From: Microlunatus soli
Lineage (GTDB): Bacteria > Actinomycetota > Actinomycetes > Propionibacteriales > Propionibacteriaceae
Assembly: GCF_900105385.1 (NCBI RefSeq)
Contig: NZ_LT629772.1
Coordinates: 1,612,001-1,676,000 of the forward strand
Direction: 5' to 3'
Length of the DNA stretch: 64,000 nt
Shown: piece after piece, positions 1 to 64,000 of the stretch
Layout: every line of letters starts with the position of its first letter
Numbering within the stretch: the stretch's first letter is position 1
Made by a program: the position numbers and the translations under genes
Notes under the pieces: generated by a model
Databases searched by the model: none
Told to the model about the DNA's origin: nothing
The model's input: only the letters and a program-made list of their open reading frames with translations

Positions 1-696
1 AACGGGGTCGCCGAGCAGACGGTCGGCTACCGGTTGGCCGTGGTCAGTGCCGGCACCAGCGATCCGTCCTCGACCAGGATGCTGGCCGACCGGATCGCCG
101 ATCGGGTCCGCGGCCTGGCCGCCGACCGGGACGAGAAGGTGCTGGTCAGTGTCATCGATCTGCGGGAGCTGGCCACCGAGATCTCCACCGCCCTGGTGTC
201 TCAGCTGATCGGACCGAAACTCACCCGGGCGATCGAGGTGCTCGGTGCGGCCGACGGGATCGTGGCCAGCGCGCCGGTCTACAAGGCTGCGCCCAGCGGG
301 CTGTTCAGTTCGTTCTTCCACGTGCTGGACAACGACCTGTTGATCGGCAAGCCAGTGGTGCTGGCGGCGACTGCCGGTACGGCCCGGCACGCCCTGGTGA
401 TCGATGATCAGATGCGGTCGCTGTTCGCCTACCTGCGGACCCTGACCGTACCGACCTCGGTCTTCGCAGCCAGCGAGGACTGGAACTCCGGCGACCTCGG
501 CACTCGGATCGATCGGGCTGCCTTCGAGCTGCTGCTGTTGATCGAGAGCGGTTTTTCGCACAAGATCAAGAGCGACTCCTGGCAGCACTACCAACACGAG
601 TACGGCAGTGCCGGCGGCACCGAGCTCGACATCGATCTCGGCACCGACCTGATGCAGCTGGCCACCGGCGGTTCGGCAGCCCGACCGCGGCGCTGA
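1..696 (+). CDS. FMN reductase (CE1759/SsuE-like), 5' end outside window
   Basis: The frame is already open at base 1, so the true start is upstream; a TTG at 34 is in frame but nothing marks it as the start. The protein is a flavodoxin-like NAD(P)H-dependent FMN reductase: an early beta strand followed by the phosphate-binding loop AGTSDPSSTRML, then the ASAPVYKAAPSGLFSSFF segment typical of the family, where the Y and the PSG turn contact flavin. Such reductases normally supply reduced FMN to two-component luciferase-type monooxygenases, and a partner would be expected just upstream. The gene ends at a TGA at 694 and is followed by a hairpin. The family assignment is firm; the partner enzyme is not visible. 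Confidence 0.85.
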   Translation, partial: NGVAEQTVGYRLAVVSAGTSDPSSTRMLADRIADRVRGLAADRDEKVLVSVIDLRELATEISTALVSQLIGPKLTRAIEVLGAADGIVASAPVYKAAPSGLFSSFFHVLDNDLLIGKPVVLAATAGTARHALVIDDQMRSLFAYLRTLTVPTSVFAASEDWNSGDLGTRIDRAAFELLLLIESGFSHKIKSDSWQHYQHEYGSAGGTELDIDLGTDLMQLATGGSAARPRR

Positions 697-1020
697 CTCG
701 ACACCGCGCTGCGGCTGTCGAAGGACTCGCCGACCGGAGCGACCCACGCCGGTCACGCGACAGTCCTTCGACAGGCTCGGAGCGGCCGATCGGACGAGCT
801 CATCGGCGCACCGGGACATTCCAGCAGGAACGCCCGCGCCTTGGGCGCGACCACAATGGCGACCGGTTCGGACTGTGCCGGCCCCAGCAACCCGTCAGGT
901 CGAACCGGGCGCGGATCCGATCGCCATGCCCACTGCTCCCCCGACCACGGGACGAGTGATGATCGCCCGGTCAAGCGTCGGCCGCGACGTCGTTGGTGCC
1001 GTTCGTGATCACGCCACAGT
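697..1020. other. Intergenic stretch without a convincing gene
   Basis: 324 bases between the FMN reductase stop and the stop of the convergent GNAT gene. It holds the hairpin at 717-772 and one CTTCGACAGGCTC repeat unit at about 766-778. Open frames on both strands here show no recognisable domain and no good ribosome-binding site. Confidence 0.5.
717..772. terminator. Hairpin after the FMN reductase gene
   Basis: An 11-bp perfect inverted repeat (GTCGAAGGACT at 717-727, AGTCCTTCGAC at 762-772) encloses a second 6-bp stem (GACCGG 732-737, CCGGTC 749-754). It begins 20 bases past the stop codon. There is no T-tract, so it may act as a 3'-end stabiliser or a weak terminator rather than a classical intrinsic terminator. 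Its right arm continues into CCTTCGACAGGCTC, the core of the repeat family also seen near 16.1 and 55.5 kb. Confidence 0.5.
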
Positions 1021-1668
1021 TCAGTTCTTTGCGGCGCGGGCGTCGGCTGCGGACGGCCCGAAGTCGAGTCGCATCACGATCCGACGCTTTGACGGCTGGT
1101 GAACCTCCTGCAGCCCGGCTGCGCCGAACGTCGCCGGAGTGCCGACCCGCCGCTCGTAGCTCAACGCACCGTGGGTGATCGGGTACGCCTCAACTGCAGC
1201 GGCCCCGTTTTCGCGCGCGAAGTCGACAGCTGCGATCGCCATCCGTGTACTGATACCGCGCCCGCGATAGCCGGCTCGGGTGTACAGGCAGGTGATAGCC
1301 CACACCGACGGATCGGTCTTGTCCTCGTTACGGCCGTCCCACGGGACGCGATAAACGCGAAGCATTCCCGGATAGTTGGGTCGTGGTTCGACGGCGACCC
1401 ACGCGACCGGTTCTTCGTCGAGGTATCCGACCAGACCACTGGTGCTCCGCCCGTCGGGATGGCCGCAGCCGGTCTGTCTCAGATGTCTCTCCCGCAGCCC
1501 TTCTCCGCCGATGGCCCCGAGCGACTCCTTCTTTTCCAACTTGAACCATTGGCAGCGGCACCTCGACGCCGTTTCGCTGCCGTAGATCGTGTCCAGATCC
1601 ACGGCGGCTGCGTGGTTCGCCGGGACGATCCGCAGATTGTTGACTTCGTTGTCATTGCTGTCGGCCAT
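1021..1668 (-). CDS. GNAT-family N-acetyltransferase
   Basis: A 215-aa protein with one GNAT fold. The acetyl-CoA pyrophosphate-binding loop is visible as the YRGRGIST segment following the strand ITCLYTRAGYRG (motif A). The substrate is unknown. The start is taken as ATG at 1668; a TTG at 1674 is also in frame. The upstream pentapeptide/DinB gene ends with TGA at 1671-1673, so the two are almost certainly translationally coupled. This GNAT subtype is commonly found as a free-standing enzyme in actinobacteria; the pairing with a DinB protein suggests a small thiol-, drug- or stress-related unit, but that is inference. Confidence 0.8.
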   Translation of the reverse strand: MADSNDNEVNNLRIVPANHAAAVDLDTIYGSETASRCRCQWFKLEKKESLGAIGGEGLRERHLRQTGCGHPDGRSTSGLVGYLDEEPVAWVAVEPRPNYPGMLRVYRVPWDGRNEDKTDPSVWAITCLYTRAGYRGRGISTRMAIAAVDFARENGAAAVEAYPITHGALSYERRVGTPATFGAAGLQEVHQPSKRRIVMRLDFGPSAADARAAKN

Positions 1669-1670
1669 GA

Positions 1671-2462
1671 TCAAATTCCGGCCGACGCTGACACCTGGCC
1701 GGCGGCGATTCGGTCGAGATCACGCACGGCGTAGCGCTGGTGTTCCCATTCCTCTTCCAAGATCGTGTGCAGACAGGACAACACCGTCTCGTTGTATTCG
1801 GGCGCATTCGGATTCGATACTTGACCCGCCAGGTCTTCCACGGTCACAGTCGAGAGGAATTCGGTCACCATCGCGACCCGTCCGACGCGCGCGTCGAGCA
1901 CTTCAGCGTAGGTCGGAATCCCGGCGACAAAGACCGAGTGATCAGCCCAGTCGGGCAAGTTGGCCCCGAGCGCGAGCGCATGGAACGGCTGTTCCTTCCC
2001 CAGAACCGACCTGCCGAGCCACATGTCGGTGGCCAGCACCAGGTGACGCAGGGTCTCGGCGAAGGACCACTCATCGGCGATCGAGAGGTCGGCCGTCCCA
2101 TCCGGCATGGTCTCCACCCGACGGAGAACCGCATCCCACGCGGCTTGGACTGCTGTCCAGGCTGCGCGGACACCGTCGGGGTCAGCGGCGCGACGTTGGG
2201 ACCGACCAGGGAAGCGTCGGTCCAGCTCCGCGTCGACGAGGGGAACGACGTCGACGTCGTTGACCATCAGCGTGCCCTCGTAGAGCCACGGCGCGTCGAT
2301 CTCGGATCGGTCGACGTCAACGGCTCGCAACACCATGCCCGACATGTTGCTGGCGCGGAATCGTGCGCCCCGAAGGTCGACACGGTGAAACCGAGCGTTG
2401 CTCAGTTTGGTGTCGGTGAACGTGGCGTCCTGCAGATCGTCGTCAGCATCGAATTCGGACAT
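1671..2462 (-). CDS. Pentapeptide-repeat/DinB-fold fusion protein
   Basis: 263 aa from the ATG at 2462, chosen because a GAGAGGA ribosome site lies just upstream; the frame extends further but overlaps the divergent regulator. Residues about 8-60 form A(D/N)LXX-type pentapeptide repeats (DATFTDTKLSNARFHRVDL). The rest is a DinB four-helix bundle with the histidines expected of the metal site (LRHLVLATDMW and EEEWEHQRYAV). DinB proteins bind a divalent metal and many are thiol-dependent transferases (mycothiol/bacillithiol class); this one may be mycothiol-dependent, but no substrate can be read. It is coupled to the downstream GNAT gene. Confidence 0.8.
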   Translation of the reverse strand: MSEFDADDDLQDATFTDTKLSNARFHRVDLRGARFRASNMSGMVLRAVDVDRSEIDAPWLYEGTLMVNDVDVVPLVDAELDRRFPGRSQRRAADPDGVRAAWTAVQAAWDAVLRRVETMPDGTADLSIADEWSFAETLRHLVLATDMWLGRSVLGKEQPFHALALGANLPDWADHSVFVAGIPTYAEVLDARVGRVAMVTEFLSTVTVEDLAGQVSNPNAPEYNETVLSCLHTILEEEWEHQRYAVRDLDRIAAGQVSASAGI

Positions 2463-2530
2463 GCGCCGTCCTCTCGCCGTCTCGTGCTGAATCGGATCCG
2501 GCCCTACCGGTTCAACGCGGCCTCTGAAAG

Positions 2531-2553
2531 ACTGTTTCGGATCTTCAAACAGT
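2531..2553. promoter_or_regulatory. Perfect inverted repeat, candidate operator
   Basis: ACTGTTT (2531-2537) and AAACAGT (2547-2553) form a perfect 7-bp inverted repeat with a 9-base spacer in the 115-base gap between the divergent DinB-fusion and winged-helix regulator genes. Its position and symmetry fit an autoregulatory operator for the dimeric regulator. No experimental motif is known to me for this subfamily. Confidence 0.45.
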
Positions 2554-2577
2554 GACAGTAGCGGAGCGATCAAGAAG

Positions 2578-3147
2578 TTGTCCACCAATCAGCAAGTCCC
2601 CGATTACGGGCTCGACGACGTACACGTCGTCACGTCCAGCCAAGAGCTCAAGGCGATGTTCGACCCCTTTCGCAGCATCCTGTTACAGCTACTCCTGGAC
2701 AGAGCAGCAACCATCCACGAGCTTGCAGTCGCGACCCGGCGCCCCAAGGGCACCGTCGCCTATCACGTCCGCGTACTGACCGCGGCCGGAATGGTGAAGG
2801 TGGTCCGAACACGCAGAATCCGCGGCCAACAGGAACGCTTCTACGGCCGGACCGCCCGACTCTTCAGCGTCGGCGAGATCAACCCCGAACAGGTCTCCCT
2901 GATCCCCAACGCGATGCCCCAGTGGGCTGCCGACACCACACTCGCCCACGAAGCCGACCAGCTCCGAGCGATCCGCCGGTACGCCTGGATCAGCGAAGAA
3001 CACGCCAACGCATTCTGGGACCGCGTGCTGCTGCTGGTCCGCGAGTTCTCCGAGCTTCCCAGCGTCGACAATGGCGAAGCGCACGCCTTCATGGCTGCCA
3101 TCTATCCCACTACTCAGGCCCCGCGTCTCCCGGACCCCGAGGAGTAA
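2578..3147 (+). CDS. ArsR-like winged-helix transcriptional regulator
   Basis: A 189-aa protein with an N-terminal winged-helix DNA-binding domain: LDRAATIHELAVATRRPKGT is the helix-turn-helix and TRRIRGQQERFYGRT is the wing. The C-terminal half (about 100-189) is helical and lacks the cysteine metal ligands of classical ArsR sensors, so its effector is unknown. The start is TTG at 2578, with GGAG about 11 bases upstream; no ATG occurs before the HTH except within it. It is divergent from the DinB-fusion/GNAT pair, separated by a perfect inverted repeat, and probably represses that pair and itself. Confidence 0.8.
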   Translation: MSTNQQVPDYGLDDVHVVTSSQELKAMFDPFRSILLQLLLDRAATIHELAVATRRPKGTVAYHVRVLTAAGMVKVVRTRRIRGQQERFYGRTARLFSVGEINPEQVSLIPNAMPQWAADTTLAHEADQLRAIRRYAWISEEHANAFWDRVLLLVREFSELPSVDNGEAHAFMAAIYPTTQAPRLPDPEE

Positions 3148-3982
3148 CCTGCCGGCGGCTGCGCCGGTAGCCCTCAACCACGGGGCTGGCGGAGGTCAGG
3201 ACGACGGAAGACGCAACCCACGCGGCCGGTCAGTGATCGCTACGACGGGAGCGTTGCGTCGTAGGACCTCCGCTGACGATGCGGCGATCTTCGGCAGATC
3301 TCGAAGCGTCGGGCCCGCCGAGCGCGACGGTTGAGCAGCCTGCTTGGCGATCGACACCGCAGATCGCTCGAAGCTCTTCACCTCGACCCTGACGTCGAGG
3401 ACCCGGCTCGGGTCTCGCCCGGATGCTCCGACAATGTGCAGCCCTGCAGCGGCCGTCACCGAGTCCGTACCGGGCACACGATCAGCGTCGCGGCTGATGT
3501 GATCCAGTGGGTGCCACACGAAATAGCGGGGATAGCCCGCTCCGGCCGTAGGTCATCGGGCCCGGGAGGTGGCCGTACATCGGCTGACTGCGTGGGTCTC
3601 AGCGGCCACAGCACCGGGCGGGGACGTGGCATCAACGGGGCGTTACGGGCAATCATCCTGTCCTCAGCAGGATGGGTCCTCTGTCGACTGGGGACAACGT
3701 CGTCAGCGTGCGTACTGGGCGCCGCGCAGTAGCCGAGAGCTCACGGGACACGCCCTCGTCGTCGGAGGTCGGGCGATCATGGCCCTCGTGGGGATAGCCA
3801 CGGACGTTGACTTCCAGCCGGTCAACTTCTTTGCTGGATCGTGATCAAGATCGACAAGTTCGGCTGAAGCATCCATCGGCATCGTCGACAGCCGTCGCGA
3901 GGACTGATTCCGCCTGCTTAGACTCGGACTCATCCCTCCTTGCACACCCATTGATGCCGACACCGAAACAGGAAGCACGCAG
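3148..3982. other. 835-base stretch without a supported gene
   Basis: No open frame here has both a recognisable domain and a start signal. On the minus strand, the frame running from about 3545 down to 3196 encodes a peptide beginning YPRYFVWHPLDHISRDADRV that looks protein-like for about 60 residues and then loses character; it could be the residue of a decayed gene. The last 30 bases carry the AGGAAG ribosome site of the XRE gene at 3983. Confidence 0.4.
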
Positions 3983-4924
3983 ATGCCAACAAGGAATGGA
4001 ACCGGGTCGGGCCCAACCAACGATCTCGGCAGCCTGTTACGTGCTCGTCGCGAACTGGTTCGTCCGGAGGATGTCGGTCTGCCGAGGGGCGAGCGCCGCA
4101 GAACACCGGGGCTGCGACGCCACGAGGTCGCGAGCTTGGCGGGGATCAGCGTCGAGTACCTGACACGGCTTGAGCAGGGACACGACCGGCACCCCAGCAT
4201 CCAGGTCGTCGGGGCGATCGCCGACGCGCTGAAAATGGGCCCGCACGACAAGTTGCATCTCCATGATCTGGTAGCGAAGAGCCACGGAAGGGATCTTGCC
4301 TGCAGCGTCGGATGCCCTGTTCACCAGGTCGTTCCGGCCACTCTGCGCGACCTATTGGGCCGGCTCGACCCGGCGCCGGCCGTCGTCGTCGCACCGGGAA
4401 CCGAGTTGTGTGCGTGGAACGATTCGTTCGCTGCATTGATGCGACCGTTCGGGCTGCTGTCCTCCGAGCCACGTCCGTCCATGATCCGTTTCGCGTTCAC
4501 CGACCCGCGCGCGAAGCAAGTCGTCGCCGACTGGGGTGCGATGGCCGATGCCCTCGTGACCTGGTTGCATACCAACGCCAACCCGGGGACCGAGGCGATC
4601 GTGGACGAACTCTCTGCTCTGGCGGGATCGGAATTCGCCGACCGCTGGAGCCGCCGTCCGCTGGGCCGACTCGATCTTGGCCTCGGCTCCGTCGTCAGCC
4701 CCGACGTCGGTCGTCTGGAACTGCAGGCAGAGACACTGGCAGCACGCGACGGGTTCTCGTTGGTCGTCCACCTGCCGGTCGGCTCAGTCACCGAGGCCGC
4801 TCTGGCACGCCTGTCCAGGCCCTCCGGTTCGCCCCGTTCGTCACGCGAGACATCCGGTGTGCAGCGTGACCGTCGGAGCCCGTTGACATCAACTGCGGTT
4901 GAGGTCGTTGGATCGAACACATGA
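3983..4924 (+). CDS. XRE-family regulator with MmyB-like ligand domain
   Basis: 313 aa. Residues about 12-80 form the helix-turn-helix typical of this group (LGSLLRARRELVRPEDVGL, then RTPGLRRHEVASLAGISVEY and LEQGHDRHPS). The rest, about 100-270, is an MmyB-like PAS-related domain (AVVVAPGTELCAWNDSFAAL), which in the family binds small fatty or aromatic ligands. The start ATG is preceded by AGGAAG. Its TGA overlaps the ATG of lipB in an ATGA, so this regulator heads a three-gene operon with lipB and an isochorismatase-like gene. The last 40 residues are low-complexity and probably disordered. Confidence 0.85.
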   Translation: MPTRNGTGSGPTNDLGSLLRARRELVRPEDVGLPRGERRRTPGLRRHEVASLAGISVEYLTRLEQGHDRHPSIQVVGAIADALKMGPHDKLHLHDLVAKSHGRDLACSVGCPVHQVVPATLRDLLGRLDPAPAVVVAPGTELCAWNDSFAALMRPFGLLSSEPRPSMIRFAFTDPRAKQVVADWGAMADALVTWLHTNANPGTEAIVDELSALAGSEFADRWSRRPLGRLDLGLGSVVSPDVGRLELQAETLAARDGFSLVVHLPVGSVTEAALARLSRPSGSPRSSRETSGVQRDRRSPLTSTAVEVVGSNT

Positions 4925-5673
4925 TCATCACCGACAGGGAAGCGGTGACCTGTAACGCTCGAGAGCGGGCTGCGATCGAGACGGTCGATCTCGGCGAGCT
5001 GCGCTACACCGAAGCCGTGACGATGATGGACCACTGGGTTGCGCGGCGTCGATCGGAGTCGGTCGGAGATCGGCTGTTCCTGCTCTCACATCCACCGGTG
5101 ATCACCTTCGGCCGCAACACCCGCACCGACGAACTGCCGGACGATGCGCTCGGCATCGACCTGGTCCCCGCCGACAGGGGCGGCTACGCGACGTATCACG
5201 GTCCGGGCCAACTCGTCGGATATCTCGTTATCGACCTCGACGGCGCCGGTCCGGCACGTCTGATCAGATGGTTGGAGGAGACCGTGATCGGTGCCCTGGA
5301 GGACCTCGGATTCTGCGCCTATCGGCGCGACACCCCACCCGGAGCTGCCAGCCTGGTCGGTGTCTGGGCAGGCGAGGACCACAAGCTGGTCTCGATCGGG
5401 ATGCGGATCCGAGACGGCATCACCAGTCACGGCTTCGCGATCAACGTCGACCCCGACCTGACGGTGTTCACCCGCTTCACCGCGTGTCGTCTCCCCGGAG
5501 TGGAGATGACCTCGCTCGCACGCCTGGCCGCCGAACATGGCGCTCCGATTCCGACCGTGGAGGCGGTGCGCGCTGCACTCGCGTCGCGCTTCGCCGCTGG
5601 TCATCCGGCAGGACCGTCGAAGAATGCTGCTTCCGCGGATCAGCCGTCCTCCGATGAAGATCAAGAACGATGA
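4921..5673 (+). CDS. lipB: Octanoyltransferase LipB-type
   Basis: 250 aa. LipB transfers octanoyl groups from acyl carrier protein to lipoyl domains. The family signature RGGYATYHGPGQL lies at 86-98, the catalytic-pair lysine at K155 (HKLVSIGMRI) and the acyl-accepting cysteine at C189 (FTACRLPG), so all catalytic residues are present. The first 20 residues and the last 25 extend beyond the usual core. It overlaps the upstream XRE gene (ATGA) and the downstream isochorismatase gene (ATGA). A lipA partner is absent nearby, which is unusual; it could be a second, accessory LipB serving a special protein or pathway. Confidence 0.88.
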   Translation: MIITDREAVTCNARERAAIETVDLGELRYTEAVTMMDHWVARRRSESVGDRLFLLSHPPVITFGRNTRTDELPDDALGIDLVPADRGGYATYHGPGQLVGYLVIDLDGAGPARLIRWLEETVIGALEDLGFCAYRRDTPPGAASLVGVWAGEDHKLVSIGMRIRDGITSHGFAINVDPDLTVFTRFTACRLPGVEMTSLARLAAEHGAPIPTVEAVRAALASRFAAGHPAGPSKNAASADQPSSDEDQER

Positions 5674-6260
5674 ACCCGTTGCGTCGCCCGGCTCTGATCG
5701 TCATCGACGTACAGCGCGGCTTCGATGACGCCTCGTGGGGTCCTCGCGACAACCCGGACTGCGAGGCCAACATCGCGACGCTCCTCGGCGTCTGGCGGCG
5801 ACGCTCCTGGCCGGTCGTGTTCGTCCGCCACGACTCCGCCGATCCGCGATCCCCGCTCGCGAGCGGCAGCCGGGGCAACGACTTCAAGGAGATGATCACC
5901 GGTGAACCGGATCTCCTGGTCAGCAAGAGGGTGAACTCGAGCTTCCACGGGTCCCCCGACCTGGATCGCTGGCTCAGCGCGGAGGACATCACTGAAGTCG
6001 TCATCTGCGGGATCACGACGAACCACTGCTGCGAGACCACCGCCCGCGTCGCGGGCAACCTCGGCTATGACACGTACTTCGTCGTCGACGCGACGCACAC
6101 CTTCGATCGTCAGGCGCTCGACGGTTCCATGATCCCGGCCGCGACTGTATCGGCGATGACCGCAGCGAACTTGCACGGCGAGTTCGCCACGGTGATCACC
6201 TTCACCGAGCTCGCGACTGATCTTCGATCGCTTCCCGATGCCCGCCGAGAGAGCAGCTGA
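5670..6260 (+). CDS. Isochorismatase-family cysteine hydrolase
   Basis: 196 aa with the complete Asp-Lys-Cys triad of the family: D13 (ALIVIDVQRGF), K86 (LLVSKRVNSSF) and C120 (GITTNHCCETT). Members hydrolyse amides or vinyl ethers such as N-carbamoylsarcosine, nicotinamide or isochorismate; the specificity cannot be read from sequence. It starts inside the lipB stop (ATGA at 5670) and so is cotranslated with lipB and the XRE regulator. No siderophore or phenazine genes adjoin, which argues against true isochorismatase. Confidence 0.87.
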   Translation: MNPLRRPALIVIDVQRGFDDASWGPRDNPDCEANIATLLGVWRRRSWPVVFVRHDSADPRSPLASGSRGNDFKEMITGEPDLLVSKRVNSSFHGSPDLDRWLSAEDITEVVICGITTNHCCETTARVAGNLGYDTYFVVDATHTFDRQALDGSMIPAATVSAMTAANLHGEFATVITFTELATDLRSLPDARRESS

Positions 6261-6308
6261 GCCGTTCGGCCGAGGATTGCTGCGCGGGTCATCATCCGAC
6301 TTACAACA

Positions 6309-7826
6309 CTAGGCAAGCTCGAGCGACACCGTGCCGAAGGAGTGTTTGGGCAGTTCCAGGGTGAGCTTGCCGTCGGCCAGGGTGGCCTCATGCTGCACCG
6401 GGCTGACCGCGGTCGCCTCCGGGGTGTTGTGCGCCTGTGGCCGATCGGCTGACAGCAGCCGAGCGGTTGCGTTCCGCACCGGACGGCCGCGCAGGTCGAT
6501 CGACAGCGTCAGATCCTCGGTGGCCGACAGGTTGCTGGCCGACAGCAGCGCCCGGTCACCGGTCGTGCTGGCGGTCAGCGAGACGGGCTGTAGTTGATCA
6601 TCGTCGATCTCAACCGGGTCCGGCGTCGAGATCAGGTGGGCCGGCAGCCGGAGCGCGTCCTGGTGGCCCTTGTTCATCTCGAACACGTGGTAGGTCGGAG
6701 TGAGGACCAACGCACCGGCGTCGTCGGTCAGGATCATCGCCTGCAACACGTTCACGGTTTGGGCGATGTTGGCCATCACCAGCCGCTCGGCGTGGGCGTG
6801 GAAGATGTCGAAATGCCGTCCGGCGACGAGCGCATCCCGCAGCGTGTTCTGCTGATAGAGGAAACCGGGGTTGGTGCCGGGCTCGACCTCCCACCAGGTC
6901 CCCCACTCGTCGCAGATCAGCCCGAGGGTCCGGTCCGGATCGTAGACGTCCATCAGGGCGCTGTGACCGCGGATCACCGCATCGATCCCGTTCGCCTTGA
7001 TCATGGTGCGGTAGAAATGATCATCACCGAACTCGGTCGCCGAGCCGCGTCGGATGCCTTCGCCGCCGTGGGTGTAGTAGTGGAACGAGACGCCCTGGAA
7101 GATCTTCCGTGGCTTGACCCGGCCGCAGTTCATCTGGCTGACTGCCTTCAGCAGCGCCTCGGTCCAGACCAGGTCGCCGTCGGAGGCACCGGCCGCGATC
7201 CGGTACAGCTCGTTGTCACCGTGATCACGCAGGTAGGTCGCATAGCGGCGGGCCTCGTCGGCATAGGCCTCGGCCCGCATCTGGCCACCACAGCCCCACG
7301 CCTCGTTGCCGATCCCGAAGTACGGCACCCGCCACGGCTTGTCCCGGCCGTTGGCCTTCCGGAGGCTGACCATCGGGGAGGCGCCGTCCCGGGTCAGGTA
7401 TTCGACCCACTCGCTCATCTCCCGTACGGTGCCGGATCCGACGTTGCCGTTGATGTACGGATCGGCGTCCAGCAGCTCACACAGCGCCATGAATTCGTGC
7501 GTGCCGAACTGGTTGTTCTCCTCGACGTTGCCCCAGTGGGTATTGACCATCGACGGCCGCTGGTCGCGAGGTCCGATGCCATCCATCCAGTGATACTCGT
7601 CGGCGAAGCAGCCGCCGGGCCAACGCAGATTGGGGATGTTCAGCGCCCGGAGTGCGTCGACGACATCGGTCCGGATCCCTCCGGTGTTCGGCAGCTCGGA
7701 GTCCTCGCCGACCCAGAAGCCGCCGTAGATGCAGCGGCCGAGATGCTCGGCGAAGTGTCCGTACAGGTGCTTGCTGATCTTGGGCCCGGTGACGTCGAGG
7801 TCGATCACGGCTGCAGCGGTGCTCAT
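6309..7826 (-). CDS. Alpha-L-arabinofuranosidase, GH51
   Basis: 505 aa, the usual length for intracellular GH51 enzymes that release arabinofuranose from oligosaccharides. The (beta/alpha)8 catalytic residues are visible: acid/base E175 in GIGNEAWG and nucleophile E307 in [10 protein letters not shown]; the family segment [15 protein letters not shown] is at 66-80. The C-terminal 130 residues form the beta-sandwich. No signal peptide is present, so it acts on imported oligosaccharides. The ATG at 7826 follows AAAAGG. It is divergent from an MFS gene, and its promoter region has LacI-like palindromes. No arabinan transporter is adjacent. Confidence 0.93.
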
Positions 7827-7864
7827 CGATGAATACCTTTTCCGGTGTGATGGGGTGGTGAGTG

Positions 7865-7900
7865 AACGCTACCGGTACGGTGAGTAGCGTTAGCGCCTAA
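7865..7900. promoter_or_regulatory. Candidate LacI-type operators in the GH51/MFS gap
   Basis: AACGCTAC (7865-7872) and GTAGCGTT (7884-7891) make a perfect 8-bp inverted repeat with an 11-base spacer; overlapping it, TTAG-CGC-CTAA (7890-7900) is a short palindrome. CGCTAACG-like palindromes are typical of LacI-family operators of actinobacterial glycosidase genes. They lie 39-74 bases upstream of the GH51 start. No regulator gene is adjacent, so the factor would act in trans. Confidence 0.45.
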
Positions 7901-7932
7901 TCGATTCGGCTCGTCCGCGAGGAGCTCGCCCG

Positions 7933-9168
7933 GTGAACACCTCACCCGCCACGACATCGACGCCCCGGGTCGGGTCGCCGCTGCCGTACAACGCTCTGAT
8001 CTGGCTGGCCGTGGCCGCCTTCTCCACCGGGATCGACGGCTACGTGCTGGCCGGTCTGCTGCCCAAGATCGCCGGCGAGCTGAGCGTCACCGAGGCACTG
8101 GCCGGCCAGCTGGTCTCGGTGTTCGCGCTGACCTCGGCGCTGGCCGCTCCCCTGCTCGGGACGGCCACCAGCTCCTGGGAACGGCGCCGGACGATCGCGT
8201 TGGCGCTGGCGGTCTTCGTGCTCGGCAACCTGGTGGTTGCGCTGGCGCCGATCTACCCGGTCGCGCTGGCCGGCCGGGTGATCGCTGCTCTGGGCGGCTG
8301 CCTGCTGAACGCCGCGATCACCGGCCACGTGATCCATCTGGCCCCGCCGGAGCATCGCGGCAAGGCTCTGTCCTTCGTGCTCGGGGGCTGGATGACCGCG
8401 ACCGCGCTCGGCGTACCGGTCGGGCTGGTGCTCGGCCAGACCAGCTGGCGGTTCCCGCTGGTCATGGTCTCGGTGGTCGGCACTGTCGCGCTGATCGGGA
8501 TCCTGATCAAGCTGCCGAAGCTGCGGCTACCGCCGACCACCCTGGCCGAGCGACTGCTCCCGCTGAAGCAGCCGCGACTGGTCGCCGGCCTGCTGGTCAC
8601 CACCGGCATCCTGTGCGCCAGCTACACCTGCTTCACCTACGCCGTGTTGATCTTGAGTCCGACCCACCCGGCCGGTTGGATGATGATCCTGATCATGTTC
8701 GGCTACGGCCTGGCGAGCATGCTCGGCAACGCCTTCACCGGCCGACTGGCCGACCGGTTCACCCCGCTTCGGGTGCTGACGGTGATCTTGATCGGCCTGT
8801 TCGCCAATGCCCTGCTGGGTGCGGTCGCGTTCGCAGCGGCCGCACCGGCGGTGATCGCCGTTCTGGGACTGGCCTGGTTCTTCCTGGCCGGCATCGGCAA
8901 CGGTGGCGCAGCGGTGCCGCAGCAGGCCCGGCTGGCCTCGATGGCACCGCAGTCGGCGGCGATCGTGATGGCCCTGAACGCCAGTGCGATTTCGCTCGGC
9001 TCAGCGCTCGGCGGTGGGCTCGGCGGCCTGACCTTGACCGCCGGTGCCCCGGCACCCAGCCTGCTGTGGGTTGCCGCCGGTGTTCTCGCCCTGACCTTGA
9101 TCCTGCACGGAGTGGTCGCCGGACTGACCGCGCGACACGCTCGCCAGGTCGCCGCCGACCCGGCCTGA
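7933..9168 (+). CDS. MFS transporter, DHA1-like
   Basis: 411 aa with about 12 membrane segments. The first helix carries the GIDGYVLAGLLPKIAGEL segment of the AraJ/PbuE/CmlA branch of drug:H+ antiporter-1 proteins, and loop 2-3 has SSWERRRT in place of the usual GRLxDRxGRR. The GTG start at 7933 has GGAG 8 bases upstream. It is divergent from the arabinofuranosidase and convergent with the siderophore-binding lipoprotein, so its substrate is not indicated; members export sugars, purines or drugs. Confidence 0.85.
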   Translation: MNTSPATTSTPRVGSPLPYNALIWLAVAAFSTGIDGYVLAGLLPKIAGELSVTEALAGQLVSVFALTSALAAPLLGTATSSWERRRTIALALAVFVLGNLVVALAPIYPVALAGRVIAALGGCLLNAAITGHVIHLAPPEHRGKALSFVLGGWMTATALGVPVGLVLGQTSWRFPLVMVSVVGTVALIGILIKLPKLRLPPTTLAERLLPLKQPRLVAGLLVTTGILCASYTCFTYAVLILSPTHPAGWMMILIMFGYGLASMLGNAFTGRLADRFTPLRVLTVILIGLFANALLGAVAFAAAAPAVIAVLGLAWFFLAGIGNGGAAVPQQARLASMAPQSAAIVMALNASAISLGSALGGGLGGLTLTAGAPAPSLLWVAAGVLALTLILHGVVAGLTARHARQVAADPA

Positions 9169-9203
9169 CAATGACGACCGGGCCGCGACCGCACAGGTGA
9201 CGA

Positions 9204-10226
9204 TCAGGATGCCAACGACTCCTGCAGATCGTCCAGGATGCGACCGGCGGCGATCACACCGATGCCGGTCATCCAGACCTCGTCCTGGACCCGGAAGGCC
9301 CGCTCGGCTTTCACACCCTTCAAGGTCTTCCACAGCGGCGAGCCGAGTGCCGACTGCTCGGCCTCGACATTCTCCTGGCCGTAGGTGGCGACGTAGATCG
9401 TCTTGCCGTCGGCGTGTTGCAACTCCTCCTCGCTGATCTCGGTGAAGCGCCGATCCTCGGCTCCGTTGAGTTGCTGGAACTGCGGACGCGAGATCCGGGC
9501 GTCGGCGAGCACCTGACCGGCAAAGCTGTCCGGACCGTAGATCCGGATCCCGGCCTTGATGAAGCGCACCAGGGAGACATCGGCGGTCGGCCCGTCGACC
9601 TGTTGGCCGACCTTCTCGGCCCGATCGGTGAGCTCGGTGAGCAACGTCTTCGCGCGATCACCCTGACGCAGCGCCTTCCCGTCGAGCAGGACATTCTGCT
9701 TCCAGGTGCTGCCGACCGACTCGGTGAACACCGTCGGCGCGATCTTGGACAACTCGTCGTACTTGTCCGGGGTGCGGAACTTCGATCCCAGGATCAGGTC
9801 CGGCTTGAGCGCCGCGATCTTCTCCAACGCCGGTTCGGCGATGCTGCCGACCGTCGGCACGTCGTGAACCGTCGGACCGAGGTACTGGGGCTGTTCACCG
9901 GTTCCGACCGCGATCGCACCGACCAGCTTGTCCTGCAGACCGAGTGCGCAGACGGTGTCCAGCTTGTCGCTGTCCAGCACCACGATCCGCTGTGGGTCCG
10001 CCGGCACCTCGGTCTGCCCCATCGCATGCTTGATCGTCCGCGAACCGGACGGCTTCGCGGCGCGACCGCAGACCTCGTCACCCGGCGCCTTCTTCGGCCC
10101 GACGGCGGTCAACGCCGCGGAGTCCGACGTTGCGCCGGAGCCGGCTCCTGCCCCTCCCGAACAGCCGGCCAACGCCAGCAGGGTGAAGACGACGGCCACG
10201 ATCACGGGCCGGGAACGAGACGGCAT
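9204..10226 (-). CDS. Iron-siderophore ABC transporter substrate-binding lipoprotein
   Basis: 340 aa from the ATG at 10226, chosen because GGAGGG lies 8 bases upstream and because a GTG further up falls inside the iron box. A lipoprotein signal ends at LALAGC (Cys22). The mature part is a FepB/FhuD-like helical-backbone binding protein (PQRIVVLDSDKLDTVCALGL, then KPDLILGSKFRTPDKYDEL). It would capture a ferric siderophore outside the membrane. Permease and ATPase genes are not adjacent and must be elsewhere. The iron box upstream predicts repression by an IdeR/DtxR protein when iron is sufficient. Confidence 0.9.
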   Translation of the reverse strand: MPSRSRPVIVAVVFTLLALAGCSGGAGAGSGATSDSAALTAVGPKKAPGDEVCGRAAKPSGSRTIKHAMGQTEVPADPQRIVVLDSDKLDTVCALGLQDKLVGAIAVGTGEQPQYLGPTVHDVPTVGSIAEPALEKIAALKPDLILGSKFRTPDKYDELSKIAPTVFTESVGSTWKQNVLLDGKALRQGDRAKTLLTELTDRAEKVGQQVDGPTADVSLVRFIKAGIRIYGPDSFAGQVLADARISRPQFQQLNGAEDRRFTEISEEELQHADGKTIYVATYGQENVEAEQSALGSPLWKTLKGVKAERAFRVQDEVWMTGIGVIAAGRILDDLQESLAS

Positions 10227-10248
10227 CGAGAACAACCCTCCACTAGAA

Positions 10249-10264
10249 GTTAGGTGCACCTAAC
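10249..10264. promoter_or_regulatory. IdeR/DtxR iron box
   Basis: GTTAGGTGCACCTAAC is a perfect 16-bp palindrome 22 bases upstream of the chosen start of the siderophore-binding gene. It matches the TTAGG...CCTAA outer parts of the IdeR/DtxR consensus, although its centre is shorter than the 19-bp consensus. It lies in the gap to the divergent acyl-CoA ligase gene and could affect both. Confidence 0.75.
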
Positions 10265-10404
10265 CCTAGCGAGCCGGCGCGGCAATACCGACCCCGGCCC
10301 GATCCCTGGGACCGGCGGCTCGAACCGGATGTTCCGCGCTGGCTGTTTCGAGGCCGGTCTAATGTGCGAGCGTCGCCGGCCGGGCGGTCCTACCGTCACA
10401 GACC

Positions 10405-11973
10405 ATGAGGACTCAGCCCGAACCGTACTGGACCTCCGGCTTGCATCGTGCGCTGCAACAACAGCCGGACGGGATCGCCACCATCCAGGGGGACCGGCAG
10501 CGCACCTTCGCCGAGCAGGCCGATCGGGTGGCCCGGCTCGCCGGTGGGTTGCGCGGGCTCGGCGTCGGTGATGGCGTTCGGGTCGGCCTGCTCGCCCTCA
10601 ATTCAGACCGTACTGTCGAAACGATCCTCGCGATCCCGTGGGCGGACGGAGTGTTCAACCTGATCGACACCATGCGCGCACCGTTCGAGATCGCGCCGAT
10701 GCTGGCCGAATCCGATACCGAAATCCTCTTCGTCGACGACGCCTTCGCAGCTGTGGTGCCCGAGGTCCGACGGGGGTGGCCTCGGCTCCGCGCCGTGATC
10801 CACCTCGGCGACGAACCGACACCGGACGGGATGATCGACTACGAGGCACTGATCGCCGGCAGCTCCCCGGCGGAGGACGCGAACCGGGGCGGCGACGCGC
10901 TCGCGGGACTGGTGCACACCGGAGGGACGACGAGCGCACCGAAGACCGTGATGCACACCCACCGCGCGATGCTCACCATGATCATGACGATGGGGCTGAC
11001 GAATCCCGACTTCATCCGGCCCGGTACCCGCCAGCTGCAACTGACGCCGATCTCGCATGTCTCCGGCGTGGGCTCGGTGCTGATGCAGTCCCAGTTCGGC
11101 AACACTCTGGTACCGTTCCCGCGATTCGACCCGGCGGTGGTCCTGGAGGCGATCGAGAAGCACCGGATCACGGCGGTATTCATCGTGCCGCCGATGCTGC
11201 AGCGGGTCGTCGACCACCCCGACATCGAACGGAGTGAGCTCAGCAGCGTCCGCAACATCATGTACGGCGCCTCCCCGATCACCGAGCAACTCCTGCAGCG
11301 AGCCTCGGCGCGCTTCCCGCAGGCAGGTTTTGCCCAGCTCTACGGGCTGTCGGAGTCACTGTCCTTCACGATGTCCACGCCGGAGGACCACCGTCGGCCG
11401 GGGCCGCAGCGCCGCTCCGGCGGTCGGGCGATGCTGCACACCGAGCTGCGGGTCGTCGATGCCGACGACAACGATCTGCCGACCGGCACGGCCGGGGAGA
11501 TCCTGCTCCGCGGCCCCGGGCTGATGCGCGGCTACTGGGACGCCCCTGACGCCACCGCCGACGCACTTCGCGGTGGCTGGATGCACACCGGCGACGTCGG
11601 CTACCTCGACGAACACGGTTACCTCTACATCGTCGACCGACTCAAGGATGTCGTCATCGTCGACGGCGACAACGTGCACTCTCCCGAGGTGGAGAACGTC
11701 CTGGCCTCCCACCCTGACGTGGCGGCCTGTGCCGTGATCGGCGTCCCCGACGACACCACCGGCGAGCGCGTTCATGCCGTGGTGGTGGCCCGGGCGGGAA
11801 GCGAACCGGATACCGCGCAGTTGCACAAACATTGCGGCGCGTTGTTGCCGGATTTCAAGGTCCCGCAGAGCTGGGAGCTCGCGGCGGCGCTTCCGCTGTC
11901 GCCCACCGGGAAGGTGCTCAAACGCGAACTGCGGGCACGGTACTGGACGGGGCTGGACCGTCAGGTGAACTGA
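10405..11973 (+). CDS. ANL-superfamily acyl-CoA ligase / adenylating enzyme
   Basis: 522 aa. The ATP-binding motif A3 appears as VHTGGTTSAPKTV, motif A5 as YGLSES, the hinge region as HTGDVGYLDEHGYLYIVDR, and the catalytic lysine of motif A10 as LSPTGKVLKREL. These enzymes adenylate a carboxylic acid and usually pass it to CoA. The substrate is not evident: the acid-pocket region (LTPISHVSGVGSV) is closer to fatty/aryl-CoA ligases than to 2,3-dihydroxybenzoate ligases. The gene shares an intergenic region with the iron-box-controlled lipoprotein gene, but it has no siderophore synthesis partners. Confidence 0.87.
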   Translation: MRTQPEPYWTSGLHRALQQQPDGIATIQGDRQRTFAEQADRVARLAGGLRGLGVGDGVRVGLLALNSDRTVETILAIPWADGVFNLIDTMRAPFEIAPMLAESDTEILFVDDAFAAVVPEVRRGWPRLRAVIHLGDEPTPDGMIDYEALIAGSSPAEDANRGGDALAGLVHTGGTTSAPKTVMHTHRAMLTMIMTMGLTNPDFIRPGTRQLQLTPISHVSGVGSVLMQSQFGNTLVPFPRFDPAVVLEAIEKHRITAVFIVPPMLQRVVDHPDIERSELSSVRNIMYGASPITEQLLQRASARFPQAGFAQLYGLSESLSFTMSTPEDHRRPGPQRRSGGRAMLHTELRVVDADDNDLPTGTAGEILLRGPGLMRGYWDAPDATADALRGGWMHTGDVGYLDEHGYLYIVDRLKDVVIVDGDNVHSPEVENVLASHPDVAACAVIGVPDDTTGERVHAVVVARAGSEPDTAQLHKHCGALLPDFKVPQSWELAAALPLSPTGKVLKRELRARYWTGLDRQVN

Positions 11974-11980
11974 CCTGTCG

Positions 11981-12919
11981 TCACAACCAGCGGTCGGCCT
12001 CGGCGTACCATCCGAGCCCGAGCATGCCCCAGCCGATCAATGCCTGCAGCCACCGGTCCTCGGTTTCGCTGAGCGGCCGACGATCGGTATAACTGTCGAT
12101 CAGCAGTCGCTGCCGCTGCGGTGTGATCGGTTGCCAGTCGTGATACCAGGTGCCGAGCAGGCAGACGGCGTGCGCCAGGTCGACGACGGCCGGATCGAGT
12201 CGGGCCTCCTCGAAGTCGAGTACGCCGCTGATCCTGGTGTCGTGCCAGAGCAGGTTGGCGCCGCGGAAGTCGGTATGCACCGGCTGTTCGGCCGGCAGGC
12301 CGGACCGGTCGGGCAGTTCGTCGATCCTGCGCCGCAACCGCTCCACCAGTTCCGGTGCGGTCTCCGCACGCCCTTCGGGCAGCACCCACAGCTCGCCGCG
12401 GCCGGCGACCGGCCATGCGTCAGTGAGCCGTTTCGCGTCCGGCCAGCAGGCCAGATCGTCGTGCAAGGCGGCCAGGGTCTGACCCGCGGCACGCACCTGA
12501 ACATCGTCGCCGGCGTCCAACAGCGACCCGTCCAGGACCGGCTGGACACCGATCGATCTGTCGTCTCGTAGCAGTTGTCGTTCGCCGCCGAGCGAGGTCA
12601 GCGGCCGGGCCACCGGATGATCATGATCGGCGAGCCAGTCGACCATCGCGGCGCGAGCGTCGAGCCAGCCGTGCACCGCCGCGATCCGGCAGATCTTGAT
12701 CATCAATCGCGACGGGGGTGTCGTCACCCAGACCATCAGATTCTGCGCGCTGATCACCAGCCGGTCGACCGAACGCACGCTGATCCGGTAGTCCCCGGCC
12801 AACAGATCGGCCGCCCAGTCGACCGCCGCCGCGGCATCCTCGAAGCCGAACCGCCGGCGCAGTTCGTTCTCCGGGTCGACACTCTCCCAGAGCATCTCCG
12901 GCGGCGGTGCGATCAGCAT
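11981..12919 (-). CDS. Aminoglycoside-phosphotransferase-fold kinase
   Basis: 312 aa from the ATG at 12919, selected because GGAGGAC precedes it closely; the open frame continues upstream without a domain. The catalytic loop HTDFRGANLLWHD and the metal-binding DFEEARLDP are those of the APH/choline kinase family. Substrates in the family include antibiotics, homoserine, choline and sugars; none is indicated here. It is convergent with the acyl-CoA ligase gene, 7 bases between stops. Nothing suggests it is part of a resistance cassette. Confidence 0.83.
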   Translation of the reverse strand: MLIAPPPEMLWESVDPENELRRRFGFEDAAAAVDWAADLLAGDYRISVRSVDRLVISAQNLMVWVTTPPSRLMIKICRIAAVHGWLDARAAMVDWLADHDHPVARPLTSLGGERQLLRDDRSIGVQPVLDGSLLDAGDDVQVRAAGQTLAALHDDLACWPDAKRLTDAWPVAGRGELWVLPEGRAETAPELVERLRRRIDELPDRSGLPAEQPVHTDFRGANLLWHDTRISGVLDFEEARLDPAVVDLAHAVCLLGTWYHDWQPITPQRQRLLIDSYTDRRPLSETEDRWLQALIGWGMLGLGWYAEADRWL

Positions 12920-13281
12920 CGAAGTCCTCCAGGTATCGGCGTCGGCAGCACGGTAGCGTCCCGGCGTGCCGCTGGTGTGGACCGCGTGATCGGGCGAGAG
13001 CCGGATGCGACCGGACGGGCCGGCGGCCCCGATGGAGTGGCCGGTCGCGTCCGTGGTCTTCCTCGATCGGCGTACTGTCCTTGCCGAGTACGGCGTCCTG
13101 AGCGACGCGGCCACGGTGCGGACTCCGTCGGATGGTGATCGCCGATTGACCGACCCGCTGCGGCTGACGCGGTGGCTGGGTGAGCGTGGCATCGGACTCG
13201 GCTGAACCACAGCTCCGGGCCGGCGCGAGGGGCGTCAACGATCCACCGGGCACGGGCAGCACGACCATGCGTGCGAGCCTC
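12920..13281. other. Intergenic stretch, no supported gene
   Basis: 362 bases between the phosphotransferase start and the TetR stop, both minus-strand genes. A 66-codon plus-strand frame at 13005-13205 has a GAGAG upstream and reads plausibly (VASVVFLDRRTVLAEYGVL), but it lacks any recognised domain; I do not call it. Confidence 0.4.
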
Positions 13282-13851
13282 TCAACGCGCGTGGGCGGCC
13301 GGTCGGTCCGGTACGGCTGCCAGGGCGGCACCGGCGATGGCGAGTACCTCCTCGGTCGAGCCCCCGTCCCTGGCACACCCTGACATGCCGCGCATCACCG
13401 CCATCAGGAACGACGCCAAGTCGTCAGGTCGAACGGCGTGCGGAAGGTCGCCGTCGGCGACGCCTTGTTCGATCCGGTCGGTGAGCCTGCGACGGAGGGC
13501 TTCACGTTGTGCGGCCAGGCGCGGTTCGGTCAGCAACAGGCAGCCCAGTGGAGTTTCCGTGCTGGTGTGCGCCCGGGCGGTGTCGTCGAGCATCGCGGCG
13601 ATGGCCTCGCGAGCGGTCGGACAGGCGAACGCCCGCTGCACGGCGTCGCAGGTCCGGCGGAAGTAGAGGTCGGAGGCCTCCGCGAAGAGGCTTTCCTTGT
13701 CGCCGAACGCCGCGTACAGGCTCGGCGGAGTCACGCCCATCGCTCTGGTCAGCATGGCAACGCTGGTCTCGGCATAGCCCGTGCGCCAGAACTGCTCGAC
13801 GGCTGCGGCCAGCGCAGCGTCACGGGAAAAGCTTCGAGGTCTGCCAGCCAT
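13282..13851 (-). CDS. TetR/AcrR-family repressor
   Basis: 189 aa. The N-terminal HTH is clear (ALAAAVEQFWRTGYAETSVA, then TPPSLYAAFGDKESLFAEA). The C-terminal domain is of the YcdC/TetR_C_16-like type with C-rich segment GMSGCARDGGS. It is divergent from an SDR gene with a 86-base gap containing two near-palindromic sites, the standard arrangement in which the repressor controls itself and the neighbouring oxidoreductase. Confidence 0.9.
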   Translation of the reverse strand: MAGRPRSFSRDAALAAAVEQFWRTGYAETSVAMLTRAMGVTPPSLYAAFGDKESLFAEASDLYFRRTCDAVQRAFACPTAREAIAAMLDDTARAHTSTETPLGCLLLTEPRLAAQREALRRRLTDRIEQGVADGDLPHAVRPDDLASFLMAVMRGMSGCARDGGSTEEVLAIAGAALAAVPDRPAAHAR

Positions 13852-13866
13852 GCCACCAGCATATCG

Positions 13867-13920
13867 TAACGATCGCTATTGAATGTGATACGTTCAGGAC
13901 TCAATCAATAGTGATCGCTA
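13867..13920. promoter_or_regulatory. Paired TetR operators
   Basis: TAACGATCGCTA (13867-13878) and TAGTGATCGCTA (13909-13920) are two near-palindromes of the form TAGCGATCGCTA. With their flanks they also form an inverted pair, TAACGATCGCTATTGA versus the complement TAGCGATCACTATTGA (14 of 16 identical). They occupy the gap between the divergent TetR and SDR genes, where a repressor would block both promoters. Confidence 0.65.
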
Positions 13921-13937
13921 CAAAAAGGGAGAGTCAC

Positions 13938-14657
13938 GTGCAATTGAAGAACGCCGTGGTGCTGGTGACCGGAGCGAACCGAGGGATCGGAGCGGAGTTC
14001 GTCGCGCAGCTCAAGGAGCGTGGAGCGTCAAGGATCTACGCGACCGCCCGCGATGCGAGTGCCATCGCCGCAGACGGAGTCGAGCCGATCCAGCTCGACA
14101 TCACCGACCCCTCGCAGATCAAGGCCGTCGCCGCCGCGGCTGACGACGTGCAGGTCCTGATCAACAACGCCGGAGTCGCGACCGGTACGTCCCTCGTTTC
14201 CGGTGACGTGGCGGAGATCCGGCGGGAGATGGACACGAACTTCTTCGGCCCGCTACTCATGACGCAAGCGTTCGCGCCGATCCTGAAGACCAACGGGGGA
14301 GGTGCCATCCTCAACGTCGTCTCGGCACTGTCGTGGTTCACAATCCCGGTCGCCGGCGCCTATGCCGCATCCAAGGCGGCCACCTGGAGTCTGACGGACA
14401 GTACGCGTCTCGAACTCGCGGATCAGGGCACGCACGTCGTCGGCGTGCACATGGGTCTTGTCGACACCGACATGGCTGCGGGTTCCGACGGGCCGAAGAT
14501 CACTCCGCGCGCCTTGGTCGACGCCGGGCTGGACGCGATCGAGTCGGGTCACGACGAAGTCCTGGCCGACGACTGGGCGAAGCTCGTGAAGTCCGGACTC
14601 ACCCTCGACCCCGCACAGCGATACGAGCAGTTGTTCGCGGCACTGTCCGAGAGCTGA
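13938..14657 (+). CDS. Short-chain dehydrogenase/reductase
   Basis: 239 aa. It has the classical SDR elements: TGANRGIG cofactor loop near residue 13, NNAG (INNAGVATG), catalytic Ser in NVVSALSW, and YAASK. The GTG start at 13938 has AGGGAG 7 bases upstream. It is controlled, by inference, by the divergent TetR protein through the paired operators. Proteins of this group (often annotated 6-aminohexanoate or generic SDR) have broad carbonyl substrates, so the physiological one is unknown; TetR/SDR pairs are frequently induced by reactive carbonyls. Confidence 0.9.
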   Translation: MQLKNAVVLVTGANRGIGAEFVAQLKERGASRIYATARDASAIAADGVEPIQLDITDPSQIKAVAAAADDVQVLINNAGVATGTSLVSGDVAEIRREMDTNFFGPLLMTQAFAPILKTNGGGAILNVVSALSWFTIPVAGAYAASKAATWSLTDSTRLELADQGTHVVGVHMGLVDTDMAAGSDGPKITPRALVDAGLDAIESGHDEVLADDWAKLVKSGLTLDPAQRYEQLFAALSES

Positions 14658-14858
14658 CACGTCGACGCTCAAGGGCCGACGGAAGCACAGAATCAACGCG
14701 ATCACGAACCGGCTCGACAGCTGGATGCCACCGATCCGACCGGACGCTGTTCACCAAGATCATCTTGGACGAAGACCTCGGCTACACCCTGCGAGCCTGC
14801 CGCCGGCATCCTCGCCCACGCCAACACCGCGGTGGCCGGCGATGTGCACACAAAAACG

Positions 14859-14888
14859 AACCTGCCCCGTCATCAGGCGGGGCAGGTT
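14859..14888 (-). terminator. Intrinsic terminator of the tRNA-Ala gene
   Basis: On the minus strand, a perfect 11-bp stem (AACCTGCCCCG / CGGGGCAGGTT) with an 8-base loop is followed by CGTTTTTG. It sits 20 bases past the tRNA 3' end, in the right orientation. Confidence 0.85.
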
Positions 14889-14907
14889 CCGATCTTCTGA
14901 ACTGATG

Positions 14908-14980
14908 TGGAGCTAAGGGGATTCGAACCCCTGACCTTCGCATTGCGAACGCGACGCTCTACCAACTGAGCTATAGCCCC
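14908..14980 (-). tRNA. tRNA-Ala, anticodon CGC
   Basis: The minus strand reads GGGGCTATAGCTCAGTTGG through the D-arm, a TTCGCAA anticodon loop (anticodon CGC, decoding GCG), a GGTTCGAATCC T-arm and a matching 7-bp acceptor (GGGGCTA/TAGCTCC). The discriminator is A; CCA is not encoded. Length 73. A terminator follows. The anticodon stem is closed by one G-T wobble. Confidence 0.95.
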
Positions 14981-15084
14981 AGATCACGCCGCTATCCGTG
15001 GACCTCGGGTGATGTGCGCGAGCAAGACTAACACCGGTGACGCGATCGGTCCGAATCGGCCGCCCGATCCGGACCAGCCGGCGA

Positions 15085-15888
15085 TCACTCGCCGACGGCA
15101 CGCCCCAGGTCGTCGCCGGTCTGCTCGGGTTTACGGGCCACCTCGACCACCTGGTCGGGCTGCGCGACCGGCTGCGGAGTCGGCCGGTCCGCCGTCACCG
15201 GACCGTCCTCCCGGACCGGCTGGGACATCTCCGGTGCGGCCAGATCGATGGTTCGGACCGTCCGCGGCGCGAGCGGCTTGGACACGTAGGTCGGCATCGT
15301 GATCGGCAACGGCTCCCAGAGCCCGCCGGACTTGGACTTGATCTTGATCGACGGCTCGGAGTCCGGGGTGCCGACCAGATCGGCGACCGTCCGCCGATTG
15401 AGCAGCACGGTGGACTCCTCGCTCCCCCGCCGGATCTCGGCGTAGCGGGCGTCGAGGTCACGGTGCATCGCGGCGACGGTGAAGCGGGACAGTCCGAAGA
15501 AGCCGACCACCAAGCCCGCCGGAATGGCCATCACCCACCATGGGACCAGGCCGGTCGCCCAGACCACGACGGCTGCGGTCAGCAAGATCATCAGCACCAG
15601 CAGGACCCGACGGCGGCGCAACGCGGCGGTCTGTTCGAGCCGGCGGAGTTCACCGACCGCTGCCCGGCGGGTCAACGGGGTGGAGATCTCGACCTCGGGC
15701 ATCTCGGTCAGATCCTGATCGAGCAACGGAGCCGAGCCGGACCGGATGATCCGGACCGAGTCGGAGAAACGATCATGAGGATCGGCCTCGGTGCTGGTCG
15801 ATTCTTCCTTGCGTCGCAGGTAATTGGGCACCAGATAGGCCAGCCAGGCGAACGCGATGGCTGCATAGATCAGACCTGTCGTACCCAC
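15085..15888 (-). CDS. GlpR/SepX-like membrane protein for cell division
   Basis: 267 aa. An N-terminal membrane helix (residues 4-21, ending YLVPNYLRR) is followed by a cytoplasmic stretch, then two helices at about 95-112 and 115-134, then a long hydrophilic tail. This architecture, including the AYLVPxxLRR motif, is that of the actinobacterial GlpR/SepX family; in corynebacteria GlpR is the membrane receptor for the gephyrin-like protein Glp that binds FtsZ, and SepX acts in Streptomyces septation. The glp/moeA homologue lies four genes upstream in the same minus-strand run, which supports the assignment strongly. Confidence 0.82.
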   Translation of the reverse strand: MGTTGLIYAAIAFAWLAYLVPNYLRRKEESTSTEADPHDRFSDSVRIIRSGSAPLLDQDLTEMPEVEISTPLTRRAAVGELRRLEQTAALRRRRVLLVLMILLTAAVVVWATGLVPWWVMAIPAGLVVGFFGLSRFTVAAMHRDLDARYAEIRRGSEESTVLLNRRTVADLVGTPDSEPSIKIKSKSGGLWEPLPITMPTYVSKPLAPRTVRTIDLAAPEMSQPVREDGPVTADRPTPQPVAQPDQVVEVARKPEQTGDDLGRAVGE

Positions 15889-16020
15889 ACCGAAACCGTA
15901 CGGGTTGTTCGCCCGGTCCGGCCCGATGTCGTGCGGTGTGTCGCGGAGTCTGTGTCCACCCGGTCTGGTTCGGACACCTCGCCCGGGATCCCATCGAAGG
16001 ATTTCTCACGACCGGAGTGA

Positions 16021-16857
16021 TCAGGAGGCGTGTGCGTTGGGCTCCTGCCCTTCGACAGGCTCAGGGCGCTCGTCAGGCTCAGGGTGCTCGATGGGCCGGG
16101 TGTGCTCGGTGTGCCGTTCGGCAGGCTCAGGGTGCTCGCCGGGACGCCCTTCGACAGGTTCAGGGACCTCGGTGGACTCGGCGTCCTGGACGGACTCACC
16201 GGCTGAACGAATTTGATCTTGCTCCCGACGGTGATCCCAGCGGTCGAGCAGACCGTCGCCGACCTCGTCGCCGTTCAACGCGAAGATCAGATGATCACGC
16301 CAGTCGCCGTCGATGTGCAGATAGCGCGGCCGACTGCCCTCACTGCGGAAGCCGAGCTTCTCCACCACCCGCAGGCTCGGGGCGTTCTCGGGACGGATCG
16401 CGACCTCGATCCGATGCAGTTGCAGGGTCCGGAAGCAATAGTCGACCGCCATCGCCACCGCCGTCGGGGTAAGCCCACGACCCGCCAGCCGTTGGTCGAT
16501 CCAATATCCGATCTGTCCGGAGGCGGCCGATCCGCCGACGATCCCGCTGACCGTCAGTTGACCGGCCAGCACCGGCCGGTTGGACCGGCTGTGCTCCTCG
16601 GGTTGGAAGACGATCAGCCACGGCAGCATCCGGCCCTGTCGAGCCTGCCGGTTGAGATTGCGTACCAGGGCACCGTAGGTCGGCGGTCCGGGCGAGGAGT
16701 TCGGCGGCAACGTCGCCTCCCAGGGGCGCAACCAGCTCGCGTTCCGACGCCGGACCCGTTCCCACTCGGCGGCGTCTCGTAGCCGCATCGGTCGCAGCGT
16801 CACGTCGCGGTGTTGCAGGGTGACCGGCCACCGTCGGCCGACCGGCGGTGTGTCCAT
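16021..16857 (-). CDS. RimJ/RimL-type GNAT acetyltransferase with repeat-derived tail
   Basis: 278 aa. Residues 10-195 are a GNAT domain of the RimJ class (motif A around IDQRLAGRGLTPTAVAMAV; VEKLGFRSEG at the end). Such enzymes acetylate protein N-termini or alanyl substrates. The last 55 residues are not part of the fold: they are a Pro/Glu/His-rich tail (VPEPVEGRPGEHPEPAERH, ending PEPVEGQEPNAHAS) encoded by five degenerate copies of the CTTCGACAGGCTCAGG repeat. The ATG overlaps the mogA stop by one base. A rimJ-like gene between glp and glpR is the usual actinobacterial order. Confidence 0.87.
   Translation of the reverse strand: MDTPPVGRRWPVTLQHRDVTLRPMRLRDAAEWERVRRRNASWLRPWEATLPPNSSPGPPTYGALVRNLNRQARQGRMLPWLIVFQPEEHSRSNRPVLAGQLTVSGIVGGSAASGQIGYWIDQRLAGRGLTPTAVAMAVDYCFRTLQLHRIEVAIRPENAPSLRVVEKLGFRSEGSRPRYLHIDGDWRDHLIFALNGDEVGDGLLDRWDHRREQDQIRSAGESVQDAESTEVPEPVEGRPGEHPEPAERHTEHTRPIEHPEPDERPEPVEGQEPNAHAS
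16048..16166. repeat. Degenerate CTTCGACAGGCTCAGG repeat cluster inside the GNAT gene
   Basis: Units at about 16049-16064 (cttcgacaggctcaggg), 16073-16085, 16115-16131 and 16148-16163, plus a more decayed one around 16090. On the coding strand they translate as PEPVEG, PEPDE, HPEPAE and PEPVEG. The reading frame is kept through all units to the stop codon at 16021. Confidence 0.8.
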
Positions 16858-17390
16858 CAGTGGTCCCCGCCCCGGAGTTGGCTGACGGCGTGCCCCAGCA
16901 CCGGGGCGAGGACCGCCATCCCGTCCCGGGCGCCGCCGCGAGAACCGGGCAGATTGACGATCAGGCTGCGGCCGGCGGTTCCGGCGATCCCTCGGCTCAG
17001 CACGGCCGTCGGTACTCCATGATCGACACCATAGTCAGCGATCGCCGCGGCCAGCTGCGGCATCTCGCGTTCGATCACCCGGCGGGTCATCTCCGGGGTG
17101 TGGTCATCCGGGCTGAGACCGGTGCCACCGGTGGTGATGATCACGGCGTGCTCGGCGGCGACGGCGGCGAACAGGGCGGTCGCCACCGGCTCACCGTCGG
17201 CGACGACGACCGGGTCACCGACCGCGAAGCCGGCTTCGGCCAGCGCGTCGACGATCAGCGGACCGGATCGGTCGGCATAGACGCCGGCCGACGCGCGGGT
17301 CGACACCGTGATCACGGCGGCGCTCAGTCCGCTGCGATCACCTTCGGACGGTTCGGCCGGCTCTGGTCGACCCGCGACAGGAGCTGCCAT
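16857..17390 (-). CDS. mog: Molybdopterin adenylyltransferase MogA/MoaB
   Basis: 177 aa from the ATG at 17390, which directly follows the moaC stop (TGAGATG). The MPT-binding signature TTGGTGLSPDDHTPEMT is intact, as is the later GSRGGARDGM segment. The enzyme adenylates molybdopterin before molybdenum insertion by MoeA. It lies between moaC and the GNAT gene in a tightly packed minus-strand operon. Confidence 0.93.
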   Translation of the reverse strand: MAAPVAGRPEPAEPSEGDRSGLSAAVITVSTRASAGVYADRSGPLIVDALAEAGFAVGDPVVVADGEPVATALFAAVAAEHAVIITTGGTGLSPDDHTPEMTRRVIEREMPQLAAAIADYGVDHGVPTAVLSRGIAGTAGRSLIVNLPGSRGGARDGMAVLAPVLGHAVSQLRGGDH

Positions 17391-17391
17391 C

Positions 17392-17880
17392 TCACCCGGC
17401 TTCTGTCGCCGGACGCCGCCAGTCGCCGCGTCGACCGCCGCTCTTGGACTCGACCCGGACATCGGTGATCACCGCACCCCGATCGATCGCCTTGATCATG
17501 TCGACCACCGACAAGGCGGCCACGCTGACCGCGGTCAGCGCCTCCATCTCCACCCCGGTCCGGCCGGTGGTCCGGACGGTGACGGCGATCCGGACTCCCT
17601 CGTCGACGACCTCGAGGTCGATGTCCACTCCGCTGAGCGGCAGCGGATGACACAACGGCACCAGATCGGGGGTCTTCTTCGCGCCCTGGATACCGGCGAT
17701 CCGGGCAACCGCCAGCGCGTCGCCCTTCGGAACCGTGCCGTCCCGCAGCGCGCCGACGGCCTCGGCGTTCAATCGCACCAGGCCGGAGGCTGTCGCGGTA
17801 CGAGCCGTCGACTCCTTGTCCGACACGTCGACCATCCGGGCCGTCCCGGTGGCAGTGAGGTGCGGAAGATCACCGGGCAT
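17392..17880 (-). CDS. moaC: Cyclic pyranopterin monophosphate synthase MoaC
   Basis: 162 aa, normal length. The signatures LVPLCHPLPLSGVDID and the long helix segment GVEMEALTAVSVAALSVVDM with KAIDRGAVI are diagnostic. MoaC converts the MoaA product to cyclic pyranopterin monophosphate, the first committed molybdenum-cofactor step. The ATG lies 2 bases after the moeA stop; GAGGAC within the moeA end serves as ribosome site. moaA, moaD and moaE are not in the window. Confidence 0.95.
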   Translation of the reverse strand: MPGDLPHLTATGTARMVDVSDKESTARTATASGLVRLNAEAVGALRDGTVPKGDALAVARIAGIQGAKKTPDLVPLCHPLPLSGVDIDLEVVDEGVRIAVTVRTTGRTGVEMEALTAVSVAALSVVDMIKAIDRGAVITDVRVESKSGGRRGDWRRPATEAG

Positions 17881-17882
17881 CG

Positions 17883-19205
17883 TCAGTTGTCCTCACCCAG
17901 CAACCAACAGTCGATCTCGTCGCCTGCGGCGACGAAGTCGGTCTCCTCGTCGATCAGCAGCAACGCATCGGACAGCGACAGCCCACCGAGCAGGTGTGAT
18001 CCGTGCCCGCCGGCAAGATCAACCGTCCGGTGTCCTTGATCATCGGTCCGCACCACGCCACGGGCGAACTGCAGCTTGCCCGGGACCGAGGTGATCGCTC
18101 GCGCCGCAGTCAGTCGGACGGTCGGACGGACGAACGGTTCGACCCCGGCAAGCTTGCGCAGCACCGGTCGGACGAACGCCTCGAAGGAGACGAACGCGCT
18201 CACCGGGTTGCCCGGCATCATGATGATCGGCGTCTGGTCCTCGCCGATCAGCCCGAATCCCTGCGGCTTTCCCGGCTGCATCGCAACGCCGGAGAAGTCG
18301 CACGGGCCGAGTTCGGGCAGCACCTGCTTGACGATGTCGTAGTCACCCTGGCTGACCCCACCGGTGGTCAGGATCAGGTCCGCGCGGACCAGTTGATCGG
18401 AGATCACCTGCTTGAGCTGCGCCGGGTCGTCGGGCACCCGGCCGACCCGGAACACCTGCGCGCCGGCGGCCTTGGCAGCAGCAGCCAGCATGTAGGAATT
18501 GGAATCGTAGATCTGCTGATCGTTCTGCAACGCGAGTCCCGGCTCGACCAGTTCGCTGCCGGTGGAGACGACCACGACGCGGGGCCGAGGCCGGACCATC
18601 ACCTGATCGACGCCGATCGCCGCCAGCAGCCCGATCGAGCGGGAGGTCAGCCGGTCACCGGCACGCAGTACGGTGTCGCCCTCGTTGACGTCCTCCCCGA
18701 CGCGGCGGACATGCTGACCGTTGATCGACGGTTCGTTGATCCGGACGTCCTCGGCGCCGCGATCGGTCGCCTCGTAGGGCACGATCGCGTCGGCACCTTC
18801 CGGCAGCGCGGCGCCGGTCATGATCTTCATAGCCGTCCCCGGCGACAGGGTGTGCGGCGCCGGGGAACCGGCCTGCACCTCACCGACGACCGGCAGGCTG
18901 ACCGGAGTCTGCTCGGTGGCGTTCTGGACATCGGCGGCACGGACCGCGTAGCCGTCCATCGCGGAGTTGTCGAACCGCGGCATGCTCACCCCGGCGACCA
19001 CGTCCTCGCACAAGCTCAACCCGACCGAGTCCAGGATCTGTTGGCCGAACGGCGGCAGCGGCTCGATGCAGCTCAACAGGTATGCCCGGTGGTCCGCCAT
19101 CGCACGCAGTCCACCGGCCCCCGGCTCCGGCGGATCGGGCAGCTTCGGAGCCTCCGGCTCTTCGACAACCGGTTCCGGCTTTCGCTTGCGGCGCAACAAT
19201 GGCAT
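17883..19205 (-). CDS. moeA: MoeA-family molybdotransferase / gephyrin-like Glp
   Basis: 440 aa from ATG 19205; a GTG at 19232 is possible. MoeA signatures are intact: RFDNSAMDGYAVRA, the VVSTGSEL strand, TTGGVSQGDYD, and MMPGNPVSAFVSFEAF. MoeA ligates molybdate to adenylylated molybdopterin. An N-terminal extension (RRKRKPEP, then acidic/proline-rich) precedes the fold. In corynebacteria a MoeA paralogue, Glp, binds FtsZ and the membrane protein GlpR; here GlpR and the intervening rimJ-like gene are present, and moaC and mog sit between. The protein could be the division protein, the cofactor enzyme, or both. Confidence 0.9.
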   Translation of the reverse strand: MPLLRRKRKPEPVVEEPEAPKLPDPPEPGAGGLRAMADHRAYLLSCIEPLPPFGQQILDSVGLSLCEDVVAGVSMPRFDNSAMDGYAVRAADVQNATEQTPVSLPVVGEVQAGSPAPHTLSPGTAMKIMTGAALPEGADAIVPYEATDRGAEDVRINEPSINGQHVRRVGEDVNEGDTVLRAGDRLTSRSIGLLAAIGVDQVMVRPRPRVVVVSTGSELVEPGLALQNDQQIYDSNSYMLAAAAKAAGAQVFRVGRVPDDPAQLKQVISDQLVRADLILTTGGVSQGDYDIVKQVLPELGPCDFSGVAMQPGKPQGFGLIGEDQTPIIMMPGNPVSAFVSFEAFVRPVLRKLAGVEPFVRPTVRLTAARAITSVPGKLQFARGVVRTDDQGHRTVDLAGGHGSHLLGGLSLSDALLLIDEETDFVAAGDEIDCWLLGEDN

Positions 19206-19269
19206 GCCGCCAACCCTAATCTCCGACCCCACTCAGCCCCGGCAACCCGCCCACAGGCAGGCCACCTGC

Positions 19270-19336
19270 GCGCGATATATCAAGGTTAGGCACGTTCCAG
19301 GGGTGCGGGAACGTGCCTAACCTTGATATATCGCGC
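19270..19336. repeat. Perfect 29-bp hairpin between FAH gene and moeA
   Basis: Left arm 19270-19298 and right arm 19308-19336 are exact reverse complements of 29 bases (starting GCGCGATATATCAAGGTTAG), with a 9-base loop. The right arm abuts the TAG stop of the FAH gene. There is no T-tract on either side. It may be a factor-dependent 3' end, an mRNA-protecting hairpin, or a remnant mobile palindrome. The A+T-rich ATATAT part is unlike the surrounding sequence. Confidence 0.85.
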
Positions 19337-20167
19337 CTAGTTGGACCGCACCTGGTTGAGGTGCTGGCCGAGGCCGTCGGCCCAGGCTCGTACGGTGTCG
19401 CCTGCGGTCAGGTAGCGGGGCGGGTGTTGGCCGGCGCCGACGCCGGCCGGGGTGCCGGTGCTGATCACGTCGCCGGGATAGAGGGTCAGGTATTGCGAGA
19501 TGTAGTGCACCAGGTGCCGGACGCCGAAAATCATCCGGCCGGTGTCGCTGTCCTGAAGGGGCTGCCCGTTCACCTCCAGACCGAGCCGGATCGCCTGCGG
19601 GTCCGGCACCTCGTCCGCGGTCAGCAGCCACGGCCCGATCGGGCAGAAGGTGGCGCAGTTCTTGCCCTTGTCCCATTGTCCGCCGCGCTCCAGCTGGAAC
19701 TCCCGTTCGGAGACGTCGTCGACCAGGACGTAGCCGGCGATGTAGGCGTCGGCCTGCTCCTCGGAGTCCAGATAGGCCGTACCGGTCGGTTCGCCGCCGA
19801 TCACCACTCCGAGCTCGACCTCCCAGTCGGTCTTCACCGACCCGCGCGGCAGGACGATGTCGTCCCGGGCCCCGATCATCGTGTCCGGCGCCTTCATGAA
19901 CAGGATCGGCTGGTCGGGCGCCTGTTGACCGCCTTCGGCGGCGTGGTCGGCGTAATTGAGGCCGACGCAGATGATCTTGCCCGGCGTGACCGGCGGCGCA
20001 AACCTCACCTTCTCCAGCGACAGCTCCGCTCCCGCCGTCGTCGGGTCGTCGATCACCTGCTGCGGGCTGCTGCCGTCCGGCACGGTCAGCACCGTGTCCT
20101 CGCCGGCCAGCTCGACCACGACCGCATCGACGAGACCGTCGGCGGTCCGGATCCGGGCACGTCTCAT
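19337..20167 (-). CDS. Fumarylacetoacetate hydrolase (FAH) family protein
   Basis: 276 aa. The metal site is visible: DWEVELGVVIGG supplies the E-x-E pair and YVLVDDVSERE the aspartate; GKIICVGLNYADHA and the terminal STGTPAGVG are family signatures. FAH-fold enzymes cleave C-C bonds or isomerise/decarboxylate 2,4-dioxo acids, including acylpyruvates from deoxy-sugar acids. Its ATG overlaps the stop of the upstream secreted-protein gene (ATGA), placing it in the carbohydrate operon, where it could process a diketo-deoxy sugar acid. The hairpin at 19270 follows the stop. Confidence 0.9.
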   Translation of the reverse strand: MRRARIRTADGLVDAVVVELAGEDTVLTVPDGSSPQQVIDDPTTAGAELSLEKVRFAPPVTPGKIICVGLNYADHAAEGGQQAPDQPILFMKAPDTMIGARDDIVLPRGSVKTDWEVELGVVIGGEPTGTAYLDSEEQADAYIAGYVLVDDVSEREFQLERGGQWDKGKNCATFCPIGPWLLTADEVPDPQAIRLGLEVNGQPLQDSDTGRMIFGVRHLVHYISQYLTLYPGDVISTGTPAGVGAGQHPPRYLTAGDTVRAWADGLGQHLNQVRSN

Positions 20168-21693
20168 CGGTTCTGCCTTCCCTTCAAGCGACCCCAGTTG
20201 AGATAGCCGATCCCGAGGGCGTGCGATCCCTGGTTCGGGACCAGTTCGGCCGCCTCGTAGACCCGCAGCGCCTGCCGATAGATCTCGACATCCTGTTGGG
20301 CGTAGGCACCCCAGCGGGCACACTGCACGGCATTGGATGGTGCGGCGTCGCCGGTGCCGTCGACCCGATACCAGACCTCGGTGTCGCTCCGCACCACAAG
20401 GTTGCGGTAGGTGGCGGCGAACCTCGGGAGTTGATCTTGGGCGGACCGGATCCCGGCATCGGCTGCGGCGTGTACGAACTCGACCGAGATGGCTGCGTGG
20501 CTGATGTCCTCGACCTGTTGGGACGCCGAATAGGACGGCGTATAGCTGGAGACGTCATCGGCGGCCGAGTAGCCCCGGTACACCTCGGAATTCACCGCCC
20601 AGTAGGGCCAGGAGTAGGCACCGTCAGCACTCGATCGCAGACCGTGCATGTACGACGCCAGCAGTGCCTCGACCTTGTCCCGATAGCCGGTGTCGCCGGT
20701 CGCCCGGTACAGCTCGGCCAGCGTCTGGCCCATCGCGTGGCTCTGGTTGTAGGGCTGCACCGCACCGTCGAACGGTATCGGCGCACCCCTTTCGAACACG
20801 TAGTCACCGCTGCCGTCGGGAGCCGTCCGGTATTCGTGATCATGGAACGCTGCCGCCCGCTCGGCCGCCCCCAAGGCCCGCCGGGCCTGACCGCCGAGCC
20901 GGTCCAGCAGCAGAGCGTCGGAGTCGAGGACGATCCGAGCGAACTTCGCCAGCGGATAGCTGATCATGCCCGTGTGCACCGCGAACACGTAGTACTGGAT
21001 GGCGAACCTCATCGTCGTCCCGACCGGCGCCGCTGCCGGCTGCTCCCTCAGCTCGACCGCGGTCCACCGGGCAGAGGTCTTGTAGGCGGCGTTGATCAAC
21101 GCGACCAGGTAGCGGTCGTCGGCCGGGTCGAGGCTGACGTCGGTCAGCGTCAGCGCCGCGGCGGTCGGATTGTTCAGGGTGAGGGTGAAACGGTCCCCGA
21201 CGACCGCGCTGATCGTTCCGGACGTCTCCGCGCCCCTGGTCCCGGCCCAGCGCACCTGCACCGCGGGCGTGCCGTCGGCTGTGGTCACCGTCCCGTGCGC
21301 CGCGGTGTAGTTGCCGGCGGTCCGCCAGACGTCTCCGGAACGGCCGGCGTAGTCGGTGACTCCGCGAGCCGTGTCCGTACGGTTCAGCACGGTGTCGGCG
21401 TAGTCGGCGAACCTGTCGAGGTAGCCACGATCCCGATGCGCCTGGTACATCCGGAGCAGGCCGAGCAGATAGTAGGAGGCACCCCAGGCGTACCCGCCGC
21501 CCTCGTTGTCGGTAAATCCTTGATCGAAGTAGGCCTGTTCGGCGATGTCGAAGGCACCCGGGCCGTCGTATTCCAGGGCGGCGGCGCCGGCTACCGAGGG
21601 TCTGCCGAGCGCCCAACTGGCGGTGCCGGCGGCCAGCGCGCCGAGCAACACTCGACGGCGACCGATCGGCCGATTGCCGATGGGGATCGTCAT
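20164..21693 (-). CDS. Tat-exported protein, probable (alpha/alpha)6-toroid, polysaccharide-related
   Basis: 509 aa. A twin-arginine signal occupies the first 40 residues (PIGRRRVLLGALAAG, then A-rich to VAGAAALEY). The mature protein has repeated helix pairs containing aromatic residues (GYAWGASYYLLGLLRMYQAH; AVQPYNQSHAMGQTLAELYR; SYSWPYW) with one beta-rich insertion at about 135-200. This pattern resembles toroid-fold glycosidases, lyases and uronyl epimerases, but I do not recognise the exact family. It lies between the permease genes and the FAH gene, so it probably acts on the polymer or oligomer before uptake. AAAGGA precedes the ATG. Confidence 0.7.
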   Translation of the reverse strand: MTIPIGNRPIGRRRVLLGALAAGTASWALGRPSVAGAAALEYDGPGAFDIAEQAYFDQGFTDNEGGGYAWGASYYLLGLLRMYQAHRDRGYLDRFADYADTVLNRTDTARGVTDYAGRSGDVWRTAGNYTAAHGTVTTADGTPAVQVRWAGTRGAETSGTISAVVGDRFTLTLNNPTAAALTLTDVSLDPADDRYLVALINAAYKTSARWTAVELREQPAAAPVGTTMRFAIQYYVFAVHTGMISYPLAKFARIVLDSDALLLDRLGGQARRALGAAERAAAFHDHEYRTAPDGSGDYVFERGAPIPFDGAVQPYNQSHAMGQTLAELYRATGDTGYRDKVEALLASYMHGLRSSADGAYSWPYWAVNSEVYRGYSAADDVSSYTPSYSASQQVEDISHAAISVEFVHAAADAGIRSAQDQLPRFAATYRNLVVRSDTEVWYRVDGTGDAAPSNAVQCARWGAYAQQDVEIYRQALRVYEAAELVPNQGSHALGIGYLNWGRLKGRQNR

Positions 21694-21757
21694 GGTGATT
21701 CCTTTCGCCCCGTGGTCGGGGCCGGGATGGGAGGGAGGAGAACGTGATCAGGAGCGG

Positions 21758-22588
21758 CTACCCCTTGACGGCACCGCTCATGCTGTTCAGGATGTGGCGT
21801 TGCAGCAGGACGAAGATGATCAGGACCGGAACCAACGAGATGATCGTTCCGGCAGCCAGCCCGCGGACGTCGGTGCCGCTGACGCCGGTCAGATAAGCCA
21901 GCCCGAGTGTGATCGGGAACTTGCTCTGGCTGGTCAGCACGACCAACGGCCAGATGAAGCTGTTCCAGACCGAGATGAAGCCGAGGATGGACAGCACAGC
22001 CAGGGTCGGTCGGACCACCGGGATGCAGACCCGCCAGAAGATCGCGAACTCGCCGGCTCCGTCGATCCGGGCAGCCTCCACCACCTCGTCCGGGATCTGC
22101 GCGAAGGCCTGTCTGAGCAGGAAGATCCCCAGCGAGGAAAGGATCGCGGGCAGGATCACCGCGGTGTAGGTGTCGGTGAGCCTGAGTTGGCTCATCACCA
22201 GGAACCGTGGGATCAGCATCAGCTCACCGGGTAGGAACATCGTGGACAGGAAGAGCAGAAAGAACAGTCCGCGTCCGCGGAAGGCGATCCTGGCCAGCGG
22301 GTAGGCCGTCAACGCCGACACGGCGAGGTAGAGCGGGATGATGATCACGATGTAGATCACCGAGTTGATCAAGAACCGCGCGTACGGGATGGTCGACCAG
22401 GCTTCGACGAAGTAGTCTGCGACCGGCGGCCGCGGGATCAGGTCGGGCGGGAAACCGAAGACGTCCTGGCTCGCCGGTTTGATGGCCGAGGACAGCAGGA
22501 TCAAGAACGGCCCGACGAAGACGCAGGCGATCAGCACCAACGGTGCGTAACGCAGGACTGTCCGAGCCGACAGCGAGGTCGGGCGCAT
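21758..22588 (-). CDS. Sugar ABC transporter permease, MalG-type
   Basis: 276 aa, six predicted membrane segments. The EAA loop that contacts the ATPase is EAARIDGAGEFAIFWRVCIP, and the C-terminal segment is MSGAVKG, as in MalG/UgpE-type permeases. Its ATG overlaps the stop of the MalF-type gene by one base (TGATG). No ATPase gene occurs in the locus, so a shared MsmK/UgpC-type ATPase elsewhere is expected. Confidence 0.94.
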   Translation of the reverse strand: MRPTSLSARTVLRYAPLVLIACVFVGPFLILLSSAIKPASQDVFGFPPDLIPRPPVADYFVEAWSTIPYARFLINSVIYIVIIIPLYLAVSALTAYPLARIAFRGRGLFFLLFLSTMFLPGELMLIPRFLVMSQLRLTDTYTAVILPAILSSLGIFLLRQAFAQIPDEVVEAARIDGAGEFAIFWRVCIPVVRPTLAVLSILGFISVWNSFIWPLVVLTSQSKFPITLGLAYLTGVSGTDVRGLAAGTIISLVPVLIIFVLLQRHILNSMSGAVKG

Positions 22589-23667
22589 CAGCGGTCCCGC
22601 CGCCGAGTCAGGAGCAGATTGACCCCGGCCAGGATGATCATGATCGCCCAGAGCACCAGGCCGGCGGCACTGGCGTAACCCATGTCGTACTGCTGGAACG
22701 CCTTGGCCCAGATGAAGTAGCCGAGCGTGACGGTCGCATCCTGCGGGCCGCCGCGGGTCAGCACGTAGACCGATTCGAAGGCACGCATCGCGTCCAGCAT
22801 GCTCAGTGTCAGCGTGACCGCGACGGTCGGCAGCAGAGACGGGACGATGACGTGGATCAGTCGACTCGCGGCCCGCGCCCCGTCGACCTTGGCGGCATCG
22901 ATCAGCTCCGACGGCACAGCCTGCAGGCCGGCGAGATAGATCATCATGAACAGGCCCATGTTCTTCCAGGCTTCGAGCATCACCACCGTCGGCAACGCCC
23001 AGGAAGTGTTCAGCAGGAAGTCGATCGGACCGACACCGATCAGCCCGAGCAGGAAGTTGATCACTCCCTCCCGGTTGAAGACGTACCGCCAGGCGACGGC
23101 GACAGCGACCATCGAGGTGATCACCGGAAGGTAGTAGAGCACCCGGAAGAACTGGATAGCGCGCAACCGCTGGTTGACCAACAGTGCCAGCAGCAGCGGC
23201 AACACGACGGTCAGCGGCAGGTGCATCGCGACGAAGGCCAGCGAGTTGATCATGGCCCGACCGAACTGCGGATCGTGGGTCAGCTCGACGAAGTTGGCCA
23301 ATCCGACCGGTTCGATCGGCGAGGAGATGTCGTAATGGGAGAACGCCAACTGGATCGCGATCACCGCCGGCCAGGCGAACATCAGAGCGAACAGCACTAA
23401 TCCCGGGAGCATGAACAGGTACGGGGTGAACCAGCGCTGGCCGACGACCCGGCCGGCCGGCACTCGACCGAAGAACACGCCGCGGCCGGACCGCGGATCG
23501 CGCTGCAGACGCTGTCCGCGCGGACGCTCTGCTCGGCGATGCCGGTCAACTTCGCGGGTGTCCACGGCCGCGTCCACCACCCCCACCGGCATCCCCTCCC
23601 CAATCGGATTGAGCACTCGCCCACCACGGCTCGGGGAGCGTCCGAAACTGCCATTTCGGATACCCAT
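22588..23667 (-). CDS. Sugar ABC transporter permease, MalF-type
   Basis: 359 aa. An unusually long cytoplasmic N-terminus (about 75 residues, Arg-rich) precedes six membrane segments; ATG 23592 is an alternative start that would shorten it by 25 residues. Recognisable MalF-type features are YLFMLPGLVLFALMFAWP and the EAA loop SELIDAAKVDGARAASRLIH. It forms the channel with the MalG-type protein downstream. The gene is divergent from its binding-protein gene at 23819. Confidence 0.93.
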   Translation of the reverse strand: MGIRNGSFGRSPSRGGRVLNPIGEGMPVGVVDAAVDTREVDRHRRAERPRGQRLQRDPRSGRGVFFGRVPAGRVVGQRWFTPYLFMLPGLVLFALMFAWPAVIAIQLAFSHYDISSPIEPVGLANFVELTHDPQFGRAMINSLAFVAMHLPLTVVLPLLLALLVNQRLRAIQFFRVLYYLPVITSMVAVAVAWRYVFNREGVINFLLGLIGVGPIDFLLNTSWALPTVVMLEAWKNMGLFMMIYLAGLQAVPSELIDAAKVDGARAASRLIHVIVPSLLPTVAVTLTLSMLDAMRAFESVYVLTRGGPQDATVTLGYFIWAKAFQQYDMGYASAAGLVLWAIMIILAGVNLLLTRRRDR

Positions 23668-23756
23668 AAGTAACCCACTCAGCGATCGGCGATGTCAAGA
23701 CCTTCTGCAATTTCGGTAACGCATTCGGAACATCTACTGCTCACCGAAACCTTGAC
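23652..23756. promoter_or_regulatory. Candidate operator cluster between the two halves of the sugar locus
   Basis: Two nested inverted repeats occupy the 151-base divergent gap: TTTCGGT (23711-23717) with ACCGAAA (23743-23749), and GTCAAG (23694-23699) with CTTGAC (23751-23756). Related half-sites TTTCGGATA near 23655 and ATTCGGAAC near 23723 suggest several binding positions. The probable regulator is either the HTH protein at 30183 or a distant one. Confidence 0.4.
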
Positions 23757-23818
23757 GCCACGCTCAAAGACCTAGAGACTCATGTCCATAACCCATCTTC
23801 AGGACATCGGAGTACGCG

Positions 23819-25129
23819 ATGACCCAATCCCTCTCCCGGCGGCATCTACTCGCCCTCGGCGCCGGGGCGTCGGCGCCGTTCGTGCTGTCCGGCTGCCTGT
23901 CCGGCAATCCCACGGCAGCCAAGACCACGCAGACCGGCGACAAGTTCTCCGGCGAGGTCGAGTGGTGGACGATCAACCTGCAGAAGAACTATGCCGACTA
24001 CATCAACTCGATGATCGCCGGCTACACCAAGCAGCACCCGAAGGTGAAGATCAACTGGGTCGACGTACCGGGCCAGGACATCACCACCAAGCTGCTGGCC
24101 GCGATCGCGTCGGGCAAGGTGCCGGATGCGGTCAACTACACCTCGACCACGCTCGGCCTGTTCGCCTCCTCGATGACCGACCTCTCCCAGCTCTTCAGCG
24201 CCGATGAGCTCGGCCGCTACGCCGCTGGACTGGCCGATCCGTTGAAGGCGGCCGACGGCCGTCGCGTCGCCATCCCCTGGTACAACGGCGGCACATCGCT
24301 CGGCTTCTACAACACCGATCTGCTGAAGAAGGTCTCCTTCGACGAGGCCGATCCGCCGACCACCATCGACCAGGCGGTCACGCTGGCCGAGCGTTACCAC
24401 ACCGCCACCAAGAAGTCGGCGATGAACCTGATCCCCAGCGTCACCCTGTTGCAGTCCTACGGCATCGAGATGTTGTCGGCGGACAAGAGGACCGCGGCGT
24501 TCAACACGGCGGAGGCAGCGGCGATCCTGGAGAAGTTCAAACCGCTCTACGGCTCCGGCGCGATCGCCCCGGGCGCGATCAGCACCGACATCCGCAACCT
24601 GCCACAGACGCTGGACAACAAACGGGTCGCCTTCTCCCCGATGGAGATCTCGACCAACCTGCTGAACATCCAGAAGAACGCCCCGGACGTCTACCGGGCG
24701 ATCGCAGTCGCACCACCGGTCACCGGCACCGCCGACCGCTTCATCCTGCCCGGACAACAGGTGTTCGGGATCCCCAAGGCGTCGGGCAATCAGGCTGCAG
24801 CGGCGGAATGGCTGAAGTTCGTCACGTCGCCGGAGAACCAGCTCGCCTTCTGCAAGCTGGTGGCGATCTACCCGTCGACGTCGGCGACCCTGCAGGACCC
24901 GTTCTTCACCGAGATCAGCGGCACCGATCCCGCCTCGGAGGCGCGCAAGACCTTGGTGCAGACCTTCCCGCATGCCGTCGACGGCTCGCTCGGCTCCGGC
25001 AACGACGAGCAGCTGGGGCTGCTCTTCGCCGCCGAGGTCCAGGCCTACCTGCCCGGGAAGAAGACCGCCCAGCAGGCCCTCGCTGCAGCGGAGAAGTCCT
25101 GGAATACCGAGCTCTCCAAGGAGAAGTGA
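23819..25129 (+). CDS. Sugar ABC transporter substrate-binding lipoprotein
   Basis: 436 aa. The leader combines a twin-arginine-like SRRHLLALGAGAS with a lipobox ending LSGC (Cys26), as in Tat-exported lipoproteins. The mature protein is a family-1 extracellular sugar-binding protein: EVEWWTINLQKNYADYINSM, QHPKVKINWVDVPGQD, GTSLGFYNTDLLKK and VFGIPKASGNQAAAAEWLKF. It delivers the carbohydrate to the MalF/MalG-type permeases encoded divergently. AGGAG follows near its stop for the next gene. Confidence 0.95.
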   Translation: MTQSLSRRHLLALGAGASAPFVLSGCLSGNPTAAKTTQTGDKFSGEVEWWTINLQKNYADYINSMIAGYTKQHPKVKINWVDVPGQDITTKLLAAIASGKVPDAVNYTSTTLGLFASSMTDLSQLFSADELGRYAAGLADPLKAADGRRVAIPWYNGGTSLGFYNTDLLKKVSFDEADPPTTIDQAVTLAERYHTATKKSAMNLIPSVTLLQSYGIEMLSADKRTAAFNTAEAAAILEKFKPLYGSGAIAPGAISTDIRNLPQTLDNKRVAFSPMEISTNLLNIQKNAPDVYRAIAVAPPVTGTADRFILPGQQVFGIPKASGNQAAAAEWLKFVTSPENQLAFCKLVAIYPSTSATLQDPFFTEISGTDPASEARKTLVQTFPHAVDGSLGSGNDEQLGLLFAAEVQAYLPGKKTAQQALAAAEKSWNTELSKEK

Positions 25130-25135
25130 CCGTCT

Positions 25136-26230
25136 GTGCAGACCCACACCACGGCCCCCGACCGCGGGCGGCCCGACGATGACCCTCCGCTGAGGATCGG
25201 GATCGTCGGCGCCGGGATCATGGGCCAGGGCAATGCGTTGGCGATGTCGCAGCAACGCGGCGTCGAGATCACTGCTGTCACCTCGGCGACAGCAAACCAT
25301 GCCGACGCTCTGGCCGACGAGATCGCCGGCCGCGGCCGCCGGCGCCCGGTCGTCCATGCCGACCTTGATCAACTGCTGGCCGATCAGCAGGTCGACGCGG
25401 TGGTGCTCACCACTCCCGACGACCTGCATGGCCCGATGATGGTGGCCGCCGCGCGGGCCGACAAACACATCCTGGTGGAGAAGCCGTTCACTACATCGGT
25501 CGCAGAGGCCGATCGGGCCGTCGCCGCGATCCGTGAAGCGGGCGTGGTGGCGATGTGCCTGTTCAATCATCGGTGGGTTCCGGCCTACGCGCAGGCGAAG
25601 GAACTCAGTGCCGGACTGGGTGCGCCGGCCGTCGGCTATGCCCGGAAGAACGACACCCTGTACGTACCGACCGAGATGCTGTCCTGGGCACATCGCACGA
25701 CCTGTGCCTGGTTCCTGTCCAGCCACGACATCGACCTGATGAGCTGGTTGATCGACGATCAGGTGATCCGGGTCTTTGCGACGGCACGGACCGGCAAACT
25801 GCAGTCGCTCGGCATCGACACCCCCGATGCGATCCAGATCCAGGCCGAGTATTCCCGAGGCGCGGTGGCCACCTTCGAATCAGCTTGGATCTATCCGAAC
25901 ACCTTCCCCACCATGGTCGACTCCTACGTCACCCTGACCTGTGCCGACGGGGTGATCCAGCTCGATCGGCAGACCGAGAACGTCGTGGTCGCCGATCCGT
26001 CCGGGGTGCGGTACCCGCGCAATCTCCTACAGCGAGTCGTCCACGGTGTGCCGGCCGGCGCCTACGCCGACGCGATCGCCCACTTCCTGCGCTGCTGTCG
26101 GACCGGCGAGCAGCCGCTGATCAGTGTGGAAAGCAGCCGTTCGGTGACCGCGGTGTTGGAAGCGGCCCATCATTCGATCAGCACCCGGCAGCCGGTCGAC
26201 ATCCCCCATCCGACCGGTAGGGTGCGATGA
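25136..26230 (+). CDS. Gfo/Idh/MocA-family NAD(P)-dependent dehydrogenase
   Basis: 364 aa. The Rossmann cofactor site is IGIVGAGIMGQGNALAM and the catalytic-lysine motif is HILVEKPFTTS; the sugar-binding His is in SSHDIDLMSW. Family members oxidise or epimerise sugars, inositols and sugar-derived lactones. The GTG at 25136 is preceded by AGGAG at the end of the binding-protein gene. It is the second gene of the divergent operon and overlaps the lyase gene (ATGA), suggesting a redox step on the sugar released by that lyase. Confidence 0.92.
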   Translation: MQTHTTAPDRGRPDDDPPLRIGIVGAGIMGQGNALAMSQQRGVEITAVTSATANHADALADEIAGRGRRRPVVHADLDQLLADQQVDAVVLTTPDDLHGPMMVAAARADKHILVEKPFTTSVAEADRAVAAIREAGVVAMCLFNHRWVPAYAQAKELSAGLGAPAVGYARKNDTLYVPTEMLSWAHRTTCAWFLSSHDIDLMSWLIDDQVIRVFATARTGKLQSLGIDTPDAIQIQAEYSRGAVATFESAWIYPNTFPTMVDSYVTLTCADGVIQLDRQTENVVVADPSGVRYPRNLLQRVVHGVPAGAYADAIAHFLRCCRTGEQPLISVESSRSVTAVLEAAHHSISTRQPVDIPHPTGRVR

Positions 26231-28503
26231 CGGCGACGACAGCGATCGAGAAGCCGGCACACATCGACGACCGGATCCGCCATCTCGACACCGCCGACCT
26301 GATCGTGGCCTGCGGCGAGCCGGACGGCGTCAGCGACCTGGAGACGCTGCGCCGTTGGGTCGGCGGTCGGATGCAGCGTCCCGCGTGGCCGTTGCCGGAG
26401 TGGGCGTCGGCGGTCCGGGGCACCGCCGACGCCGACGCGATCGTGGCCTCGGCGGCACCGCTGCTCGGTTCCATCGATGTCACCGGCGCTGCCGAGGGGC
26501 GATCCCGACGTTACGGATTCCACTACCTGGGTTGGCTTCGTGCCGGTGTCTCGGCCTGGCTGCTGACCGCTGATCATCGCTATCTGGACGGCTTCGACCG
26601 GCACCTGGTGCGCTGGCAGGCCGAACGCGATGCGGTGTCCGGTGACTGGCCCGGACTGGACGTGATCTGGTATTCGCTCGGCACCTGGGCCCGCTGTCAC
26701 AATCTGCTGCCGGCCCTGGAGATCCTCACCCGCTCGCCGGTGTCGGATGAGGCCTGGCAGGCCCTGTTCGCGACCTTGATCGGCGGTGCGCGCTGGGCCC
26801 ATGACGAACACGACAGCTTCCGGCACGGCAACTGGCAGTTGGCTTCGGCCGCCGAACTGCTGCATATCGGCTCGGTACTGCCGGATCTGCCTGAGGCCGC
26901 GGCTTGGCGGGAGCGCGGGCGCCGACGGCTGGCCGAACACCTGATCCTGGACGTCTATCCCGACGGCGGACATTACGAGCGATCCCCCGGCTATCACACG
27001 ATGTGCCTGGACGCCGTCCAGACCGCGCTCATGATCGACCAGCGGTACGGCGGCGGATTGCTGGATGATGCCGAATTCAAGACGCGGATCCGGGCCATGC
27101 ATGACTGGTTGATCGACCTGGCCGACCCGACCGGCTGGCTGCCGCATCTGCAGGACAGCGGTCTGGTCTGGGCCGGCCGGCACCTGCTCCGCGGTGGCTA
27201 CCTGCTGGACGCCCTGGACCTGGTGAACCACGCGCGCGGATGGATGGATCCCGAACAGTTCGCGACCGAGGCGGCTCAACTGCCCGCACACGCCGACGCC
27301 GATCGCGGACAGCGGTGGCAACGAGCCGTCGGATCGCCCAGCACGCCACCGACCCGGCCGAGTAGCCGGCTGCTGCCGGAGTCCGGCTACGCGATCGCCC
27401 GCACGGGCGGATCGACCGACGACCTGCAGGTCGTGATCAACGTCGGTCCGCACATCGAGCACGAACTGGAGTCGCACTCCCATCAAGCGGTGCTCGACCT
27501 CGTACTGTCCGGCTGGGGCCGGCCGCTGCTCTGGGAGGCCGGCGGCCCGCCGAGCTACGACGTCGACGACTACCGGAGCTGGTTCCAATCCGGTCGGGGC
27601 CACAACACCGTGCTGGTCGACGACGGCGAATGTGGGACCGAACGGGATGCCCGATGTCACCGGTTCACCGACACCCCACCCCTCCCGGTCGGCTCCGATC
27701 CGACCGCCGGACGGGTGACCGTCTTCACCGGCAGCCATCGGGGCAACGGCCTGTACCAGCAGCGAACCATCCTGCTGATCCGTGACCGGCCCGGCTACCT
27801 GATCATCCTGGACAGCGCCGCCGACGACCATGATCATCGGTTCGAGCTGCGGCTGCAGGCGCTGACCGGCTGGCAGCAGATCGACGGTCCGCCGGAGGCC
27901 GAGATGCTGCTGTTCGAGGCAGTTGACGACACCGGTCCCGGGTTGCACGTCGCCGAGGTCGGCGACCCCGGCGGCTCGACGATCCAACAGCAGACCGGCA
28001 CCGCACGGCGACCACTGCCGGTTACACGTTCCAGCGAGTACGGCCCGCTGCACACCCTGGCCGTTGGCCGGGACAACGGCAGCTTCCGTACGGTGCTGTG
28101 GCCGCTCGCGACCTCGTCGAGCACCCGGCCGGTGATCACCACCGACGGTGATTCCCTGATCATCCGCACCGCCGACCGGGTCGATCGGATCGGCCCGTCC
28201 CAGTGGAGCCGGAACGACCAGAGCGTTTGGGAGGCCGCCGGCTGGGACACCGACCGGCTGAACGACGACGCCGGACCGCTGATCCGCACCGACGGCCCGG
28301 CGATGCTGTCGGCCATCGTCGCGAACGGGCTCCTGACGCTGGTGATCGACTGTGCCACCCGGAGCCGGGTCCGGCTCCGGGACAGCTGGCGGCGCGTCAC
28401 CCTGGACGACATCGTGGTCCCGGCGGCCAGCACCGCTGACGGGACCGAGCTGACGCTCCCCTACGCCGGACGTTGGACGATCACCGGAGTCCGCGATGTC
28501 TGA
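26227..28503 (+). CDS. Heparinase II/III-like polysaccharide lyase
   Basis: 758 aa. The N-terminal 370 residues form an (alpha/alpha) toroid, with HGNWQLASAAELLHIG and DGGHYERSPGYHTMCLDAVQ typical of heparinase II/III and alginate lyases (the Y-x-R-S-P-x-Y-H element carries catalytic Tyr/His). The C-terminal half is the beta-sandwich with HSHQAVLDLVLSGWGRPLLW and GRGHNTVLVDDGE. It has no signal peptide, so it works in the cytoplasm on imported oligosaccharides, presumably by beta-elimination at a uronate. The substrate (heparin, alginate, ulvan, or other) cannot be told from sequence. Confidence 0.88.
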   Translation: MTATTAIEKPAHIDDRIRHLDTADLIVACGEPDGVSDLETLRRWVGGRMQRPAWPLPEWASAVRGTADADAIVASAAPLLGSIDVTGAAEGRSRRYGFHYLGWLRAGVSAWLLTADHRYLDGFDRHLVRWQAERDAVSGDWPGLDVIWYSLGTWARCHNLLPALEILTRSPVSDEAWQALFATLIGGARWAHDEHDSFRHGNWQLASAAELLHIGSVLPDLPEAAAWRERGRRRLAEHLILDVYPDGGHYERSPGYHTMCLDAVQTALMIDQRYGGGLLDDAEFKTRIRAMHDWLIDLADPTGWLPHLQDSGLVWAGRHLLRGGYLLDALDLVNHARGWMDPEQFATEAAQLPAHADADRGQRWQRAVGSPSTPPTRPSSRLLPESGYAIARTGGSTDDLQVVINVGPHIEHELESHSHQAVLDLVLSGWGRPLLWEAGGPPSYDVDDYRSWFQSGRGHNTVLVDDGECGTERDARCHRFTDTPPLPVGSDPTAGRVTVFTGSHRGNGLYQQRTILLIRDRPGYLIILDSAADDHDHRFELRLQALTGWQQIDGPPEAEMLLFEAVDDTGPGLHVAEVGDPGGSTIQQQTGTARRPLPVTRSSEYGPLHTLAVGRDNGSFRTVLWPLATSSSTRPVITTDGDSLIIRTADRVDRIGPSQWSRNDQSVWEAAGWDTDRLNDDAGPLIRTDGPAMLSAIVANGLLTLVIDCATRSRVRLRDSWRRVTLDDIVVPAASTADGTELTLPYAGRWTITGVRDV

Positions 28504-29278
28504 ACCCCACGACAGCACCGACCCCCATGATCAGGCAGGGGCCGCCGGCGCCGGCTGGTTCGACGCCCACGTCCTGATCGGCGCCCACCCCGAGCAACCC
28601 GCCGGCCGGGACCGACTCGATGATCATCTGCAGCGCTACGGTCTGACCGGAGCGCTGGCCGGTTCGATGCTGAGCTGGCTGCACGACCCGCTGTCCGGCA
28701 ACGCCGCGGCAACCGCCGCAGCATCCCGGACTGCCGGGGTCCGGGCCTGCTGGACGGCGATCCCGCCGACACCGGGGGAACTGACCAGCCTGACGGCGCT
28801 GGTGCGACAGGCGGTGGCGGCTGGCGTCGCCGCGTTCCGGCTCTACCCGCATACCCATGGTTACGTTGTCGACGATCCCGCCTGGTCACAGTTCTTCGAC
28901 GACCTGTCCGGTCATCGGATGCCGCTGTGCCTCAACCGCACCGAGATCGACTGGCCGACCATCGACCGGATCGCCGGTGATCATCCGGAACTGCCGATGA
29001 TCATCTCGTTGGTCGGCTACCGCGAGCTGCGGACGGTCGCGACCATGCTCACGCGCCATGATCAACTCCATCTGGATCTGGTCAACTTCGCCACCCACCA
29101 GGGACTGGAGTGGCTGGTCGGCGCCTTCGGTGCCCGGCGGATCCTGTTCGGCACCGGCTTCGGCCTGCGCGATCCCGGCGAAAGTATGGCCCGCCTCGGC
29201 TGGTCCGGACTCAGTGAGACCGACGTGGTCACCGTCGGGTCGGCCAACGCCTATCGACTGTTCGGAGGTCGGCCGTGA
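28496..29278 (+). CDS. Amidohydrolase-2-like protein lacking canonical metal ligands
   Basis: 260 aa with the TIM-barrel outline of amidohydrolase family PF04909-type proteins. However, the N-terminal HxH is replaced: FDAHVLIGAH has only one of the two metal histidines. The conserved C-terminal GSDFP aspartate is replaced in ILFGTGFGLRDPG. So it may be inactive, use a different chemistry, or pair with the intact paralogue encoded immediately downstream. It overlaps the lyase gene by 8 bases and the next gene by GTGA. Confidence 0.75.
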   Translation: MSEPHDSTDPHDQAGAAGAGWFDAHVLIGAHPEQPAGRDRLDDHLQRYGLTGALAGSMLSWLHDPLSGNAAATAAASRTAGVRACWTAIPPTPGELTSLTALVRQAVAAGVAAFRLYPHTHGYVVDDPAWSQFFDDLSGHRMPLCLNRTEIDWPTIDRIAGDHPELPMIISLVGYRELRTVATMLTRHDQLHLDLVNFATHQGLEWLVGAFGARRILFGTGFGLRDPGESMARLGWSGLSETDVVTVGSANAYRLFGGRP

Positions 29279-30186
29279 ACGGTCCGCCGAATGATCATCG
29301 TCCCAAGATCACCGGCGCGCCGCTGTCGGTCGACGTGGTCGACGTCCATGCCCACCTCGGGCCGTACTCCCGGTTCTTCATCCCCGATCCCGACGCCGCG
29401 ACGATGATCGACGTGATGAATCGCACCGGCACCGACGTCGCCGTGATCGCCAGCAATCTCGGCATCCAGGCCGACGCCCATGCGGGCAACACCGAGACGC
29501 TGGCCGCCGTCGAGGCCCATCCCGACCGGATCGCCGCCTATGCGGTGATCAATCCGTGGCAACGACCGACCGTCGAGATCGACCGGGTGGTCGACGATCC
29601 TCGCTTCGTCGGGATCAAGATCCACCCCTCCCTGCATCGTTATCCGGTCACCGGCGCCCGCTATGCCGCAGTCTGGGAGTTCGCCGACGCCACCGGCTGC
29701 CCGGTGCTCAGCCACACCGATGCCGACTCCGCGGTCGATCATCCGGGCCTGTTCGCCTCGATCACCGCCCGCTATCCGTCCGCGCCGATCATCCTCGGCC
29801 ACGCCGGCATCTCCCCGGCCGGGGTCGATGCCTCGATCGCGGTCGTCGCCGACAGCGCACACAGCTACCTGGAGATTTGCGGTTCGCAGCTGACCGGTGC
29901 GCTAATCGGACACATGGTGCGACACGTCGGCTCCGAGCGCGTCCTGTTCGGCTCGGACTTCCCGTTCATCGATCAACGGATGTCGCTGGGTCGGGTGGTC
30001 CATTCCGGCCTGGACGCTGCGGCCCAGCGAGCGATCCTCGGTGCGAACAGCCGACGTCTGTTCCGCTGGCGCCCGCTGCCGATCCCCGCCGGCGCGCCAA
30101 CTCCCGACGGTGCGCCGGGTCGTCGTACGACACCGCCGCGAACCTCGACACAGCACCCGGCCGAAACCTCGGAGCGCACCCGATGA
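29275..30186 (+). CDS. Amidohydrolase-2 family metal-dependent hydrolase
   Basis: 303 aa. The metal ligands are intact: DVHAHLG (HxH), KIHPSLHRYP, PVLSHTDAD, ILGHAG and LFGSDFP. Proteins of this type are lactonases (for example 2-pyrone-4,6-dicarboxylate and sugar-acid lactones) or decarboxylases. Together with the preceding degenerate paralogue it could open a sugar lactone formed by the Gfo/Idh/MocA dehydrogenase. It starts with GTG overlapping the previous stop and ends in ATGA with the regulator gene. The C-terminal 40 residues are Pro/Thr-rich and probably unstructured. Confidence 0.88.
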   Translation: MNGPPNDHRPKITGAPLSVDVVDVHAHLGPYSRFFIPDPDAATMIDVMNRTGTDVAVIASNLGIQADAHAGNTETLAAVEAHPDRIAAYAVINPWQRPTVEIDRVVDDPRFVGIKIHPSLHRYPVTGARYAAVWEFADATGCPVLSHTDADSAVDHPGLFASITARYPSAPIILGHAGISPAGVDASIAVVADSAHSYLEICGSQLTGALIGHMVRHVGSERVLFGSDFPFIDQRMSLGRVVHSGLDAAAQRAILGANSRRLFRWRPLPIPAGAPTPDGAPGRRTTPPRTSTQHPAETSERTR

Positions 30187-31556
30187 GCGGGGCGGAGGCG
30201 GAGGCGGCCCGGAGCATCGCCGACCGGATGCCGGACCTGACGATCGGCCTGTTCGGACCGCGCCGGGTGGTCCGGTTGATGCTGGACAGCGCGCACCAAC
30301 TGTCCGAGCGTCCCGGCGCCCAACGGATCAAGTTTCTGAGCGGCATTCATGATCATCCGCAACAGGCCGAGGACCGCTACCGGCAACTGGCGCCGCGGAT
30401 CGACGCCGCGGTGTTCGCCGGCCCGTGGCTCTACGATCTTGCTCGCTCCGGTGGCTGGCTGACCGGTCCGGCAACCCACATCCCGTTGACCGGGGCGGCG
30501 CTCTACGCCGCCCTGCTGCGCGCTACGTTGACGATGCCCGAGGTCGATCTGACCCGGGTGACGATCGATTCGCTCTCCGCCCAGGACGTCGACGAGGCCT
30601 ACGACGAGATCGGCCTGGACAGCTCAGCGGTCCACTGTCAGGCGTATCTCGGGCCGGACTCGGTCGCCGGCTACGTCGACTTCCACCGCGCTGCCTACCA
30701 AGCCGAACGCTCGACGCTGGCGCTGACCACCATCCTCTCGGTCGATCGGGCGTTGCGGTCGCGGTCGGTGCCGGCCCTGCGGATCGTCCCGACCCACGCC
30801 TCGATCCGGGACGCGCTGCAGACCGCAACGCTGCTCGGGCAAGGCACCCGGCTCGGCGAGAACCAGATCGCCATGGTGGCGGTCCATCTGGTGCCGACCC
30901 GGTCGGTGGGCGGAGCCGGAGACTACTGGCAGCAGGAGTTGGCTCTGTCGGCCCATCAACAGCTCCTGGCCGCCGCTCGCGGCGCCGGCGCCACCGTGAC
31001 CCGGCACACCGACCGGCTGTTCCTGACCACGATGACCTACGGCGCCCTGACCCGGGCGACCGATCAACTGCAGGTGGCGCCGTTCGCCGCCGACCTCGGT
31101 CGCCGGCTCGGCGTGCCGGTCGCCGTCGGAGTCGGGCTGGGACACACCGCCCGGGCCGCCGAGGTCAACGCGCTGACCGCCGTCGAGGGATCGCTCGACA
31201 GCGGCGGCGAGGTGGCGATCTATCTGGGCGCGGCCGGCGAACGCTCCGAGTTGCCGGTCCGCTCGCCGCGGCCGACCGCACGCTCCGAGCCCGGCGAACG
31301 GGGCGGGACGTCGCAGACGCGTGCCGCCGAGATCGCCGGACAGCTGATCGCAGCGGTTCCGGCAACCGGCGACGACCGGCTGGTTGCCGACGTCGAGACC
31401 GTCGCCGAGGTCATGTCGGTCACCCAGCGGACCGGGCGTCGGATGCTGAAGGAGCTCGTCGACGCCGGACTGGCGTGGCCGCTGCCGCCGGTGCGTTCGG
31501 TCTCCGGTGGACGTCCCCGTCAACAGTTCCGCCTGCTCACCGAAAAGCTGGAGTGA
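30183..31556 (+). CDS. Unfamiliar multidomain transcriptional regulator (SBP-like N-domain, GGDEF-like fold, C-terminal HTH)
   Basis: 457 aa from the ATG inside the previous stop (ATGA). I do not recognise the family by name. Residues about 10-120 resemble a Rossmann-like sensor (LTIGLFGPRRVVRLML, ... FAGPWLYDLA). Residues about 245-345 have a degenerate nucleotidyl-cyclase/GGDEF-like pattern, ending VPVAVGVGLGHTARAAEVNAL. Residues 395-457 form a winged HTH (TVAEVMSVTQRTGRRMLKEL with a wing at SGGRPRQQFRL). It sits among catabolic genes in an overlapping operon and is the natural candidate for a substrate-sensing regulator of the locus. Confidence 0.65.
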   Translation: MSGAEAEAARSIADRMPDLTIGLFGPRRVVRLMLDSAHQLSERPGAQRIKFLSGIHDHPQQAEDRYRQLAPRIDAAVFAGPWLYDLARSGGWLTGPATHIPLTGAALYAALLRATLTMPEVDLTRVTIDSLSAQDVDEAYDEIGLDSSAVHCQAYLGPDSVAGYVDFHRAAYQAERSTLALTTILSVDRALRSRSVPALRIVPTHASIRDALQTATLLGQGTRLGENQIAMVAVHLVPTRSVGGAGDYWQQELALSAHQQLLAAARGAGATVTRHTDRLFLTTMTYGALTRATDQLQVAPFAADLGRRLGVPVAVGVGLGHTARAAEVNALTAVEGSLDSGGEVAIYLGAAGERSELPVRSPRPTARSEPGERGGTSQTRAAEIAGQLIAAVPATGDDRLVADVETVAEVMSVTQRTGRRMLKELVDAGLAWPLPPVRSVSGGRPRQQFRLLTEKLE

Positions 31557-31560
31557 TGAG

Positions 31561-32907
31561 ATGACATCCCCACCCTCCGCCCGACCGGCCCGGTCCGTCC
31601 GTGGCTCAGACAGTGTCGGGCATTCCCGTGCCGAGGCCGCCTACGACCGCGCCCGCCGGGTGATCGCCGGCGGCGTCTCCAGCGACGCCCGCCGGTCGAC
31701 CGGGACCCCGCTGTTCGTCGACCATGCGGCCGGCGCAGAGCTCTGGGATGTGGACGGCAACCGGCTGATCGACTATGTGCTCGGCCAGGGACCGAATCTG
31801 CTCGGCCATGCCGCGCCGATTGTCGCCGAGGCGGTCAGTCGTCAGGTCACCCGCGGGGTCGCCTACGCCGCCCAGCACGAGCTGGAGGCCGCGGTCGCCG
31901 AGCGGATCTGCCGGATGGTGCCGTGCGCGGAGTTGGTCCGCTTCAACAGTGTCGGCTCCGAGGCGGTGCACGGCGCGATCCGGCTCGCCCGCGGGCACAC
32001 CGGGAAGAGCAAGATCATCAAGTTCGAGGGTAACTACCACGGTTGGCTCGATCCGGTGCTTTACAGCGTCCACCCCGATCTGGCGCTGGCCGGTGACGCG
32101 GCACACCCGGCGGCGGTCGGCGGCACGCTCGGGTTGCCCAGCGCCGGGGCGGCGGACCTGATCATCCTTCCGTACAACGATCTTGCCGCTGTCGCGGACG
32201 CCTTCGCCGACTCCGATGACATCGCCGCGGTGATCATGGAACCGTTGCTCTGCAACACCGGCTGCATCGCACCACTCCCCGGCTACCTCGAAGGCATCCG
32301 CGAGATCACCAGCCGACACGGCGCGCTGTTGATCTTCGACGAGATCATCTCCGGCTTCCGGGTTGCACCCGGCGGCGCCCAGCAGCTGTACGGCGTGACG
32401 CCCGACCTGGCCACCTTCGGCAAGGCGATGGCAGGCGGCATGCAGGTCTCCGCGCTGGCCGGCAGCCGTCGGGTGATGGACACGATCAGCGACGGCACCG
32501 TTGCTCACGCCGGTACGTTCAACTCCCACCCGGTGGCGATGGCCGCCGCCGACGCGACCCTGGCGCAGCTGGAGGAGCAGGCCGACGTGCTCTACCCGGC
32601 GATCGACGAACGGGGCCGGACCCTGATGGACGGTCTGCGGGCCGCCGCCCGGCGACACGGCGTACCGATGCTGGTCGACGGCCCGGGCCCGGTCTTCCAG
32701 ACCTGCATCACCGACCAGCCGGCCGTCACCGACTACCGGACGTTCGCCCGCTGCGACCGCGCCGCGATGGCCCGGCTGCACGAACTGTTGCTGACCGACG
32801 GCATCAACATCGTCCCGCGCGGACTCTGGTTCCTGTCCACCGAACACACCACCGCCCAGATCGAAGAGACCCTCCAGATCGCCGACACCGCCCTCGCCGC
32901 CCTCTGA
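31561..32907 (+). CDS. Glutamate-1-semialdehyde-aminomutase-like class III aminotransferase
   Basis: 448 aa. The PLP lysine is in ATFGKAMAGGM; IFDEIISGFRVAPGGAQQLYG carries the cofactor-binding Asp; FNSVGSEAVHGAIRLAR is the class III signature. It resembles HemL but lies in a catabolic operon, with no other haem gene, so it is more likely a ketosugar/uronate aminotransferase or an amino-sugar mutase than HemL proper. The ATG follows the regulator stop by 4 bases with GGAG upstream. It is the last gene before a large hairpin at 32918. Confidence 0.85.
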   Translation: MTSPPSARPARSVRGSDSVGHSRAEAAYDRARRVIAGGVSSDARRSTGTPLFVDHAAGAELWDVDGNRLIDYVLGQGPNLLGHAAPIVAEAVSRQVTRGVAYAAQHELEAAVAERICRMVPCAELVRFNSVGSEAVHGAIRLARGHTGKSKIIKFEGNYHGWLDPVLYSVHPDLALAGDAAHPAAVGGTLGLPSAGAADLIILPYNDLAAVADAFADSDDIAAVIMEPLLCNTGCIAPLPGYLEGIREITSRHGALLIFDEIISGFRVAPGGAQQLYGVTPDLATFGKAMAGGMQVSALAGSRRVMDTISDGTVAHAGTFNSHPVAMAAADATLAQLEEQADVLYPAIDERGRTLMDGLRAAARRHGVPMLVDGPGPVFQTCITDQPAVTDYRTFARCDRAAMARLHELLLTDGINIVPRGLWFLSTEHTTAQIEETLQIADTALAAL

Positions 32908-32917
32908 CCCACCTCCC

Positions 32918-32984
32918 AACGCTGACCCGGCAGTTTCTCCCCGAAACGCCCGGCGTGTCGGGGAGAAACTGCCGGGTCGGCGTT
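32918..32984. terminator. 27-bp hairpin ending the catabolic operon
   Basis: 21-bp perfect arms (32924-32944 and 32958-32978, starting GACCCGGCAGTTTCTCC) extend to 27 bp with one mismatch (32918-32984); the loop is 13 bases. It begins 10 bases after the aminotransferase stop. No T-run follows, so termination may be by structure alone or the hairpin may protect the 3' end. Confidence 0.7.
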
Positions 32985-33014
32985 CTGACAGCGCCGGGTC
33001 AGTAGGCTCAGCGC

Positions 33015-33986
33015 ATGGCAAGTTCGCGGAGCTCGTCGCCGGCGACCGAACTGGAGGTCGGCCCGTACGCGGTGCGGATCTCCAACCCGGACCGGGTCTA
33101 TTTCCCTGCCCGCGGGGAGACCAAGCTCGATCTGGCCAACTACTACCTGAGTGTCGCCGACGGCATCGTCAACGCACTGCGGGAACGGCCCTGCATGCTG
33201 CACCGATTCCCGACCGGGGTGTCCGGGGAAAAGGTGCATCAGAAACGCATCCCGCACGGCGCACCGCCCTGGGTCGAAACCGTCCGGGTCGAATTCCCGC
33301 GCTACAACAGGCACGCCTATGAGTTGTGCGTCACCGATCCTGCGCAGGTGATCTGGGCGGTCCAGATGTCGACAGTCGAATTCCACCCCTGGAACTCCCG
33401 CCGGGCCGACACCGAGCAGCCGGACGAATGGCGGATCGATCTCGATCCGATGCCGGACTGCGATTTCGACACCGTACGGGCGGTGGCCCACGTCGCGCAC
33501 GAGGTGCTGGACGAACTCGGTGCCACCGGTTGGCCGAAGACCTCCGGCGGGTCGGGAATGCACATCTACGTCCGGATCCCGCCCGACCACGGTTTCTCCG
33601 AGGTCCGACGGGCCGCGCTGGCGTTTGCCCGCGAGGTGGAGCGGCGAACCCCCGAACGGGCCACCACCACCTGGTGGCGCAAGGACCGCGATCCGGCAAA
33701 ACTGTTCATCGACTACAACCAGAACGCCCGCGATCACACGATCGCTGCGGCCTATTCGGTGCGCGGCAATCCCGAGGGTACGGTGTCGGCACCGCTGCGT
33801 TGGGACGAGATCGACGACGCGCTGCCGGCCGACTTCACCATCGCGACCATGCCGTCCCGGTTCGCCGAGCTGGGTGATCTGCATGACGGGATCGACGACG
33901 CCGTGTTCGCGATCGACGAATTGCTCGACTGGGCCGATCGCGACGAACGTGACGGCGCCGAGACCCCACCCGAACCGGAGAGTTGA
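33015..33986 (+). CDS. LigD-type primase-polymerase (PolDom), stand-alone
   Basis: 323 aa, the length of single-domain Prim-PolC/LigD-PolDom proteins. Catalytic carboxylates are in EWRIDLDPMPDCDFD and in KLFIDYNQNARDHT; SGGSGMHIYVRIP holds the nucleotide-contact Ser/His; YSVRGNPEGTVSAPL is a family block. It can add ribo- or deoxyribonucleotides in end-joining or excision repair. Neither a ligase nor Ku gene is next to it; instead the 5-formyl-THF cyclo-ligase gene overlaps its stop. Ligase and nuclease domains are absent from this protein. Confidence 0.93.
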   Translation: MASSRSSSPATELEVGPYAVRISNPDRVYFPARGETKLDLANYYLSVADGIVNALRERPCMLHRFPTGVSGEKVHQKRIPHGAPPWVETVRVEFPRYNRHAYELCVTDPAQVIWAVQMSTVEFHPWNSRRADTEQPDEWRIDLDPMPDCDFDTVRAVAHVAHEVLDELGATGWPKTSGGSGMHIYVRIPPDHGFSEVRRAALAFAREVERRTPERATTTWWRKDRDPAKLFIDYNQNARDHTIAAAYSVRGNPEGTVSAPLRWDEIDDALPADFTIATMPSRFAELGDLHDGIDDAVFAIDELLDWADRDERDGAETPPEPES

Positions 33987-34639
33987 TCAACATCGTGCCG
34001 ATGATGTGGCCACCGCAGTCCGAGGCCGATGTGGCCGCGATCACCGACGCGAAGAAGGCCCTGCGGCGGGCAGTGCTGGTGCGACGGCGTGCCCGGCCCG
34101 ACGACGAACGTGCCGCCCTGGACCACGCTCGCTTCGACCGGCTCCGGGATTTCATCGCCGGACGGCTGCCGAAATCGGTTGCCTGCTACGTCTCCGAACC
34201 TCCCGAACCCGCAACCCTGCAACTGATCGCCTGGTTCGCCGCCCAGGATGTCCCGATCTTGTTGCCGGTGATCACCGAACCGACAGATCATGATCAACTG
34301 TTCGGCGAACCGGACTGGGCGCCGTACGACGGCCCGGAGTCGCTGCACCGTGGCCGATTGTCGATCATCGAGCCGACCGGCAACCCACTCGGACCGACGG
34401 CGCTCGCCGAGGCCGACCTGATCATCGTCCCCGGGTTGGCCGGCGGTGTCGACGGCCGACGTCTCGGTCGCGGCGGCGGCTGGTACGACCGGGCGTTGCA
34501 ACACATCGGCCCCGGGGCCGTCGTGGTGATGCTGCTCAACGACGACGAGGTCGTCGAGGTGATCCCCAGCCACGGCTGGGACCGTCGGGTCGACGTGATC
34601 ATCACCCCGACCCGTGTGATCGCCGGCACCCGACGGTGA
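33983..34639 (+). CDS. 5-formyltetrahydrofolate cyclo-ligase
   Basis: Up to 218 aa. The ATP/folate signature is complete: VDGRRLGRGGGWYDRAL near the C-terminus and LIIVPGLAGG. It converts 5-formyl-THF to methenyl-THF, recycling a stored one-carbon unit. The start is uncertain: TTG 33983 overlaps the PolDom stop (TTGA), while GTG 33995 and ATG 34001 are also possible; GGAGAG lies next to 33977. The N-terminal ADVAAITDAKKALRRAVLVR is conserved in the family. Confidence 0.9.
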   Translation: MINIVPMMWPPQSEADVAAITDAKKALRRAVLVRRRARPDDERAALDHARFDRLRDFIAGRLPKSVACYVSEPPEPATLQLIAWFAAQDVPILLPVITEPTDHDQLFGEPDWAPYDGPESLHRGRLSIIEPTGNPLGPTALAEADLIIVPGLAGGVDGRRLGRGGGWYDRALQHIGPGAVVVMLLNDDEVVEVIPSHGWDRRVDVIITPTRVIAGTRR

Positions 34640-34659
34640 AGGGCTCTCCGCAGAGCCCT
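34640..34659 (+). terminator. Short hairpin after the cyclo-ligase gene
   Basis: AGGGCTCT (34640-34647) and AGAGCCCT (34652-34659) form an 8-bp perfect stem with a 4-base CCGC loop, immediately after the TGA. No T-tract follows. Confidence 0.5.
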
Positions 34660-34744
34660 CTGCGACGCTGTCCACAAGAAATCCGCGAGGCGACTCCCCG
34701 GTCCGCTAGTTTGCTGTCAACGATTCTCGAAAGGGAAGTTGGAG

Positions 34745-35539
34745 ATGCGCATTCTGGCCAGGGTCGGCGGTTCGCTGCTGATCTTCATCGGCGTGCTGGC
34801 GATTGCCGTGGCCATTGTGACGATGAAATTCATCGGCAAGGACAACACGATCATGATGGATCCCCGGACGGTCAGCACCGCCGGACCGGCCGTCACAACG
34901 GGCAAGGGCCTGCTGTCCTATTACGACACCACCCTGACCGTGCAGGTGAAGGCGAAAGATCCGAAGGCGAAGGTCTGGATCGGTATCGCTCATCAGGACG
35001 ACCTGTCCAGCTACCTGGCCGACAAGTCGCGGGCCGAGATCATTTCGTATCAGTACCCGGATCAGATCGGGATCAACAACTACCGGGGCGTCGACAACGA
35101 TCTCGTGGCACCGGCACAGCTGGACTGGTGGGTCGCCTCGGCGAAGGGCACCGGATCGGCGCAGCTTTCCTGGCCGATGCGCAACGCCGCCTACGGCGCG
35201 GTGATCATGAATCAGAACGGCAGTCGGAAGTTCTCCGGTGACGTCGGCCTCGGGCTTCAAATCAAGGGCGTCTTCGAGACCGCCGAGCTGGCCGGTCTGG
35301 GCGGGTTGATCGGTATCCTGCTCGGAATCGGGGTCTTCATCGCCACCCGCCCGCGACGTCGACCGACACCGGACCCCACGATCGGCTCGACTCCAGCCGA
35401 CGCCGGCCAGACCCCAGGCTCGAGCGCTTCGGCGGGTTCGGACCCGGCGACGGACGCAGACCCTGGACCGCAGCCATCGGCCTCTCCGACGACGGCCCGA
35501 CCTCCGTCGACCGAGTCCGATCCGGCAGGAGGCCGATGA
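34745..35539 (+). CDS. Two-pass membrane protein of unknown function
   Basis: 264 aa from the ATG at 34745 (GGGAAG 7 bases upstream). It has an N-terminal membrane helix (about 6-27), an external beta-rich domain of about 140 residues (VWIGIAHQDDLSSYLADKS; WWVASAKGTGSAQLSW), a second membrane helix (about 182-202), and a Pro/Ser/Thr/Asp-rich cytoplasmic tail. I recognise no family. Its stop overlaps the next gene (ATGA), a lipoprotein, so the two products probably work together at the cell envelope. Confidence 0.75.
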   Translation: MRILARVGGSLLIFIGVLAIAVAIVTMKFIGKDNTIMMDPRTVSTAGPAVTTGKGLLSYYDTTLTVQVKAKDPKAKVWIGIAHQDDLSSYLADKSRAEIISYQYPDQIGINNYRGVDNDLVAPAQLDWWVASAKGTGSAQLSWPMRNAAYGAVIMNQNGSRKFSGDVGLGLQIKGVFETAELAGLGGLIGILLGIGVFIATRPRRRPTPDPTIGSTPADAGQTPGSSASAGSDPATDADPGPQPSASPTTARPPSTESDPAGGR

Positions 35540-36513
35540 TCATGCTCCGACGGATCTGCGCGATCGCAACCGCATGCGTGATCGCCGCCCTCACCGGATG
35601 TGTCCAGATCCCGCAGCGCGTCACCGGAACGACCGATCCCCGCCCCTCGATGACGGGCGCCACTGCGACCAAGCTGGTCAAACGCTACATCGCCCTCGAC
35701 AACGCGGCTTGGGAGAAGCTGGACCCGTCGCGGCTGAGCGAGACAGCCACAGGACCCGAGTTGGCGCGACAGGGCCATCTGATGACCATACAGAAACGGA
35801 TCGGGGGCAAGGACAGACCACCCCACCTGCCCACGGATGCCCGCTACACCGTCACCTCGACACCCGGCGGACACTACCCCGCATTGGCTGTGATCAGCGG
35901 CTTCGCCGAGGCGGAGGACGCTCCGGACAGCTTCTATCTGGCCGAGCGGGCGTCCGCTGCCGACCCCTGGTTGATCAGCTACTCCGCCGGGGAGGACCTC
36001 AATACCTTCCTGCCCGCTGTCGACAAGCGTGAACGGATGTTCAAACCCGTCGGCGCGAAGACCAAGATCAACGGCGTCACCGCCGGCAGGATCACCGACC
36101 TGCTCACTGACGCGCTGCGGCAGCCGACGGCAAAGGTATCCAAGCGTTTCGTCGCCAACGACTCTTTCAACGACGCGAAAGCCGTGCCCCTGGACAAGAA
36201 GGAGAGTGCCCACCAGAAGCGGACCTTCGACTACATCAGTGTCCCGTGGCAGCAGGCCTACCGGACCGGCAAGGGTGATCTGATCGTGTTTGGCGCCTTC
36301 ACGCGCACCACCCGCTATGACTACCTCGACGACTACTACACCTACTTCAAGAGCGGCTATGAGAAGAAGCTGCTCCCGGGAAAGTACAGTTCGCTCACGT
36401 ACACCAGTTACTGTCGATATGCGTTGCGCGTTCCGAAGAAGGGAAAATTCGCCGTGCAGCACATGGTGTGGTCCCTGGACGATCTGACCGGCAGCGACTA
36501 CACCAGCTATTGA
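35536..36513 (+). CDS. Lipoprotein of unknown function
   Basis: 325 aa. The signal peptide ends in a lipobox, ALTGC (Cys22). The mature protein has no named domain that I can identify; it has a mixed alpha/beta pattern with an NTF2-like opening (ATKLVKRYIALDNAAWEKLD) and Tyr-rich C-terminus (YDYLDDYYTYFKSGYEKK). It is translated from an ATG inside the stop of the two-pass membrane protein. The pair is bracketed by a hairpin upstream and the aldo/keto reductase downstream and so is probably its own transcript. Confidence 0.75.
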   Translation: MIMLRRICAIATACVIAALTGCVQIPQRVTGTTDPRPSMTGATATKLVKRYIALDNAAWEKLDPSRLSETATGPELARQGHLMTIQKRIGGKDRPPHLPTDARYTVTSTPGGHYPALAVISGFAEAEDAPDSFYLAERASAADPWLISYSAGEDLNTFLPAVDKRERMFKPVGAKTKINGVTAGRITDLLTDALRQPTAKVSKRFVANDSFNDAKAVPLDKKESAHQKRTFDYISVPWQQAYRTGKGDLIVFGAFTRTTRYDYLDDYYTYFKSGYEKKLLPGKYSSLTYTSYCRYALRVPKKGKFAVQHMVWSLDDLTGSDYTSY

Positions 36514-36683
36514 CTCATTCGGCGTGCGCCGCGCTGACGCCGGCAGCATCCCAAGCCCTGGCAAGAGCATTGCGGTGCGGACCGATCCGGCGAAGGATGG
36601 TGCCTGGTCCCACGCCGACGCAGCCGGCTAACGCATAGCCCGGAAGCGGATCGACGACTCAACGCGATGAGGAGCAACGAGAG

Positions 36684-37661
36684 ATGACGGTGGACGTAGT
36701 ACGCCTCGGCGACAGTGGTTTGCAGGTCTCGGAGATCACCCTCGGGTGTATGAGTTTCGGCGGCGGTTCCGGACGGCACAGCTGGGCGTTGGACGAGGAC
36801 GCCAGCCGAGTGATCATCAAGCAGGCCCTGGACGCAGGCATCACTACCTTCGACACCGCCAATGTCTATTCGACGGGGCGTTCGGAGGAGATCACCGGCA
36901 AGGTCCTCGGCGAGCTCGCCGACCGTGACGACATCGTCGTCGCCACCAAGGTGCACGGCGAGATGCGGCCCGGACCGTACGGGCACGGCCAGTCCCGCAA
37001 GGCGATCCTGGCCGAGATCGACAACAGCCTGCGCCGACTCAACATGGACTACGTCGACCTCTACCAGATCCACCGCTTCGACGCCGAGGTGCCGATGGAG
37101 GAGACGATGGAGGCACTGCACGACGTCGTCAAGGCCGGCAAGGCCCGCTACATCGGCGCCTCGTCGATGTGGACCTGGCAGTTCCAGGAGCTGCAGAACG
37201 TAGCCGAGGCGAACAGCTGGACGCCGTTCATCTCGATGCAGAACCACTACAACCTGCTCTACCGCGAGGAGGAGCGGGAGATGATGCCGTACTGCGCCGC
37301 GACCGGCGTCGGCGTCATCCCGTGGAGTCCGCTGGCCGGCGGCCGACTGGCCCGGGACTGGGGCGTCCGCGGCACCGCGCGCTCGGAGCAGAGCGAGCGC
37401 AAGGCGTCCCCGACCAACGCGTCGGACAAGTCGATCCACGAGGCGGTCACCAAGATCGCCACAGAGCGTGGCGTGCCGCGGGCCGGCGTCGCCCTCGCCT
37501 GGATGCTGAGCAAGCCGTACGTGCACTCACCGATCATCGGCGCGACCAAGCCCGAGCAGCTCACCGAGGCACTCACCAGCGTGGACATCGCCCTCGATGA
37601 TCACGAGATCGAGGAACTGGAGGCCGCCTACACCCCGCGTGCGATCCAGGGCCACCAGTAG
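36684..37661 (+). CDS. Aldo/keto reductase
   Basis: 325 aa TIM-barrel oxidoreductase. The catalytic residues are D and Y in FDTANVYSTGRSEEI, K in VVATKVHGEM and H in LYQIHRFDAEVPMEE; NADP contacts follow at IPWSPLAGGRLAR and PIIGATKPEQLTEAL. It reduces aldehydes or ketones; the subgroup (YdhF/Tas/general stress GSP69-like) has broad specificity. The ATG has GAGCAACGAGAG upstream. It stands alone, followed by a GC-rich hairpin. Confidence 0.94.
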   Translation: MTVDVVRLGDSGLQVSEITLGCMSFGGGSGRHSWALDEDASRVIIKQALDAGITTFDTANVYSTGRSEEITGKVLGELADRDDIVVATKVHGEMRPGPYGHGQSRKAILAEIDNSLRRLNMDYVDLYQIHRFDAEVPMEETMEALHDVVKAGKARYIGASSMWTWQFQELQNVAEANSWTPFISMQNHYNLLYREEEREMMPYCAATGVGVIPWSPLAGGRLARDWGVRGTARSEQSERKASPTNASDKSIHEAVTKIATERGVPRAGVALAWMLSKPYVHSPIIGATKPEQLTEALTSVDIALDDHEIEELEAAYTPRAIQGHQ

Positions 37662-38049
37662 ATTCCGCTGAGATGTCCCCTCGCCGGAGCGTTCCAGCGG
37701 GAACGTTCCGGCGTCAGGGATTGAGCCGATGCTCCCAGCCCTGTCGCCGCCAGGCGAAGTCGGAGTTGATCAGCGTCGCATCGGTTGACCGTCAACGCAA
37801 TGATCGAGCGACCTACGAGTCGCGGCGTGTCGATGATCAGGACGCGTGAACAGGACAACCGCATCGTAGGTCACTCAGGACAGGTCCGCCACGTTCGACG
37901 ACCGGCGGTCTCCCAACTCCGCTGCCGTCGCGTGCCGAGAACCGGCTGCCCAGCCAGCCGGAGGCGACCCGCGATCATCGTGTTCACGCCATGAGTGCTT
38001 CTCGTAGACGATCTCGGTCGTCGTGGTTCAGCGCTCGTTCGCGCCGCAG
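37662..38049. other. 388-base stretch: hairpin only
   Basis: The only structure I see is at 37682-37713: CGCCGGAGCGTTCC and GGAACGTTCCGGCG pair over 14 bp with one G-U pair and an AGCG loop, starting 20 bases after the aldo/keto reductase stop. The rest holds no frame with a recognisable product. Confidence 0.5.
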
Positions 38050-38298
38050 CTATTGAGGTTGGACAATCGCGTGCCGCCGGCTGCGCACGATCCGGACAAG
38101 TTTGAGCACCGCCTGATGCACCAACACCCCAGCCAGGGTATTGGCCAGTCCCAGGGCTGCTGCCTCCGCGAGACCTTGCGGCGACATGGGGATGTCTGCA
38201 AGCAGCAGCAGGACCGGCCAACCGATCGTGCCCGCGACCAAGGTCAAACGCCACCAGCGCCCGAGGACTGCTCCGAACAAGATCATGGTGGGAATCAC
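38050..38298 (-). CDS. Small two-helix membrane protein
   Basis: 82 aa. The GTG start at 38298 has GAGGAG 5 bases upstream, which is a strong signal. Two hydrophobic stretches (about 3-34, ILFGAVLGRWWRLTLVAGTI and on, and 42-66) are separated by a short loop, and the C-terminus is basic (RIVRSRRHAIVQPQ). No family is recognised; it resembles small holin-like or YrdB-type integral proteins only in layout. Confidence 0.6.
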   Translation of the reverse strand: MIPTMILFGAVLGRWWRLTLVAGTIGWPVLLLLADIPMSPQGLAEAAALGLANTLAGVLVHQAVLKLVRIVRSRRHAIVQPQ

Positions 38299-38509
38299 TG
38301 CTACTCCTCAACCGAGAGCGATCGCCTGAGGCCCGAGTTTACCGCCGCGCACGAAGGAGTCTGCGACCACGACGACGCTGCGCACACCCCTCCACACCAC
38401 ACGGCAATGGCGTGACAGGCGTTTCCTCGGAGGCGTTCCTGCGTTGTGCCGGGTCCAGATTCGAAGGGGGTCGAATCTCCGGCCTCAGCGAACCGTCGAG
38501 CGGATATCG

Positions 38510-39001
38510 ATGGATGTCATGCAAACGACTACTGGATCGTCCTCGCGAGCCACCGCTGCCTTCCAGCGCATCATTGCCGCGACTGTCGTCGCGGTCATGG
38601 CGGCCGTGATGGACGTGGTCTTCGCGGCCCCTGCCCATGCCGATGGATGGTGCAAGGAGTTCATCGGCGGCTCGAACGACGACACTGCCACGGGGTACAG
38701 CTACGGACCCGACGGGTCCAAGCGGGGATACGTGACCTGGAGTTCCGACGGCGAACGCCTGCGCGTCGTCGACACCTCGTCGAACGGCCGGCGGATCGTT
38801 GCACTCTTCAGCTATTGCGTGAACGGGACCTGGCACGACACGCTCTACCGCGACAGCGGACCGAACGAGGGCCCGATCGACGTGGAGAAGTACGACTTCG
38901 ACTTCGCCGAAGGCCGCGCCATCACTTTTCAGCCCTGCGAGATCAGGATGGCGTCGAAAACGCTCTACAACTGCGGGGTCAAGGGATTGGTGCACGCCTG
39001 A
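38510..39001 (+). CDS. Small secreted protein of unknown function
   Basis: 163 aa. A signal peptide runs to FAAPAHADGW with probable cleavage after AHA. The mature 120 residues contain four cysteines (WCKEF, SYCVNG, QPCEIR, YNCGVKG), probably in two disulfides, and a beta-rich pattern (KRGYVTWSSDGERLRVVDT). It looks like the actinobacterial group of small exported proteins without known function. The start may be ATG 38510 or 38519; both keep the signal peptide. Confidence 0.65.
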   Translation: MDVMQTTTGSSSRATAAFQRIIAATVVAVMAAVMDVVFAAPAHADGWCKEFIGGSNDDTATGYSYGPDGSKRGYVTWSSDGERLRVVDTSSNGRRIVALFSYCVNGTWHDTLYRDSGPNEGPIDVEKYDFDFAEGRAITFQPCEIRMASKTLYNCGVKGLVHA

Positions 39002-39071
39002 GAACAGGTACGGCTTCGCCACCCAGCATCATCGGTCGGCGAGCTGGAGGCCGACAACGACGCCACACCGG

Positions 39072-39770
39072 TCAGCTGGTGCGGTCTCCGGGACGCAGGG
39101 CGGCGAAGGGGTCGGTGATCGCCAGGCTGCGGTCGGCGAATCGGAACAGCGCCGCGGGACGTCCGCCACCGCCTCGGGAGGGTGCCGTGCGGCCGGTCGG
39201 CTCGAGTTGGCCGCGCCGTTGCAGCACCCGCTGCAGGTTGGTCGCCGACACATCGCGACCCAGCGCGGCCGAGTAGATGTCGCGTAGCTGGGCGATGGTG
39301 AACTCCTCCGGAGCCAGCCCGAAGCCGAGGTTGCTGTAGGAGAGCTTTCGTTGCAGCCGCTCGATCGCCGACGTGACCACCGAGGCATGATCGAACGCCA
39401 TCGGCGGCAACTCCCCCGCCCTGATCCAGGCCGCATTCTCCGGCAGTTGCGGCTCGGCGGTGCTCGGCACCAGCCCCAGGTACGCCGTCGCGATCGTGCG
39501 TTGGAACGGGTCCCGATCCGGGTCGCTGCGGGTTTCCAACTGCTCCAGGTGGGCGATCTCGTCCAGGTCGACCTTGGTCGCCAGATGGCGGGCGACGCAG
39601 GCGCCCAGTGACTCATCGATCGCCAGTGGTCCGCTGGGCAGAGCCCAGGCCCCGTCGTACGGGTCACGGACCCGCTGCCAGGCCAGCACGGTCAGCTCGG
39701 AATCCGTGATCTTGAACACAACGGCCACCGCTTCGTGTCGATAGGTGGGCGCTGCGCTCGATCTGACCAC
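39072..39770 (-). CDS. nrtR: NrtR, Nudix-related regulator of NAD synthesis
   Basis: 232 aa. The N-terminal 150 residues are a Nudix-fold domain (EAVAVVFKITDSELTVLAWQR, ALPSGPLAIDES), with the Nudix box degraded, as in NrtR proteins that bind ADP-ribose without hydrolysing it. The C-terminal domain is the winged HTH (FTIAQLRDIYSAALGRDVSA, NLQRVLQRRGQLEPTG). The divergent neighbour is nadA, and a matching inverted repeat lies between. NrtR represses NAD genes and is released by NAD-derived ligands, so this pairing is near-diagnostic. Start GTG 39770. Confidence 0.92.
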   Translation of the reverse strand: MVRSSAAPTYRHEAVAVVFKITDSELTVLAWQRVRDPYDGAWALPSGPLAIDESLGACVARHLATKVDLDEIAHLEQLETRSDPDRDPFQRTIATAYLGLVPSTAEPQLPENAAWIRAGELPPMAFDHASVVTSAIERLQRKLSYSNLGFGLAPEEFTIAQLRDIYSAALGRDVSATNLQRVLQRRGQLEPTGRTAPSRGGGGRPAALFRFADRSLAITDPFAALRPGDRTS

Positions 39771-39794
39771 GACCTGATGCTACCGTCGATCCTA

Positions 39795-39817
39795 GTTTTC
39801 GACTATGAGGCGAAAAC
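39795..39817. promoter_or_regulatory. NrtR operator
   Basis: GTTTTCG (39795-39801) and CGAAAAC (39811-39817), a perfect 7-bp inverted repeat with 9-base spacer, 19 bases before the nadA start and 25 from that of nrtR. Its place between nrtR and nadABC makes it the expected operator. Confidence 0.7.
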
Positions 39818-39835
39818 CTGACTACGGGAGATTCT

Positions 39836-40864
39836 GTGACCATCATCGAGTCGGTCAACCGCTACGACACCGGCGACGGAGCATTGCCGCCGGACTTCGC
39901 CGATTGGACCAGCTGGCAGCGCGAAGTGCACGAGCTGGCCCGGCGCAAGGACGCTGTCGTGCTTGCGCACAACTACCAGCTGCCACAGATCCAGGACGTT
40001 GCCGATCATGTCGGTGACTCGCTGGCCCTGTCCCGGCTGGCAGCCTCGGCCGAGGCGTCCATGATCGTTTTCGCCGGCGTGCATTTCATGGCCGAGACCG
40101 CGAAGATCCTCTCGCCGGACAAGAAGGTACTCATCCCCGATGCTCGGGCCGGCTGCTCGCTGGCCGACACCATCACCGCCGACCAGCTGCGGGCCTGGAA
40201 GGCCGAGCATCCCGGTGCGGTCGTGGTCGCCTATGTCAACACCACGGCCGAGGTGAAGGCGGAGTCCGACATCTGCTGCACCTCCTCCAACGCCGTCGAG
40301 GTCGTCGAGTCGGTCCCGGCCGATCAGGAGGTGTTGTTCCTGCCCGACATGTTCCTGGCCGCACACGTGAAGCGGAAGACCGGTCGCAGCAACATCCACA
40401 ACTGGATGGGCGAATGCCACGTGCACGCAGGGATCTCGCCGCAGGACCTGGAGGCCGCGGTCCATGCCGACACCGATGCCGAGCTCTACGTGCATCCCGA
40501 GTGTGGCTGCTCCACTTCGGCGCTGTGGATGACCACCGTCGGCGACATTCCGGCCGAGCGGACCCACATCCTGTCCACCGGAGCGATGCTGGACGAGGCT
40601 CGCAGCAGCACAGCCCGCAAGGTGCTGGTAGCGACAGAGGTCGGGATGCTGCACCAGCTGCGTAGGGCCAATCCGGGCACCGACTTCCAGCCGGTCAACC
40701 CGCAGGCCTCCTGCCGGTTCATGAAGATGATCACACCGGAGAAGTTGATCAATTCGCTGCGCAACGAGACCGACGAGGTACGAGTCGCCCCGGACGTCGC
40801 GGATCGTGCCCGGCAGGCCGTCGAGCGAATGGTCGCGATCGGTCGCCCCGGCGGTGGGGAGTGA
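39836..40864 (+). CDS. nadA: Quinolinate synthase NadA
   Basis: 342 aa. Three cysteines that hold the [4Fe-4S] cluster are in [22 protein letters not shown] and [12 protein letters not shown]. NadA condenses iminoaspartate with dihydroxyacetone phosphate to quinolinate. The GTG start at 39836 follows GGGAGA. It overlaps nadB (GTGA) and is the first gene of a nadA-nadB-nadC operon under NrtR. Confidence 0.97.
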
Positions 40865-42573
40865 CCATGAGCGCTCCTGAACTCCCCACCCGATTGCGGA
40901 TCGACCCCGCCAGTGATCACGATGAGGCCGACGTGATCATCGTCGGCGGCGGCGCTGCAGGGATGGCGGCCGCGATCCGACTGCTGGCTGCCGGTCGTCG
41001 GGTCACCATGATCACCAAGGGAACGCTCGGCGACGGATCGACGGCCTGGGCGCAGGGCGGCATGGCGGCGGTGACCGCACCGACCGACAGCCTCACCGAC
41101 CATCTCGCCGATACCCTGGTCGCCGGTGCCGGTCTCTGCGAGCCGGACCAGGTGGCCGAGCTGGTCGCCGCCGCACCTTCGGCGATCAACCGGATGATCA
41201 CTCTCGGCGCCGTGTTCGACCGCGACACCGAGGATCGGCTGGCGCTGGGGCTGGAGGGTGGCCACCATCGTCGTCGGATCGTGCACGCCGGCGGCGACGC
41301 CAGTGGCGCCGAAGTGGCGCGTGCTCTGGCTGCCGCACTGACCACCGGTGAGCGCACCTCCGAGCTGCTGACGGTGATCGTCGGCACGGCCGTCGACGTG
41401 ATCACCGATGACACCGGCAGCGTCCGCGGTCTGTGGCTGATCGACACCGACGGCGAGGTCGTGCAGCTGCTGGCCGACGCCGTGGTGTTGGCCACCGGGG
41501 GCATCGGGCAGGCCTGGACCACGACCAGCAACCCGACCACCGCAACGGGTGACGGTCCGGGTATCGCGCTGAGAGCCGGCGCGGTGATCCGCGATCCGGA
41601 ATTCGTCCAGTTCCATCCGACGGTGCTCGCGGTCCCGTCCGCGCATCGTCGAGCCGGCGACCGCGGAGTGTTGATCTCCGAGGCGGTCCGCGGCGAGGGG
41701 GCGCGGCTGGTGGACCGCCGCGGAAATCTGATCATGGAAGGCCGGCATCCGTTGGCCGATCTGGCGCCACGGGATGTGGTCGCCTCGGCCATCCATGCCG
41801 ATCTGCTCGCCAGCGGTGAGGATCATGTTTTCCTGGACGGTGTCGGCCTCGGCGCCGATGTCTGGCACCGACACTTCCCCACCATCCTCAGCCTCTGTCG
41901 AGAACGCGGAGTCGACCCGGTCAGCGAACCGATCCCGATCCGCCCCGCCGAGCACTACTTCTGTGGCGGTGTGCTCGCAACCCTCGACGGGATCACCACG
42001 GTCCCCGGTCTGTACGCGATCGGCGAGGTCGCCTCGACCGGCGTCCAAGGCGCCAATCGGCTGGCTTCCAACAGTCTGACCGAGGCGTTCGTCGCCGGTG
42101 ACCGGCTCGGGGTGCTGTTGTCCGTGCCCACCGCGGAGCAGGATGCGAAGATCACCGTCACGGCCGCGGCACTGCGCTACCAGACCGGGCTGGACCATGA
42201 TCAGCAGCCGATCGATCCGGTACGACGCGGATCGCTGATCGCAGCCGATCAGCGACCGGCCGTCACCGAAGCCATCACTCGCGGTGCGGGCGTGCTGCGC
42301 TCCGGCGACGGGCTGCTCGAGCTGCAGCGGAGCCTGGCCGGTCTGCGGGACACTGACCGGCCCGCGTCGGCCGCGGACGTCGAAACCACCAACCTGGCGA
42401 CGATCGGAGCTCTGGTGGCAACGGCTGCCCTGGCCCGTACCGAAAGCCGCGGCTGTCATCGACGTTCCGATCATGATCGACCGTTGCCGCAATGGCAACG
42501 GCACAGCCATCTGGTGCTGGACCGGTCGGGTCGACTGGTCGGCACCGGTCAGTCCGAGGCGGTGGCGGCATGA
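40861..42573 (+). CDS. nadB: L-aspartate oxidase NadB
   Basis: 570 aa from GTG 40861 (or 568 from ATG 40867). FAD site: [21 protein letters not shown]; substrate/FAD elements: [31 protein letters not shown] and [17 protein letters not shown]. It oxidises aspartate to iminoaspartate for NadA. It ends in an ATGA overlap with nadC. Confidence 0.96.
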
Positions 42574-43490
42574 CGACGACGACGGCGATCGACCGAGCAA
42601 CGATCGATGATCAACTGCGAGTAGCCGGACTGGACCCGGCAGAGATCGCCGGCTTTGCCCGATCGACACTGGCCGAGGACCTGCAGTGGGGTCCGGATCT
42701 GACGACCGAGGCCACCATCCCGGCCGACCAGCAGGGTGTCGCCGATGTCGTCGCGCGCGCCGCCGGGACGCTTGCCGGGATCCCGGTGGCAGCAGTGATC
42801 GCCGACGAGCTGGCCGAGCAGCGCGGCGATCGATTGACGATCGACATCGTCCGTGTCGACGGCGATCGGGTGCTGCCGGGTGATCGCGTGCTCAGCATCG
42901 CCGGCCCGTTGCGGACCCTGCTGACCGCCGAACGCAGTCTGCTCAATGTGCTCGGCCAGCTCTCCGGCGTGGCGACCGCCACCGCAGCGTGGGTGGACGC
43001 CATCGGTGATCACCGATGCGCGGTCCGGGACACCCGCAAGACCGTGCCCGGCCTGCGGATCCTGCAGAAGTATGCCGTCCGCTGCGGCGGCGGCGTCAAC
43101 CACCGGATGGGCTTGGGCGACGCCGCTCTGATCAAGGACAACCACGTCGCCGCAGCGGGATCGGTCCGAGCCGCGTTCGCCGCTGTCCGGCGGGCCGATC
43201 CGCAGGTATCGGTCGAGGTCGAGGTGGACACCCTTGATCAACTGGTGGAGGCGTTGGACGCCGGTGCAGATCTCATCCTGCTGGACAACATGTCCCCCGA
43301 GACAATGCGGCGGGCGGTGTCATTGGCGTCCGGTCATCAGGTGCGGTTGGAGGCCAGCGGCGGGCTGACGCTGGCCGATGCGGCAGCGGTCGCCGCGACC
43401 GGTGTCGACTACATCGCGGTCGGAGGGCTGACCCATTCGGCTCCGGTGCACGATCTCGGCTTCGACCTCCGCGACGAGCCCGATCGCTGA
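42570..43490 (+). CDS. nadC: Nicotinate-nucleotide pyrophosphorylase NadC
   Basis: 306 aa from the ATG overlapping the nadB stop (ATGA). The signatures RDTRKTVPGLRILQKYAV, GGGVNHRMGLGDAALIKDNH and ILLDNMSPETM are complete. NadC joins quinolinate and PRPP to give nicotinate mononucleotide, finishing de novo NAD ring synthesis. The whole nadABC set is present and uninterrupted, with nrtR divergent. Confidence 0.97.
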   Translation: MTTTTAIDRATIDDQLRVAGLDPAEIAGFARSTLAEDLQWGPDLTTEATIPADQQGVADVVARAAGTLAGIPVAAVIADELAEQRGDRLTIDIVRVDGDRVLPGDRVLSIAGPLRTLLTAERSLLNVLGQLSGVATATAAWVDAIGDHRCAVRDTRKTVPGLRILQKYAVRCGGGVNHRMGLGDAALIKDNHVAAAGSVRAAFAAVRRADPQVSVEVEVDTLDQLVEALDAGADLILLDNMSPETMRRAVSLASGHQVRLEASGGLTLADAAAVAATGVDYIAVGGLTHSAPVHDLGFDLRDEPDR

Positions 43491-43536
43491 GAGCTCAGCC
43501 ACTGACCGCGCACCCTCCTGCGTGGCTCGGAAGCGA

Positions 43537-44082
43537 TCAGGACGGTGGCAGCCGCCGGGTCGGTTGATCATCGGGTCCGGGACGGTACTCGGGACGATAC
43601 GGCGACGGTTGCTGCCGCTGGTCCGGCGGCGGCGCCGGACGTTCGGTCACCGCAGTCCGCCCGACACCGGTCAGCAACGACCCGATCGCCAGCCCGATGA
43701 TCAGATACAGGGCGGCCACCAGGACGCTGCCGTACCAGTCTCCGGCGACCAGCGCCTGTACGACGACGGCGAGCACGACCAGCCCGATGATCCAGGCGAA
43801 AAAGGTGTGCGCCCGGGGTGTGCTGAGCAGCAGCAGATGCAACAGCCCGGTCGCCAGCAGGGCGACCACCACGGCGGCGACGACTACCAGAGTCCGGTCC
43901 AGGTCGGCGCCCTGTCCGGCCAGCTTGTGCAGCCCGGACACGCCGTCCAGCGCCCGCAGCACCAGGATCCCGACGAACGCGACCCCGCCGGCGACCAGCG
44001 CGGTGGCGACCCCGCCCGCCCAGACGCGGACGGGATCCACTCGACGACGTCGGTCCGGTCGCGGGTCATCTCCGTAGCTCAT
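43537..44082 (-). CDS. DUF6069-like membrane protein
   Basis: 181 aa with four hydrophobic segments (about 21-43, 64-86, 92-112, 120-143), a short arginine-rich N-terminus and a Pro/Gln-rich C-terminus. The segment GGVATALVAGGVAFVGILVLR with the STPRAHTFFAWIIGLV loop matches the actinobacterial DUF6069 group, whose function is unknown. It is convergent with nadC. Confidence 0.7.
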   Translation of the reverse strand: MSYGDDPRPDRRRRVDPVRVWAGGVATALVAGGVAFVGILVLRALDGVSGLHKLAGQGADLDRTLVVVAAVVVALLATGLLHLLLLSTPRAHTFFAWIIGLVVLAVVVQALVAGDWYGSVLVAALYLIIGLAIGSLLTGVGRTAVTERPAPPPDQRQQPSPYRPEYRPGPDDQPTRRLPPS

Positions 44083-44219
44083 CGTGTTCTCCGGATCGTC
44101 GATCGGTCTGGAGTTTTCACGCTACAAGCTCCTCGGGACGAACGCGAACACCAGTTCCGCCTCGAGGTCGCGCACAGCAGTCCTGAAGCAGAGCCTGAGG
44201 TCAGCCGCCCGGGGTCACC

Positions 44220-45398
44220 TCACGAAACACGGGTCGCCGTCTCCGAACGGTCGGCCGGTCGCGGGTAGTCGGGCAGCTTGATCCTGGTGGCGAACAGATC
44301 GGTGATCTTCAGCATCGCCTTGAGCAGCAGCCCGGACCGGAAGGTGAGGTTGCGCCGGCGGATCGCAGCATCGGTCGGCGGCGCCATGAACGGCCCGGCG
44401 TTGCCCGACTTGGAGATCTTGGCGTACGGCCGGAAGATCTTCTCGTAGCGGTCGAAGGCCGTGTGATGGTCACCGTCCGCGGCCTCCAGTTCGCCGGCGA
44501 GGACGTAGCCGCCGACGATCGCCAGGCCGGTGCCGAACCCGCCGAGAGTGTTGCCGTAGGCGGCGTCGCCGAGCAGTACGATCCGGCCCCGGGCGTAGCG
44601 ATCGACGGCGACCCTGCTGATCGAGTCCAGAGTGAATTCGCCGGCGTCGGGGAGTCGGCGCAGCACCTCGTCGGTCCGCCAGCCACCGCCCTCGTAGGCC
44701 GCGGAGACGATCTGCTTCATCTGCTCACCGTCATAGCGGTCGTAGGTCAGCTCGGGTGAGCCGAAGACGAAGAACGCCGACGCCTTGGGTCCGCCGATGG
44801 CGAGCATCCGTCCCGGTTCGTTGTACATCAGACCGTCGCCGGGCAGGTTGATGTCGGCCAGCGCGTAGTAGTGCCCCATGAAGTGGACGTAGTCACTCTC
44901 CGGCCCGAACGCCAACCGGCGGACGTTGCTGTGAATGCCGTCCGCGCCGATCACCAGATCGACGGTCCGCGGTGCACCCTTCTCGAAGGTGACGTGGACA
45001 CCGCTGGCGGTCTCGGTCAGTGAGGTGATCGAGTCGCCGAAGACGTACTCGCAGTCGTTCTTGGTGTGTTGGTAGAGGATCTCGGACAGGTCACCGCGAG
45101 CGATCTCGATCTCGCCTCCGGTGAATTCGCCCGGGATGACGGCCAGCGGGCGGCCCGCTGCGTCGACGACTGTTTGATCATGACCGCCGGTCTGTCGGGC
45201 GAGCACGTCGTCGAGGATGCCCATCCGTTGCAGCACGGTGCGATGGGTCGCCCCCTTGAAGTCGATGGCCTGCCCGCCGAGGCGGAGGGTCGGTGACTTC
45301 TCCACCACGGTGACGGTGCAGCCGTAGCGATGCAGCCAGTACGCGGCGGCAGGACCGCCGATGCTGGCGCCGGAGATCAGAACGCTGAGGTTTCTCAT
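44220..45398 (-). CDS. FAD-dependent monooxygenase (PHBH-like)
   Basis: 392 aa from ATG 45398. FAD-binding elements: VLISGASIGGPAAAYWLHRY (GxGxxG-like) and the DG-type segment LVIGADGIHSNVRR, then VLLGDAAYGNTLGGFGTGLA. These class A flavin monooxygenases hydroxylate aromatics or modify polyketides and tetracyclines; the substrate is unknown here. It is divergent from a methyltransferase gene at 45520 (122-base gap), which could be its partner in tailoring a small molecule. Confidence 0.9.
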   Translation of the reverse strand: MRNLSVLISGASIGGPAAAYWLHRYGCTVTVVEKSPTLRLGGQAIDFKGATHRTVLQRMGILDDVLARQTGGHDQTVVDAAGRPLAVIPGEFTGGEIEIARGDLSEILYQHTKNDCEYVFGDSITSLTETASGVHVTFEKGAPRTVDLVIGADGIHSNVRRLAFGPESDYVHFMGHYYALADINLPGDGLMYNEPGRMLAIGGPKASAFFVFGSPELTYDRYDGEQMKQIVSAAYEGGGWRTDEVLRRLPDAGEFTLDSISRVAVDRYARGRIVLLGDAAYGNTLGGFGTGLAIVGGYVLAGELEAADGDHHTAFDRYEKIFRPYAKISKSGNAGPFMAPPTDAAIRRRNLTFRSGLLLKAMLKITDLFATRIKLPDYPRPADRSETATRVS

Positions 45399-45519
45399 GA
45401 CGCCAACGCTGCGCCGCGGCGCTGACAAACCGCTGACAGTCGCTGCAGCAGCCGGATCTCCCGATCGCCCACGGCCCCTCGTCGAGCGCAGTAACGTGAT
45501 CAGGAGGAGATGGTGAGCC

Positions 45520-46344
45520 ATGGACGAGCGCGACCTGGTCAGGAGCCATTACGCACGACCCGACCTGTCCGGAGCCGTCTTCGCGGCGCTCGCCGCCCGG
45601 GGCGTCGACGTCGCACACCTCAGTGCTCACGACCTCTACCCCGTTGATCAACTCCATGCCGGATTCGCCGCCGCGACGGAGTACGCGGTGCGCCGGCTGG
45701 GGCTGCGACCGGGTGACAGCCTGCTCGACGTCGGCTGCGGCATCGGCGGTCCGTCGCGACTGGCCGCGACCATCACACCGGCTCGGGTGACCGGCGTCGA
45801 CCTGTCCAGTGATTTCGTCGGCGCCGCCCGTCGGCTGACCGAACGGGTCGGACTGGCAGGCCGGGTGACCCACGACGTTGCGGCCGGCGCAGCTCTCCCC
45901 TTCGAGGACCACCTGTTCGACGCCGCGATGATGATCCACGTCGGGATGAACATCGCCGACAAGCGTGCCGTCTTCGCCGAGGTGCACCGGGTCCTGACAC
46001 CGGGCAGTCGATTCGTGATCTTCGAACAGATGCGGGTCGGGCCCGGTGAGCTGAGCTATCCGATGCCGTGGGCCGACGACGAACGATCGTCGTTCGTCGA
46101 ATCGCCGCAGAGCTACACCAGCTATCTGATCGAGGTCGGATTCAGTGTCGACGACACCGAGGATCGCACGGCCGCGACGCTCGATCCGCCGGCTGTCGGG
46201 CCGGACGACCTCAGCCCACGGGTCATCTTCGGGCCCGACTTCACCGAACGGATCGCCAACAACCTCGCCGCGTCGCGCGCGGGTGTCCTCGGTGCCGTTC
46301 TCCTGCTCGCCTCCGCCGGACAGCGGGATCACCGAGAATCCTGA
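45520..46344 (+). CDS. SAM-dependent methyltransferase
   Basis: 274 aa. Motif I is LLDVGCGIGGPSRLAA, and the acidic ribose-binding residue is in VTGVDLSSDF; post-motif FDAAMMIHVGMNIADK fits the class of small-molecule methyltransferases of the UbiE/cyclopropane-synthase-like group. The substrate is unknown. The ATG has AGGAGGAGATGG-like purine signals upstream. It is divergent from the FAD monooxygenase. Confidence 0.88.
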   Translation: MDERDLVRSHYARPDLSGAVFAALAARGVDVAHLSAHDLYPVDQLHAGFAAATEYAVRRLGLRPGDSLLDVGCGIGGPSRLAATITPARVTGVDLSSDFVGAARRLTERVGLAGRVTHDVAAGAALPFEDHLFDAAMMIHVGMNIADKRAVFAEVHRVLTPGSRFVIFEQMRVGPGELSYPMPWADDERSSFVESPQSYTSYLIEVGFSVDDTEDRTAATLDPPAVGPDDLSPRVIFGPDFTERIANNLAASRAGVLGAVLLLASAGQRDHRES

Positions 46345-46423
46345 TGGCGCCCGTCCCTGCCGCGCCGTACCCGTGCAGGAAAAGTGATCGCCGGTCGGTC
46401 CGATCGATGCGAGAGTGAACGGC

Positions 46424-46774
46424 GTGACGGATCGTTCCCTGCCGACGCCGTATGCTGCGTTCGCGCTGCCGCTGTATCAAGATCGCGACAGTGCGCACGA
46501 CGCCGACCACATCCGACGCATCGTCGGTCGCCTTGATCAACTCGCAATCGATCTCGAACCTCAACCCCGACCGTGGATGCTGTACTTCCTCGCCTACTTC
46601 CACGGACTCGGCAGTCGCGTTGATCAAGATCGTACGTTTCGCCATCAGGTCGAGCAGTTTCTCGGTGACCTCGGTTGGCAGCGTTCGGAGATCACCGAGG
46701 GTTTCGTGCTCCTGCGCCGCCATTGCGTCGCGCCCCGGACCAGCGAAGAGCGGATCGTCCACGACGCCAACTAG
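46424..46774 (+). pseudogene. HD-domain protein, N-terminal fragment (gene split by a mobile element)
   Basis: The 116 residues from GTG 46424 (GTG 46415 also possible) form the start of an HD-domain phosphohydrolase-like protein: SAHDADHIRRIVGRL gives the HD pair and LYFLAYFHGLGSRVDQD follows. The frame ends ...RIVHDAN then TAG, at the left edge of the 46771-46933 element. The remaining part of the same protein resumes after the element at 46934 with VEVLGAFGVAKAF. Together about 185 residues would be restored. The encoded enzyme is therefore presumably lost. Its original function is unknown. Confidence 0.85.
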
Positions 46775-46933
46775 GAGACTGCTGAACAATCTGCCCTGCT
46801 GCGCGGCGCGCTGCACGCACACCGGCGGCGTTGCACTCCTTCAACGTGCTGGCGCACGCCCTCAGTCGTGCGCCTTGCCGTTGCACGCACATCGCACCGC
46901 TCGCGACGGGCACATTGTTCAGCACCCTCCTAG
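46771..46933. mobile_element. 157-bp TA-flanked inverted-repeat element (MITE-like), copy A
   Basis: A 26-base terminal inverted repeat (46771-46796 and 46908-46933, 23 of 26 pairs matching) frames a GC-rich interior with conserved blocks (CTGCGCGGCGCGCTGCACGC, CGTTGCACTCCTTCAACG, GTGCGCCTTGC). TA dinucleotides sit at both ends (46772-46773 and 46931-46932), as expected from Tc1/mariner or IS630-type transposition. It encodes no protein. It interrupts the HD-domain gene, which defines its borders. The TAG-to-TAG distance of 159 is a multiple of three. Confidence 0.85.
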
Positions 46934-47140
46934 GTCGAGGTGCTGGGTGCATTCGGCGTCGCCAAGGCGTTCACCAAGGGCGGGGCAGCGGGACAGAGCT
47001 ACGAACAGACGATGGCGATCTTCGACCAGAACCTTGCTCGGGTTCGATTCCGGACACCTCGGGGACGAGCTTCGGCCGAAGTCGGGCGTGCGTACGCGAG
47101 GTCGTTCCTTGATCAATTACGGGTCGAGTTGCGCGACTGA
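46934..47140 (+). pseudogene. HD-domain protein, C-terminal fragment
   Basis: 68 residues beginning VEVLGAFGVAKAFTKGGAAG and ending QLRVELRD, open from directly after the right-hand TAG of the mobile element. The sequence continues the protein that stops at HDAN on the other side, in the same frame. It has no own start site with a ribosome signal (a GTG at 46940 is the only candidate). Its last 28 bases overlap the 3' end of the opposing regulator gene at 47113. Confidence 0.8.
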
Positions 47141-50100
47141 TCGAGCGACTGTTCGACGGCAGTGACGACGTCCCGGGCGGACTCGGGATCCAGCCGCGCG
47201 GCTTCGGCGAAGATCCGGGCAAACGCCTCCGGTCCGAGGTGATCGGTGGCCGCAGCGGAGATCCGAGCGACGTCGACGTCACCGCGGATCGCCAATCCAC
47301 GCAGCGATGTGGCGGCGCCGAGCAGTCGGGCGGCACGCTCGGGATGATCGGCGAGCACGGCCGATCCGGCAGCCCCTTCCGCGGCGTGGGCGAGCTCGCT
47401 GGCGAACGGTGCGGCGGCGGCCAGCTCGACGGCGGCGGCATGTTGACGCTCGGCCTCGGCCGGGGCTTGTCCCAGCTCGGCGAGACGCCCCAGTTCGGTG
47501 TGGATCCGGGCCGCCATCCAGGGCACGTCCAAGGTGCCGGCGTCCGCGGCGACCGACGCCTTGCGGATCAATCGCGCGGCCTCGTCGGTGTCACCACGGA
47601 GTCGAGCGACCTCGCCGAAGGACAGCAGGAACTGCACCCAGGTGTCGTCGGGCCGACCGGTGCGTTGCAGCAGCTGTTGTGCCCGATCCACCAGCGCCGC
47701 AGCCTCCTCGCCGCGTCCCTCGCGGACCATGGATTCCGCACGATGACAGAGGACGCTGGCGCATTCCTCCAGGGCCCCGAGCTCGGACTGCAGGTCGAAG
47801 GCTTCCGACCACAGCTCGTGCGCTGCGGGCCACGCACCACGCCAACTGGTCATCTGTCCCAGCCAGTCCAACGCCTGCGCGGTCCCCCACCGATCGCCCA
47901 ACCGGCGGAACTCCTCCAACGCGGCCCGCATCTCGGGCTCCTCACGCTCCGGCCGTCCGCCCAGCATCCCGAGCAGGACGCGGCTGAGCCGGGCCAACGC
48001 GTGATTCCACGGATCGCCGGACAACAACACCTCCGCGGCTGCAGTGTCGTCGGACGGTCCGACCGTCATCCCCCACAGCGCCGCGCCGAACGGATGGCGC
48101 AGCGGACGGTCCCGGGTCGCCATGATCGCGATCGCGCGCTCCCAGTGTTCCTCCGACGCCCGCGGCACGGCGTGCACGACGCAGCTGACGTACTCCTCCT
48201 CCAACCCGGCCGGCGGTCCGACGTCGTCCAGCCGACCGACCAGTTCGGCGGCGAACTCGCCTGCCCGACCGTTGCGTCCGCTGAGCCACCAGTAGGCGGC
48301 CAGCACGCAGACCAGCCGCATCGCGGTCGGCGGATCGTTGTCCGTCGTCCATTCCAGTGCGGCCGTCAGATTCGCGTCGTCGACGGCCAACCGGTCGAGC
48401 CACACGAGTTGGTCGGCACGACGCAACTCGGGATCCGCACGCTCGGCACGGTCGAGGAAGTAGCCGGCATGCCGGTGCCGGGTCGGCTCATCCTCTCCTG
48501 CGGCAGACAGCTGTTCGGCGCAGAAGGACCGGACGGTCTCCAACATCCGGTAGCGGTGGCCATCGGTCTCGACCAGGCTGTGATCGACCAGTTCGGCAAG
48601 CAACAGATCGGCGTCCTCCGCCCCGTACACCGCTTCGACTGCGGCGAAGTCCGCGCCGCCGACGAACACCGACAGCCGGCGCGCCAGCCGCTGTTGGTCG
48701 GCCGACATCAGGTCCCAGCTCCACTGCACCACGGCTCTCAGCGTCTGATGTCGTTCGGCGGCGGTCGGATCACCACGCAGCAGCTGGAGTCGCCCCTGAT
48801 CGATCAGTCGTCGGGCCAGGTCGGCGGTCGAGAATTGGCGGGTCCGGGCTGCGGCCAGTTCGATGGCGAGCGGCAGCCCGTCCAGCTCAGCACAGATCTC
48901 GCGGACCGCCGACCGGGACTCGTCATCGAGGGAGAAGCCCGGCTGAACGGCGACGGCACGATCGGTGAACAGCCGGACAGCCGGGTCACCGGTCGAGCCG
49001 GCGCCCGAGACCGAGTCTGCGGCGAGGCCGCTCAGCGGAACCAGCAGTTCCTCGGTCAGCCCCAGCGCGACCCGGCTGGTGGCGATCACCCGGACGCCGC
49101 GGCTACCGGACAGCAACGACCGACACACCCGCAGGACGCCGCCGACCACGTGCTCACAGTTGTCCAGCAGCAACACCATGTGCTGCGTCGACAGCGATGC
49201 GGCCAACCGCTCGCTGTCGGCGGCATCGTCGGCACCGGCCAGCGGATCCCGCCGTCCGAGCGCGGCCAGGACCGCGGGCACGACCTGCCGATCGGTCGAC
49301 ACCGCAGCAAGATCAACAAAGGCCACCGGTTCCCGGATCCGGTCGGCGGCCTCGATCGCCAGCCGTGTCTTCCCCACGCCGCCGGGACCGATCACCGTCA
49401 CCAGACGCCCCGCATCGGCATCGGCCAGCACGGCGTCGATCTCGACGGATCGGCCGACGAAGCTGGTCGACTGTAGCGGCACCGACCGCCATCCGGGTTC
49501 GTCACGGCGGAGGATCTCCTGGTGGATCGCCCGCAGATCCGGCGACGGGTCGGTGCCCAACTCCTCCGCGAGGAGGTTGCGGGCCCGTTCGTATTCGGAC
49601 AGGGCCTCGGCCGGGCTGCCGGCCGCCACCAGGGCTCGCATCAACAGTCCCCACAGCCGTTCGCGGAGCGGATGGGCTTCGACCAGCGCTCGCAGGTCGG
49701 CGACCGATGTCCCGGACGGCAGAGCCAACTCCGCTTCGACAAGATCTTCGGAGGCGACCAGCCGTGCCTCGTCGAGCCGGGCGATCACAGCATCGGCTCC
49801 GGCAACGTCGCTGAGCGCGGGACCGCGCCACAGGTCGAGGGCGTTTTGCAACAGTCGGGCGGCCGCCGTCGCGTCGCCGGCCTGCAAACGATCATGGCCG
49901 GCCGAGGACAATCGTTCGAAGCGGCAGACGTCGACGTCTTCGGGTTGTGCGTGGAGTCGGTAGCGGCCTGCCTCGAACGTGATCGAGCCGGGCGGCAGGC
50001 TTCTCCGCAGCCGGGAGATCTGGGCCTGGATCGCATTGGTCGCCTCGGCTGGTGGATCCTCCTCGTACTGGCCGGTCAACAGTTCCTCGACACTCACCGG

Positions 50101-50217
50101 TCGACCCGGTGTCAGCGCCAGCAGGCTGAGCAGCGATCGTTGCCGGGCCCCGGCGACGGCGACGTGTTCACCGTCGGTCGTTCGGACCCGGAGCGGCCCG
50201 AGGATGTCGTAGTGCAC
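47113..50217 (-). CDS. AfsR/BTAD-type regulator with NB-ARC and TPR domains
   Basis: 1034 aa from GTG 50217 (an upstream frame extension has no domain). Residues 1-95 are an OmpR-like winged HTH (GARQRSLLSLLALTPGRPVS), 96-245 the BTAD domain (DVDVCRFERL; EDLVEAELALPSG), about 265-550 an NTPase with P-loop VIGPGGVGKTRLA and Walker-B-like VLLLDNCEHV, and the rest TPR-like helices. Such regulators activate antibiotic or stress genes in actinobacteria on a nucleotide-dependent signal. No biosynthetic cluster adjoins. A mobile inverted-repeat element (50325-50488) lies just upstream of its start. Confidence 0.9.
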   Translation of the reverse strand: MHYDILGPLRVRTTDGEHVAVAGARQRSLLSLLALTPGRPVSVEELLTGQYEEDPPAEATNAIQAQISRLRRSLPPGSITFEAGRYRLHAQPEDVDVCRFERLSSAGHDRLQAGDATAAARLLQNALDLWRGPALSDVAGADAVIARLDEARLVASEDLVEAELALPSGTSVADLRALVEAHPLRERLWGLLMRALVAAGSPAEALSEYERARNLLAEELGTDPSPDLRAIHQEILRRDEPGWRSVPLQSTSFVGRSVEIDAVLADADAGRLVTVIGPGGVGKTRLAIEAADRIREPVAFVDLAAVSTDRQVVPAVLAALGRRDPLAGADDAADSERLAASLSTQHMVLLLDNCEHVVGGVLRVCRSLLSGSRGVRVIATSRVALGLTEELLVPLSGLAADSVSGAGSTGDPAVRLFTDRAVAVQPGFSLDDESRSAVREICAELDGLPLAIELAAARTRQFSTADLARRLIDQGRLQLLRGDPTAAERHQTLRAVVQWSWDLMSADQQRLARRLSVFVGGADFAAVEAVYGAEDADLLLAELVDHSLVETDGHRYRMLETVRSFCAEQLSAAGEDEPTRHRHAGYFLDRAERADPELRRADQLVWLDRLAVDDANLTAALEWTTDNDPPTAMRLVCVLAAYWWLSGRNGRAGEFAAELVGRLDDVGPPAGLEEEYVSCVVHAVPRASEEHWERAIAIMATRDRPLRHPFGAALWGMTVGPSDDTAAAEVLLSGDPWNHALARLSRVLLGMLGGRPEREEPEMRAALEEFRRLGDRWGTAQALDWLGQMTSWRGAWPAAHELWSEAFDLQSELGALEECASVLCHRAESMVREGRGEEAAALVDRAQQLLQRTGRPDDTWVQFLLSFGEVARLRGDTDEAARLIRKASVAADAGTLDVPWMAARIHTELGRLAELGQAPAEAERQHAAAVELAAAAPFASELAHAAEGAAGSAVLADHPERAARLLGAATSLRGLAIRGDVDVARISAAATDHLGPEAFARIFAEAARLDPESARDVVTAVEQSLDQSRNSTRN

Positions 50218-50567
50218 GGTTCCGATTCTCTGCCCGCGTGCCGCCGTCGGTGGTGATCGGGGCAAAACTGGCTGACCATTCGGCTCTTCCTGAAACGTCC
50301 ACTGCTGCCGGCTCCGCCGACCGGCTAGGGAAGCACTGATCAATACGGGCGTAGCGAGGACCCGCGATGCGCGGTCGGTCGCAAGGCGCAGGAGTGAAGG
50401 CGGGCCGGGGCCCGTCGAACGAGTGCAACGTAGCGAACGGGCGTGCAGCGCGGGCCGCAGTAGCCCGTATTGATCAGTGTTTCCCTACCGTCCTCCTGAG
50501 ACAGTGGTTGTCTCGCCAGACAGTGATCTTGTGAACCGCACGGCCGGCGGATTGGTAGAAAAGGGCC
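50218..50567. other. 350-base divergent gap holding copy B of the inverted-repeat element
   Basis: The gap between the BTAD regulator and tarD contains the inverted-repeat element and, after it, about 80 bases of possible promoter for tarD. No coding frame is supported. Confidence 0.6.
50325..50488. mobile_element. 158-bp TA-flanked inverted-repeat element (MITE-like), copy B
   Basis: Terminal arms 50326-50350 and 50463-50487 pair at 24 of 25 bases and carry TA at their outer ends. The interior, read on the minus strand, shares ordered blocks with copy A (GCGCTGCACGC, CGTTGCACTC-TTC-ACG, TGCGCCTTGC). The arm core is CTGATCAAT/ATTGATCAG where copy A has CTGAACAAT/ATTGTTCAG, a compensated change. 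It lies 108 bases upstream of the BTAD regulator start, so it may affect that promoter. Confidence 0.8.
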
Positions 50568-51734
50568 ATGAAGATCGTCGAGATCCGCGAGCAGACCTTT
50601 CCCATCAGTTCCCCGATCCGCAACGCCTACATCGACTTCAGCAAGATGACGCTGAGCCTGGTCGCGGTGATCACCGACGTCATCCGCGACGGTCGGCCGG
50701 TGATCGGGTACGGCTTCAACTCCAACGGCCGCTACGGCCAGGGTGCGATGATGCGGGAGCGGTTCATCCCGCGGATCCTCGAGGCCGAGCCGCACGCGGT
50801 GGCCACCCGACACGGCGACAATCTCGATCCGCAACGGATCTGGTCGATCATGATGCAGAACGAGAAGCCGGGCGGACACGGCGAACGGTCGGTCGCCGTC
50901 GGCACCATCGACATGGCGGTCTGGGATGCCACCGCGAAGATCGCCGACAAGCCGCTGTATCAACTGCTCGCCGAGCGATTCGGCACCGGCATCGTCGATC
51001 GGCGGGTGTTCGTGTACGCCGCCGGCGGCTACTACTACCCCGGTCAGGACATTGCCGCCCTGCAGGACGAGATGCGGAGCTACCTCGATCGTGGTTACAC
51101 GGTGATCAAACAGAAGATCGGCGGCGGCACCCTGGACGATGATCGTCGGCGGATCGAGGCAACCCTGGAGTTGCTCGGACCGGGGCAACAGCTCGCCGTC
51201 GACGCCAACGGCCGGTTCGGCGTCGACCTCGCCCTGCGCTACGCCGACGCGCTGAGCCAGTACGACCTGTTCTGGTACGAAGAACCGGTCGAGCCACTGG
51301 ACTACGACCTGCATCGGGTGGTCGCCGAGGCCTACCCCGGTGCGCTGGCGACCGGGGAGAACCTGTTCTCGATGCAGGATGCCCGCAACCTGATCAGATA
51401 CGGCGGGCTGCGCCCGGATCGGGACTGGCTGCAGTTCGACTGCGCGCTCAGCTACGGCCTGGTCGAGTATCTGCGCACCCTGGCGATGCTCGATGATCAT
51501 GGTTGGGCCCGCAGCCGCTGCATCCCGCACGGCGGCCACCAGATGTCACTGAACATCGCCGCCGGACTCGGACTCGGCGGCAATGAGTCCTACCCCGACC
51601 TGTTCCAGCCGTTCGGCGGTTTCCCCGACGGTGTCGAGGTCGTCGACGGTCACGTCACCATGCCGGAACTGCCCGGGATCGGCTTTGAAGGCAAGTCCGA
51701 TCTCTATCGGGTGATGCGCGAGCTGTCGGGCTGA
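50568..51734 (+). CDS. tarD: D-tartrate dehydratase-like enolase-superfamily enzyme
   Basis: 388 aa, closely resembling characterised D-tartrate dehydratase along its length: SSPIRNAYIDFSKM, GYGFNSNGRYGQGAM, NEKPGGHGERSVAVGTIDMA, the catalytic lysine pair in VIKQKIGGG, metal ligands in AVDANGRFG and YEEP, and the general base His in RCIPHGGHQMSLN. The reaction would be dehydration of D-tartrate to oxaloacetate. No transporter or other tartrate gene is adjacent. The ATG at 50568 has GAAAAGG upstream, 5 bases away. Confidence 0.88.
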   Translation: MKIVEIREQTFPISSPIRNAYIDFSKMTLSLVAVITDVIRDGRPVIGYGFNSNGRYGQGAMMRERFIPRILEAEPHAVATRHGDNLDPQRIWSIMMQNEKPGGHGERSVAVGTIDMAVWDATAKIADKPLYQLLAERFGTGIVDRRVFVYAAGGYYYPGQDIAALQDEMRSYLDRGYTVIKQKIGGGTLDDDRRRIEATLELLGPGQQLAVDANGRFGVDLALRYADALSQYDLFWYEEPVEPLDYDLHRVVAEAYPGALATGENLFSMQDARNLIRYGGLRPDRDWLQFDCALSYGLVEYLRTLAMLDDHGWARSRCIPHGGHQMSLNIAAGLGLGGNESYPDLFQPFGGFPDGVEVVDGHVTMPELPGIGFEGKSDLYRVMRELSG

Positions 51735-51746
51735 TCGCCAAAGCGC

Positions 51747-52133
51747 TCAGTGGCCGGCCTGCAGTTTGGCAATCGTGTCGGCCGCCCGGTACCCGTCGGG
51801 GACGCCCGACAACAGGGCGATCACCGACCGTGAATGATCCGACCGCAACGCCAGGATCTCCTGGTACGCCGGCGATCCGTACCAGGCCCGGGCCGCGGCG
51901 ACGCTCGGGAAGCCGATGATCACCACGGCGCCCGGCAGTTCACCCTCGACCACGTCCGGCGTGCTGCCGTGGACAAGCCATTCGCCGCCGTACGGTTCGA
52001 AGGTCGACTCGATCCGGGCGATGTATTCGATGATCTCCGGGCTGTCGTCGACGTCTTCCAGATAGCCGATCGCGTAGCCGCGACCGCCGGTCGGTACCCC
52101 GGTGCCGACCGGCGCCGGATCAGGCTGAGTCAT
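51747..52133 (-). CDS. DUF1330-family protein
   Basis: 128 aa ferredoxin-like fold (dimeric alpha+beta barrel). The conserved ESTFEPYGGEWLVHG and VVIGFPSVAAARAWYGSPAYQ are typical of DUF1330, whose function is unknown. It follows the SnoaL-like gene with a 4-base overlap (ATGA). It has a longer N-terminus (about 20 Pro/Gly-rich residues) than most relatives. Convergent with tarD. Confidence 0.85.
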   Translation of the reverse strand: MTQPDPAPVGTGVPTGGRGYAIGYLEDVDDSPEIIEYIARIESTFEPYGGEWLVHGSTPDVVEGELPGAVVIIGFPSVAAARAWYGSPAYQEILALRSDHSRSVIALLSGVPDGYRAADTIAKLQAGH

Positions 52134-52480
52134 GCCGGCACCTGGTCCAGGAAGCCGCGGACGTCGGCGATCCGTCCCGACTCATCGGTCACCAGCACGT
52201 CGAAGCCGATCACCAGTGGCTCGGCACCCTCGGGTCCGAGGCCCCAACTGAAGCGCAGTTGCCGGTGATGGGCGTCGGCCTCACCGACCCGGGTGAAGAC
52301 GAAGCCGGGGAACCGAGCGTGCACCCCGTCGATCAGCGCGTCGATCTCGCTGTGGCCGGCGACCTCGGCCAGCGGGTCGGTGTAGGTCGCGTCGTCGGCC
52401 CAGTGCTCGGTGATCAACTTCGTCCGCTCGTCACCGGTGGCGTTCCAGGTGGCCAGGTACTTCTCGACGATGTGGTCCAT
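52130..52480 (-). CDS. SnoaL-like / NTF2-fold protein
   Basis: 116 aa from ATG 52480 (GAAGGGAACG just upstream). The NTF2-like pattern is clear: YLATWNATGDERTKLITEHW, ATYTDPLAEVAGHSEIDALI and FVFTRVGEADAHHRQLRFSW. Such proteins are isomerases, hydrolases or ligand-binding scaffolds; no catalytic assignment is possible. It is translationally coupled to the DUF1330 gene. The divergent XRE gene begins at 52656. Confidence 0.85.
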   Translation of the reverse strand: MDHIVEKYLATWNATGDERTKLITEHWADDATYTDPLAEVAGHSEIDALIDGVHARFPGFVFTRVGEADAHHRQLRFSWGLGPEGAEPLVIGFDVLVTDESGRIADVRGFLDQVPA

Positions 52481-52584
52481 GATCGTTCCCTTCTGCGTTG
52501 TTGTCGATGTCACGGCACCAGCCTGGAACGTCCGGCGCAGCATGGCCATGACCTCTGAGGTCATGGCCACCCGGACCAGGTCGC

Positions 52585-52646
52585 CTAGCCGCCGGTGTGC
52601 GTGCAGCGCACCGCGCAGCAGGGCAGATTGTTCAGCAGTCTCCTAG
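52585..52646. mobile_element. Truncated copy C of the inverted-repeat element
   Basis: Bases 52589-52646 match the reverse complement of the left third of copy A at about 57 of 58 positions and end in CTCCTAG. The opposite arm is missing; the left edge still reads CCTAG. It sits 10 bases upstream of the XRE gene start. Confidence 0.85.
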
Positions 52647-52655
52647 GCTGCTGCC

Positions 52656-53429
52656 ATGACTGTCGTCGCCGAGAGGACCGAGGTCGGTGGGCTGTTGCGG
52701 ACCTGGCGGGAACGCCGCCGGTTCAGCCAGCAGGAGTTGTCCAACCGGTCACTGGTCAGCACCCGACACCTGAGCCGGGTCGAGACCGGCCGCGCCCACC
52801 CGACTCCGGAGATGATCATGCACCTGGCCGACCATCTCGACGTGCCGCTGCGGGATCGCAATCGACTGCTGCTGGCGGCCGGCTACGCGCCGCGGTTCGC
52901 CGATCACCAGCTGGACGATGCCGGCATCGCCCTGGTGATGGACGGCCTGCGCAGTCTGCTCGACGCGCACCTGCCCTACCCGGCGCTGCTGTTGGACGAT
53001 CACTGGGACATCGTCGACGCCAACGCCGGCGTGGATCGACTGCTGACCGGCTGCGCGCCGGATCTGCTCGAACCACCGGTCAACGTGATCAGGGTCTGTC
53101 TGCATCCCGACGGGCTGGCTGGACGCATCGGCAACCTCGACCAGTGGGCCGCACACCTGCTGCACCAGGTCAACCACCGGGCAGAACGCAGCCACGACCC
53201 GCGCCACCGCCGACTGGCCGACGAGATCACCGGCTTTCTCGGGCCTGAACCGCTCGAACCGCCGACCACCGGTCCCGTGCTGACACTGGAGATCGAGGTC
53301 GACGGTGCCCCGCTGCGTTTCTTCAGCGCATCGGCCCGGCTCGACACCGCCACCGACGCCACCTTGGAAGGCCTCCATCTGGAGACCTTCCTTCCTGCCG
53401 ACGAGGCGACTCGGCTCGCGCTGGCCTGA
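52656..53429 (+). CDS. XRE-family regulator with MmyB-like ligand domain
   Basis: 257 aa. The HTH is at 10-65 (LLRTWRERRRFSQQELSNRS, RHLSRVETGRAHPTPEMI). The MmyB-like ligand-binding domain follows (YPALLLDDHWDIVDANAGVD; LEGLHLETFLPADEATR). It is divergent from the SnoaL/DUF1330 pair, which it probably controls. A truncated inverted-repeat element lies directly upstream of its start codon and supplies most of its 5' leader. Confidence 0.87.
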   Translation: MTVVAERTEVGGLLRTWRERRRFSQQELSNRSLVSTRHLSRVETGRAHPTPEMIMHLADHLDVPLRDRNRLLLAAGYAPRFADHQLDDAGIALVMDGLRSLLDAHLPYPALLLDDHWDIVDANAGVDRLLTGCAPDLLEPPVNVIRVCLHPDGLAGRIGNLDQWAAHLLHQVNHRAERSHDPRHRRLADEITGFLGPEPLEPPTTGPVLTLEIEVDGAPLRFFSASARLDTATDATLEGLHLETFLPADEATRLALA

Positions 53430-53453
53430 GCCGCCCTGGCGTGAATGTCGCGG

Positions 53454-56400
53454 TCAGTTGATCTTGGCCACCCGGACACCGACCTTCCGTCCACCGCCGA
53501 GATCGGCGGTGTCGGCCGGCTGATCCTTGCCCAGCGCGACGGTTTCGGCCAGTGTCTCTGCGGCGATCAGTTCGCGATGAGCCTCGATGGCGCTGCGCAG
53601 GTCGTCGTCCCCGGGCACCAGGGTCAGCCCGATCCGGTCGCTGATCTCCAGACCGGCGTCACGACGGGCCTGTTGCACGGCACGGATCACGTCCCGGGCG
53701 GCTCCCTCGGCGGCCAGCTCGGCGGTCACCTCGGTGTTCAAGATCACGAACCCGGATCCGGGCAGCATCGCCACCGCGCGGTCCTCGCGATCCTCACCGC
53801 CGACCGCCGTCCGCAGGGTGAACTCTCCTTCCTGCAGGGCGATCCCACCGGCCCTCACGACCCCGTCGTCGCCGACCGACCAATCTCCGGACTTACTGGC
53901 CTTGATCGCGGCCTGCACGTCCTTGCCCAGTCGCGGGCCCGCGGCGCGGGCGTTGACCTGCAGCTCCTGTCGGACACCGAGATCGTCGCCGGCGTCGGCG
54001 AGCTCGACCAGTTCGATGGTCCGCACGTTGAGCTCGTCGGCGATCAGGCCGGCGAACGGCTGCAACGCCGCCGCGTCGTCGGTGACCACCCGCAACGTCG
54101 ACAGCGGCAGCCGGGTCCGCAGCTGCTTGGCCTTGCGCAGCGCCGATGCCGCCGAGCACACCTCGCGGACCCGATCCATCCGAGCCACAAGATCATCATC
54201 GGCGGGCAGCCGGCCTGCATCGGGCCAATCGGTCAGATGCACCGAACGGCCACCGGTCAACCCACGCCAGACCTCTTCGGTGATCAGCGGCAACAGCGGA
54301 GCGGCTACCCTGGTCAGCGTCTCCAGCACGGTGTACAGGGTGTCGAAGGCCTGTCGGGACTCCGCGCTTTCGCCGTCCCAGAAGCGTTCCCGGGATCTGC
54401 GGATGTACCAGTTGGACAGCACCTCGCCGAACCAACGGACCTCGTCGCAGGCGACGGCGATCTCCAACTCCTCCAACGCGTCGCCGACCTTGGTCACGGT
54501 CTGCCGCAGTTTCGCCAGGATGTAGCGATCCAGGACATCGGTCGACTCGGTCGACCGGACGGCGTCGTAACCCGCTCCACCGTTGGCGCTGTTGGCATAC
54601 AGGCTGAAGAAGTACCAGGCGTTCCAGAGCGGGATGATCACCTGCCGGACACCCTCCCGGATGCCTTGCTCGGTGACGATCAGGTTGCCACCACGCAGGA
54701 TCGGCGAACTCATCAGGAACCATCGCATCGCGTCGGCACCGTCCCGGTCGAACACCTCCGCGACGTCGGGATAGTTCCGCAGCGACTTGCTCATCTTCTG
54801 GCCGTCGTTGCCGAGCACGATCCCGTGGCTGAGGCAGTTCTGGAAAGCGGGCCGGTCGAACAGCGCCGTGGCCAGCACATGCATGGTGTAGAACCAGCCG
54901 CGGGTCTGGCCGATGTACTCCACGATGAAGTCGCCCGGATAGTGGTGCTCGAACCAGTCGGAATTCTGATGCGGGTAATGCACCTGGGCGTACGGCATCG
55001 ATCCGGAGTCGAACCAGACGTCCAGCACGTCGGGGACCCGACGCATCATCGATCTGCCGGTCGGGTCGTCCGGATTGGGCCGGACCAGGTCGTCGATCAT
55101 GGGCCGATGAAGGTCGGTCACGGTGACGCCGAAATCGGCCTCCAGCTCGGCGATCGATCCGTAGACGTCGGTCCGCGGATAGGTAGGATCGTCCGAACGC
55201 CAGACCGGGATCGGGCTTCCCCAGAAGCGATTCCGGCTGATCGACCAGTCCCGCGCGCCGGCCAGCCACTTGCCGAACTGGCCGTCCTTGACGTGTTCGG
55301 GCACCCAGTTGATCTGCTGGTTGAGCTCACCCATCCGGTCCTTGAACTTCGTCACCTCGACGAACCAGGACGAGACCCCCATGTAGATCAGCGGCTGCCG
55401 GCATCGCCAGCAATGCGGATAGGAGTGGTCGTACATCTCCTGCCGCAGCAGCACCGTCCCCGGTGTGGTCGAGCCGACATCGGCCGATGCCACCGTTGCA
55501 GCCCCGCCCGAAGACCCCTGAGCTTGTCTCAGGGCATCGGAATTGGAACCCGGTCCTTCGACAGGCTCAGGAGGCTCCTGCTCGGTGCGATGCTTCAGAT
55601 GCTCGATGATCAAGGTGTTGGCGTCGAAGACGTGCACGCCCTGGTAGTCGGTGACCGGAGCGGTGAAGGTGCCGTCGGCGGCGACCGGGACGACCGGTTC
55701 GATGTCGTTGCGGTCGGTGACGATCTTGTCCTCTTCGCCGAAGGCGCCCGCGCTGTGCACCAGGCCGGTCCCCTCGGTCGTGGTCACGAACTCCTCGGCC
55801 GGCACGATCGTGTGCGCGTTGCGGTGCCCGGCGTAATAGCTGAACGGCGGCGTGTAGGAGCGTCCGACCAGATCCGTGCCTTTCAGCCGTTGCACGATGT
55901 GGTCGGCAGCATCCTCGCCGAGCTCGCGCAGGTAGGCATCCAGTCGGTCGGCGGCGATCACGTAGCGCTCGGTCGTTCCGGTGACGTCCGATTCGACCAC
56001 CAGGTAGTCGACATCGGGATGCACCATGATCGCCAGGTTGGACGGCAGCGTCCACGGGGTGGTGGTCCAGATCAGCGCCAGTTCGCCGGTCTCCAGTCGG
56101 AAGCCGACCGTCACCGACGGGTCGCGGCGGATCTGGTAGACGTCGTCGTCCATCCGCAGCTCGTGACTGGACAGCGGTGTCTGATCGTTCCAGCAGTAGG
56201 GCAGCACTCGGAAGCCCTCGTAGACCAATCCCTTGTCATACAGGGTTTTGAATGCCCACAGCACCGACTCCATGTAGGACGGATCGAGGGTCTTGTAGTC
56301 GTTGTCGAAGTCGACCCAGCGGGCCTGCCGGGTGACGTAGGACTTCCAGTCCTCGGTGTAGCGCAGCACCGACGCCTTGGCTGCCGCGTTGAACTTGTCG

Positions 56401-56795
56401 ATCCCCATCTCGAGGATCTCGTCCCGGGTCTTGATCCCCAACTGGCTCATCGCTTCCAGTTCGGCGGGCAGTCCGTGGGTGTCCCAGCCGAAACGGCGCT
56501 CGACATGCCGACCGCGCATGGTCTGGAAGCGCGGCACGATGTCCTTGACATAGCCGGTCAGCAGATGCCCGTAGTGCGGCAGTCCGTTGGCGAACGGCGG
56601 CCCGTCATAGAAGACGTACTCATTGCTGCCGTTGTCACCGGCAGGATTGCGCTCGACCGACGCATTGAACGTGTCGTCGTCCTTCCAGAACGCGAGCACC
56701 CGCTCCTCGACCTCGGCGAAACGTGGGCTGGACGGGATCTTCCCGGTGTCGTCGCCCTGACCGTCGGGATTGGTCGTCGCCTTCGGATAGCTCAT
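53454..56795 (-). CDS. ileS: Isoleucyl-tRNA synthetase
   Basis: 1113 aa, the eukaryote-like long type usual in actinobacteria. The HIGH-equivalent is LPHYGHL and the second signature [12 protein letters not shown]; the editing domain includes [18 protein letters not shown], with [10 protein letters not shown] after it. The anticodon-binding and C-terminal domains follow normally. Residues about 408-432 are a non-conserved insertion (EPPEPVEG, then [11 protein letters not shown]) encoded by two CTTCGACAGGCTCAGG-type repeat units. Expression is controlled by the T-box leader upstream. Confidence 0.97.
55517..55571. repeat. Pair of CTTCGACAGGCTCAGG-type repeats inside ileS
   Basis: CCTGAGCTTGTCTCAGG (about 55517-55533) and CCTTCGACAGGCTCAGG (55555-55571) lie in opposite orientations and translate as DALRQAQG and PEPVEG. 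The insertion keeps the ileS frame. Confidence 0.85.
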
Positions 56796-56799
56796 CGCT

Positions 56800-57030
56800 G
56801 ACTCGCCCTCTTCGAAACCGTGCCGTCACAAACCGTGCACGAGGACGACGCAAGCCGCGGTACCACCTCGCTTGCCCGGGGATCTCCGATGATCATCCGG
56901 ACCGCTCGTTGCGGGCTGTCACGGGCCCAACCGTCCGGGTCTACTGAAGCCGACCCGACTCTCGGCCGGGTGCGGCTCGTTCTTCCGGAGGCTCGCCGGT
57001 GATGGCCGGGTCAACGCCTGTGCTGCCATC
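56800..57030 (-). promoter_or_regulatory. ileS T-box riboswitch
   Basis: The minus-strand leader contains the T-box core GGTGGTACCGCGG (56855-56867), a stem I with GCCATCACCGGCGAGC and a downstream CGTCGTCCTCG. The likely specifier codon is ATC (57001-57003). The arrangement matches the actinobacterial ileS T-box class, in which uncharged tRNA-Ile frees the ribosome-binding site, so control is probably translational. It lies between the TetR stop and ileS. Confidence 0.93.
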
Positions 57031-57076
57031 GTAATGCGTCGCGCGGCGGGCGGCCAGCCGGTTCGGGAGACGCACA

Positions 57077-57721
57077 CTAGCCCCTCTCGCCGAGACGCAC
57101 CCCACCGATGATCATGTCCACCCCGTCGCGGAACGAACGGTCAAGATCACCGAAGAGGTGTTCGCTGGAGGCCGACGTCAACGGATAGCGGTCCCGGTCG
57201 ACGCGTTCGGACCGGGCCATCGGATCGAAGCGCGGATCGCGTTGACCGTCGGGCGCGACGATGCCCTGCTCCTCCAGGACGAATCCGAGCACGAAGCAGT
57301 TCAGCGTCCGCAGCACTGCCGTGGCCGTCCGCAGGTCCGCACCGGCGTCGGTCAGCGCACGCAGCAGTGGTTCGCCGGCGACCACCGGCCCGGAGTCGGT
57401 CATGGCGGTGCCACCGAACAACCGGGCACCGTCCCGATGCCCCAGCAGCATCCGGCGAAGCCCATCCGCTTGGACTCGAAGCAGGTCCTGCCAGGGCCGC
57501 TCGGCCGCCAGTGCGGCGAGATCGTGACCGGCGTAGGCGTCCCGCGCCATCGTCGTCGCCATCTCGTCCAGCAACTGCTGCTTGTTCTGGAAATGCCAGT
57601 ACAGCGCGGGCGCCTTGACATCCAGCGCAGCGGCGATCTTGCGCAGCGTGAGTCCCTCCAGCCCCTCGGTGTCAAGAAGCTCGAGCCCGGCCCGTACGAC
57701 GGCCTCGCGATCCAGCGCCAT
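57077..57721 (-). CDS. TetR-family repressor with TetR-like C-terminal domain
   Basis: 214 aa from ATG 57721. The HTH is ALDREAVVRAGLELLDTEGL, then LTLRKIAAALDVKAPALYWH; the C-terminal part (ALLRALTDAGADLRTATAVL) is of the tetracycline-repressor type. It is divergent from a quinone oxidoreductase-like gene (83-base gap) with two identical palindromic sites between, which it presumably binds. Confidence 0.9.
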   Translation of the reverse strand: MALDREAVVRAGLELLDTEGLEGLTLRKIAAALDVKAPALYWHFQNKQQLLDEMATTMARDAYAGHDLAALAAERPWQDLLRVQADGLRRMLLGHRDGARLFGGTAMTDSGPVVAGEPLLRALTDAGADLRTATAVLRTLNCFVLGFVLEEQGIVAPDGQRDPRFDPMARSERVDRDRYPLTSASSEHLFGDLDRSFRDGVDMIIGGVRLGERG

Positions 57722-57750
57722 GCCGGCAGATTCTGCCAGCCTCTTGACGA

Positions 57751-57796
57751 ATTTAACAACGTTAAGCACACTGGAGACGTATTTAACAACGTTAAG
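57751..57796. promoter_or_regulatory. Duplicated palindromic operator TTAACaacGTTAA
   Basis: A 16-base sequence ATTTAACAACGTTAAG occurs exactly twice, at 57751-57766 and 57781-57796, each containing the perfect palindrome TTAAC-AAC-GTTAA. Start-to-start spacing is 30 bases, close to three helical turns, so bound dimers would lie on the same face. The second copy abuts the ribosome-binding site of the 57804 gene. Confidence 0.8.
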
Positions 57797-57803
57797 GAGC
57801 ATC

Positions 57804-58745
57804 ATGAAGGCCGCACTCATCACCGACACCAGTCAGCCGCCGCGCTACACCGACTTCGCCGACCCCGAGCCCGCCGCCGGCGAAGAGTCGGTCACGATGC
57901 TGGCCGCGGGCCTGCACCAGATCACCCGAGCTCAGGCGTCCGGCCAGCATTACGCCAGCCCGGACCGGCTGCCGATGATTCCGGGCGTCGACGGCGTCGC
58001 CCGCCGCGATGACGGATCGCTGGTCTACTGCGGCGGCCTGCGACCGCCGTACGGGACCTTCGCCGAACGGGCGGCGATCGCCTCGGTCGCCGTCCCGCTG
58101 CCCACCGACGCCGACCCGACCGTCGTTGCGGCGACAGTCAATCCCGGAATGTCGAGCTGGATCGTCTACAAGCTCCGCGGCGAGTTGCAGGCCGGGCAGA
58201 CCGTCGCGATCCTCGGCGCGACCGGAGCCTCGGGCCGAGCGGCCGTCCAGGCGGCCAGACTGCTCGGCGCCGGCCGGGTGATCGCGATCGGCCGCAACGC
58301 CGACGCACTGGCCGAGATCGACGCCGATGAGACGGTCCGGATCACCGCGGACGGCGACTGGGCCCACCCGCTGGGCAAGGTCGGCGGGGACGTCGACCTG
58401 GTCGTGGATTATCTGTGGGGCGAGCCGGCCGCACAGAGCATGGAAGCCCTGGTCACCAACCGCTCCGATCCGGCGCGACAGCTGAGCTGGGTCCAGGTCG
58501 GTTCGATGGCCGGCCACACGCTCCCGCTGAACGCCGGATTCCTGCGCGCTGCCAACCTGCATCTCCTGGGCAGCGGACTGCGAGGCGTGCCGTGGTCCGA
58601 CATCGCCGCGCAGCTGCCGGAACTCATCGATCACATCGTCGGCGGCCGGATCAGCGTCCGGCCGGTCGCCCGGCCGCTCCGCGACATCGCAACGACCTGG
58701 ACCGAGGCGGTCGCGCCGGGCGAACGAATCGTCGTCGTGCCGTGA
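57804..58745 (+). CDS. Quinone oxidoreductase-like MDR protein (zinc-free)
   Basis: 313 aa. It is an MDR-superfamily Rossmann protein: the NAD(P) loop is VAILGATGASGRAAVQAARLLG. The zinc-binding cysteines of alcohol dehydrogenases are absent, as in QOR/enoyl-reductase-like proteins. The ATG at 57804 follows AAGGAG, which immediately follows the second operator palindrome; repression would block translation as well as transcription. Substrate: probably an electrophilic quinone or enone, by family analogy only. Confidence 0.87.
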   Translation: MKAALITDTSQPPRYTDFADPEPAAGEESVTMLAAGLHQITRAQASGQHYASPDRLPMIPGVDGVARRDDGSLVYCGGLRPPYGTFAERAAIASVAVPLPTDADPTVVAATVNPGMSSWIVYKLRGELQAGQTVAILGATGASGRAAVQAARLLGAGRVIAIGRNADALAEIDADETVRITADGDWAHPLGKVGGDVDLVVDYLWGEPAAQSMEALVTNRSDPARQLSWVQVGSMAGHTLPLNAGFLRAANLHLLGSGLRGVPWSDIAAQLPELIDHIVGGRISVRPVARPLRDIATTWTEAVAPGERIVVVP

Positions 58746-58849
58746 TCGCGGCCCCTCGACGGCTTTCGTCCATCATGAGGACGCCTGGTCCACTATGCGG
58801 ACGGATGTCGCTGTCGGCTTGCGGATGACCGACGGGCTGCCGTCCAATG

Positions 58850-58990
58850 GAGGTGTTCGTGTGACGAGTGTCAGCGTCAAGCCCCGGCTTGCTGACCGGC
58901 AACCCTCCTCCGCGGTGGGGTGCCCCGGGTGAAACACACGGCCGGGCCCGACCGGGACCCGGCAAGCGCGGGTCCGCAGTGCATACCAGG
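58850..58990 (+). promoter_or_regulatory. SAM-IV riboswitch
   Basis: Sequence 58861-58931 carries GTGACGAGTGTCAGCGTCAA, CCCCGGCTTGCTGACCGGCA, ACCCTCC and GGTGGGGTGCCCCGGGTGA, the pattern of the actinobacterial SAM-IV class. The 3' domain (GGCCGGGCCCGACC and on) continues to about 58990. The GAGGAG ribosome site of the downstream class V aminotransferase gene lies 20-30 bases beyond. Regulation is expected to lower expression when S-adenosylmethionine is abundant. Confidence 0.88.
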
Positions 58991-59019
58991 GTGGACCCTC
59001 AACCCGAGGAGTCCTGATC

Positions 59020-60465
59020 ATGACCGTCACCGCCCCGACCACCGACCGCACGACGGCCGACGCCGACGCCGCCTGTCCGCCGGCAGCCGAACGCGCCGGA
59101 CTCGACCAGTCGCGGACGTTCGGTCGTACGGATGCACCCGGAAGGCTGGACGCATTCGGTCCCCTGGTCGGCGTCAGCGGCGCCGATCTGGAGGTCCCGC
59201 TGGTCGACGGTCGGTCGGTTCGCTACGCCAACCTGGACTACGCCGCCAGCGCCCCGGCTCTGGATGCTGTGCTGGCCGACCAGCAACGGATCCTGCCCTA
59301 CTACGCATCGGTCCATCGCGGAGCCGGTTACGCCTCCGCGGTGAGCACCGCGCTGTATGAGCAGTCCCGACGCACCGTCGCCGACTTCGTCGGTGCCCGC
59401 GACGACGACCTGACGATCTTCACCCGGAACACCACCGACGCGCTCAACCTGCTCGCCGGCGCGGTCCCGGCCGGTTCCCCGGTGGTCTGCCTGGACATCG
59501 AACACCACGCCAATCTGCTGCCCTGGCAGGGATTGGGCGCGACGATCGTGAAAGCGTCGCGGAGTCTGACCACGACCCTCGATGATCTTGATCGGACCCT
59601 GCAGCGGACCGGCGCCGGCCTGCTCGCGATCACCGGTGCCTCCAACGTCACCGGCGAAGTACTCCCGTTGGCCCGGCTGGCCGACCTCGCGCACCGACAC
59701 GGTGCCCGACTCGCGGTCGACGGAGCACAGCTGGTCCCCCATCGCCGGGTCGACCTCGCCGCCACGGGCATCGACTATCTGGTGTTCTCCGGCCACAAGT
59801 TGTATGCCCCCTTCGGATCCGGTGCGCTGATCGGCCGGGCGGACTGGCTGGAATCGGCCCCGCCCTATCTGGCCGGAGGCGGCGCGGTCCGCAAGGTCAC
59901 TGTCGAACACACCGACTGGGCCGACGGCGTCGCCCGCCACGAGGGCGGCACGCCCAACGTCCTCGGTGCCGCCGCCGTGGCCGCGGCCTGCCGGGCGATC
60001 GCCGAAATCGGCGATGATCATCTTCGACGGCACGAATGGCGGCTGCGGACCCGGCTGCTGTCCAGACTGGCCGGACTGCGAGAGGTCCGGCTGTTGTCGA
60101 TCTGGGACGACTGCACCGACGCGGTCGGCGTCGTCGGCTTCACCGTCGACTCCTATGACGCCGGTCTGGTCGCGGCCTATCTGTCGGCCGAGCACGGCAT
60201 CGGCGTCCGGGACGGCGCGTTCTGCGCTCACCCGCTTGCGGCTCGCCTCGGTCTCACCGGTGGCGCACTGCGCGTCAGCTTCGGCGTCGGCAGCGGTTCG
60301 GAGGACATCGACCGGCTGCTGTCGGCGCTGCAATCGCTGGTCGAGGACGGCCCGCAATGGCGCTACGAACTCGTCGACAGCCGCTACCAGCCGGTCGGTG
60401 ACCCGCGACCGAAGCCGGCCTGGCTGGACAGCCTGGACGCTGCCGCCGATCCCTGCCGGGGCTGA
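59020..60465 (+). CDS. Class V aminotransferase / cysteine desulfurase-like, under SAM-IV control
   Basis: 481 aa. The PLP lysine lies in FSGHKLYAPFGSGAL; the cofactor Asp in LAVDGAQLVPH; a cysteine suited for sulfur transfer in VRDGAFCAHPLA. N-terminal 40 residues are an Ala/Thr/Asp-rich extension. The overall pattern is NifS/SufS-like. The riboswitch immediately upstream ties it to sulfur amino-acid balance, so a role in cysteine/homocysteine sulfur metabolism is more likely than in general transamination. No iron-sulfur scaffold gene is adjacent. Confidence 0.88.
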   Translation: MTVTAPTTDRTTADADAACPPAAERAGLDQSRTFGRTDAPGRLDAFGPLVGVSGADLEVPLVDGRSVRYANLDYAASAPALDAVLADQQRILPYYASVHRGAGYASAVSTALYEQSRRTVADFVGARDDDLTIFTRNTTDALNLLAGAVPAGSPVVCLDIEHHANLLPWQGLGATIVKASRSLTTTLDDLDRTLQRTGAGLLAITGASNVTGEVLPLARLADLAHRHGARLAVDGAQLVPHRRVDLAATGIDYLVFSGHKLYAPFGSGALIGRADWLESAPPYLAGGGAVRKVTVEHTDWADGVARHEGGTPNVLGAAAVAAACRAIAEIGDDHLRRHEWRLRTRLLSRLAGLREVRLLSIWDDCTDAVGVVGFTVDSYDAGLVAAYLSAEHGIGVRDGAFCAHPLAARLGLTGGALRVSFGVGSGSEDIDRLLSALQSLVEDGPQWRYELVDSRYQPVGDPRPKPAWLDSLDAAADPCRG

Positions 60466-60607
60466 CAACCCTCGCCCCGCTGCTTCGTCCGGTGACCCCG
60501 GCCCGCATCCTGGTATCTGATGCGGAATGCTGTGCCATGTTGACGTCTGTCGACGCCGCCGATCGCCGAGAATCGATCAGCCGGCCAGCACGGAACAGGG
60601 AGGGACG

Positions 60608-61717
60608 ATGATGAAGATCACCGGAGCGGTCCTGGACGAGATCGGGCGGCCCCGCCCGTATGCCACCAGCCGACCGATCTCGATCACCGAGCTCGACCTG
60701 GCGGCCCCCGGCCCGGGCGAGGTCCTGGTCAGCATCGAGGCGGCCGGACTCTGCCATTCCGATCTCTCGGTGGTGGACGGGAATCGGCCGCGGCCGACCC
60801 CGATGTTGCTCGGTCACGAGGCTGCGGGTCTGATCGCCCAGCTCGGCCCGGGCGTGGACGATCTCGAGGTCGGGCAGCGCGTGGTGATGTCCTTCCTCCC
60901 CCGCTGTGGTGACTGCACACAGTGCCGGACCGACGGCCGGCTGCCGTGCGGACCCGGTTCGGCGGCGAACACGGTCGGTTCACTGCTCACCGGGGGCCGT
61001 CGACTTCAGCGCAACGGGAGTGGGGTGTACCACCATCTCGGGGTGTCCGGTTTCGCCGATCACGCCGTGGTGGACCGTCGATCGATCACCCCGGTCGACT
61101 CCGACGTACCGGCCGAAGTCGCTGCCCTGTTGGGATGTGCGGTGCTCACCGGCGGCGGCGCGGTGATCAACGCCGGGCGCCCGCAGGCCGGCGACGATGT
61201 CATCATCGTCGGGCTCGGAGGGGTGGGGATGGCCTCCTTGATCACCGCAGTCGGGCTCGGCCAGGGCCGGGTGATCGGTGTCGATGCCCTGGCCGACAAA
61301 CTGGACCGCGCCCGCGAGCTCGGCGCCACGGCCGTGTTCCCTCCGGCGGACGCCGTCACCGAAGGCATCAAGGCCCCGATCGTGATCGAGGCGGCGGGTC
61401 ATCCGCGCGCCTTCGAGACGGCGGTCGCCTTGACCGCGCCGGGCGGCACCACGATCACCGTGGGTCTGCCGTCCCCGGACGCGGAGTCGATGATCAAGCC
61501 GCTCGGCCTGACCGCGGAGGCCCGGACGATCATGGGCAGCTACCTCGGATCGGCCGTCCCGTCCCGTGACATCCCCCGCTTTGCCGAGCTCTGGCGGCAG
61601 GGCCGACTGCCGGTCGAGGAGCTGATCTCCGACCGGATCCGACTGGACGACATCAACACCGCGCTGGACCGGCTCGCCGACGGCCGAGCCATCCGCCAAC
61701 TTCTCACCTTCCCCTGA
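60608..61717 (+). CDS. Zinc-dependent alcohol dehydrogenase
   Basis: 369 aa. The catalytic zinc ligands are C and H in AGLCHSDLSVV and the LGHEAAG motif; the structural zinc is held by RCGDCTQCRTDGRLPC. The cofactor site is VIIVGLGGVGMASLITAVGLG. It belongs to the class III/aryl-alcohol branch of MDR enzymes. AGGGAGGG lies upstream of tandem ATGs at 60608 and 60611. An MFS symporter follows 95 bases downstream, so the pair may serve uptake and oxidation of the same compound. Confidence 0.94.
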   Translation: MMKITGAVLDEIGRPRPYATSRPISITELDLAAPGPGEVLVSIEAAGLCHSDLSVVDGNRPRPTPMLLGHEAAGLIAQLGPGVDDLEVGQRVVMSFLPRCGDCTQCRTDGRLPCGPGSAANTVGSLLTGGRRLQRNGSGVYHHLGVSGFADHAVVDRRSITPVDSDVPAEVAALLGCAVLTGGGAVINAGRPQAGDDVIIVGLGGVGMASLITAVGLGQGRVIGVDALADKLDRARELGATAVFPPADAVTEGIKAPIVIEAAGHPRAFETAVALTAPGGTTITVGLPSPDAESMIKPLGLTAEARTIMGSYLGSAVPSRDIPRFAELWRQGRLPVEELISDRIRLDDINTALDRLADGRAIRQLLTFP

Positions 61718-61812
61718 TCACTCAATACCCCGATTCGGGACAGTTCCAACGTCCGGCTATGTATATGACAGAGTGCTGACCTCAAGCGAACCGAACGACA
61801 TCGAGGCGACGG

Positions 61813-63183
61813 ATGCCAGATCAGCAGACCTCCACCCACCTGGCCGCCCGGCTGAGCCGGCTGCCGATCACCCGCACCCACCGACGGGCCATCGTCGCGG
61901 TCGGCATCGGATTGTTCTTCGACATCTACGAGATCTTCGTGGCCGGCACGATCGCCGCCGTCCTGGTCGAGGACTTCGGGCTCAGCAAGACGGCGCTGCC
62001 GTTCATCCTCGGCTCGACCTTCCTCGGGATGTTCGCGGGCGCGATGATCTTGGGACGGCTGGCCGACCGATTCGGTCGGAAGAGGTCCTTCCTGTTCAAC
62101 ATCGGACTGTATTCGGTCGCCACGGTGGTGGCCGCCTTCGCTCCCGGGCCGGTCTTCCTGATGATCAGTCGGTTTGTCGCCGGGATCGGCGTCGGTGCGG
62201 AATATCCCCTGGGTGACACCTATCTCAGCGATCTGCTGCCGGCCAAGCATCGCGGGCGGGTCGCGACCTGGGCGTACACCATCTCCTTCCTCGGCGTGCC
62301 GGTGGTCGGGTTCCTCGCCCTGCTACTCACTCCGCACGCCCCGCTCGGGATCGACGGTTGGCGATGGATCATGGCTCTCGGCGGACTCGGCGGCATCATC
62401 GTGCTGGTACTGCGCCGCCGACTGCCGGAATCGCCACGCTGGCTGGCCTCCCAGGGCCGCGTCGCCGAGGCCGACGCCGTGGTGACCGCGATGGAGCAGG
62501 AGGCCGGACCGTTGCCGTCGGTCGAGCTCGAGCCGGCGACCGCAACCGAGTCCGACGCCCCGTTGCCGGTACGCACCCTCACCCGGCCCCCATACCGCAA
62601 GCGGATGATCATGCTGGTGATCTTCCAACTGCTGCAGGGATTCGGCTACTACGGCTTCGGCACCCTGGCTGCCACCGTCCTGACCAGCCAGGGCTACACG
62701 ATCACCGAGTCGTTGCTCTACACCTCACTGACCTACCTCGGCTATCCGATCGGCTCGCTGATCTCCACCCCGATCATCGCCCGGCTGGAACGCAAGTACG
62801 TGATCATCGCCTCGGCAGTCGCGATGGCCGGGTTCGGGATCGGATTCGCGGTCGCGGGGAGTCCTGCGCTGATCGTGATCTTCGGCTTCTGCGTCACGGT
62901 CACCAGCAACGTGTTCTCCAACTCGTTCCACATCTACCAGGCCGAGATCTTCCCGACCTCGTTGCGCTCCACCGCGGTCGGGTCCACCTATTCGTTGTCC
63001 CGCTTGATGAGCGGTGTCCAAGGATTCATCCTGCTGCCGGTGCTGGCCGCGGCCGGCGCCGGAGCGATGTATGGGATCGTCGGCGTCGCGATGTTGATCT
63101 TGGTGGTGAACGTCGCCGCACTCGGACCGCGGACCGCCGGCCGGGGCGTCGAGGAGATCAACCCGATCCCGGAGCGCCGCTGA
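61813..63183 (+). CDS. MFS transporter, metabolite:H+ symporter type
   Basis: 456 aa, 12 helices. Signature loops: GRLADRFGRKRSF (2-3), GIGVGAEYPLGDTYLSDLLP (4) and the long central loop after helix 6 ending RTLTRPPYRKRMIML. The pattern is that of the sugar/acid symporters (SHS/AAHS type). Located directly after the alcohol dehydrogenase; its substrate is unknown. Convergent with the TetR gene at 63205. Confidence 0.9.
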   Translation: MPDQQTSTHLAARLSRLPITRTHRRAIVAVGIGLFFDIYEIFVAGTIAAVLVEDFGLSKTALPFILGSTFLGMFAGAMILGRLADRFGRKRSFLFNIGLYSVATVVAAFAPGPVFLMISRFVAGIGVGAEYPLGDTYLSDLLPAKHRGRVATWAYTISFLGVPVVGFLALLLTPHAPLGIDGWRWIMALGGLGGIIVLVLRRRLPESPRWLASQGRVAEADAVVTAMEQEAGPLPSVELEPATATESDAPLPVRTLTRPPYRKRMIMLVIFQLLQGFGYYGFGTLAATVLTSQGYTITESLLYTSLTYLGYPIGSLISTPIIARLERKYVIIASAVAMAGFGIGFAVAGSPALIVIFGFCVTVTSNVFSNSFHIYQAEIFPTSLRSTAVGSTYSLSRLMSGVQGFILLPVLAAAGAGAMYGIVGVAMLILVVNVAALGPRTAGRGVEEINPIPERR

Positions 63184-63204
63184 TCACGGTACCGACGCAG
63201 ACGG

Positions 63205-63783
63205 TCAGGGAGTGATGACCCGGGCAACGGCGTCCCGGAGCAACTCCCGGCGCTGGTCATGCACCGCGTCCGACTCGTCGACGGTTGCGGTGTACACACT
63301 GCTCGCCGGTGACCAGGCCGACGCCATGGCGATGATCAGGACCATCAGGTCGAGCGGATCGCCCGCGCGCAGCCGACCGGCCGCCTGAGCCGCAACGATC
63401 GCAGCCAACTTCGGGTCATAGCTGTCGCCGTCGAACCAGCGCCCGGTCGGTCGACGTTCGAGCCGGGTCCAGGCGATCAGCCGGGTCAGCTCCGGTTGGT
63501 GCAGGTGCCGGTCGTAGAGCGCGACGGCCCAGGACGGCAGGTCGTCGGCATCGAACGGCACGCCGTCGGTGGTGTCGTCGACGCAGCGCGCGATGACCGC
63601 ATCGAACAACCCCTCCTTGCTGTGGAAGTAGCTGTAGACCTGGGCCTTGTTCGCCTTGGCGGCAGCCGTGATGCGCTCCATCCTGGCGCCGGCGAGGCCG
63701 CGTTCGGCGAACTCGACGGTGGCAGCGTCCAGGATCCGCCCGTGGGTGGCGATTCCCCGCGGCGTGCTCGGTGCCCAAGGCAT
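63205..63783 (-). CDS. TetR-family repressor
   Basis: 192 aa. The HTH (ILDAATVEFAERGLAGARME, ITAAAKANKAQVYSYFHSKE) is clear, with the C-terminal domain of the AcrR/YbiH sort. It is divergent from a partial alcohol-dehydrogenase gene at 63901; two related operator-like sites are in the 117-base gap. It has no strong ribosome site upstream, so it may be translated from a leaderless or weak start. Confidence 0.9.
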   Translation of the reverse strand: MPWAPSTPRGIATHGRILDAATVEFAERGLAGARMERITAAAKANKAQVYSYFHSKEGLFDAVIARCVDDTTDGVPFDADDLPSWAVALYDRHLHQPELTRLIAWTRLERRPTGRWFDGDSYDPKLAAIVAAQAAGRLRAGDPLDLMVLIIAMASAWSPASSVYTATVDESDAVHDQRRELLRDAVARVITP

Positions 63784-63801
63784 AGTCGCAGATTAACAAA
63801 A

Positions 63802-63868
63802 AGACCGGTTAGTTGTTTTCCCTGTCGGAGCGTTCTACGGTGGACAAAACAAACCAACTGGTCTGTTT
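63802..63868. promoter_or_regulatory. Candidate paired TetR operators
   Basis: Site 1, AGACCGGTTAGTTGTTTT (63802-63819), and site 2, AAACAAACCAACTGGTCTGTTT (63847-63868). Site 2 is itself an 18-of-22 palindrome, and its complement resembles site 1 (AGACC-GTT-GTT), so the pair is inverted. Both flank the promoter region of the partial dehydrogenase gene. Confidence 0.55.
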
Positions 63869-63900
63869 CTTTTTTGAACCGCGCCACCCGAAGGGACATC

Positions 63901-64000
63901 ATGCGCACCACCACCGCCTGGCAGAGCCACGACAACTCCACCGCGCTGCGCCGAGGAGAGATCGACCGTCGAGAGCTGCGAGCCGACGACATCGCCGTCC
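63901..64000 (+). CDS. N-terminus of a probable alcohol dehydrogenase, cut by the window end
   Basis: The visible 33 residues (MRTTTAWQSHDNSTALRRG and on, REL-RADDIAV) match the start of NAD(P)-dependent zinc alcohol dehydrogenases, where xxRRELxxDDIxV precedes the first strand. GAAGGGA lies 6 bases upstream of ATG 63901. Divergent from the TetR gene, with paired operators between. The rest is outside the window, so catalytic residues cannot be checked. Confidence 0.75.
   Translation, partial: MRTTTAWQSHDNSTALRRGEIDRRELRADDIAV

Follow-up and report, generated by a model that had tools for sequence, protein, structure and literature searches.

Two hairpin elements in a Microlunatus soli window

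The window, the whole 64,000-nucleotide stretch of the Microlunatus soli genome that was analysed, contains two imperfect palindromes, copies A and B, that lie in opposite orientations, as well as a third, truncated copy (Table 1). The initial annotation had described TA-flanked inverted repeats of about 157 bp here, and this description holds, with units of 157 and 158 bp and TA on both sides of each. Complementarity of the terminal inverted repeats is 88% in copy A and 96% in copy B, and each copy folds into a single long hairpin, with predicted RNA folds of -107.0 kcal/mol for copy A (shuffle mean -71.0, z -9.2) and -106.1 kcal/mol for copy B (shuffle mean -63.9, z -11.7). The arms differ in pairs, CTGAACAAT/ATTGTTCAG versus CTGATCAAT/ATTGATCAG, and these paired changes, reported before, are present in the window sequence.

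Genes in the window were called with simple codon scores. A predicted gene at 46415-46774 ends in a TAG codon (46772-46774) made up of the border TA of copy A and the first G of the element, and divergent predicted genes flank copy B. An Rfam scan of the window at the gathering score returned no family matching the hairpin element, and in a search with eight loci at E <= 5 the three matches obtained were at chance level, none reaching the gathering score. A SAM-IV riboswitch and a tRNA gene are located in the same window.

Table 1. Positions of the hairpin copies and of structured RNAs in the window
Feature	Position	Strand	Details
Copy A, hairpin element	46774..46930	forward (conserved) strand on minus	157 bp; type A ends GGAGGGTGCTGAACAAT
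Copy A, TA borders	46772..46773 and 46931..46932	.	
Copy A, interior, model R1 match	46790..46914	-	own genome 1658790-1658914; E 5.1e-25
Copy B, hairpin element	50328..50485	forward strand on plus	158 bp; type B ends GGGAAGCACTGATCAAT
Copy B, TA borders	50326..50327 and 50486..50487	.	
Copy B, interior, model R1 match	50344..50469	+	own genome 1662344-1662469; E 2.3e-24
Third copy, truncated type A	52588..52646	+	59 bp; 98% identity to copy A there
SAM-IV riboswitch	58860..58974	+	RF00634, 104.8 bits
tRNA gene	14908..14980	-	RF00005, 73.3 bits

A dispersed family with several kinds of ends

Copies elsewhere in the M. soli genome were first found with A, B and a third type, C, which was read from the matches. 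A covariance model, R1, was then made from the interior only of 37 own copies, with 16 bases cut off each end. The initial annotation had let the idea of a family stand or fall with further copies in this or related genomes, and had suggested a covariance model for their detection. Such a model works, and copies abound: in the 6.73-Mb genome R1 matches 60 places at E <= 0.001, of which 55 are full-length matches at E < 1e-8, and it finds matches in 10 of 20 genomes of the genus, M. soli included. The own copies are short (about 157-165 bp), dispersed, without a transposase gene and bounded by terminal inverted repeats, all of which are features of MITEs; across the family the unit measures about 157-170 bp.

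Read by eye, the ends divide the 55 full-length copies into 17 of type A, 9 of type B and 19 of type C; the other 10 include type D (L214-L216) and type E (L213, L217, L218, L220). The outer ~20-35 bp differ between types and have little in common beyond the border, and the interior can be aligned throughout. Even within type C the ends vary jointly, as GCCTCGATCC, GCCTGGATCC, GCGTGGATCC and GCCTGGAAACACC, always matched by the complementary sequence at the opposite end, while the interior shows few changes.

Deletion derivatives exist in which both ends are kept and the centre is lost. Remnants with type B ends and almost nothing between them lie at 3164647-3164670, 1573065, 2879126 and 1904592-1904644 (L103, L105, L101 and L107) and look as if the centre of the palindrome had dropped out. 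Other rearrangements were seen. Type A copies stand in tandem at 1977654-1978032 (L008, L011, L023) with a period of 159, equal to one element plus one two-base border. A type A-like element in a second genome (L224, G003:C1:4993180-4996307, near 1501-1628) carries a self-complementary insert of ~33 bases twice, one per arm and in the same direction. Related hairpins in G010 and G017 (L321, L323, L325) have an additional palindrome inserted next to the core, GC-rich and CGGAGCGCCGCCTTCGGCGG-like, and eight Streptomyces copies (L336, L352, L358, L367, L377, L386, L396, L406) have a palindromic insert in one arm, GGGGGTCCCCCC..GGGGGAG-like, which is perhaps a second repeat family nested in the hairpin element.

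The interior is conserved as a fold

In 66 copies from M. soli and its genus, 90.9% of the cells at 46 pairs form standard pairs, as compared with 63.0% after shuffling; slid partners pair in 27-45%, and two-sided changes occur at 44 of the 46 pairs. These 66 matches were used to build a second covariance model, R2. For 60 copies outside the R2 training set the corresponding values are 91.8% and 61.5%, with double changes at 43 of 46 pairs. The 60 copies come from class and database searches, and because 37 of the rows derive from the exact core pattern, core conservation in this set is partly selected. The alignments (A4, A5) were fitted to a model.

Unpaired columns are the more conserved, with 22 of 33 unpaired columns conserved at >=75% versus 27 of 92 paired ones. 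The commonest core consists of GCAAGGCSGASGAGG, an apical stem, and then CGACSGACGASAACGC. By eye rather than by computation, the core fold appears to contain two tandem G.A mismatches, with the single pairs between them swapping G-C and C-G, and adjoining AA bulges; in types A, B and C of M. soli, standard pairs replace part of the core loop. The AGGAGG in the core was considered as a Shine-Dalgarno sequence; this reading was given up, since G and C trade places around the GA steps from one copy to another.

The paired arm changes of A and B had been taken to mean that the hairpin itself is selected. Paired changes at the ends alone do not prove this, since both ends must fit one transposase. 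Stronger evidence comes from covariation of the interior, from the conserved unpaired loops and from an asymmetry between the strands, and on these grounds we judge from the sequences that the hairpin is under selection.

One strand is favoured

The orientation of each copy was set from the core sequence and not from fold stability. All 144 copies that were folded as RNA are more stable on the forward strand (means -113.0 vs -90.9). These are the copies of 140-172 bases among 191 with ends found, from 196 in total; the automatic end-finder, which trimmed or misplaced the ends of some copies, served for typical lengths and for cutting the 144. In pairs chosen by Watson-Crick frequency, G.U outnumbers A.C by 137 to 38 (A4) and by 51 to 32 (A1), whereas the raw count of 396 to 46 overstates the excess, G.U pairs being rewarded by the folding program. 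The stability of the forward strand and the excess of G.U indicate that one strand is selected, and this strand most likely acts as RNA, possibly as single-stranded DNA.

A hairpin of single-stranded DNA that becomes accessible at replication forks or while the element transposes, and whose structure is recognised, would also make one strand matter. The forward strand is more stable with DNA parameters too (141 of 144), and it lies in the sense of lagging synthesis in 39 of 55 own copies (P 0.003; 36 of 52 with clusters merged), with the replication origin placed by gene motifs. This replication-strand skew weakly favours a DNA form, but only one replichore shows it (28 to 8, vs 11 to 8 in the other), and RNA better fits the conserved G.U positions. 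Furthermore, double-stranded DNA is regarded as the substrate of IS630 and IS5 transposases, and duplication of TNA or TA is not expected of single-strand transposition of the IS200/IS605 type. We consider a single-stranded DNA hairpin improbable as the explanation of the family.

Target sites and placement relative to genes

Duplication of a TA or TNA target is a further MITE feature of the family, imperfect in old copies. Identical triplets flank 9 of the 18 type C copies of M. soli that were examined. TNA stands at either border in 11 of the 18, and 8 of these 11 have the same middle base in both triplets, against a permutation mean of 3.1 (P 0.003). The TA duplication put forward in the initial annotation holds for A and B, each of which has TA at either border; their close relatives follow it loosely: TA is found on both sides of 7 of the 26 full-length type A and B copies in the genome, and on neither side of L003, which is 96% identical to A, so that either the flanking bases have since changed or the rule is not strict. 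A natural pair of filled and empty sites provides the expected TA at an empty site. On plasmids of Streptomyces coelicoflavus, the filled L491 has two TAs where the related empty L493 has one, at the TAG stop of fabG; the two sequences differ also by a stretch of ~75 bases and by two neighbouring bases. A plasmid pair from S. atratus fits an empty site by length and was rejected, as 11 unrelated bases are present.

Nearly all own copies (53 of 54) are located outside any predicted gene; for 12 of the 54, counted by hand, the end of a predicted gene extends 2-3 bases into the border, as might be anticipated for a regulatory element kept by the host, such as a terminator or an mRNA stability hairpin. 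However, placement at stop codons follows from the TA/TNA target, and all gene arrangements occur around the copies (24 tandem, 16 divergent, 13 convergent and 1 inside). The sense orientation to genes is not favoured in the M. soli genome (43 vs 63, P 0.06), which speaks against a host mRNA element, and presence in the genus is patchy (10 of 20 genomes). A role maintained for the host is thus very improbable as an account of the family.

Ends shared with IS630 and IS5 transposons

The initial annotation had attributed mobilisation to an IS630/mariner-type transposase. This is correct for some types in so far as they carry IS630 ends, but it does not extend to A and B, and the tie to IS630 alone has to be given up, given that other types carry ends of the IS5 family and that type C duplicates TNA. 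Ends matching full-length transposons were found in two cases for IS630 and three for IS5, and matches of this kind, another MITE feature, involve types D and E and some Streptomyces copies.

A sister genome (G010) contains an intact IS630 element of 1159 bp (NF033545, 272 bits) that begins CTAGTGGTGTGTCTTGTAAATAGGTTGCTGTTTGG, and its left end is the counterpart of type D in M. soli, which begins TAGTGGTGTGTTGCTGAAATAGGTTGACGTTTGG. In another genome (G009), a broken IS630 has the ends CTAGTGTCACGCGTC and CTAGTGTCGTGCGTC, and 8 near-identical hairpins of the same genome, among the matches listed, begin CTAGTGTCGTGCGTC. The third case is an IS5 element in G019 (L281, NF033580), 1114 bp from CTAG to CTAG, that ends in CTAGGGCGTGTCCCGTAAC; it is the counterpart of type E, which ends in CTAGGGCGTGTCCCGCAAC. 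In each of the three genomes at least one pairing of ends scored better than all 2000 shuffles; for unmatched pairings the lowest shuffle counts were 5 and 13 of 2000. For the G010 element against type D, left with left beat all shuffles, and right with right gave no match (1807 of 2000 shuffles as good). Only gapped scores were used in this test because some of the end strings start one base inside CTAG.

We also read 12 IS regions from Streptomyces and Mycobacterium, 11 of which yielded ends (L501 yielded none), and compared each with 20 shuffles. The Streptomyces IS5 elements L497, L499 and L500 scored 36, 30 and 33 against hairpin ends, relative to shuffle maxima of 24, 25 and 22; L497 and L499 share their ends with Streptomyces hairpins L343, L344 and L348, and L500 with L382. 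Two IS630 elements, L502 and L503, lie narrowly above their shuffles (26 vs 21 and 23 vs 21), but L502 does so against an IS5-like end, which shows that the test is loose and that a small excess carries little weight. The remaining six of the 11 regions did not exceed their shuffles; in L496, L498 and L505 what was taken for ends resembles repeats arisen by chance.

We found no transposon whose ends are those of type A, B or C, and by pattern search the A/B ends are absent from IS630 elements in the 20 genus genomes. The M. soli genome has no match to PF13358 (IS630) or PF13340. With no helper found in their own genome, copies A and B may be stranded there. Several candidates were followed and set aside. 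The 18 regions read for a type A-like end pattern in the 20 genus genomes contained nothing but hairpins, derivatives with deletions and unrelated sequence; following up type D ends without a partner led to the one broken IS630 of G009 and otherwise to hairpins or to places where no transposase was recognised; and L280, a PF13340 match in G010, has no plausible ends. Inside the IS of six IS regions the core is absent, one weak match (E 0.0058, L278) being recorded. Separately, a copy in M. soli (L212) and one in Streptomyces corynorhini (L368), from distant genera, have the common ends TAGACGAGTAAGTCC, so that a matching transposon may exist.

Distribution beyond the genus

At E <= 1e-4, R2 finds the family in 106 of 394 genomes of the class, M. 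soli included, and in 29 of 137 genera, with at most 8 candidates scored per genome. Single R2 matches at E 1.3e-10 to 1.4e-10 in three genomes of one genus (G045, G134, G368) are perhaps one old fixed copy. Over named genomes, the core pattern occurs in at least 119 stretches, and the 80 listed as loci comprise 76 actinobacterial and 4 Firmicutes loci, taxa being assigned from names and general knowledge. Actinobacterial genera among the matches listed include Streptomyces, Kitasatospora, Gordonia, Nocardioides, Frankia, Pseudonocardia, Leucobacter and Rathayibacter; the Firmicutes listed are two Lachnospiraceae, a Clostridiales and a Succiniclasticum; at least three of these are, by record title, metagenome assemblies or uncultured. 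Of 72,556 plasmid records 27 match, all Streptomyces. No match was found in viral contigs or phages, nor in 5,426 E. coli genomes searched with a 55-base core.

The Lachnospiraceae copy L346 matches R2 at E 6.2e-15 in a locus of 49% GC, between apparent rho and rpmE genes. Its paired arms are AT-rich, with CTAG on both sides, and the 165 bases from CTAG to CTAG are a usual length in other copies. Among the other Firmicutes loci, L371 and L381 have weaker or cut-off arms, and the Succiniclasticum contig carries two matches, one of them interrupted at the contig end.

Discussion

Discrete units, IS630- and IS5-like ends, TA or TNA duplication and a covarying fold of one strand together point to a MITE-like transposon. 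We therefore read A and B as copies of a non-autonomous, MITE-like DNA transposon with a strand-specific, RNA-like core that would be moved through the ends of unrelated transposases, and give this reading a probability of roughly 0.55. Resident IS630 and IS5 transposases would move the units in trans via their ends, and the interior would be retained because its folded forward strand aids spread of the element. The active strand would most likely be RNA, less likely single-stranded DNA, and could for example recruit to the element the transposase or the ribosome that is producing it. The core would also have changed its ends several times: one end would have been exchanged for that of a resident IS, and template switching within the palindrome would then have carried it over to the opposite arm.

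If these were ordinary MITEs, only the ends would matter, and the interior would be functionless and shared by descent; matching arms would arise because one transposase fits both ends and template switching copies arm to arm. Ends that match IS630 and IS5 elements, end changes that come in pairs and derivatives that keep the ends only are all compatible with this. However, the loops are the most conserved part and stay unpaired, where arm copying would erase them, one strand is favoured, and the core is recognisable in Firmicutes beneath unrelated AT-rich arms. An interior that is simply carried along consequently seems rather unlikely, and we favour a core that is an RNA acting in mobilisation, as far as sequence comparison can speak to function.

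It is possible, and we suggest it tentatively, that the family is a mobile structured RNA in which one core, from actinobacteria to Firmicutes, captures IS5 and IS630 transposases and swaps ends as its helpers change. Such an RNA would act in trans or on its own nascent transcript, and its capture of transposases could be likened to the capture of the L1 machinery by Alu RNA.

Several known systems share features with the family. In integron attC sites structure likewise outweighs the sequence of the arms, and REPINs are likewise hairpins scattered through genomes and mobilised in trans; the duplication of TA/TNA and the IS5/IS630 ends argue against either kind. IS630 and IS5 transposons have the ends and target preference in common with the hairpins, but they encode a transposase, and six IS regions are without the core inside. 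We know of no core shared between the Correia/NEMIS repeats and this family, and the likeness is one of description only. Correia/NEMIS repeats of Neisseria are, in the account of PMC2229807, TA-ended hairpin MITEs. According to the same account, RUP of Streptococcus pneumoniae is a 107-bp repeat proposed to be moved by IS630-Spn1, and it resembles the present family in being short, folded and of high copy number, with IS630-like ends and a TA target; by that description only, it differs in being limited to one species and one transposon type, with no core under different ends. ERIC/IRU of enterobacteria (127 bp) is a long imperfect palindrome with TA ends, intergenic location and a structured transcript, as described in PMC2229807 and PMC2267715, where no transposon is named with its ends, and it is set apart by the absence of the 55-base hairpin core from 5,426 E. 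coli genomes. The bcr1 repeat of the Bacillus cereus group, 147 bp in the literature and 167 in one work, is a MITE-like repeat of similar size that is structured and partly transcribed (PMC2267715, PMC3446304), but by these descriptions it belongs to one species group, and end switching is not mentioned. A description of the hairpin family was not found in the open-access literature (subscription literature and ISfinder lay outside this search), and the family is apparently undescribed, with RUP, ERIC, Correia/NEMIS and bcr1 as its nearest kinds, set apart mostly by description.

Short hairpin repeats in bacteria, ERIC and RUP among them, have long been known, and the role of their interior and the recruitment of transposases are mostly open. 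Here the core is conserved as a fold independent of the ends, so interior and ends can be separated, and it becomes testable whether a core aids mobilisation and serves transposases of unrelated families. As the family is common, occurring in 106 of 394 class genomes, it also bears on the annotation of intergenic regions in Streptomyces and its relatives.
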